Positions 1 through 22,989 of a DNA stretch of 22,989 nucleotides are shown in pieces. Positions within the stretch are counted from its first letter, which is position 1, and the number at the start of each line of letters is the position of its first letter. Source of the stretch: a virus. The notes under the pieces were generated by a model, which saw nothing but the letters and a program-made list of their open reading frames with translations, made no database searches and was not told the DNA's origin. The DNA lies in IMG/VR virus record IMGVR_UViG_3300043392_000004, positions 1 to 22,989 of that record; one strand, 5' to 3'. The translations under genes were made by a program, and so were the position numbers.

Positions 1-1
1 A

Positions 2-1288
2 ATGGCAACTATTCTGACTAAACGCAGCAACACAGCGAGTTCTGTTCCTGTTGCTGGTGATTTAACTAACTCTACCAGCGGTGCTGAGCTTGCTGTCAAC
101 ACGGCTGATAAGCGCCTGTTTGTGAAGGATTCTGGTGGTACTGTCCAAGAACTTGGTACCAATCCTTCTACGTTCTCTTTGCCTAACGGCACAGCCAACG
201 GCGTCCCTTACCTGAACGGCTCCAAAGTCCTGACCACTGGGTCTGCGCTGACGTTTGATGGGACGAACTTGATGCTTGGTACTACAAGCTCAAGCGGCAG
301 ACTTACGATTAAAAATCCTAGCGTATCTGGCGAACAAACCATTGTGGCTGTTCAAAACGCAGCCAGCACTGGAACGATTGGAAAGGTCACGTTTAATCAG
401 GATACGGACGCTTTTGGCTTTATGAATGCCACAAGCGGTGGCGTGATGACATTTGGTCTGAACAACTCCGAACAAATGCGCCTGACCAGCACAGGTCTGG
501 GGATTGGGACTACTTCTCCACAAACTCGATTGAACGTGTTTGGCTCTGGTGTTGGTGGTGCAACGCAGACAACGGTTACGGTTTCGCACATTGACGGCAG
601 TTCGGGCAGCCAGTCGATTCGTTTTGGCGCGTATCAAAACGGCGCTTCTTTGTCTGGAGGAGCATACCTCCGTGCGCTGTACAACTACTCCAGCAGCACC
701 GCCACATCTTTGGCGTTTTTGGTTGACAACGGTTCCTCCGCAATTGAAGCCGCCCGTATCGACTCCAGCGGTAACTTGCTGGTGGGGAAAACAGGTAGTT
801 CAGAATCAGGTCAAGGCTGCGTCATTGCGCCTTCGTTCATGCGCGTAACGGTAAACGGAACCGGCGCCTCCACCATGATTCAATTCAACAATAACGGTGG
901 AACGACTGTTGGCCGCATCGAAACAAGCGGGTCAAACACATCGTATGTCACATCCTCCGACTACCGCCTGAAAGAAGATGTACAGCCAATGACTGGTGCG
1001 CTGGCGTTTGTTCGCAAGCAGCGCCCTGTGACGTATCGCTGGAAAGCTGACGGCTCTGAAGGTTCAGGCTACATCGCCCACTGGCTGCAAGAGGACGGTG
1101 CTGGTCAATGTGTGACAGGCAATAAAGATGCAGTGGACGCTGATGGTAAAGCTGTTTACCAAGGCATCGACACCAGCTTTATGGTCAGCCCATTGAACGC
1201 TGCACTGAACGAGCTGGCTGACATTGTTGACGCTCAAGCAGCCATCATCGACTCTCTCAAGGCACGTTTGGATGCCGCTAACCTGTAA
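2..1288 (+). CDS. Tail fibre/spike protein with C-terminal S74 intramolecular chaperone
   Basis: A 428-aa receptor-binding-type fibre. The N-terminus (MATILTKRSN, then a Gly/Ser/Thr/Asn-rich region with a KDSGGTVQELG segment) looks like a phage fibre shaft. The C-terminus carries the peptidase S74 signature: S319-D320-Y-R322-L323-K324, followed by an Arg/Tyr/Trp stretch (VTYRWKADG) and a Gly-rich GYIAHWLQED segment. It ends in a predicted coiled coil (about residues 395-428). In this family the chaperone trimerises the fibre and then cleaves itself off at the Ser just before the Asp. The ATG lies at the window edge, so its ribosome site is not visible, but the start looks natural. Domain call is strong; the receptor is unknown. 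Confidence 0.85.
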   Translation: MATILTKRSNTASSVPVAGDLTNSTSGAELAVNTADKRLFVKDSGGTVQELGTNPSTFSLPNGTANGVPYLNGSKVLTTGSALTFDGTNLMLGTTSSSGRLTIKNPSVSGEQTIVAVQNAASTGTIGKVTFNQDTDAFGFMNATSGGVMTFGLNNSEQMRLTSTGLGIGTTSPQTRLNVFGSGVGGATQTTVTVSHIDGSSGSQSIRFGAYQNGASLSGGAYLRALYNYSSSTATSLAFLVDNGSSAIEAARIDSSGNLLVGKTGSSESGQGCVIAPSFMRVTVNGTGASTMIQFNNNGGTTVGRIETSGSNTSYVTSSDYRLKEDVQPMTGALAFVRKQRPVTYRWKADGSEGSGYIAHWLQEDGAGQCVTGNKDAVDADGKAVYQGIDTSFMVSPLNAALNELADIVDAQAAIIDSLKARLDAANL

Positions 1289-1318
1289 TCGTTGCTACGC
1301 AACTGTAAAGGAAACATC

Positions 1319-1612
1319 ATGACTACATACAACTGGAAAATCTCTCAACTTGACCGTAAGACCTCTGATGGCTTCGTCACTACTGCTCACTGGACTTGCT
1401 CTGGCGTAGAAGGTGAATTCACAGGCTCTGTGTACGCTACTGCTAGCTTTGAAGGTGAACTGGTTGTTCCCTACGCTAGCCTGACCGAAGCTGATGTGCT
1501 GGCTTGGGTGTGGAGCGTAGTGGACAAAGAAGCTACCGAAGCTGCTGTGGCTGCTCAGATTGAAGCTCAAAAGAATCCTGTGACAGCTTCTGGCCTGCCT
1601 TGGAGTAACTGA
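1319..1612 (+). CDS. Small conserved phage protein, DUF7936-like
   Basis: A 97-aa protein starting at the ATG preceded by AAAGGAAA. A longer in-frame start at 1292 has no ribosome site and adds nine unlikely residues. The sequence has a [19 protein letters not shown] beginning, a beta-rich middle and a helical end with IEAQKNP...GLPW. From memory this pattern matches the DUF7936 family, small proteins often found beside phage tail-fibre genes; its function is unknown. Its place directly after the fibre gene suggests a virion or fibre-assembly role, but this is inference. It ends one base before the next start. Confidence 0.75.
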
Positions 1613-1613
1613 T

Positions 1614-1760
1614 ATGCCTTTGAAGAAAGGTAAATCGGATAAGACAATCTCTGAGAATATCTCTAAGATGGTCAAAGAAGGTAAACCTCAGAAACAGGCA
1701 GTGGCGATTGCGCTGTCTGAGGCTGAGAAAGCTAAGAAGAAACCAAAGAAAAAGAAGTAA
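1614..1760 (+). CDS. 48-aa basic protein, DUF6496-like
   Basis: The protein begins [19 protein letters not shown], has a central [20 protein letters not shown] helix and a tail of nearly pure lysine ([10 protein letters not shown]). This layout is typical of a small Lys-rich family (DUF6496-like) common in tailed phages, usually near structural genes. Its role is unknown; nucleic-acid contact inside the virion is a reasonable guess from charge alone. It starts one base after the previous stop and ends four bases before the next ATG, so it sits fully inside the structural operon. The family recognition is from memory. Confidence 0.75.
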
Positions 1761-1763
1761 TAT

Positions 1764-2099
1764 ATGGCACGACCAGTAACAGTAGGTTTAAACCTAACAG
1801 CTAACACTCTGACCACTGTATACACAGTGCCTACTGGTTACTATGCCAAGTGGAACCTGATGTATCTTTTTAACAATACAGGCTCCACTAAAACTATTGC
1901 CGCCTATTGGCATGACGCTAGTACTTCCGCTGACATCTATGTGATGGACAGCGGTGTGAGCGCCAAGAACTATGTACGCATGGATGGAGGAGCTTATGTG
2001 GTCATGGAAGAAGGGGATAAGGTAATGATGCTGAGTGAAGCAGGAAGCTCCTTCAGCACTATCTGTACCTTTGAGTTAATTAAGAAAGAAGGAATCTAA
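1764..2099 (+). CDS. Small putative virion structural protein
   Basis: A 111-aa, beta-rich protein (MARPVTVGLNLTANTLTTVY, then VPTGYYAKWNLMYLFNNTGSTKT...). Such VPTGY-containing proteins, with alternating hydrophobic strands and no catalytic motif, are common in phage structural modules, so a minor virion or decoration role is likely. There are no membrane segments, signal peptide or cysteine clusters, apart from one Cys near the end. Its stop overlaps the start of the tail-tube adaptor gene by one base (TAATG), implying coupled translation. The specific function is not recognised. Confidence 0.6.
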   Translation: MARPVTVGLNLTANTLTTVYTVPTGYYAKWNLMYLFNNTGSTKTIAAYWHDASTSADIYVMDSGVSAKNYVRMDGGAYVVMEEGDKVMMLSEAGSSFSTICTFELIKKEGI

Positions 2100-2749
2100 T
2101 GGCTACGTATTTAGACATCACTAACAATGTACTCCGTAGGCTCCGTGAGTCTACCGTCAGTTCTGTGAACGATACTGACTACAGCGCCATGATTGGTGTG
2201 TTCATCAATGATGCCAAGCGTGAGGTAGAGGATGCCTATGATTGGAATGCTCTGACAGATACGCTGACAGCAGTAACCTCTACTGACGTATTCAACTATG
2301 TGCTCACAGGTTCTCGTACACGCTTTCGTGTCGTAGATGTCCTGAATGATACCAGTGACTTTAATCTTTCCTACGCTCCTACCACATGGATGAATAGACA
2401 GTATCTCCTGACTGATTCTCAGAAAGGTGAACCTACATACTATAACTTCAACGGTGTGGATGCTAACGGTGATACTCAAGTAGATCTGTTCCCTATCCCT
2501 GATGGTGTGTACAACATTCGCTTTAACTTGGTGATTCCACAAGCTGATCTGAGTTCGGACAATGATCGTATCTTAGTTCCTGATCACTTGGTATCTATGT
2601 TGGCCTATTCTAAGGCTATCTCTGAGCGAGGTGAGGATTCTGGATTGACCAGTTCTGAAGCTTATCAAATGTATCGTTTAGCTTTGGCTGATGCAGTGGC
2701 TATTGAGCGTAATCATTACAACGAAGAAATGGTCTGGAGTGCTACTTAA
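2099..2749 (+). CDS. Tail tubular protein A-like head-tail adaptor
   Basis: A 216-aa protein similar in pattern to T7 gp11 / P22 gp4-type adaptors, which form the ring below the portal and carry the tail nozzle. Visible hallmarks are an N-terminal helix (YLDITNNVLRRLRE), an FINDAKREVEDAYDWNAL segment, a middle LFPIPDGVYNIRFNLVIPQ strand pair, and an alpha-helical C-terminus with LVPDHLVSMLAYSKAISERGED. Length is near the T7 protein (about 196 aa). A GAAAGGAAT ribosome site lies before the overlapping ATG. The next gene starts immediately after its stop, as in T7, where 11 is followed by 12. Confidence 0.82.
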   Translation: MATYLDITNNVLRRLRESTVSSVNDTDYSAMIGVFINDAKREVEDAYDWNALTDTLTAVTSTDVFNYVLTGSRTRFRVVDVLNDTSDFNLSYAPTTWMNRQYLLTDSQKGEPTYYNFNGVDANGDTQVDLFPIPDGVYNIRFNLVIPQADLSSDNDRILVPDHLVSMLAYSKAISERGEDSGLTSSEAYQMYRLALADAVAIERNHYNEEMVWSAT

Positions 2750-4291
2750 ATGGCAGAACAACTACTCACTACCACGATTCAAGCTCCGGGTTTCCAAGGC
2801 TTAAACCTTCAAGATTCGTCTGTGAGTTTGGATAATGGATACGCTACAGTGGCTCAGAACTGTGTCATTGACAAGTTTGGGCGTATCGGGGCACGTAAGG
2901 GCTGGGCACCAGCTCATAGTGCCTTAGCTGCTGCCACAGGTGCCTATATCAAAGCTATCCATGAACTGATTGCCAACGATGGTACCAGTTACATCATAGC
3001 AGCAGGCAACAATAAGATCTTTAAGCTTGTTGGAACTACCCTTACCGAGTTAACTTATGGTGGGGGTGGAGTAGCTCCTACGATCTCCGCTAGTAACTGG
3101 CAGATGGCTCCTTTGAATGGTCGTCTGTATCTGTATCAAGTAGGTCATGATCCTCTGGTGTTCGACCCTGCTGTCAGTACTACTCAATATCGACGTATCT
3201 CAGAAGCTACAGGCTATTTAGGCACCGTACAGAATTCTAACTGTGTAATCAGTGCTTATGGACGTACGTGGTCAGCTAATACTTCAGTAGACAAGAATAC
3301 TATCCAATTCTCTGACTTAAAGGCAGGTCATGTACTGAATACAGGCACTTCCGGTACTCTAGACGTATCTCAAATCTGGCCTAACGGTGCGGACGAGATT
3401 ATCGCTTTAGCAGCCCATAACGGTTATCTGATGATCTTTGGTCGTAGACAGATTCTGATCTATCAAGGTGCTCGTGATCCTTCTACGATGTCCTTGGCAG
3501 ACACTATCAGCGGTATTGGCTGCGTAGCTCGTGACTCTGTAGTGGTTACTGGTGGCGATGTGGTGTTCTTGTCCGATACAGGTGTACGTTCTATCATGCG
3601 TACCATTCAAGAGAAGTCTGCTCCTATGCGAGAGCTTAGCTTGAACGTTAAAGATGATCTGATTGCAGATGTGTTGACAGAACAAGCTGAAGATATTCGT
3701 GCTGTGTACTCAGATAAGGATGCCTTCTATCTGTTGTCTTTACCAACTACAAATACAGTGTATTGTTTCGATATGCGTAATACGCTTCAGAATGGTGCAG
3801 CTAGGACAACTATCTGGAATAATATCACCCCTAGAGCTTTCATGTACACCCGTAATAAGGATTTATTGCTTGGACAAGAAAGTTTTATTGGGAAATACGA
3901 AAATAACCTTGACAACACTGCCTCATATCGGTTAAAATATTACACCAACTACTTTGATTTCGGTTCTCCTACAGCTATTAAGATTCTGAAGAAACTGAAC
4001 TTTACATTTGTAGGTGGTAATGGTGCTGATCTGAGTGTTAAGTACGGTTTTGATTATGGTAATAACTATCTGTCCAGAACCATCTCTTTAGGTAACGTTA
4101 ACATTGCTGAGTACGGTGTTGCAGAGTATAACATCGGAGAATACACAGCAGGTGTTGTTTTCGACAACCAGAAGATCAATGCCTCGGGTTCAGGTAACGT
4201 TTTACAAGTCGGGTTAGAAGCTGAGATTAGTGGCTTTGAACTCTCTCTACAAAAGCTGGATTGCTACGTTAAAGCAGGAAGAATTAAATAA
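2750..4291 (+). CDS. Tail tubular protein B-like nozzle/stabilisation protein
   Basis: A 513-aa beta-rich protein. The N-terminal GFQGLNLQDSSVSLDNGYAT segment followed by AQNCVIDKFGRIGARKGW is the classic opening of phage stabilisation / nozzle proteins, where most of the chain folds as a propeller-like tail-tip ring. It is shorter than T7 gp12 (about 794 aa), a size common in P22-like and marine podoviruses. It lies directly after the adaptor, its usual neighbour. Its stop overlaps the next ATG by one base (TAATG). No enzyme motif is seen. It probably builds the distal tail tube and contacts fibres. Confidence 0.78.
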   Translation: MAEQLLTTTIQAPGFQGLNLQDSSVSLDNGYATVAQNCVIDKFGRIGARKGWAPAHSALAAATGAYIKAIHELIANDGTSYIIAAGNNKIFKLVGTTLTELTYGGGGVAPTISASNWQMAPLNGRLYLYQVGHDPLVFDPAVSTTQYRRISEATGYLGTVQNSNCVISAYGRTWSANTSVDKNTIQFSDLKAGHVLNTGTSGTLDVSQIWPNGADEIIALAAHNGYLMIFGRRQILIYQGARDPSTMSLADTISGIGCVARDSVVVTGGDVVFLSDTGVRSIMRTIQEKSAPMRELSLNVKDDLIADVLTEQAEDIRAVYSDKDAFYLLSLPTTNTVYCFDMRNTLQNGAARTTIWNNITPRAFMYTRNKDLLLGQESFIGKYENNLDNTASYRLKYYTNYFDFGSPTAIKILKKLNFTFVGGNGADLSVKYGFDYGNNYLSRTISLGNVNIAEYGVAEYNIGEYTAGVVFDNQKINASGSGNVLQVGLEAEISGFELSLQKLDCYVKAGRIK

Positions 4292-4830
4292 TGAGTAACT
4301 TGGCTCTTTTATACCCGACTGAAAGTAAGCTATGTCCTCATTGCTCTACAGTAAAACTATTTACTGAATTCAATAATAACAAAGCTACTAAGGACGGTAA
4401 GCAAAGACTTTGCCGTCCTTGTGATAATGAACGGCTTAAGTCTAATCGCAACCGTCGAATAGATCAGTATAAGAAGTATGAACAAGACTATCGGAAAGCG
4501 AGAGCTAACGATCTTGAGTACAGACTTCGGAATTTGTTAAACGCTTCCCGGGCGAGGGCTAGAAATAAAGATAGAGAGCATGAAATAACTCTTCAAGATC
4601 TTTATGACTTGTATCCTATAGACAATAAGTGTCCAGTTTTTGGTTTTGAATTAGAATGGAATAGTGCAGGTTTTAGAGAAACAAGTCCTTCAATAGATAG
4701 GATTGATTCTTCTAAAGGATACACAAAAGACAATATTCAAATTATTTCGTGGAAAGCTAACAGATTGAAAGCTTACGCGACAGTGGAAGATTTAGAAGCT
4801 GTAATAGCTTTCATGAAACAAGGAGATTAA
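4291..4830 (+). CDS. HNH-type homing endonuclease inserted in the tail operon
   Basis: A 179-aa nuclease. It has an N-terminal zinc-finger-like pair (C15-P-H-C18 and C41-R-P-C44), a basic linker with Tyr/Arg repeats, C114-P-V-F, and a terminal D136-R-I-D139...GY-T...N148...N157-R-L-K block. This is the usual end of phage HNH / His-Me finger endonucleases of the DRIDxxxGY type. Its sequence is visibly A/T-richer and less GCT/GGT-biased than its structural neighbours, consistent with a recent mobile insertion. It lies between two virion genes, overlaps the upstream stop by one base and supplies the AGGAGAT ribosome site for the next gene. Activity and target are not known. Confidence 0.82.
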   Translation: MSNLALLYPTESKLCPHCSTVKLFTEFNNNKATKDGKQRLCRPCDNERLKSNRNRRIDQYKKYEQDYRKARANDLEYRLRNLLNASRARARNKDREHEITLQDLYDLYPIDNKCPVFGFELEWNSAGFRETSPSIDRIDSSKGYTKDNIQIISWKANRLKAYATVEDLEAVIAFMKQGD

Positions 4831-4831
4831 C

Positions 4832-5062
4832 TTGAGCTCGTATACGAAAGCAACTGACTTTGCTGTTAAAGATTCCCTGTCTTCAGGGAACCCTAATAAG
4901 CTGGTCAAAGGAACTGAGATTGACACAGAGTTTAATGCTATTGCATCGTCTGTGAACTCTAAAGCAGACAAAGCTAGCCCTGCCCTGACAGGTACGGCTA
5001 CCGCAGTCAACCTGACTGTCACAGGTACACTATCAGCAACACTCGAAGGCGGGGTATATTAA
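4832..5062 (+). CDS. Short fibre-head-like structural protein (TTG start)
   Basis: A 76-aa protein starting with TTG, preceded by AGGAGAT at the end of the HNH gene. It begins MSSYTKATDFAVKDSLSSGN, followed by KLVKGTEIDTEFNAIASSVN and KADKASPALTGTATA. This is the standard N-terminal, virion-attachment end of many phage tail fibres, but here the frame closes after a single LTGT-type repeat. It may be a complete small adaptor or a remnant whose distal fibre is encoded elsewhere (for example by the S74 fibre at the left edge). A 7-bp hairpin with a 4-base loop lies at 4873-4890 within the coding region. Confidence 0.65.
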   Translation: MSSYTKATDFAVKDSLSSGNPNKLVKGTEIDTEFNAIASSVNSKADKASPALTGTATAVNLTVTGTLSATLEGGVY

Positions 5063-5064
5063 TT

Positions 5065-6288
5065 ATGGCATGGCAAGATGATTTATGGGCTGCTGCTACG
5101 AGCCCTCAAGGCATTAGCGCAGGTATTAATACTTTGGGTACGTTGTATGCAGCTAACCAAGCCTCCAATGCTCAGCAGAACGTAGCCGCTGCTAACACTG
5201 CTGCTGCTCAACAGGCTGCTGAAGCTGCTGCATTCCGTCCCGTGGGCGTCACTACTCGCTTTGGTACTTCTGGTTTCCAGTATGATGATCAAGGTCGATT
5301 GACCGGAGCTGGCTACCAAGTTGCTCCCGATGTTGCTGCTCAGCGTGAAGCATTGATGGGCTTGTCTGGTAGTTCCTTGGCTCAGGCTCAGGCTGCTCAA
5401 GGCTTGATGCCTCAGTACAGTCAAGCTGCTCAAGGTTTGTTTGGGTTAGGCCAACAGTTCCTGCCTACATCGACTGCTTATAACGCTTCTCCTGAAGCTA
5501 TGGCATATGCTAATCAGCTTCGTGGTATTGCAGGTCAGGCTATGCCTGCCAGCTACGACACCACAGCAGCTGCTCAGCAGTATATACAACAGCAGCAAGG
5601 TTTGCTGGCTCCTCAGCGTGAACAGCAACTGGCTCAGATCCGTAATAACCTGCAACAGACAGGCCGTGCTGGTTTGGCTACAGGTGCTACAGCCGCTGGT
5701 GGCATGGGTGCTACTAACCCTGAAATGGCTGCCTACTATAACTCTATCGCTCAGCAAGATGCTACTCTGGCAGCTAATGCTCAGCAACAAGCTCGTGCTA
5801 ACCTGTTGCAGGACATTAACCTTGGCTCTAGCTTGGGCGGTCAGGCATTGCAGACTCAGCAGGCTGCTGAAGAGATTGCTCGTCAGCGTATGTTGTCTAA
5901 CCTGCAGACAGGTACTGGCTTGTTCGGCACATCCGCTGGTTTGATGGGTCAAGGCTACGGCTTACAGTCTCAGGCTCTGTCTCCTTGGACTTCGTACTTG
6001 GGCGGTGCTCAGACGCTGGAAGGCTTGGGTCAACAAGCTCTTACAACTGGTACTGGCTTAGGTTCCTCTATCGCTGCCGCTGGTGCTCAACAGGGTAATC
6101 TGTTAAGCTCTGCTGCTGCTCGTAATGCAGCTTTGCAATCTCAAGCGGCAGGCCTGCAAAGTGCTGCAACGACAGGTGCTATCAAAGGTCTCCAAGACCC
6201 TATCGCTGCTTTGATTGGTAACTTAGCAGGTAATCCTCAAGGTACTAACCTTACTCAGCAACAGTACGCTATGATTAGCGGCTACTAA
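5065..6288 (+). CDS. Putative internal virion protein, Ala/Gln-rich
   Basis: A 407-aa protein that is extremely rich in Ala, Gln and Gly, with runs such as AAANTAAAQQAAEAAA and repeated LGQQ/LQTG segments throughout, and no Cys. Position after the tail-tube genes and before two more large Ala/Gln-rich proteins fits the T7 gp14-15-16 ejection-protein cluster; T7 gp14 is much shorter (196 aa). The chain is probably long helical and may help form the DNA-translocation channel during infection. There is no enzymatic motif. The ribosome site is weak: a purine stretch (AAGGCGGGG) about 13 bases upstream. Family assignment rests on order and composition rather than a diagnostic motif. Confidence 0.62.
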   Translation: MAWQDDLWAAATSPQGISAGINTLGTLYAANQASNAQQNVAAANTAAAQQAAEAAAFRPVGVTTRFGTSGFQYDDQGRLTGAGYQVAPDVAAQREALMGLSGSSLAQAQAAQGLMPQYSQAAQGLFGLGQQFLPTSTAYNASPEAMAYANQLRGIAGQAMPASYDTTAAAQQYIQQQQGLLAPQREQQLAQIRNNLQQTGRAGLATGATAAGGMGATNPEMAAYYNSIAQQDATLAANAQQQARANLLQDINLGSSLGGQALQTQQAAEEIARQRMLSNLQTGTGLFGTSAGLMGQGYGLQSQALSPWTSYLGGAQTLEGLGQQALTTGTGLGSSIAAAGAQQGNLLSSAAARNAALQSQAAGLQSAATTGAIKGLQDPIAALIGNLAGNPQGTNLTQQQYAMISGY

Positions 6289-6298
6289 AAGGATACAT

Positions 6299-7528
6299 AT
6301 GGCTACTCCAAGTTTATTTGGTATGTTGGGTGACGAAGCAGCAATGCAGCGTCAACTCGATGAACAACGTGCTCAAGCATTTGCACAGCAGACACAAGAG
6401 CAGCGTTTAGCTGGTATGGGTTATCAGGCTGGTGCAGGCCTTGGACGTGCTGTTGCAGGTATGTTCGGTGCCGATACTACTGATCCTGTTGTCCGTAAGG
6501 CTTCTCAAGTACGTCAGTTGGCTTCTCAGTTTGATACTACTCAGCCTGAGGGCATGATGCAATTTGCACAGGCTGTTCGGGCTCTTGATCCTAACTTGGC
6601 TGTGCAGGCTGCTGAGAAAGCTCAGGGGATGATGAAGACTTCTTCTGAGATCACTAAGAACTTACGTGAACGAGCTGCTGCTGATCCTTTCCAAAAGCTG
6701 CTTGAGTCCGGGAAGTTCTTACCTGCTAGTGTTGCTAAGTACGAACAAACAGGTAATAAGGCTGATCTGGAGTTTGCTGATAAGATTGAGACTAAAGGTG
6801 AATTTGAACGTATCTTAGGTTCTTTGGAACTGCCGCCAGAACAAGAAAGACAAGTTAAGCAACAATGGGTACAGGCTAAGCTCAATCCTGATGCTAATGG
6901 TCTTAAAGGTCTTCAGGCTCAGTTGCTAAAGGCACAGATTGATCAAAAAGAAATGAAGCTTGCGACTGACCGCGAAAAAGCAGAAACAGAGAAATCACAA
7001 GCAGTTTCCAAGCTGAGTAGTACTGAGACTAGTATGGATACTGCTTTGGCTACTGCCGAAAAAGCACTTAAACTCGCTCCTAACAGTTTAGCTGGCGGTG
7101 TTACTCAGGCTGTGTCTGCTTCTATCCCTTGGACTGATTCTAAAGCATTAACTAATCTCGTTAGTTCTTTAAATAGCGAGAAAGCTATCGGGACGCTTGA
7201 AGAACTTAAGAGCCAGAGTCGTACAGGCGCTACAGGTTTCGGTGCTCTAAGCGAGAAAGAACTTGCTTTGATCTTGAACAAGACCCGTGCATTAGATCCT
7301 ACAGATAAGATGTTTAAAGAAAATCTTACAGTGGTTATGGATGGCTGGGGCAAGATTCGTAATCAGGTTCGTGAATCCCGACTTAACTTACAAGGTAAGA
7401 AAAGTGAAGCTGATGCTGAAGCCATGATCAATAAGACAATCGAACACAATAAGTCTAAAGGGGCTATGACTAGGGAACAGGCAGTTCAACTACTGAAATC
7501 TGCTGGTCGTCTCCCCGCTAATTATTAA
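6299..7528 (+). CDS. Putative internal virion protein (second of cluster)
   Basis: A 409-aa mostly helical protein with an AAAGGA ribosome site. The N-terminus is MATPSLFGMLGDEAAMQRQLDE, followed by a Gly-rich GYQAGAGLGRAVAGMFG segment that could insert into a membrane or form a channel. The rest is charged helix (e.g. KAQIDQKEMKLATDREKAET) and ends with AMTREQAVQLLKSAGRLP, the kind of short C-terminal helix seen at the end of some ejection proteins. By order it matches T7 gp15, although it is far shorter (747 aa in T7). An ELPPE pentapeptide at 6827-6841 recurs twice in the next gene. Confidence 0.58.
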   Translation: MATPSLFGMLGDEAAMQRQLDEQRAQAFAQQTQEQRLAGMGYQAGAGLGRAVAGMFGADTTDPVVRKASQVRQLASQFDTTQPEGMMQFAQAVRALDPNLAVQAAEKAQGMMKTSSEITKNLRERAAADPFQKLLESGKFLPASVAKYEQTGNKADLEFADKIETKGEFERILGSLELPPEQERQVKQQWVQAKLNPDANGLKGLQAQLLKAQIDQKEMKLATDREKAETEKSQAVSKLSSTETSMDTALATAEKALKLAPNSLAGGVTQAVSASIPWTDSKALTNLVSSLNSEKAIGTLEELKSQSRTGATGFGALSEKELALILNKTRALDPTDKMFKENLTVVMDGWGKIRNQVRESRLNLQGKKSEADAEAMINKTIEHNKSKGAMTREQAVQLLKSAGRLPANY

Positions 7529-7541
7529 GAAGGTGAAATGA

Positions 7542-9557
7542 ATGGCTGATACAACAGGATACGCAGAAGCTAAGCAACGGTTTGAGAAAGCTAAAGATGC
7601 TTGGGAGAAAGCCCCTGCCACGCTTTCTAATCAAGAACGCCAAAAGCTCTTGAAGGAATACGGAGTAGCTCGCCGGGACACGGCAGAGCGCACTCCTATG
7701 GGTGCTTTGGGCGCCGGTATGCTTAGAACAGCAGGGGACGTAGTCACAGGAATTCCTGATCTTGCTATTGAAGCAGGTAACTGGGCGGCGCGTAAGATCG
7801 GAGGAGAAGGAGTTGGTCAACTGCCTACTCTTGGCGGTCTTTTTCGCCAAGCAACAGGTCAAGCTGAAGGACCTAAGGCTCCTGAGTTAGCTGACTATTA
7901 TAATGCTCCGGGATATGCTGCTGCTGCGTACAGTGTGAGTAGTTTAGCCAAAAAGGGATGGAAAGCTTTTAAAGACAGTCGCTTGACTAAGAAAGCAGAT
8001 GAGCTCCTTGGTGATTTAAACCCCACCGAGCGTAATATGTTCCAGCAATGGATGGTTAAAGGTCAAGGTTCTTCTTCACCTGAAGTTGCAGCAATGATTG
8101 AGAAGGTTAGACAGAACCCTAAGTATGCTGAGTTATTCACAGCTATGGAAGGTGCTGCTGCTAAGGAAGCTTTAAAAGGTATTCGTCCTACAGGTGGTTC
8201 ACAGACTGCTGAAGAAGCTGCTGCAGGTATTGCTCGCTCCGTCCAGAACAAACTGGATGGTGTTAAGAAGGCCCGTCAAGAAGCAGGTAATGATTCATTT
8301 GAGAAGGCTTTTAAGCTAGCTGGCGATGCTCCTTTCGTGAGTACTGATAATACACTAGCCACTATCAATAAACTCAAAGGTCAATACCCTGATAATGCAG
8401 GTGTTCAAGCTTACTTAGATAATTTAGCAAGTAAAATTCCTCCTCGAACTGATAGTATCACCAACACCGTAGTTCCTGAGAAACTCACAGTTCAACGCTT
8501 ACAGGGGTTCTTACATGAGTTTGGTAAGAAAGCTGAAGGCAGTGACTCAGTTGTTACAGGCTTAGGCTTGGATGATATGCGCCGTGTTAACTCTGCTTTG
8601 TTCAGCGGTCTGCGTACTGATTTATCAGATACGTTGAAGACAGCTACTAATCTGAATGAGAAGAAGGCTGTAGGTTCATTGATTCAAGCCCGTGAACAGT
8701 TCCGTAAGGCATCTGAGGAATATGATAATCTGATTGCTCAGGGTGTTCCTAAGTGGCTCCAGAGCAAGAGCATTAATGAAGTATCTTTAGAGGATTTAAC
8801 TAAAGCTTATAAAGATACTAATCCTTCTCAGCGGCAAGTGTTCCGCGATTGGGTAGGTGAAAATCGTGCTGAATCTTTGAAAGCTATCGATAAAGCTGTA
8901 TTTGATGACTTCCTCGCAGGCAGCTACAAGAAGCTACCAGACGGAACTATTGGGTATGATCTTGGTTCCATTGCTGATACGTGGAACACATTGAAAAAAA
9001 CCGATCCTAATAAGGCTGGCCAATTAGCTGATGCGTTGGGGATGAATGCCAATGAGTTTTCACGTAGGATGAAGGACGCTTCTGTCTTTACTCGAAAGAT
9101 TCAAGTTGGCGGTCTCAAAACTGAAGGTGTCCCTATTGCGGGGGATGCTTCAAGGGCTATTACTGCTGCTGTTGGTGCCTCGTCTGCTGGTTATCAAGGT
9201 GCTAAATTAGCTGACCTTGGCCTTGAAGCTGTTAATGAAATCTTCAAAAAGCGAGGGCTGACAGAAGAGCAACTAATGAAAGTCTTGCTGACGGGTGAAG
9301 GCAAACAATTCTTACAGAATGCCGCCATTTCTCCTCAAAGCGCTAAGACTCTTCAGTCTTTAATGACAGTGGAGAATGCTTCCTTACCGGGAACAGTACC
9401 TGCTCTATCTGCCGCTGCTGCTCCTGCTGCTGTGGTTGAGACGCCTTTAGCACCTACTGCTGATATTTTTGAGCTCCCTCCTGAATTTCAACCAGCGGTT
9501 GCGATGCCGGAACAGTCTTTTACTGACAACACCCAATGGGAATTACCACCGGAGTAA
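7542..9557 (+). CDS. Putative internal virion protein (third, largest of cluster)
   Basis: A 671-aa, helix-rich protein. The start is the ATG at 7542; an ATG four bases earlier stops after two codons. A hydrophobic/Ala stretch occurs near residue 120-140 (APGYAAAAYSVSSLAKKGW). Most of the body is charged helix. The C-terminus is Ala/Pro-rich and carries two ELPPE motifs, the second forming the final residues. By order it would correspond to T7 gp16, but I see no lytic transglycosylase or other cell-wall-degrading signature, and it is half the T7 length. A DNA-ejection role is inferred from position. No close family was recognised. Confidence 0.58.
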   Translation: MADTTGYAEAKQRFEKAKDAWEKAPATLSNQERQKLLKEYGVARRDTAERTPMGALGAGMLRTAGDVVTGIPDLAIEAGNWAARKIGGEGVGQLPTLGGLFRQATGQAEGPKAPELADYYNAPGYAAAAYSVSSLAKKGWKAFKDSRLTKKADELLGDLNPTERNMFQQWMVKGQGSSSPEVAAMIEKVRQNPKYAELFTAMEGAAAKEALKGIRPTGGSQTAEEAAAGIARSVQNKLDGVKKARQEAGNDSFEKAFKLAGDAPFVSTDNTLATINKLKGQYPDNAGVQAYLDNLASKIPPRTDSITNTVVPEKLTVQRLQGFLHEFGKKAEGSDSVVTGLGLDDMRRVNSALFSGLRTDLSDTLKTATNLNEKKAVGSLIQAREQFRKASEEYDNLIAQGVPKWLQSKSINEVSLEDLTKAYKDTNPSQRQVFRDWVGENRAESLKAIDKAVFDDFLAGSYKKLPDGTIGYDLGSIADTWNTLKKTDPNKAGQLADALGMNANEFSRRMKDASVFTRKIQVGGLKTEGVPIAGDASRAITAAVGASSAGYQGAKLADLGLEAVNEIFKKRGLTEEQLMKVLLTGEGKQFLQNAAISPQSAKTLQSLMTVENASLPGTVPALSAAAAPAAVVETPLAPTADIFELPPEFQPAVAMPEQSFTDNTQWELPPE

Positions 9558-9599
9558 ACTATGACATCTCATGCGGAACACGAAGTAAAGGGCATCTAA

Positions 9600-10040
9600 A
9601 TGTTAGCAGAACTTGCAGCCGCTAACGCTGCTTTTGCTGTTATTAAAGAAGCTATCCGTAACGGCGGGGACTTGATCTCCGCTGGTTCTAAGCTTGGGGA
9701 ATATTTCAACATAAAAAGTGATATATCCAAGAAGGCTGGTAGTAAAGGCAAAGCAAGCGAAGAATTCTGGGCCACAGAGAAACTTAGGAAACAGGAATAC
9801 GAACTCAAACAGATGATGGTCTATCAAGGTAGAGCAGGTCTGTGGGATGACTGGCTTAAGTTTCAGGCTAAACAACGTAAAGAACGTGCTGAAGAAGAGC
9901 GTAGACAATACCTCAAGAAGGAAAGACGTAAGGAACTCGCTATCGAGATCATTATGGGTACTTTAATTACCTTACTTGCTGCCTCCGGTATCGGTGTTGT
10001 CTTCCTCATCCTTTGGTATCTGTTACAAAAGGGACAATAA
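9600..10040 (+). CDS. Small C-terminally anchored membrane protein
   Basis: A 146-aa protein. The N-terminal half begins MLAELAAANAAFAVIKEAIRNGG; the middle is highly charged and probably coiled coil (about residues 60-115, many Lys/Arg/Glu); one strong membrane segment lies near the C-terminus (about residues 118-142, IIMGTLITLLAASGIGVVFLILWYLL). The start overlaps nothing; the previous 12-codon ORF ends one base before. Its site at the head of the lysis genes suggests a lysis or membrane-remodelling role (spanin-like or anti-holin-like), but no lipobox or Rz signature is visible, so the function is unassigned. Confidence 0.65.
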   Translation: MLAELAAANAAFAVIKEAIRNGGDLISAGSKLGEYFNIKSDISKKAGSKGKASEEFWATEKLRKQEYELKQMMVYQGRAGLWDDWLKFQAKQRKERAEEERRQYLKKERRKELAIEIIMGTLITLLAASGIGVVFLILWYLLQKGQ

Positions 10041-10042
10041 GA

Positions 10043-10339
10043 ATGATAAATAGTTATGTAGGCTTATCAGCCGATGAGATCGAAGTCCGTGTATGGGCTT
10101 TTGTTGTCAAGGCGATTACTTCTATGGTGTTCTTAATCGCTATGGGTGTCTTGTACGCCATTGCCTTTGAAGAGCAATCTGCAATACTGGCTCCTATTGA
10201 TGCTGTCTTTCTAGAGATCCTTAAAGCTATTGCTTTCATGGGTGTAGGTACCTTAGGCGGCATCTCTGGACGTAAAGCTGTATCCTCTTATGCTAAGAAA
10301 GTGAGTGAAGAAGATGCTTCCACTGATACCTCTGCTTGA
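10043..10339 (+). CDS. Small two-TM membrane protein, holin candidate
   Basis: A 98-aa protein starting at ATG 10043 just after the previous stop; a non-ATG start at 10013 would give an implausible extension overlapping the upstream gene. It has two predicted membrane spans (about residues 18-41, VVKAITSMVFLIAMGVLYAI, and 60-78, ILKAIAFMGVGTLGGISG) and an acidic tail (KVSEEDASTDTSA). Size, topology and place before a holin and endolysin make it a second holin or an antiholin candidate. The family was not recognised. Its 3' end overlaps the next gene by 26 bases. Confidence 0.65.
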   Translation: MINSYVGLSADEIEVRVWAFVVKAITSMVFLIAMGVLYAIAFEEQSAILAPIDAVFLEILKAIAFMGVGTLGGISGRKAVSSYAKKVSEEDASTDTSA

Positions 10340-10739
10340 GATAGGTTCTAAGATTCTTGATAGAGTTATGCCGGATCCTGCTGCTAAGGCTGCTGCACAG
10401 GCTGAGCTTGAGAAGTTAGCTCAGGATGGTGAACTGGCTAAGATGGCTAATGAGACTAAGCTGTTTGAGACTGAGCAGAATAACCTCACAGATCGTCTAA
10501 AGGCTGACATGGCCTCTGACAGCTGGCTGTCTAAGAACATTAGACCAATGACCCTTGTATTCATTCTGGTTGCTTATACAGTGTTTGCTATGATGTCCGC
10601 ATGGGACATTGAAGTGAACAACAACTACGTAGAGCTTCTGGGTCAATGGGGAATGCTGATTATGAGTTTCTACTTTGGTGGGCGTACCTTAGAGAAGATT
10701 ATGGATATGAAGAAAGGTAAAGATGACAAAACTCAGTGA
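10314..10739 (+). CDS. Holin, GTA_holin_3TM-like
   Basis: A 141-aa protein from ATG 10314; a GTG at 10305 would add three residues and cannot be excluded. The opening LPLIPLLEIGSKILDRVMPDP, the acidic AAQAELEKLAQDGEL helix, and the LKADMASDSWLSKNIRPMTL segment followed by a membrane span (VFILVAYTVFAMMSAW) are typical of holins first described in gene-transfer agents (PF11351-type). A second, weaker span follows (LLGQWGMLIMSFYFGG). Such proteins make holes in the inner membrane to release the endolysin, which is encoded next and overlaps it by 17 bases. The family assignment is confident by pattern. Confidence 0.82.
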   Translation: MLPLIPLLEIGSKILDRVMPDPAAKAAAQAELEKLAQDGELAKMANETKLFETEQNNLTDRLKADMASDSWLSKNIRPMTLVFILVAYTVFAMMSAWDIEVNNNYVELLGQWGMLIMSFYFGGRTLEKIMDMKKGKDDKTQ

Positions 10740-11181
10740 ACATTTTACACTAGAAGAAGCTACTCATTCTGATACAGCTATTCGTCAAGGCATTAACAAC
10801 CAGCCTGATGCTAAACAGCTTGAGAACATGAAGATTGCTGCTGAAGGCATGGAGAAAGTCCGTGCTGTCTTAGGCAAGCCTATCAGTGTCAACTCTTGGC
10901 TGCGTCTGCCTGAGGTTAACGTAGCTGTTGGCGGCTCTAAAGTATCCTCACACATGGATGGGTGGGCTATTGACTTTGTATCCAGCTATGGCAGTCCCTT
11001 AGCCGTATGCAAGGCTATTGAAGCTGCTGGTATCAAGTTTGATCAGATGATCCATGAGTATGGTCGTTGGACTCATATCTCCTTTGCCCCTGAGATGCGT
11101 GGTCAAAAGCTTACCATCTATCGTCCAGAGAACAAGTACAAACAAGGCTTGTTGTCTGAGGACGAGTATCATAAGGCTTGA
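10723..11181 (+). CDS. Endolysin, M15-family zinc peptidase
   Basis: A 152-aa cytoplasmic peptidoglycan peptidase. Zinc-site residues are visible: H77 and D84 in SSHMDGWAIDF, and H118 in WTHIS, with acid E112 nearby (IHEYGRW). The preceding NVAVGG segment is the usual M15_3 lead-in. The N-terminus (MTKLSEHFTLEEATHSDTA) is characteristic of phage M15 enzymes. There is no signal peptide or SAR segment, so export depends on the overlapping holin. The GAAAGG site lies before the ATG. It would cut peptide cross-links of host murein at the end of infection. Confidence 0.9.
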   Translation: MTKLSEHFTLEEATHSDTAIRQGINNQPDAKQLENMKIAAEGMEKVRAVLGKPISVNSWLRLPEVNVAVGGSKVSSHMDGWAIDFVSSYGSPLAVCKAIEAAGIKFDQMIHEYGRWTHISFAPEMRGQKLTIYRPENKYKQGLLSEDEYHKA

Positions 11182-11184
11182 GAT

Positions 11185-11409
11185 ATGTCCGAGGATATTA
11201 GTCATAGAGAGATCTACGAACGATTGTGTAAGGTAGAAGCTAAAGTAGACAAAGTAGCTACAGACACGGAAGGTATGGTAGCAGCCTTTAACGCTGCCTC
11301 CGGAGCCTTTACCGTCCTAGAGTGGCTAGCTAAAGTAGCTAAACCTATTATCTTTATTGGTAGTATTATTGCCGGTATCACTGCTCTGTGGCATAATCAC
11401 AAAGCATAA
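11185..11409 (+). CDS. XhlA-like small membrane protein
   Basis: A 74-aa protein with an N-terminal amphipathic/coiled-coil half (IYERLCKVEAKVDKVATDTE) and a single C-terminal membrane span (about residues 48-68, KPIIFIGSIIAGITALW), ending in a short basic tail. This order is typical of haemolysin XhlA-type holin accessories; a spanin-like function is less likely as no lipobox is present. It is the last gene of the left arm; only the terminator separates it from the convergent operon. Family match is by architecture only. Confidence 0.62.
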   Translation: MSEDISHREIYERLCKVEAKVDKVATDTEGMVAAFNAASGAFTVLEWLAKVAKPIIFIGSIIAGITALWHNHKA

Positions 11410-11415
11410 ACAAAT

Positions 11416-11453
11416 AAGGCCCGTTAGAGTTCATCGCTCTAACGGGCCTTTTT
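11416..11453. terminator. Bidirectional intrinsic terminator between convergent arms
   Basis: Perfect 14-bp inverted repeat (11416-11429 with 11437-11450) around a 7-base loop, with a GGCCCG-rich stem and five Ts on the + strand after the stem. The opposite strand gives a T-rich but weaker tail (TTATTTGTTT). It lies seven bases after the stop of the last left-arm gene and just past the stop of clpP, so it can end both transcripts. Confidence 0.93.
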
Positions 11454-11456
11454 CAT

Positions 11457-12083
11457 TTACTCTACAGTAACTTCCTTCACCTTCTTAGGCTTAGGCGGCT
11501 TGTTCAGCCCATTCAGATACTTGTATCGTCGAAGCATACGCTTTTGAGATTCCTCACTGTCGAACCAAAATTCCTTCCCGTTCTTCAGGTCATCCAATTC
11601 CTTGTCAGTCAAGAACCCCTTATAGGCCTGATCCAGTAACTTGTTGATCTGTCGTGTAGCAAAGTCAGTCTGACCCTTGACGTTAGGTACTGTACCAATA
11701 GAACCGTAGTGAGCAGTATGCAGCATCATCTCTGCGCTGTCCGCAATGTAGCATTCCTGCGCCATACAGGCCAACATAGAGGCTGCGCTGTATGCTGCTC
11801 CGATTACGGTCACTCCAACCTGACCACGACATCCTTTCATAGCTTCGATGATCTGCCAGATAGCATCTGTCCGTCCTCCTGAGCTATTCACCAACATATT
11901 CACGGAATCATTCTCACTACAAGTAGCCAAGCAGTGAATAACATCTCGATAGTTACTAGGAGCTAGGATGTCGTCGTCGATAAAAATGATGTGAGCATGG
12001 CTTTGCTGAGTAATCGTACGAATCAAACCCTTCTGGTCAGGCATCATCATCATGAATTCTTCAATGTTCTCATTTGCTTTCAT
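11457..12083 (-). CDS. clpP: ClpP-like serine protease
   Basis: A 208-aa member of the ClpP/crotonase fold. Visible are an oxyanion loop N67-S-S-G-G70, a catalytic-serine block G95-A-A-Y-S-A-A-S102-M, and the histidine in MLH122TAHYG. The third catalytic acid is not certain from the sequence. The length is close to bacterial ClpP, with a basic, Pro-rich end (PPKPKKVKEV). It lies last in the replication arm, away from capsid genes, so it is not obviously a prohead protease. It could pair with host ClpX/ClpA or act alone. Its ATG overlaps the HNH stop by four bases (ATGA), and its GAGGA ribosome site is inside the HNH gene. Confidence 0.83.
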   Translation of the reverse strand: MKANENIEEFMMMMPDQKGLIRTITQQSHAHIIFIDDDILAPSNYRDVIHCLATCSENDSVNMLVNSSGGRTDAIWQIIEAMKGCRGQVGVTVIGAAYSAASMLACMAQECYIADSAEMMLHTAHYGSIGTVPNVKGQTDFATRQINKLLDQAYKGFLTDKELDDLKNGKEFWFDSEESQKRMLRRYKYLNGLNKPPKPKKVKEVTVE

Positions 12084-12106
12084 TCGCCATCCTCATACTT
12101 AGTTTT
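12080..12106 (-). repeat. Second copy of the phoH 3' end, at the HNH C-terminus
   Basis: Nine codons including the stop match 12525-12551 at 22 of 27 positions. All five differences fall at third codon positions and only the last alters the residue (Glu for Asp). It encodes KTKYEDGE and contains the GAGGA ribosome site and overlapping ATGA start for clpP. Confidence 0.88.
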
Positions 12107-12535
12107 CATTTTATTTCCTTTAGAAATGTTATCAAAGGCAGTTAATACTTGCAGATTCCATGGAACATGAAGACCACATACATTGCTTCCTTGTAAAGGC
12201 ACAATATGATCTACATGATATTTGATTTCAAAAACTTCAGAAGCTGCTTGAGCAAGTTCATAAAATTCTTCAATCTTTTTAAAATCTTCAGCAGTTAACC
12301 AAGGCGGAGTAGCAGAAAGTTTAACTGCTCTACGTTTAGAGTTAATAGCATTACACAGGTGCTTGTTTTCTTTCTGCCAAACACTCATGTATTGTTTACG
12401 TTGCTCTTTCTTTTCTCGGGCATACTGTAAACGAGCTTCTCTATTCCTGTAGTAGTATTCTTTCTGCTTTCTCAGCCTTTCTTCTTTATTTTCTCTGTAG
12501 TATTGGCTACACCTTTGCGCATTATCAGTCGCCAT
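12080..12535 (-). CDS. HNH homing endonuclease between phoH and clpP
   Basis: A 151-aa protein. Start is the ATG at 12535 inside the end of phoH, giving an 11-base overlap; a longer frame to 12619 lies wholly within phoH and is unlikely. The N-terminal third has Tyr/Arg/Glu repeats of the YYxxNxE type (e.g. QYYRENKEERLRKQ), as in many mobile HNH enzymes. The nuclease core is H107-V-D109-H110-IVPLQG, then WNLQV (from W126) and a DN...GNK end. It ends KTKYEDGE, almost the same as the end of PhoH (KTKYEDGD), as marked by the paired repeats. The insertion kept clpP coupled to the operon. The cleavage target is unknown. Confidence 0.85.
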   Translation of the reverse strand: MATDNAQRCSQYYRENKEERLRKQKEYYYRNREARLQYAREKKEQRKQYMSVWQKENKHLCNAINSKRRAVKLSATPPWLTAEDFKKIEEFYELAQAASEVFEIKYHVDHIVPLQGSNVCGLHVPWNLQVLTAFDNISKGNKMKTKYEDGE

Positions 12536-12551
12536 CTTCGTATTTAGTCTT
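12525..12551 (-). repeat. First copy: authentic 3' end of phoH
   Basis: Encodes KTKYEDGD and the stop of PhoH. The internal GATGGCG supplies the HNH start codon. Paired with 12080-12106, the two copies flank the HNH body and look like an insertion-site duplication or co-conversion tract. Confidence 0.88.
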
Positions 12552-13271
12552 TGCGATAATGTAATTGCGTACCAACGAACTTCGTACGATGTCTTCAATA
12601 TGAAATTCAATACGTACAAACTCTTTCATCTTGGCAGCAATGTCAAAGAACTTAAGAATACCGCTCTTGTCATCCTTCTTCTTCAAGTCTGTCTGTCGGT
12701 AGTCCCCACAGAAGATGATCTTGGACTTGTCACCAACACGAGTAATGATGGTGTCCAGCTCCTCAAACGTCATATTCTGAGTTTCATCCACGACAATGAT
12801 ACTGTTAGAGAATGTTGTACCTCGAATGAACGAAGTAGACACAAACTCAATATGCCCTTGCTCCACCAGTCGATCCCAAGCATCCTTACGCTTGAACAGG
12901 TCACTACAGATCTGTCGATAAGGCTGGATATACACCTCCATCTTCTCATCTGCATCGCCGGGCAAGAAACCAATGTCACGACTCTGTACACTACTACGAA
13001 TCACAGTCACCTTGTTAAAGGGATTATTACGATCCATCGCTTCCTCCAAGGCCTTATACAGGGCAATGTAGGTCTTACCTGTACCTGCCACACCATGCAA
13101 AGCCATGAAGTAGTTAGAGGCTTGATAGGCCTCGAAGAAGTCCATCTGCTTCTCAGTCTTAGGCTTGATAACAGTCATATCATCTAGCTTCAACTTCAAA
13201 CTATTACTGATCTTCTCCCGAGGAGTCAACTCCTTAGCTGGAATTGCTCGGTTCATCTGTTTACTCGCCAT
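12525..13271 (-). CDS. phoH: PhoH-like P-loop ATPase
   Basis: A 248-aa protein of the PhoH family. Walker A is G60-VAGTGKT, Walker B is IIVVD162-E163-TQNM, and a sensor-like IIFCGDYRQTDL follows. The length matches the short phage PhoH proteins. Family members are helicase/nuclease-associated ATPases induced by phosphate limitation in bacteria and widespread in aquatic phages, but their role in infection is unsettled. The gene overlaps the upstream small gene by 11 bases (ATGGCGAGTAA) and its end is overlapped by the inserted HNH gene. Its last codons recur at the HNH end. Confidence 0.9.
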   Translation of the reverse strand: MASKQMNRAIPAKELTPREKISNSLKLKLDDMTVIKPKTEKQMDFFEAYQASNYFMALHGVAGTGKTYIALYKALEEAMDRNNPFNKVTVIRSSVQSRDIGFLPGDADEKMEVYIQPYRQICSDLFKRKDAWDRLVEQGHIEFVSTSFIRGTTFSNSIIVVDETQNMTFEELDTIITRVGDKSKIIFCGDYRQTDLKKKDDKSGILKFFDIAAKMKEFVRIEFHIEDIVRSSLVRNYIIAKTKYEDGD

Positions 13272-13470
13272 CTTGCTTCTTTCTTAGTTGATATTCATAC
13301 TCACTACGCGCTAACATCGCTTGATAGCTCTCCCCTGTTTCTTTGTGTACCATAGGACCATGAAAGCCGGGCTTATCATTCTTGAGTTCAAACATATCAA
13401 TGAACTTATTTCCAGCTTTCCGGTTCTCTTCGCAGATCTCACTTACTGTACGCATAGGCTTATTCGTCAT
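13261..13470 (-). CDS. 69-aa hypothetical protein before phoH
   Basis: Not recognised. The protein is charged and mostly helical (MTNKPMRTVSEICEENRK start, SEYEYQLRKKQDGE end), with a short PGFHGPMVHKETGE middle and a single Cys. No membrane segment is present. It overlaps both neighbours by exactly 11 bases, so it is translated as part of the glutaredoxin-phoH segment. The DGE end is set by the overlapping start of phoH (GATGGCGAG) and resembles the ends of PhoH and the HNH enzyme only in that respect. Confidence 0.72.
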   Translation of the reverse strand: MTNKPMRTVSEICEENRKAGNKFIDMFELKNDKPGFHGPMVHKETGESYQAMLARSEYEYQLRKKQDGE

Positions 13471-13645
13471 TCGAGAACACCAAATGAGGCATTTGACGCA
13501 CCTGTGGGAACTTCTCTAGAAACTCCTCACGGGTCATGTCCTTACCTACCATGATCTCTGTAAAGGACTCACCCTCTCGAGTGAGCCTTTGTTTCAGAGC
13601 CATACACGCAGGACAGTTCTCCTTGCTGTAGACTACAATCTTCAT
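13460..13645 (-). CDS. Glutaredoxin/NrdH-like redox protein
   Basis: A 61-aa thioredoxin-fold protein. The active site is C11-P-A-C14 after a beta strand (MKIVVYSKEN), and a cis-proline is likely at P53 (QMPHLV). It is shorter than most glutaredoxins (75-85 aa), lacking the last helix, as in several phage versions. Placed directly after nrdA in transcription order, it probably re-reduces the ribonucleotide reductase C-terminal cysteines. Specificity (glutathione or thioredoxin reductase) cannot be told from the sequence. Confidence 0.82.
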   Translation of the reverse strand: MKIVVYSKENCPACMALKQRLTREGESFTEIMVGKDMTREEFLEKFPQVRQMPHLVFSNDE

Positions 13646-13655
13646 TCAATCTCCT

Positions 13656-15365
13656 TTAAGCATGACAGGCAACACATTCACCAGAGCTAGCGCTAACACC
13701 GGCCTTGGTACGAATATAATACAGACTCAAGATACGAGGATCTTTGAAGGCATACTTATGCACAGCACTGATATACTCTTCTGGATCTTCAGCACCAAAG
13801 AACAGGTTAATAGATTGTCCTTGACAGATATACTGTTGACGATCAGAAGCCTGCTGAAGCAGTGCATACTGGTCAATCTCAAACGCTGTCTTGAACACTT
13901 CCTTCTCTTCATCGGTCATCCACGTTACGTGTTGGACAGAACCGTCATGGCTTGCGATCTCAAGCAACATCTCACGGCTATACACGCCTTCACGCTTCAT
14001 GATCTCCAGCAGTTCTGGAACTACTCGAATAGTTTCTCCTCCGGCTCCTTGTTGGACAAACACATTTCCAATAAATGGTTCAATACCTTGGGAGACACCA
14101 CCCATGAGTTGGGAGGTTGACATGGTGGGAGCAACTGCAAGGCGGTGAGTATTACGGACTCCATATCCTCGGCAGTATTCAGGTTCCCCAAGTTTATCTG
14201 CGAGATATCGTGAAGCGGATGCTGATTGTCGGTTAAGCTCATTAAAGATCTCCACATTAAGTTTCTGAGCTTGGAAGCTCTCAAAAGGTAGCATACGCTT
14301 GTGCAGCAGTGAGTGCCAACCAAGAACACCGAGGCCTAGCGCACGGCTCTTTTCAGTTGACGCCACCGCCTTTTCAAAGCCTCTTTTGCCAGCAGCCATC
14401 GACAAGAACTCACTAGTAACACAATCAAGAAATACTGTCGCAGTAAATACTGCATCCGTGTCTTTCCACTCATCATACTTCTCCAAGTTCATACTAGCCA
14501 AGATACAAGTGAATGTCTCTTCCTCACCACTGTGCAGCATGATCTCTGTACACAGATTAGAAGCCTTAACATCCAAGTTATGAGCCTTATACATCTCAGG
14601 ACGGGCTTCAGCAACCTTATCGGTAAACAAGAAGTAACCCTTACCTGTCAACATCTTCAGCTTCAACGCCTTCTGATAACGCTCAATAGCTTCAGGATGC
14701 CCAGAGTCCAGGGAATCCATGAACTCAGCACTGATAGTCCATCCAACGTTAGCATCGTCAGGGTTATTCTTCACCCAGTCAGCCAGTTCGTGAAAGTCAG
14801 GATGATCAATAGGAAGATAACCTGCCCAAGCACCTCGGCGAGCAACACCTTGGGTCACCCGCTTCATAGCGTCTACATAGGTTTGAAAGACTGGTAACAC
14901 TCCCGAAGCCGTGCCTCCAGTCCCGATTTGAGAACCCCTTGGTCGAATGTCCCCCAAGTAACCACTAGTGCCAAAGCCATTCTTAGTGAGAACAGCAGTA
15001 TCAAGGAGCTCACCGTAAAAGTCAGCAACAGAGTCACCAATGTACTGACCACTACAAGCAACAGGCATGCCTTTATTGGTACCAAGATTAGCCAGAGTAG
15101 GCGTCGAAGGGCTAAGCCAGCCTTTCCAAATAACTTCAAAGAACTTTTCATTCCAGTTTTGTCCATCGTTAGGTGCGTGTTTAGCTGCTGTTGCGGCAAT
15201 CTGAGCTACTCGCTGATTAAAAGAAGTAGAGCCTTCCATGTACTTTGACTTGAACAGTCCCCATCCGCCTGTTTGATACCAGTTAGGTAGAAGTCCTTGT
15301 TGTTGCAGACGTTTACGCTCTGCGCTCAGGAACTCATACTTATTGTCCAACACTGCGCTCACCAT
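13656..15365 (-). CDS. nrdA: Class I ribonucleotide reductase, large (alpha) subunit
   Basis: A 569-aa catalytic subunit that makes deoxyribonucleotides with NrdB. Visible are C104 (PVACSGQY), N270-L-C272-x-E274 for the thiyl radical site, the partner cysteine C287 (FTCILASMNL), the paired radical-transfer tyrosines Y549-Y550 (SLYYIRTK), and the C-terminal relay C564-V-A-C567. The chain starts right at the core: there is no N-terminal ATP cone, so dATP activity inhibition through that domain should be absent, which is common in phage enzymes. It overlaps nrdB by seven bases, with an AAAGGAAC ribosome site inside nrdB. Confidence 0.94.
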   Translation of the reverse strand: MVSAVLDNKYEFLSAERKRLQQQGLLPNWYQTGGWGLFKSKYMEGSTSFNQRVAQIAATAAKHAPNDGQNWNEKFFEVIWKGWLSPSTPTLANLGTNKGMPVACSGQYIGDSVADFYGELLDTAVLTKNGFGTSGYLGDIRPRGSQIGTGGTASGVLPVFQTYVDAMKRVTQGVARRGAWAGYLPIDHPDFHELADWVKNNPDDANVGWTISAEFMDSLDSGHPEAIERYQKALKLKMLTGKGYFLFTDKVAEARPEMYKAHNLDVKASNLCTEIMLHSGEEETFTCILASMNLEKYDEWKDTDAVFTATVFLDCVTSEFLSMAAGKRGFEKAVASTEKSRALGLGVLGWHSLLHKRMLPFESFQAQKLNVEIFNELNRQSASASRYLADKLGEPEYCRGYGVRNTHRLAVAPTMSTSQLMGGVSQGIEPFIGNVFVQQGAGGETIRVVPELLEIMKREGVYSREMLLEIASHDGSVQHVTWMTDEEKEVFKTAFEIDQYALLQQASDRQQYICQGQSINLFFGAEDPEEYISAVHKYAFKDPRILSLYYIRTKAGVSASSGECVACHA

Positions 15366-16315
15366 ACAAAGTTCCTTTCATTCCATTTACGTGAATACTG
15401 ATTTCCAACCTTAGCGAAAAAATCGTGGATCACAGCGGTGCTGATACCGATGTAGAACCAGTCAGAGATTGTATCACCAGTTTCATCAAAGATACTGTCA
15501 AAGCCCAGATTGTTCAAGCAAATGTTAGCTCGTGCATTGACGAATGCTTTCATGGCAACAGCATTGATACCTTCGATGTCTCCTTGGGAGAACAACAAGT
15601 CAACAATACGATGCTCATGATCAACCAATGCCTTAGCAGCTTGCTCAACTCGTGTCTTCATCCACGCCTTATCTACCTTATTCTCTTCCATGTACGTACG
15701 GAACAGCCAAGCACCTGCTTCATGGTGGATATTCTCATCTCGAACAGAGAAGTTAATACCTGCCACTAGGTTACTCAGTTTGTTCTTACCGTTACTCTGG
15801 AAGTGCTTCAGGAAAGCAAAGCTAGAGTACAGGACACACCCTTCCATCATACTGAAGACTGCCAAGGAAAGGGGAACATCACGACCACTAACAATAGTGT
15901 CCAAGTACCCAATACGGCTAGCCAGTACAGGATCATACTGCCAAGATTGATGGAACTCTTCAGTAGCCAATCCAAGCAATTCGTTAATCCGGTTGTAAAA
16001 GCGTGCATGAACGTTACTCTCAAAGTAGCAGAAGGCATCAGCCATCAACTCAATATCAGGATGCTGAAAGTTAGGTTTAACAGTACCAGACCAATACTCA
16101 TTACCAACAATAAGTTCATATTTGGTAAAGAGTTTGAGTGCAGTAGTAACACCATGACGTTCAGCGCCAGTAAAGTCGGTAAGAATACTGTGTACATCTT
16201 TTTCCAAGTCAATTTCGTCAAAAGTCCAGAACACACCATTCTGTTTATCAGCAAAGGCCAAAGCCTCTGGATAGTCGAAGGTGTATGTAGTCTTCTTCGT
16301 CAGAAGGTTTCTCAT
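15359..16315 (-). CDS. nrdB: Class I ribonucleotide reductase, small (beta) subunit
   Basis: A 318-aa ferritin-like radical subunit. Likely metal ligands are E67 (KYELIVGNEYW), E99 and H103 (FESNVHARFY), E158 (MMEGCVLY), E194 and H197 (VRDENIHHEA). Y107, four residues after H103, matches the radical-tyrosine position. The Glu-His spacing is ExxxH rather than the ExxH of E. coli NrdB, which may be normal for its phage subfamily. The C-terminus (NERNFVW) would bind NrdA. A GGGAG ribosome site precedes the ATG, which overlaps the upstream 51-aa gene by four bases. Confidence 0.92.
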   Translation of the reverse strand: MRNLLTKKTTYTFDYPEALAFADKQNGVFWTFDEIDLEKDVHSILTDFTGAERHGVTTALKLFTKYELIVGNEYWSGTVKPNFQHPDIELMADAFCYFESNVHARFYNRINELLGLATEEFHQSWQYDPVLASRIGYLDTIVSGRDVPLSLAVFSMMEGCVLYSSFAFLKHFQSNGKNKLSNLVAGINFSVRDENIHHEAGAWLFRTYMEENKVDKAWMKTRVEQAAKALVDHEHRIVDLLFSQGDIEGINAVAMKAFVNARANICLNNLGFDSIFDETGDTISDWFYIGISTAVIHDFFAKVGNQYSRKWNERNFVW

Positions 16316-16467
16316 TCGATCTCCCGCATAAGTTTATCTTGTTGTTCTTCAATGTAATCCTCAAACCGATCAACAAGGTCATCACTGTGGATGTCTAGAA
16401 CTTCTAGCAATGTGACCTCATCGACTTGTTTAAGCTTCTCTTTAAGTTCCTCAAACGTAAGATTCAT
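16312..16467 (-). CDS. 51-aa acidic hypothetical protein upstream of nrdB
   Basis: A short helical, acidic protein (MNLTFEELKEKLKQVDEVTL start, EQQDKLMREIE end) with no Cys. The frame is supported by overlaps at both ends: its start lies inside the DUF3310 gene's tail and its stop forms an ATGA overlap with nrdB, and by otherwise empty sequence. Similar LTxEELxxxL proteins occur in other podoviruses near nucleotide-metabolism genes, from memory. No function can be given. The ribosome site is weak (GAAG five bases before the ATG). Confidence 0.75.
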   Translation of the reverse strand: MNLTFEELKEKLKQVDEVTLLEVLDIHSDDLVDRFEDYIEEQQDKLMREIE

Positions 16468-16915
16468 AGTCTTCAATCATCTTATCAAGGTACCAACGAG
16501 CTTTCTTCAAGTCTTCAACACCATTTTTGTCCATGAAGCGCATGACATATTGTAGCATTTGCACATAATCAGCGATGAACATATGACTGTAAAACATATG
16601 AACAGCTTCCTCATCAAACTTACCAACTAGCTTTTTAATGACATCACGAACTTCAATACCTTCCTCTTCAAACAGCATATAGTGTTTAGGCTTCTCCACA
16701 GGATCAAAGTGTAGATCACCTGAACCTTCATCCAACCATCCATCTGTATCAGCTTTGAACCAATCATCAATAGCTTCTTTGAGAGGCTGTGCAGCATGGG
16801 AAGTCATATACAGATCTCCCTTAACGAAGTTAGAGTAGCCTCGGCAGGTCACACAAGGAGCTTCAGATTCCTTATCCATGAGTGCATAGAAGCACTGATC
16901 ACATTTATTTGCCAC
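16451..16915 (-). CDS. DUF3310 protein with N-terminal zinc ribbon (GTG start)
   Basis: A 154-aa protein. I choose the GTG at 16915: it has AAAGGAAAT six bases before and gives an 11-base overlap with the upstream gene; a start at 16960 would lie deep inside that gene. The N-terminus has C5-DQ-C8 and C21-VT-C24, a probable zinc ribbon. The second half (VEKPKHYMLFEEEGIEVRDV then FIADYVQMLQYVMRFMDKNG) is the DUF3310 domain, found in T7 gp1.7-type nucleotide kinases and many phage proteins. A role in nucleotide metabolism is likely; enzymatic activity is not shown. Confidence 0.83.
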   Translation of the reverse strand: MANKCDQCFYALMDKESEAPCVTCRGYSNFVKGDLYMTSHAAQPLKEAIDDWFKADTDGWLDEGSGDLHFDPVEKPKHYMLFEEEGIEVRDVIKKLVGKFDEEAVHMFYSHMFIADYVQMLQYVMRFMDKNGVEDLKKARWYLDKMIEDYESYV

Positions 16916-17672
16916 TATATTTCCTTTCAAGATACTCGATAGAGAGTAACATCTCATCAAAGCTACCGTCTTTAACGTCGTTCAGGACAACCAAGCCGCG
17001 CCAGTGACGGTTAGATAGTTTGTCCATGTAAGACTCATCGTGTAGATAGTAGCTACCAGCGATAATCCCGCAAATAGGCTTCCCATCAGCACGTTTACCA
17101 TAAGCAATCTGTTTTCCTTGCTGATGGCCTGCCACGCAAGACATATGAAGCTTATTGACAAGAGCGCTAGCGGTTCCGGCAGGACGCCCCATAGCACCGA
17201 CAGGCCAATAGTGATTAAAGCCAACACCATTGATAAAGACAGGATGTAGAAAGTTATGCACTTCCCAATCTTTGTCATAACCGAGATCAGCGACACTGAT
17301 AAGTCCTTCCAATGTTGGATTGTTGTTCACAGCTCGGTCAATACGGTTCTCATGATTACCAAGAGTCAGTACCATCCGAGGCTTGTAAACCTTTTCCTTG
17401 TTCTTCTTCTGCTTACCCTGAAGTTCACGCAAAGGATTAAGGAGCTTCTTCATAGCCTCTTTAACAATCTCTACATCCTTCTTGTATCGCAGACCTTCAA
17501 AGTACTTAGAACCCTTTACGTCATGAGTGGACAGTGAAGGCATATCTGCGAAGTCACCAATGTTTACAACAACATCTGGTCGATAATCACAGATAGCCTT
17601 ACCTGCCCATTCAAGATGATCCAAAGGAACTCCTTCTTTGACTTGACAGTCAGGGATCACCAAGATACGCAT
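16905..17672 (-). CDS. Calcineurin-like metallophosphoesterase
   Basis: A 255-aa enzyme of the binuclear metallophosphatase fold. Motifs in order: D8-C-Q10 (the usual DxH, with Gln in place of His), N38-I-G-D40-F, G105-N-H107-E (GNHE), a later FNHYW histidine and a GHQQG segment in place of the more common GHxH. This variant set is familiar from aquatic phages. Substrate is unknown; nucleotide or RNA phosphoesters are possible. It overlaps the upstream gene by one base (TAATG) and the next by 11 bases. It resembles enzymes carried by SIO1-like podoviruses. Confidence 0.87.
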   Translation of the reverse strand: MRILVIPDCQVKEGVPLDHLEWAGKAICDYRPDVVVNIGDFADMPSLSTHDVKGSKYFEGLRYKKDVEIVKEAMKKLLNPLRELQGKQKKNKEKVYKPRMVLTLGNHENRIDRAVNNNPTLEGLISVADLGYDKDWEVHNFLHPVFINGVGFNHYWPVGAMGRPAGTASALVNKLHMSCVAGHQQGKQIAYGKRADGKPICGIIAGSYYLHDESYMDKLSNRHWRGLVVLNDVKDGSFDEMLLSIEYLERKYSGK

Positions 17673-17905
17673 TAGTCTTCATCCTTAGTGAAGTATTCAC
17701 CTTGCCATGCTTGATCATTGATACAGTATTTAGGCTGTTCGATACGAATCTGGGATTTAATATCGTATCCGTAAACTCCTTGAAGGAAGTTAACAAAGTC
17801 ATCCAGTACTTCGGGCCATGTAACTTCTTCAACAGTCACTTCATGTTTGTATTGTTTGCCATCACAATCTTGGTAAGCAAAACCATAAATAGTATTATCG
17901 TTCAT
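17672..17905 (-). CDS. 77-aa hypothetical protein
   Basis: Not recognised. Short, acidic protein (MNDNTIYGFAYQDCDGKQYK start, WQGEYFTKDED end) with strand-helix-strand character and two Cys. It starts with an ATG within the end of the MazG gene, giving an 11-base overlap, and an AGGA seven bases upstream. It stops with TAATG into the phosphoesterase gene. Its place between two nucleotide-related enzymes hints at an accessory role only. Confidence 0.72.
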   Translation of the reverse strand: MNDNTIYGFAYQDCDGKQYKHEVTVEEVTWPEVLDDFVNFLQGVYGYDIKSQIRIEQPKYCINDQAWQGEYFTKDED

Positions 17906-18203
17906 CTCCAGATCCTTTCAAAGTATTGTTAATTTGTCGCTCAGCCAGCTTCTTCAAGTTCTGACTGGCAATGTCAGCCAAGCTCCAGCCCATCACCGTA
18001 GCCAAGCCAGCGATCTGCCAGAACACATCACCAACTTCCTTTTGCATACCTGCTTCATCCAAGACACCATCTCGAATCCACTTGGCATACTTACCTGCAA
18101 CTTCACCAGCTTCCGAGGTCAGGTTAGACACCATGTAAGCAGGGTTCTTAGCAGTCTCTAGCGCTGTCTTAAACGCCAGCTCTTGATATTCTTCAATCAG
18201 CAT
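17895..18203 (-). CDS. MazG-like nucleotide pyrophosphohydrolase
   Basis: A 102-aa all-helical protein. The metal-binding signature is clear: S30-E31-A-G-E34-VAGKYAKW and, after a linker, K55-E56-V-G-D59-VFWQIA, i.e. ExxE and ExxD. One-domain MazG proteins like this hydrolyse NTPs or dNTPs to monophosphates; phage versions have been discussed as altering (p)ppGpp or cleaning dNTP pools, which is debated. It overlaps its upstream gene by seven bases and its downstream gene by 11. Substrate is not determined by sequence. Confidence 0.87.
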   Translation of the reverse strand: MLIEEYQELAFKTALETAKNPAYMVSNLTSEAGEVAGKYAKWIRDGVLDEAGMQKEVGDVFWQIAGLATVMGWSLADIASQNLKKLAERQINNTLKGSGDER

Positions 18204-18496
18204 ACAGGGTTGCTCCCTTCAGTAACTTTAAACTTCAATGTAAAATACTTATGGGTGTCTCCGGGATACATATAGCGAGTAACGTCAAAGCCCCCACTAG
18301 ATGTAAAGTACTCAAGGCTAGGATTAGCATGGTATGCTTTCTCCAACAGGGACCGAGCCATGCGTCGAATCTCTCCGATAGTTACTTGCTTATCAGGAGT
18401 ATCGTAATACACCCATTCAAGAGCATCCATCACACGCTTGACCTTATCAAAGTCAAACTCATCCAGCAAGTCTTCAATTTGTTTGATACGCATCAT
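18197..18496 (-). CDS. 99-aa hypothetical protein after thyX
   Basis: Not recognised. The N-terminal half is helical and acidic (MMRIKQIEDLLDEFDFDKVK), followed by an ALEWVYYDTPDKQVTIGEIR segment and a more beta-like C-terminal half ending in Cys. Two adjacent ATGs could start it; the second lies seven bases from a good AAAGGAG site, the first four. It overlaps the end of thyX by about 20 bases. The position among nucleotide enzymes does not show its role. Confidence 0.75.
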   Translation of the reverse strand: MMRIKQIEDLLDEFDFDKVKRVMDALEWVYYDTPDKQVTIGEIRRMARSLLEKAYHANPSLEYFTSSGGFDVTRYMYPGDTHKYFTLKFKVTEGSNPVC

Positions 18497-19181
18497 TTAA
18501 CTCCTTTGCATAAAGCAATTCTTTAACAGCAGGAAATTGTTCACAAACGATCAGCTTAACCTGCTCCGCTACCTCTCGGTGTTCCTTCTGCGTAGCCGCA
18601 TCACAGCGAATATCCACATAGTGAAGCCAACTACGCAGATTACCAGCCATGTACATCCGACTCATAGTCAAACCTTCAGGCAGTAGCTTACGAGCTTGCT
18701 CCTTAGCAATACCTTTACTCAAAGCTGCTTTGTACACAAACTCAGCATCTGTCTGTACTCGTAACTGGGCAGCGTTCCACCAGTTCTGAACTTCCTTATC
18801 TTCGGTAGTCAAGCTATTCTGACGGTTCTTACTGTCCTGCATACGTGCCTCAGACAACTCAAAGTCCTGAGCAACAGCATAACGCTGAGAGAACTCCTGG
18901 AAGCTGAAGCTACGATGTCGCAAGATCTGACGAGCAATGTCACGAGTAGTTTCGATCTCCAATGACAAGTGTACCATCTCCAGAGGACTCCAGTGCTTGT
19001 TGTTGATCAAATACTTCAACAGCTTTGGGCCTGACTCCGTTGCATACTGATTGTCTGGATTAGATACACGAGCCATGTAGGCAAGAAGATCTTGAGCATC
19101 TTTGATACCTTTCTCGATGAGTCCCGGTGACGGAACGGAATAACAAACCAGTGATACTTTACTCAATTTTAAATCCTTCAT
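18474..19181 (-). CDS. thyX: Flavin-dependent thymidylate synthase ThyX
   Basis: A 235-aa (or slightly shorter) enzyme making dTMP from dUMP using folate and FAD. The signature R88-H-R-S-F-S93-F-Q-E-F-S98-Q-R100 (RHRxxSxxxxSxR) is intact, with a preceding HWSPLEMVHLSLEIE strand block. A late LRSWLHYVDIRCD segment also fits the family. The ATG at 19181 has no clear ribosome site; a TTG five codons later (19166) has AAGGA at ideal distance and leaves only an 8-base overlap with the upstream tiny gene, so it may be the true start. No ThyA is seen. Confidence 0.93.
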   Translation of the reverse strand: MKDLKLSKVSLVCYSVPSPGLIEKGIKDAQDLLAYMARVSNPDNQYATESGPKLLKYLINNKHWSPLEMVHLSLEIETTRDIARQILRHRSFSFQEFSQRYAVAQDFELSEARMQDSKNRQNSLTTEDKEVQNWWNAAQLRVQTDAEFVYKAALSKGIAKEQARKLLPEGLTMSRMYMAGNLRSWLHYVDIRCDAATQKEHREVAEQVKLIVCEQFPAVKELLYAKELNDAYQTN

Positions 19182-19290
19182 TATCTTTTAGACGCAAACA
19201 GAACATAGTCCAGATTCCCATATCGTGTAAATAGTCCACTTCTTCTTGAGTAAAATAATATGTAGTATAACTTGTAGTCTCAACTCTCAT
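19159..19290 (-). CDS. 43-aa hypothetical protein before thyX
   Basis: Tiny ORF (MRVETTSYTTYYFTQEEVDY start, FCLRLKDNEGFKIE end), with Tyr/Thr-rich beginning and one Cys. The ATG has AGGAG at nine bases, inside the preceding tiny ORF. It fills the otherwise empty stretch before thyX and its tail encodes the AAGGA used for the alternative thyX start. Function not known. It could be a leader whose translation couples to thyX, but this is not shown. Confidence 0.6.
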   Translation of the reverse strand: MRVETTSYTTYYFTQEEVDYLHDMGIWTMFCLRLKDNEGFKIE

Positions 19291-19423
19291 CTGTCATTAC
19301 TCCTAAGATTAGGTTAATACCTTGAATAAGCTGCATCTGTTCAAACTGATTAAGCTTATTCCATGCCTTAGCATTTGGGAAGTGCTTACGAGCAGCTTCG
19401 TAGAATCTCTCTACATCACTCAT
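19280..19423 (-). CDS. 47-aa hypothetical protein after endonuclease I
   Basis: Tiny ORF (MSDVERFYEAARKHFPNAKA start, NLILGVMTDES end), largely helical and without Cys. The ATG lies in an eight-base overlap with the endonuclease I stop and is preceded by GGAGG, a good Shine-Dalgarno. The frame runs to within the overlapping next tiny gene. Not recognised; DNA-processing neighbours do not reveal a role. The coding claim rests on the clear ribosome site and tight packing. Confidence 0.65.
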   Translation of the reverse strand: MSDVERFYEAARKHFPNAKAWNKLNQFEQMQLIQGINLILGVMTDES

Positions 19424-19808
19424 TTATCCACTCCTCCGGAATAGTTTTATCAGCAAACTTGTAGCCGTTCTTGCGGCACCACATGGCATAGGTTGTCTTA
19501 GATGTCTTACTAATGCGAGCATTAGAGTTACTAAAGACAAAGCGAATGTCAAGCTCAGGATTATGTTTCTTAACTAACAAATGTTTCTGACGATCAGGTG
19601 CTAAGAAGCGTCCCTTAGTCTCCACAATGATCCCGTTAGGGAGCTGGAAGTCAGGTGTGTACACATGAGAGGAAGCAGGTTTGATGTATTTCAGCTTAAC
19701 CTTCTCGTATGTGTATTCAATACCTAACTTATCCAACTGCTCCGCAATACGCTCTTCCAATCCGCTACGAAATCCGTACTTCATTGCAACTTGTTTGGCG
19801 GTTGCCAT
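19416..19808 (-). CDS. T7-type endonuclease I (Holliday junction resolvase)
   Basis: A 130-aa enzyme strikingly close to T7 gp3. Catalytic residues line up with T7: E18 in FRSGLEERIAEQL, D53 in YTPDFQLPNG, E63 and K65 in VETKGRF. The PELDIRFVFS and KFADKTIPEEW blocks also match the T7 protein. The long C-terminal basic tail of T7 gp3 (149 aa) is missing. It cuts branched DNA such as replication and recombination junctions and helps break down the host chromosome. The AAGGAG site lies before the ATG; the gene overlaps the exonuclease by 28 bases, suggesting joint expression. Confidence 0.94.
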   Translation of the reverse strand: MATAKQVAMKYGFRSGLEERIAEQLDKLGIEYTYEKVKLKYIKPASSHVYTPDFQLPNGIIVETKGRFLAPDRQKHLLVKKHNPELDIRFVFSNSNARISKTSKTTYAMWCRKNGYKFADKTIPEEWINE

Positions 19809-20503
19809 AACTCTCCTTCATAACGTCTCAGCCAAAGTAGTTGGCCCTGTTCGATAAAATACTCCATCGAATGTCCAAGTTCTTCATACTTTTCCCACGC
19901 CGCTTGGAGTAGCTCTTCTTTAGTCTTCGAGTCCTTAAGAGCCTTTTCAGCCTTCTTCGGGCCAATACCCTCCAAACCGGGGATGTTGTCCGTTCGATCT
20001 CCAGTGAGAAGCTGAGTGCAAAACGACTTGTACGCTGTAAACTCATCGACATAGTATCTCTCATCCTTTACAGGGTTGTAATGCCATCCCTGAAGCTGAT
20101 CCAAGTCTTTATCGACATGAACGATCCAGCATTTATCCAACATCTTAGTTGACTCGATAGCTACTGTATCATCAGCTTCTTCCCCTACCGTCAGGATAGC
20201 ATCATGGCGCTTGACTAGATGCTCACGTAAGGCATCGTAGTGCTTAGGCTTGACTGCATCCTTACGATTACCTTTATAAGGGACTGTCTTGGCAATGTCA
20301 TAACGGTAGTTAGATTTACCGGTGATCCAAGCTTTGTATTCATCAGCCTTGAGATTCACATAGATAAAGTCTTCTAACCATTCCGTTAATCGTGCTTTAG
20401 CGATGCCAACTGGTTCATCCTCAGCTGAGAAGCCAATTTTGTAAACAAGAAAGTCAGCATCGACAAGAGCAATCTTAGGTTCCTTGTTACAGGATGTCGT
20501 CAT
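19781..20503 (-). CDS. 5'-3' exonuclease, T7 gp6-like (FEN/H3TH family)
   Basis: A 240-aa enzyme from the ATG at 20503; a start at 20533 would add ten residues from inside the SSB gene, and a GTG exists two codons upstream. Metal-site acids are visible: L-V-D15-A-D17 near the N-terminus, GEEADDTVAI in the middle, VHVDKDLDQL, and the TGDRTDNIPGLEGIGPKKA helix-3-turn-helix that binds DNA. In T7 the related enzyme removes primers and degrades host DNA. It overlaps the end of the ssDNA-binding protein gene by 17 bases. Confidence 0.92.
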   Translation of the reverse strand: MTTSCNKEPKIALVDADFLVYKIGFSAEDEPVGIAKARLTEWLEDFIYVNLKADEYKAWITGKSNYRYDIAKTVPYKGNRKDAVKPKHYDALREHLVKRHDAILTVGEEADDTVAIESTKMLDKCWIVHVDKDLDQLQGWHYNPVKDERYYVDEFTAYKSFCTQLLTGDRTDNIPGLEGIGPKKAEKALKDSKTKEELLQAAWEKYEELGHSMEYFIEQGQLLWLRRYEGELWQPPNKLQ

Positions 20504-20900
20504 CGTCACCTTCGGCGTCTTCACCGTAGACAACCAAGTCAGTGACGATCAGCTTACCGATGCTAGGAGCAGCTCCGAACTTAGCTGACATCTTGTGGCG
20601 ATAGCTACCAACCAGAGCAGTTACCTTAGTGCCGTTACCAATCTTCTCGATAGCAACTGCATTGCCTTCTTCGTCCACAGGCTCGAACACGAACTTAGAC
20701 TTACCAACAATGTAGTTACCCATTGTGTCTTTGTTCTTGATCACAATACCTTGGCCCTTCAGAGCCTCACAAGCCTTGTCAGAGAGCATACCGAGTGTGC
20801 ATTCATACTTGGTGTTGTCCTCGTTGAATTTCTTGTTATGTTCCTTCATCCAGTTAGCCCAGAAGAGTTGACCTGCGATTTTGACTGGTTTGTTATCCAT
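20487..20900 (-). CDS. Single-stranded DNA-binding protein with acidic tail
   Basis: A 137-aa OB-fold-like protein. The body has alternating strands with aromatic residues (LFWANWMKEHNKKF, KSKFVFEPVDEEGN, VTALVGSYRHKMSAKFGAAP) and ends in a strongly acidic stretch with a hydrophobic tip (GEDAEGDDDDIL), the hallmark by which gp2.5-like proteins contact DNA polymerase and helicase. It is shorter than T7 gp2.5 (232 aa), so it may be a different SSB subfamily. An AGGA lies nine bases before the ATG. It is the first large gene behind the promoter, suiting early need. Confidence 0.82.
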   Translation of the reverse strand: MDNKPVKIAGQLFWANWMKEHNKKFNEDNTKYECTLGMLSDKACEALKGQGIVIKNKDTMGNYIVGKSKFVFEPVDEEGNAVAIEKIGNGTKVTALVGSYRHKMSAKFGAAPSIGKLIVTDLVVYGEDAEGDDDDIL

Positions 20901-20954
20901 GATTTAAATTCCTATTTAAGTTTCAAATGTGTCTGTCTTTCCAGACTGTCATGT

Positions 20955-21039
20955 TGGTACGCCTAACCTGACTCGAACAGGTACGCTTTTCAGCGGGAGA
21001 TTTTAAGTCTCCTGTGTCTACCAATTTCACCATAGGCGC
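20955..21039 (-). tRNA. tRNA-Leu (anticodon UAA)
   Basis: An 85-base type II tRNA including an encoded CCA end. Acceptor stem GCGCCTA pairs with TAGGCGT; the anticodon stem GGAGA/TCTCC holds loop CTTAAAA, giving anticodon UAA (21003-21005). The variable arm has a CGCT/AGCG stem and the T arm contains TTCGAGT. It lies in the leader region between the 49-aa gene and SSB and must be cut from a shared transcript. A short 5-bp hairpin lies just after it at 20931-20946. Confidence 0.95.
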
Positions 21040-21048
21040 TAGTGTGTT

Positions 21049-21198
21049 TTATTCAGCCTTAGGAGCTTCTTTCTTGTCCTGCAACTGGAACTGCTCTACC
21101 AGCTTCTGATGCAAAGGGAAAGCACCGGACTCTGTAGGCAGTTGACCGATAACACGGACGATGAAAGCTGCTTCGTTAGGTTCGAGATTGAAAGTCAT
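21049..21198 (-). CDS. 49-aa hypothetical protein, first gene behind the promoter
   Basis: Small soluble protein (MTFNLEPNEAAFIVRVIGQL start, then PTESGAFPLHQKLVEQFQLQ and a Lys/Glu end). Such NLxxxEAxFIxxxxGxLPT proteins recur as small ORFs in tailed phages, from memory, with no known function. It has an AAAGGAA ribosome site six bases from the ATG and begins about 25 bases from the predicted transcription start. It would be the most strongly expressed protein of the SSB operon. It ends ten bases before the tRNA. Confidence 0.75.
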   Translation of the reverse strand: MTFNLEPNEAAFIVRVIGQLPTESGAFPLHQKLVEQFQLQDKKEAPKAE

Positions 21199-21230
21199 TT
21201 AAGTTCCTTTACTGTTTGTTGATGTACATT

Positions 21231-21259
21231 ATTGTATCCTACCTTTAACGTCCTGTCAA
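21231..21259 (-). promoter_or_regulatory. Near-consensus sigma70 promoter for the SSB-to-clpP operon
   Basis: On the minus strand, a perfect -35 TTGACA (21254-21259), a 17-base spacer and -10 TACAAT (21231-21236, one mismatch to TATAAT). The expected start is near 21224, within an ATGTACAT palindrome (21222-21229) that could be an operator. The TGA of the -35 is also the stop of the upstream HNH gene. It would serve host RNA polymerase. Confidence 0.87.
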
Positions 21260-21660
21260 GGTTTGTTACAATTATTTTCTTTCCATTGCCGCACCCACTT
21301 ATACGCTGACCATCCATACTCTTTACTCAATTCTGTGGGAGAGCACTGTGTCTCCTTCCACTTCTTAAAAGCTTCGGTATGGATATATGAATATCGTTCC
21401 TTATTTGTTTTGATTGCGTGTTCGTGTCCTGATATACATTCAAGATGTTCGATGTTCTGGCAAGCACGATTCCCGCACAAGTGGTTAATCTCGTAGCCTT
21501 CTGGAATTTCTCCTCTCCGTGCCCTCCAGATAAACCTATGGAACATCTCAAGTGTATCGCCCCAGCGTTTACGAAAATAACCATCTTGATTCAGCTTATG
21601 TGAAAGCGGAATATAACAGCCATCCTCTGTCGTAACAAAAACAAGCGGTTTAGTGTACAT
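21256..21660 (-). CDS. HNH endonuclease inserted after DNA polymerase
   Basis: A 134-aa HNH_3-type nuclease. The core is H41-RFIWRARRG, then GYEIN59-H60-LC62-GNRAC67-QNIEHLE, with the downstream GHEHAIKTN, and a helix-turn-helix-like C-terminus (SPTELSKEYGWSAYKWVRQW) that probably recognises DNA. Such enzymes often sit in or beside phage DNA polymerase genes as selfish elements. The ATG overlaps the polymerase stop by 11 bases (ATGTACACTAA). Its own stop lies in the -35 box of the next promoter. It may also be a neutral or host-excluding homing gene; activity is not shown. Confidence 0.88.
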   Translation of the reverse strand: MYTKPLVFVTTEDGCYIPLSHKLNQDGYFRKRWGDTLEMFHRFIWRARRGEIPEGYEINHLCGNRACQNIEHLECISGHEHAIKTNKERYSYIHTEAFKKWKETQCSPTELSKEYGWSAYKWVRQWKENNCNKP

Positions 21661-22989
21661 CGGCCCAAGTCCTTCCTATATGTCCTTCAGCGCCTACTGG
21701 ACACCTGAAGTTAAGTTTTTCACCAGCTTCTTTAGCTGAAGCGACCACAATATCCACGATCTGTTGTGCATCTTTTTCGTAACCTTCGATGCAAACTTCA
21801 TCATGGACAAAAGCCAGTAGCTTGTAGTCTATCTTAGCAGCTTTTAGATTGGCTGTCAAGCAGATAATCCACTGTTTCGCAATGATAGCTCCTGCTGATT
21901 GCAGTAAACTATTCAGAGCGGCGTGCTCAGATCGAACCCAAACTTTTCGGCCATCCAAAGCAGGCACAAAACCTTTTGCAGCAATCTTATCAACCTTAGC
22001 CTTTAGCTTCTTTAAAGCAGGTGTGTTGTTCAAAAAGTTGTCAATCAGTTTAGCCCCCTGTTTAGCCGAGCCTCCAACAGTAGTCCCTACTTTAGCTGCC
22101 CCTGCACCATACAGCACGCTATATGTCAATGTCTTACTTAAGTTCCTTGCATCTTTATGCTCCTGTTTATCTTCTTTTGCTGTCCCCATCGGAACAAGAC
22201 CAAAGGCTTGTGTATTCTTCCAGTGTACATCACCTTCCAGTAGTTCTCGCTGCCACTCAGAATCTTGCATATAGTGCGCTAGACACCTCAGCTCAATACC
22301 TGATAAGTCACAGCCGATCAAGACACGATCCTCTTCAACAGTCCAGCAAGCCCTACACTCAGCTCCATAAATAGAGGACGTATTCGGAATCTGCGCTAAA
22401 TTTGGACTTGAATGCGTACAACGACCGGTAACAGCACCGTTGGTTATAACTTTCCCGTGAACCCTTCCGTCCTTACCAACAGCTTCCATCCATGACTCGA
22501 TCTGGCTGATACGCTTGTTAAGCATCAGATATTCAGCAATGATCTGAGCCTCTGGAATCTTGATACCTGCCAGAACAGTCTCGTCAATCTTCGGAATACC
22601 TGTCTCGGTAAACTCCTTAGGCTTCCACCCAAGTTCCTTTAATCGTTCTCCGATCTGTTGTCGTGATCCGGGGTTGAAAGTAACCACGCTGTCCTTGAGT
22701 CTCTTTCCTGTTTTGTCAGAGTATCGCTCAACAGTGACAGGTGGCCATCTCTGTTGCATTCGCTCATATATTCCTGCCACTTTTGACTTGATGTCAGTAA
22801 GTAAACAGGTTGTATAGATTTGGTCAAGTTTAAACCCATTCCTCTCTTGCTCTGCAATGATGGCAGCAACACTGTGTTCAAGTTCCAACGACTCAAGACT
22901 AAACTGTTTCTCATTAAAGTCATTGACCAGTTTGAGATACAGCTTAGCAGTTACTTCCACATCACGTACGCAATACTCATCAAGAAGCC
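21650..22989 (-). CDS. Family A DNA polymerase, C-terminal part (cut by window edge)
   Basis: The frame stays open to the last base, so the start lies outside the window; the in-frame GTG at 22960 is not the real start. The first visible residues LLDEYCVRDVEVT are the third exonuclease motif (YxxxD) of a 3'-5' proofreading domain. Polymerase motifs follow: A, GCDLSGIELRCLAHYM; B, R-NLS-K-TLT-Y-SVL-YG with a Tyr (22121-22123) at the position equal to E. coli F762; C, FVHDEV. It ends RTWADVH. Its motifs match the T7 gp5 class closely. It would copy the phage genome with the SSB encoded downstream. Confidence 0.95.
   Translation of the reverse strand, partial: LLDEYCVRDVEVTAKLYLKLVNDFNEKQFSLESLELEHSVAAIIAEQERNGFKLDQIYTTCLLTDIKSKVAGIYERMQQRWPPVTVERYSDKTGKRLKDSVVTFNPGSRQQIGERLKELGWKPKEFTETGIPKIDETVLAGIKIPEAQIIAEYLMLNKRISQIESWMEAVGKDGRVHGKVITNGAVTGRCTHSSPNLAQIPNTSSIYGAECRACWTVEEDRVLIGCDLSGIELRCLAHYMQDSEWQRELLEGDVHWKNTQAFGLVPMGTAKEDKQEHKDARNLSKTLTYSVLYGAGAAKVGTTVGGSAKQGAKLIDNFLNNTPALKKLKAKVDKIAAKGFVPALDGRKVWVRSEHAALNSLLQSAGAIIAKQWIICLTANLKAAKIDYKLLAFVHDEVCIEGYEKDAQQIVDIVVASAKEAGEKLNFRCPVGAEGHIGRTWADVH

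Follow-up and report, generated by a model that had tools for sequence, protein, structure and literature searches.

A small HNH nuclease gene lies between phoH and clpP in a phage genome fragment, and we consider it probable (about 0.7) that this gene belongs to a free-standing homing element which invades a gene at its 3' end and supplies the ending anew. The window analyzed here is a fragment of 22,989 bases from an uncultured tailed phage (G000), present as a single contig. On its minus strand, phoH, the HNH gene and clpP follow in this order, and each overlaps the next (Table 1). Our reading draws on the architecture of this locus, the native state of the junction in relatives, the native copy of the phoH end behind the nuclease gene, silent divergence with a definite boundary, and a similar architecture at other genes.

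Table 1. Features of the phoH-clpP locus in the window.
Feature	Positions	Strand	Description
phoH	12525..13271	-	248 aa, intact, ends KTKYEDGD; Pfam PhoH 1.1e-48; ORF
Silently rewritten phoH 3' tract	12525..12608	-	codons 221-247 and stop; minority codons, change point
Upstream repeat copy (phoH end)	12525..12551	-	22/27 identical to downstream copy; without GAGGA, without ATGA overlap
HNH nuclease gene	12080..12535	-	151 aa; ATG inside phoH end; last 8 codons are phoH 3' end
HNH family core, residues 4-142	12110..12526	-	extent of tblastn match and homologue alignment; phoH-derived ends excluded
Downstream repeat copy (native phoH 3' end, joined in frame to HNH gene)	12080..12106	-	26/27 identical to L024; at the single junction of L281
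GAGGA, ribosome-site core for clpP	12090..12094	-	6 bases before clpP ATG; same in HNH-free relatives
clpP	11457..12083	-	208 aa; ATGA overlap with HNH stop; Pfam CLP_protease 3.6e-14; ORF

PhoH and the HNH protein share KTKYEDG followed by Asp or Glu at their C-termini, as an initial annotation of this DNA had pointed out, and its coordinates and counts for the underlying repeat were reproduced. The last 27 bases of phoH (AAGACTAAATACGAAGATGGCGACTGA) and their counterpart at the end of the HNH gene (AAAACTAAGTATGAGGATGGCGAATGA) agree at 22 of 27 positions (81%), with all five differences on third codon positions. These differences had been called synonymous, which holds for four of them, but the fifth swaps Asp for Glu. 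Similarity between the copies ends at both edges of the 27 bases. The match exceeds chance: in 393 random comparisons of the phoH end within the locus, none reached the score of the two ends. The KTKYEDGE ending was absent from all other HNH homologues in a sample of 87 loci, and same-group relatives located elsewhere, either after clpP (L022 and L121) or in the lysis region (L036, L060, L012 and L025), do not carry the tail. Both GAGGA and the ATGA overlap with the clpP start lie in the downstream copy, as annotated before.

Two further HNH-type genes are present in the window, one at 4291-4830 on the plus strand, after a 513-aa ORF, and one at 21256-21660 on the minus strand, overlapping the end of polA. 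Nucleotide repeats at the borders of these two genes were sought and none was found. Codon deviation at the polA 3' end was diffuse, the available relatives being too distant for this comparison.

The junction was then compared with that of related phages, in which the window PhoH has 82-97% amino acid identity to 80 phage loci. A direct phoH-clpP junction had been predicted for HNH-free phages, and 52 of 70 distinct relative junctions were without insertion. At these junctions phoH ends with KTKYEDGE or a closely similar sequence, and the clpP start lies within or beside the phoH stop, with the exact ATGA overlap in eight of the 52. Two outcomes named beforehand as contrary to the insertion were not seen, namely the tail on HNH homologues at unrelated loci and the loss of the phoH ending in HNH-free relatives. 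The closest genome, which is also the closest for polA, is L281 (the full contig of L024), and it has no HNH gene at the junction. The window aligns to L281 in two pieces, which overlap by 28 bases on the single phoH end of L281. These comparisons support the view that the HNH gene was inserted where phoH and clpP had adjoined directly.

Between the downstream copy and the phoH end of L024, 26 of 27 bases agree, and in this copy GAGGA stands six bases before the clpP ATG; GAGGA is retained in 67 of 71 relatives. The upstream copy has GAAGA and GACTGA, both unusual among relatives. Judged from these alignments, the downstream copy is the native junction and the upstream end is the foreign-looking part. 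The earlier proposal that the ribosome site of clpP was preserved after the insertion was borne out, the site being located in the downstream copy.

The foreign-looking part of phoH was larger than the repeat. Minority codons made up 19 of the 26 that could be scored between codon 221 and the stop, vs. 56 of 210 before codon 221, and the PhoH protein is nearly unchanged across the rewritten codons. The 3' end of the window phoH is the most deviant 25-codon stretch among 60 close phages. Codon usage changes at codon 221 (permutation p 0.0005), a sharp edge that lies about 54 bases upstream of the repeat. The initial annotation had assumed two identical copies followed by synonymous drift. This was not upheld, as the downstream copy resembles the native end and the rewriting sets in well before the repeat, at a sharp edge. 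The silent divergence, bounded at codon 221 and reaching beyond the repeat, speaks for an ending that came in, or was favored by selection, as another version of the DNA. The synonymous distance between the copies had also been offered as a date for the insertion, but the upstream end looks brought in or rewritten, so the distance cannot date it. Likewise, entry of the HNH gene had been placed at the phoH stop, but it was most likely within the phoH 3' end. No donor of the rewritten tract was found, the best identity to any relative being 0.78, and a degenerate-pattern search of 2.9 million viral contigs for the rewritten end gave no exact match.

The phoH-clpP junction is an insertion hot spot. 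Other occupants of this junction in relatives were an HNH_3/AP2 nuclease, an 84-residue ORF (PTVRF...ETLNTLYVP) and a 58-residue ORF (MWIVQL...TEMTYYG); the two ORFs occurred alone or combined in L002, L010, L015, L042, L047, L019, L020 and L073. In L056 (4715-4965), a short ORF (MGKDKLWLVEF...MIEDGV) lies between perfect 18-base copies of TGAGGATGGTGTATAATG. This duplication supplies a ribosome site and a start to both the inserted ORF and clpP, and L056 is thus a fresh junction duplication without a nuclease. In L057 (4756-4928), the start of an HNH gene (MNIEELKEYF...NKRPSNRV) is joined to the end of the 84-residue ORF, and this short ORF is apparently a deletion remnant; the phoH 3' end of L057 is still deviant.

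Seven phages with an HNH gene or its remnant at the junction had phoH ends more deviant than the others (codons 220-245, one-sided p 0.0008, uncorrected for kinship). In carriers of the HNH_3/AP2-type gene or its remnants (L060, L057, L016 and L004), the break in phoH was near codon 165-173, vs. codon 221 in the window. Deviant phoH ends were present in L001, L061, L063 and L064 despite the lack of an insertion. Three of these, L001, L061 and L064, are strongly deviant at phoH codons 220-247 and could be former hosts of a homing gene since lost. In L026 the insertion is present and the phoH end is not deviant.

The HNH protein of the window matched PHROG 26577 (3e-19) and PHROG 1035 (endonuclease VII, 1.1e-17), and no Pfam family reached the cut-off for it. 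Homology to its family spans about residues 4 to 143 and ends at about 141-143, just before KTKYEDGE; the family C-terminus is NLxKxN plus a few residues. Its three N-terminal and eight C-terminal residues derive from phoH DNA read in different frames. The protein contains an HNH-type motif, HVDHI...GLHVPWNLQ, in which V108, D109, H110 and N127 are invariant in the alignments, and this motif rules out the intein-like WHO type as well as the LAGLIDADG and GIY-YIG types of nuclease. A group I intron or other catalogued RNA element was also rejected, as an Rfam scan of 11400-13300 at E 0.5 gave no match and phoH has its own stop. A structure model of the protein, of low overall confidence (pTM 0.39), was helix-rich with a disordered tail, residues 145-151 being below pLDDT 50, and a PDB profile search revealed no convincing relative. 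The HNH gene was found in one contig, with no second contig located. A single-sequence search of IMG/VR gave no close relatives, and homologues were found only by alignment-based search.

We scanned 98 loci of the family at the protein level for the end of the upstream gene directly after the nuclease. Leftover 3' ends were observed in seven of the 98, including the window; the other six were L171, L219, L178, L172, L185 and L226. About 5,900 random pairings scored at most 64, leaving aside one genuine terminase-terminase pair at 150. The window repeat is so short that a scan of proteins does not single it out, and the window was counted on nucleotide evidence. Scores near background excluded L228 (61) and L202 (57) from the count. 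The TYEEVE end of L120, which is probably native to its own protein family, was excluded as well. Among the annotated phage records, none of 17 loci had a leftover end. A scan for duplicated N-termini of downstream genes recovered only the same leftover ends.

The pattern of the window recurred in L171, in which an HNH homologue (46% identity to the window protein in the alignment) follows a major capsid gene. The capsid gene ends DMRVTGADLGGFINSVIST and the nuclease ORF ends DMKVTGADLGGFINSVIST, with 18 of 19 residues kept and 13 silent changes. The upstream copy was the most codon-deviant of 79 relatives over the last 20 codons, and the downstream copy agreed weakly better with the relatives (0.41 vs. 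0.25 upstream, p 0.06). An identical sequence is present in a second metagenome contig, L283. At two terminase genes the leftover ends were longer: 52 residues after terminase GpA in L219, where the differing codons were 15 silent to 5, and 44 residues after the terminase of L178, where they were 17 silent to 7. The leftover end belongs to a tail gene in L172 and L185 and to a portal gene in L226, and in these three the two ends also diverge much in protein, so that a distant donor may have supplied the replaced end. In L226 (1682-2411), the HNH gene starts within the portal gene in another frame, so that nuclease DNA encodes the last residues of the portal protein. Behind the HNH gene the native portal end remains, and the nuclease frame stops early, after GLHVP.

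Explanations other than homing into the phoH 3' end were weighed against these results. In one of them the gene inserted at the phoH stop and duplicated the junction, and the upstream copy then drifted silently. This fits the repeat and the preserved clpP site, and the perfect 18-base duplication of L056 demonstrates such an event around an inserted ORF at the same junction. Drift, however, predicts no sharp edge outside the repeat, and the edge seen in phoH about 54 bases further upstream makes this course of events unlikely. The locus might instead be a scar of recombination, in which a donor phoH-HNH segment was illegitimately joined to the recipient phoH end, with no continuing rescue role for the ending. 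Such a scar accounts for a foreign upstream and a native downstream copy, and phage nuclease genes have been reported at the borders of exchanged regions (PMC10448857). Homologous nucleases with like structures at capsid, terminase, portal and tail genes suggest a repeated process, however, and we regard a mere scar as quite improbable.

Convergence is a far weaker candidate. It would hold that genes preceding clpP must end with GAGGA...ATGA and that the similarity is simply a shared ribosome site, in line with the conservation of GAGGA among the relatives and with L004, whose HNH_3 gene ends RDGE beside clpP. The 27-base match nevertheless exceeds a ribosome site, and its KTKY part together with L171 refutes convergence as the sole cause. 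Moreover, other insertions at the junction have different ends and sites, e.g. AAGGAGAAACATG, and leftover ends follow HNH genes at other loci too. A metagenome assembly chimera could be suspected, given that the window is one contig of an uncultured virus and its HNH gene was found in no other. It is scarcely credible, however, with intact reading frames, clean overlaps and the L171 structure identical in two separate metagenome contigs.

We therefore return to homing with restoration of the ending as the preferred reading. The nuclease would cut an HNH-free phoH near its 3' end. One homology arm for repair would be upstream phoH, the other the final 27 bases of phoH together with clpP, and the rewritten phoH end and the HNH gene would be copied in between. 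This would leave PhoH intact but encoded by DNA that has ceased to match the target and is presumably uncut, with a nuclease gene added. The native phoH 3' end would remain as the tail of the nuclease, keeping the ribosome site of clpP. In general form, a target would be cut in or near its native 3' end, and the nuclease gene would be copied in as one block with a replacement 3' end, upstream sequence and the native end serving as homology arms. Cleavage, the cleavage site, resistance of the rewritten end and homing are what we infer from the arrangement of the DNA.

More tentatively, and with somewhat less than even confidence, we suggest a widespread "home-and-rescue" class in phages. In this class, important genes (capsid, terminase, portal, tail and phoH) would be attacked at their 3' ends by small HNH nucleases, which would carry silently rewritten ends resistant to cleavage and spread new endings among phages.

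If this is true, free-standing phage nucleases need no gene border and can enter important genes with a replacement ending, in parallel to synthetic gene drives with a recoded rescue. The target of each nuclease would then be predicted as the 3' end of its upstream gene. It would also explain orphan gene ends beside phage HNH genes, which otherwise resemble duplications or frameshifts, and would provide a mechanism for patchy silent divergence at the ends of phage genes.

Free-standing HNH homing endonucleases of phages likewise occur sporadically at gene borders near structural and replication genes, and the two papers that report this (PMC10448857, PMC12724721), where searched, mention no case in which a host 3' end was replaced and its native copy left behind. 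F-CphI, with the Endo VII motif (DHHRN), is likewise a free-standing phage homing endonuclease (PMC6083498), and the window protein matches the endonuclease VII group PHROG 1035. It has HVDHI...HVPWNLQ, however, and lacks the DHHRN hallmarks, DHDH with flanking CX2-4C and CX2C, as described in that paper. A search of open-licence papers returned no phage case of a replaced 3' end, though an earlier phage report may exist.

The closest parallels were found in fungi. WHO homing elements of Torulaspora and Lachancea yeasts replace the 3' end of FBA1, and a duplicated 3' fragment serves as the second homology arm (PMC7282813). As in the phages, an endonuclease gene stands beside an important host gene, the host 3' end is replaced and a 3' fragment is duplicated downstream. 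Resistance to WHO arises from allelic sequence differences; cleavage was shown for WHO, while for the phages we infer it. WHO elements encode an intein-like zinc-finger endonuclease in yeast nuclear genomes and have fragments of about 400 bp, whereas the phages have a small HNH protein and leftover fragments of 27 to about 156 bases, in some cases as an extension of the nuclease itself.

Mobile ORFs of fungal mitochondria, known from atp6, atp9, cox2 and nad3 of Glomus and atp6 of Allomyces (PMC3630166), are similarly arranged, with a foreign C-terminal end in phase, an endonuclease ORF and then the native C-terminal end, and their copies diverge far more in DNA than in protein. They differ in having LAGLIDADG or GIY-YIG nucleases, in their mitochondrial location and in the lack of translational coupling to the next gene. 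The window shares with WHO elements and mobile ORFs a complete upstream gene, an end changed in DNA and not in protein, a native 3' fragment after the nuclease, and element-free alleles at the locus; in L171, too, the upstream end differs in DNA with the protein kept. We concluded that the phage elements work like WHO elements and mobile ORFs with an unrelated type of nuclease, as analogous systems and not as homologous members of either.

Follow-up and report, generated by a model that had tools for sequence, protein, structure and literature searches.

Mobile genes, mostly nucleases, probably enter between the DNA polymerase gene and an existing promoter in a group of uncultured phages

The window, i.e., the whole stretch of DNA that was analysed, has a length of 22,989 nt (positions 1-22,989 of the IMG/VR record IMGVR_UViG_3300043392_000004). 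All the features described below are on its minus strand unless otherwise stated. The gene order on this strand is DNA polymerase, HNH, promoter, 49-aa ORF, tRNA-Leu(UAA), SSB, exonuclease, T7-type endonuclease I and ThyX, then more genes. The 3' part of a family-A DNA polymerase gene (21650..22960; PF00476, E 3.7e-52; phrog_17, E 2.4e-113), whose reading frame is open up to the window edge, forms the left border of the interval considered here. Its end overlaps by 11 nt (GATGTACACTAAA, 21650..21660) the gene of a free-standing HNH_3 endonuclease of 134 aa (21256..21660; PF13392, E 3.4e-14; phrog_6254, E 2.1e-30), the HNH start codon being at 21660 and the polymerase stop codon inside the overlap. 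The last HNH codons are ..AAC AAA CCT TGA. The first-pass annotation had placed this TGA inside the -35 hexamer of a promoter; the sequence and the ORFs agree, with TTGACA at 21259-21254 and the gene at 21256-21660.

The first gene past the promoter is a 49-aa ORF (21049..21198) having no Pfam or PHROG match, and its homologues occupy the same position in a minority of the relatives. It is followed by tRNA-Leu(UAA) (20955..21039), which begins 192 nt past the -10 hexamer, by the gene of a predicted single-stranded DNA-binding protein (SSB; 20487..20900) and by that of a 5'-3' exonuclease (19781..20533; phrog_107, E 6.7e-65; PF01367, E 2.6e-9, just under its cut-off), the start codon of the latter being uncertain. 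The SSB label (T7 gp2.5 / Enc34 SSB fold) is backed by a structural model and a fold search, with no sequence family behind it in Pfam or PHROG: the AlphaFold2 model has a pLDDT of 81, and the best Foldseek matches in the PDB are Enc34 SSB (E 4.9e-5) and T7 gp2.5 (E 2.1e-4). Against PDB sequences, the SSB profile gave chance-level matches only (best E 0.032) and the HNH protein gave no match. One record matched the SSB upon 50,697 phage records, and none of 31 pattern stretches found in genome contigs was confirmed. A nucleotide search of the region matched 186 records of annotated phages, and the 40 listed among these 186 all cover the tRNA-Leu stretch. A scan of the window with Rfam at gathering scores gave no match, and also missed the tRNA. 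From polymerase to SSB no terminator was listed by the scan, thus read-through from the polymerase is possible. Elsewhere in the window, a 15-pair hairpin (11416-11450) lies between convergent gene blocks and is terminator-like on either strand.

The promoter itself consists of TTGACA (21254..21259) and TACAAT (21231..21236), both retrieved by the promoter scan, the former recurring at the same junction in the relatives. With reference to TTGACA/TATAAT and a spacing of 16-18 nt (sigma-70), it scores 11/12 with a spacer of 17 nt, and its earlier description as near-perfect and 17-nt-spaced is correct. Two sites of 11/12 were found in the 20 kb scanned, one of them being this promoter; the whole window has 2 such sites vs. 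0.48 (sd 0.59) in 40 shuffles. The promoter is thus only mildly unusual within the window alone and its weight comes from the relatives. Control by the host polymerase, also proposed earlier, is plausible: a search of 18 related contigs (34-44 kb, possibly incomplete) gave no phage-type RNA polymerase (PF00940), which was detected in 2 T7-group records upon 2 used as positive control. The promoter is thus likely to be read by host RNA polymerase.

The relatives were collected from IMG/VR with a polymerase query (best 80 of 187 loci) and an SSB query (best 80 of 261 loci). The two overlapping lists give 146 loci (L002-L147), with the polymerase C-terminus in 137 and SSB in 139. Loci having both ends yield 69 distinct polymerase-SSB intervals when the window is counted; only identical sequences were collapsed, the relatives include near-duplicates, and the loci cannot be taken as independent. 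With tblastn at E 1e-3, none of the 146 other loci (best 80 of 187 plus best 80 of 261) matches the window HNH.

A TTGAC-type promoter is located between polymerase and SSB in 55 of the 69 distinct intervals, window included. The -35 is TTGACA in 50 cases and TTGACT in 5, and the spacer has 16 nt (48), 17 nt (5) or 18 nt (2). Sites of at least 11/12 are present in 56/69 intervals vs. 0.47 on average in 30 dinucleotide shuffles, none of which gave more than 2. It must be noticed that the promoter call demanded TTGAC; the conservation of the hexamer is thus partly circular, but neither the shuffles nor the distance to the tRNA is. The 14 intervals without such a promoter are L055, L057, L063, L065, L073, seven of the L026 type (TTGACA..TATCCT, dropped from the count because the site is inside an ORF), and L023 and L024, which carry TCGACA-17-TATAAT in its place. 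tRNA-Leu(UAA) follows the promoter in 54 cases upon 55 and begins 9-14 nt past the -10 in 50 of these 54, which may be taken as independent, if indirect, evidence of a genuine start site. It begins 185-205 nt past the -10 in the other four cases (window, L018, L025 and L040), where a homologue of the 49-aa ORF intervenes. A palindrome, ATGTACAT, had also been noticed in the first pass: it is indeed present at the presumed start point (21222..21229), one base past the -10, but a role as operator is rejected, since it occurs in 1 of the 55 promoters, i.e., that of the window only. By eye, L020 shows a second promoter (12/12) followed by tRNA-Leu inside an apparently broken first tRNA copy, and L022 has behind the tRNA, before SSB, a 170-codon ORF resembling the cysteine-rich nucleases found ahead of the promoter.

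The comparison of HNH-free relatives at the polymerase-SSB junction had been proposed in the first-pass annotation, the absence of any promoter there being the outcome opposed to its reading. The opposite was found. Of the two possibilities it offered, a nuclease landing upstream of an existing promoter is the one that agrees with these relatives, which have the promoter at the same junction. The associated idea, that the nuclease shifted SSB and exonuclease in time with respect to polymerase, is not supported: the promoter separates them with or without insert, and HNH thus explains no separation of SSB from polymerase in time.

What precedes the promoter varies. In 14 of the 55 intervals nothing lies between polymerase and promoter, and the polymerase's own TGA is inside TTGACA (e.g., ..GAAACTCATTGACATT.. 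in L021 and L045). An insert ORF is found between them in 23/55, window included. The insert families comprise Endonuclease_7 (PF02945; Endo VII types A, B and C), DNA_methylase and NUMOD4 + HNH_3, and others have no Pfam match. The other 18/55 have no such insert (L074, whose -35 falls inside the polymerase end, is counted as insert-free), and several of them keep short scars ending on the same TGA: MYTKIFANSC in L136 and L145, whose polymerase ends are 94% identical to that of the window, NNCNSA in L015 and L016, and in L066 an Endo VII-B ORF cut down to 39 codons. The HNH start MYTK thus recurs in the 10-codon scar of L136 and L145, and also in an unrelated Endo VII ORF in L003. The polymerase-SSB interval is thus an exchange slot, filled by unrelated genes in this group of uncultured phages. 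In the slot of L028 and L041, a C5 methyltransferase ORF overlaps an ORF of 228-229 codons on the same strand in another frame, which is possibly a case of overprinting.

Among the 23 inserts, 13 stop on the TGA of the -35, 8 continue across it in a different frame (six Endo VII-C, L025 and L142) and 2 stop just before it (L040 and L146; L040 is counted by its 103-codon ORF, and its 50-codon ORF in another frame ends in the -35). As TTGACA has a TGA in one frame, about one third of the ORFs entering it stop there by chance; 13/23 exceeds this only moderately, on loci that lack independence. It is thus necessary to consider ordinary gene packing, in which gene ends run into the next promoter and TTGACA provides a stop in one frame with no special mechanism. 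Eighteen other strong promoters from 8 relatives point in that direction: with ORFs of at least 40 aa, 2 have an upstream ORF stopping on the -35 TGA, 5 in the spacer, 5 at 3-38 nt upstream, and 6 have none (these promoters come from 8 of 15 records, out of 44 sites, the slot site and one duplicate being left out). Tight packing is a habit of the clade, thus a stop in TTGACA is by itself nothing special. Nevertheless, packing leaves unexplained that unrelated inserts have up to 23 identical nt ahead of TTGACA, that the same families have different ends, and that ends of PhoH and polymerase genes are displaced (see below), and as a full account it is rather unlikely. The unusual point is that exchange has repeatedly put unrelated genes onto the same ends.

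Three kinds of DNA immediately before TTGACA recur with unrelated genes. (i) Class a is polymerase-end-like and is found with polymerase, with the C5 methyltransferase (L041), with Endo VII-C and, less exactly, in L004 and L053; the pattern used missed several polymerase-type ends, which were classed as « other ». (ii) Class b (AATTGTAACAnnnC) is found in 13 intervals, with the window HNH, the C5 methyltransferase of L028, Endo VII-B, a small ORF (L012) and in seven insert-free intervals. (iii) Class c (AGTTG) is found in 9 intervals, with Endo VII-A, Endo VII-B and in five insert-free ones. Conversely, one family may have different ends: b, c and others for Endo VII-B, a and b for the C5 methyltransferase. 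The C-terminal codons of the window HNH (..KENNCNKP, 21260..21282) belong to class b; these 23 nt are identical to the end of the C5 methyltransferase gene in L028, and they also resemble the ends of Endo VII-B genes (L005, L067) and scars.

The shared block AATTGTAACA is A+T-rich and located directly ahead of the -35 in 13 distinct intervals, properties expected of an UP-element-like promoter part that selection maintains and whose coding role is incidental. This is unlikely: polymerase-fused and class c promoters lack the block, thus it is not generally needed, and the identity between L028 and the window extends over 23 nt.

The promoter alleles also differ. The window allele has a 17-nt spacer (GGACGTTAAAGG...) and a class b end, and the GACGTTAA spacers, found in 8 intervals, all accompany class b. 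The four closest polymerase relatives among the best 80 of 187 (L002, L003, L136 and L145) have on the contrary a 16-nt spacer (TTGCC...) and a class c end. The right-hand end has thus been exchanged in one lineage or the other, probably with the promoter allele included and together with an insert. To this extent the idea of a promoter brought by the nuclease stands: the allele probably moved with an insert, but a promoter was already there without any insert. A cassette carrying its promoter along and creating a new start of the SSB operon would fit the window allele (17-nt spacer, GGACGTTAAA), unlike those four relatives and linked to the class b end. It is nonetheless very improbable, because insert-free relatives have the promoter at the same place, and class b ends with the same spacer type occur without insert ORF in L016, L022, L034 and L098. 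Moreover, six loci of IMG/VR match the HNH family, and in three of them (L148, L149 and L150), where the homologue is directly behind a polymerase, no site of at least 10/12 is found from 40 nt before to 260 nt past the gene ends. The strong form, i.e., a wholly new promoter brought by HNH, is largely refuted by the insert-free promoters and these promoterless homologues.

Displaced gene ends were found at two places. In the window, an Endo VII-like nuclease gene (12080..12535; phrog_1035, E 1.6e-17) lies between PhoH and a ClpP-like gene, forming a second slot. Its last codons (TKYEDGE stop, 12080..12106) comprise 24 final nt identical to those that end PhoH in L200, a locus without nuclease at this place, and the present PhoH 3' end (TKYEDGD stop, 12525..12551) is, by sequence comparison, a diverged second copy. 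The nuclease thus ends in the old PhoH 3' end, captured as its C-terminus. The PhoH and ClpP-like genes are less than 60 nt apart in 58/76 loci and have an insert in 18/76, window included; L232 repeats EDGV likewise, and most other inserts of this slot are without a full repeat of the PhoH end. Another Endo VII-like gene (phrog_1035, E 1e-29) is located at 4291-4830 on the plus strand.

The second place is L149, the one contig with a displaced polymerase end behind HNH. Its HNH (847-1278) is 73% identical to that of the window (residues 4-90) and is followed by PLNGEFKYGRSWRETH stop, i.e., a displaced polymerase end of the RETH type (1272-1322), the HNH stop codon being inside this remnant. 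The remnant is identical at 42/51 nt to the polymerase end of L144 vs. 29/51 to L149's own; the second-best place against L144 is precisely L149's own polymerase end (32/51). By eye, the remnant (within 847-1322) also continues, in another frame, into the small ORF that follows. For the window HNH no displaced polymerase end was found, and the polymerase 3' part differs there from the relatives. A polymerase-derived origin of its tail is not recognisable (best 15/24, three shuffles reaching up to 17). The class b end of the window is thus not recognisably an old polymerase end, and tail capture, which the repeats show for PhoH and which is suggested for class a, is not seen for this gene.

The polymerase gene is mosaic. 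Identity was scanned in 60-nt bins for 17 relatives chosen among 58 with enough sequence. Ten RETH-type relatives are 66-98% identical (nt) to the window polymerase up to about codon 180, then 16-75%, and the SSB DNA of RETH-type relatives is 84-91% identical to that of the window. In three Endo VII-B carriers a lasting fall occurs at about codon 365, i.e., about 20 codons before HDE. In ADVH-type relatives identity does not drop in this way. Co-conversion around a cut in the 3' part of the polymerase would produce such a pattern; the indication is indirect, and other recombination would give the same picture. In L079 and L081 the polymerase match (6001-7956) covers 1,956 nt vs. about 1,308 usually, and an inserted segment within the gene is thus suspected.

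In annotated phages, 389 records match the HNH, 68 of them over at least 80% of the protein. Four records were viewed: in Escherichia phage 13a the HNH is inside a polymerase CDS joined from two pieces, in AH67C600_Q5 it is between two polymerase CDSs, and in VSG32 and BUCT788 it is 62 nt behind the annotated polymerase end. Two features of homing endonucleases are found for the window HNH: it has an HNH domain, and it adjoins its presumed target, from which it is absent in the 146 other loci. A location in a group I intron, on the contrary, does not apply, the gene overlapping the last 11 nt of the polymerase gene.

Taken together, these comparisons make it quite probable that an old junction of polymerase, slot and promoter exists in these phages, and that mobile genes enter ahead of the existing promoter and take their ends from the DNA found there. 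The promoter would be of the host sigma-70 type and would serve tRNA-Leu, SSB, exonuclease and what follows them. Where no insert is present, polymerase stops on the TGA inside TTGACA or 14-25 nt ahead of it. Mobile genes, mostly homing-type nucleases, would enter between this stop and the promoter. On the left side, the insert start codon would overlap the polymerase end, thus the insert would be translatable from the polymerase message. On the right side, the insert would be joined to the DNA ahead of the -35, whose codons become its C-terminus and whose TGA is often its stop; the downstream promoter would be left intact and the insertion thus tolerated. As many slot nucleases end on a stop codon belonging to an older promoter, the latter was probably not created by the arrival of a nuclease. 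The occupant in the window is an HNH_3 nuclease, and its relatives are found behind phage polymerase genes or within them. It may be a nuclease of the I-TslI kind. It would be an active homing enzyme cutting polymerase alleles, homing repair would make the slot junctions, and the slot promoter is presumably in use.

In phage T4, the SSB is encoded by gene 32. According to the available part of PMC2988022, free-standing endonuclease genes of T4 embed downstream promoters, e.g., those of gene 32 in segG, which is argued to favour their retention. The likeness is that a nuclease coding region holds the promoter of a downstream replication gene: here the -35 overlaps the HNH stop, and 8 insert ORFs of relatives read through the -35. 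The differences, as far as that part goes, are that T4 has middle and late promoters within the gene whereas a host-type promoter, the -35 of which supplies the stop codon, is found here, and that many unrelated occupants have here the same ends. The HNH is also comparable to the HNH genes of group I introns in T7-like phages (I-TslI and I-PfoP3I, as given in the accessible text of PMC3428280): the protein of Escherichia phage 13a, in the polymerase 3' part, is 51.5% identical, but it is between two polymerase CDS pieces, whereas the window gene is free-standing behind the stop codon. The putative Endo VII-type ORFs (PF02945) in the same slot of the relatives recall F-CphI and the homing nucleases with an Endo VII motif in the available part of PMC6083498.

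Yeast WHO elements, as described in PMC7282813, give FBA1 a new 3' end, and the former one is displaced downstream. The same layout, i.e., a nuclease behind an essential gene, a new 3' end upstream and the old end downstream, is seen for the polymerase of L149 and in the PhoH slot of the window. As far as the WHO description goes, the present case differs in that the displaced PhoH end is fused in frame as the nuclease C-terminus, that the organism is a phage and not a yeast, that the nuclease family is another one, and that the layout is deduced here from sequence. The accessible part of PMC10448857 presents WHO elements as relatives of HO and not as a phage layout, and it locates homing nucleases of phages next to essential genes as well as at boundaries of exchange. 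In fungal mitochondria, mobile ORFs are flanked by inserted and displaced gene ends, the order being an inserted gene end, an endonuclease ORF and the displaced native end (PMC3630166, available part); the atp6 example there is a LAGLIDADG ORF, the setting is mitochondrial, and no promoter junction is described in that part. In the literature consulted (titles and abstract openings, with few subscription papers), no phage case of promoter-supplied stops or of 3'-end capture by a nuclease was found. With reference to these known kinds, the new points are the promoter-supplied stop codons and the captured ends in a phage clade.

A tentative reading, held with a little less than even confidence, is that these phages have a counterpart of WHO. 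Free-standing nuclease genes would substitute a new 3' end for that of an essential gene, and the displaced end would be captured as C-terminus and stop together with the signal of the next gene, i.e., the promoter -35 at polymerase/SSB and the start region at PhoH/ClpP-like; the slots would then be sockets in which nucleases and a methyltransferase interchange. The findings suggest a route by which selfish nucleases settle between essential phage genes without breaking the expression of the next gene, the old end and its signal being reused. If this is true, a simple rule would follow, i.e., the last codons of the nuclease would be the 3' end of the preceding gene in nuclease-free relatives, and these phages would offer a phage system for the homing layout that the available parts of the above papers describe for yeast and fungal mitochondria.
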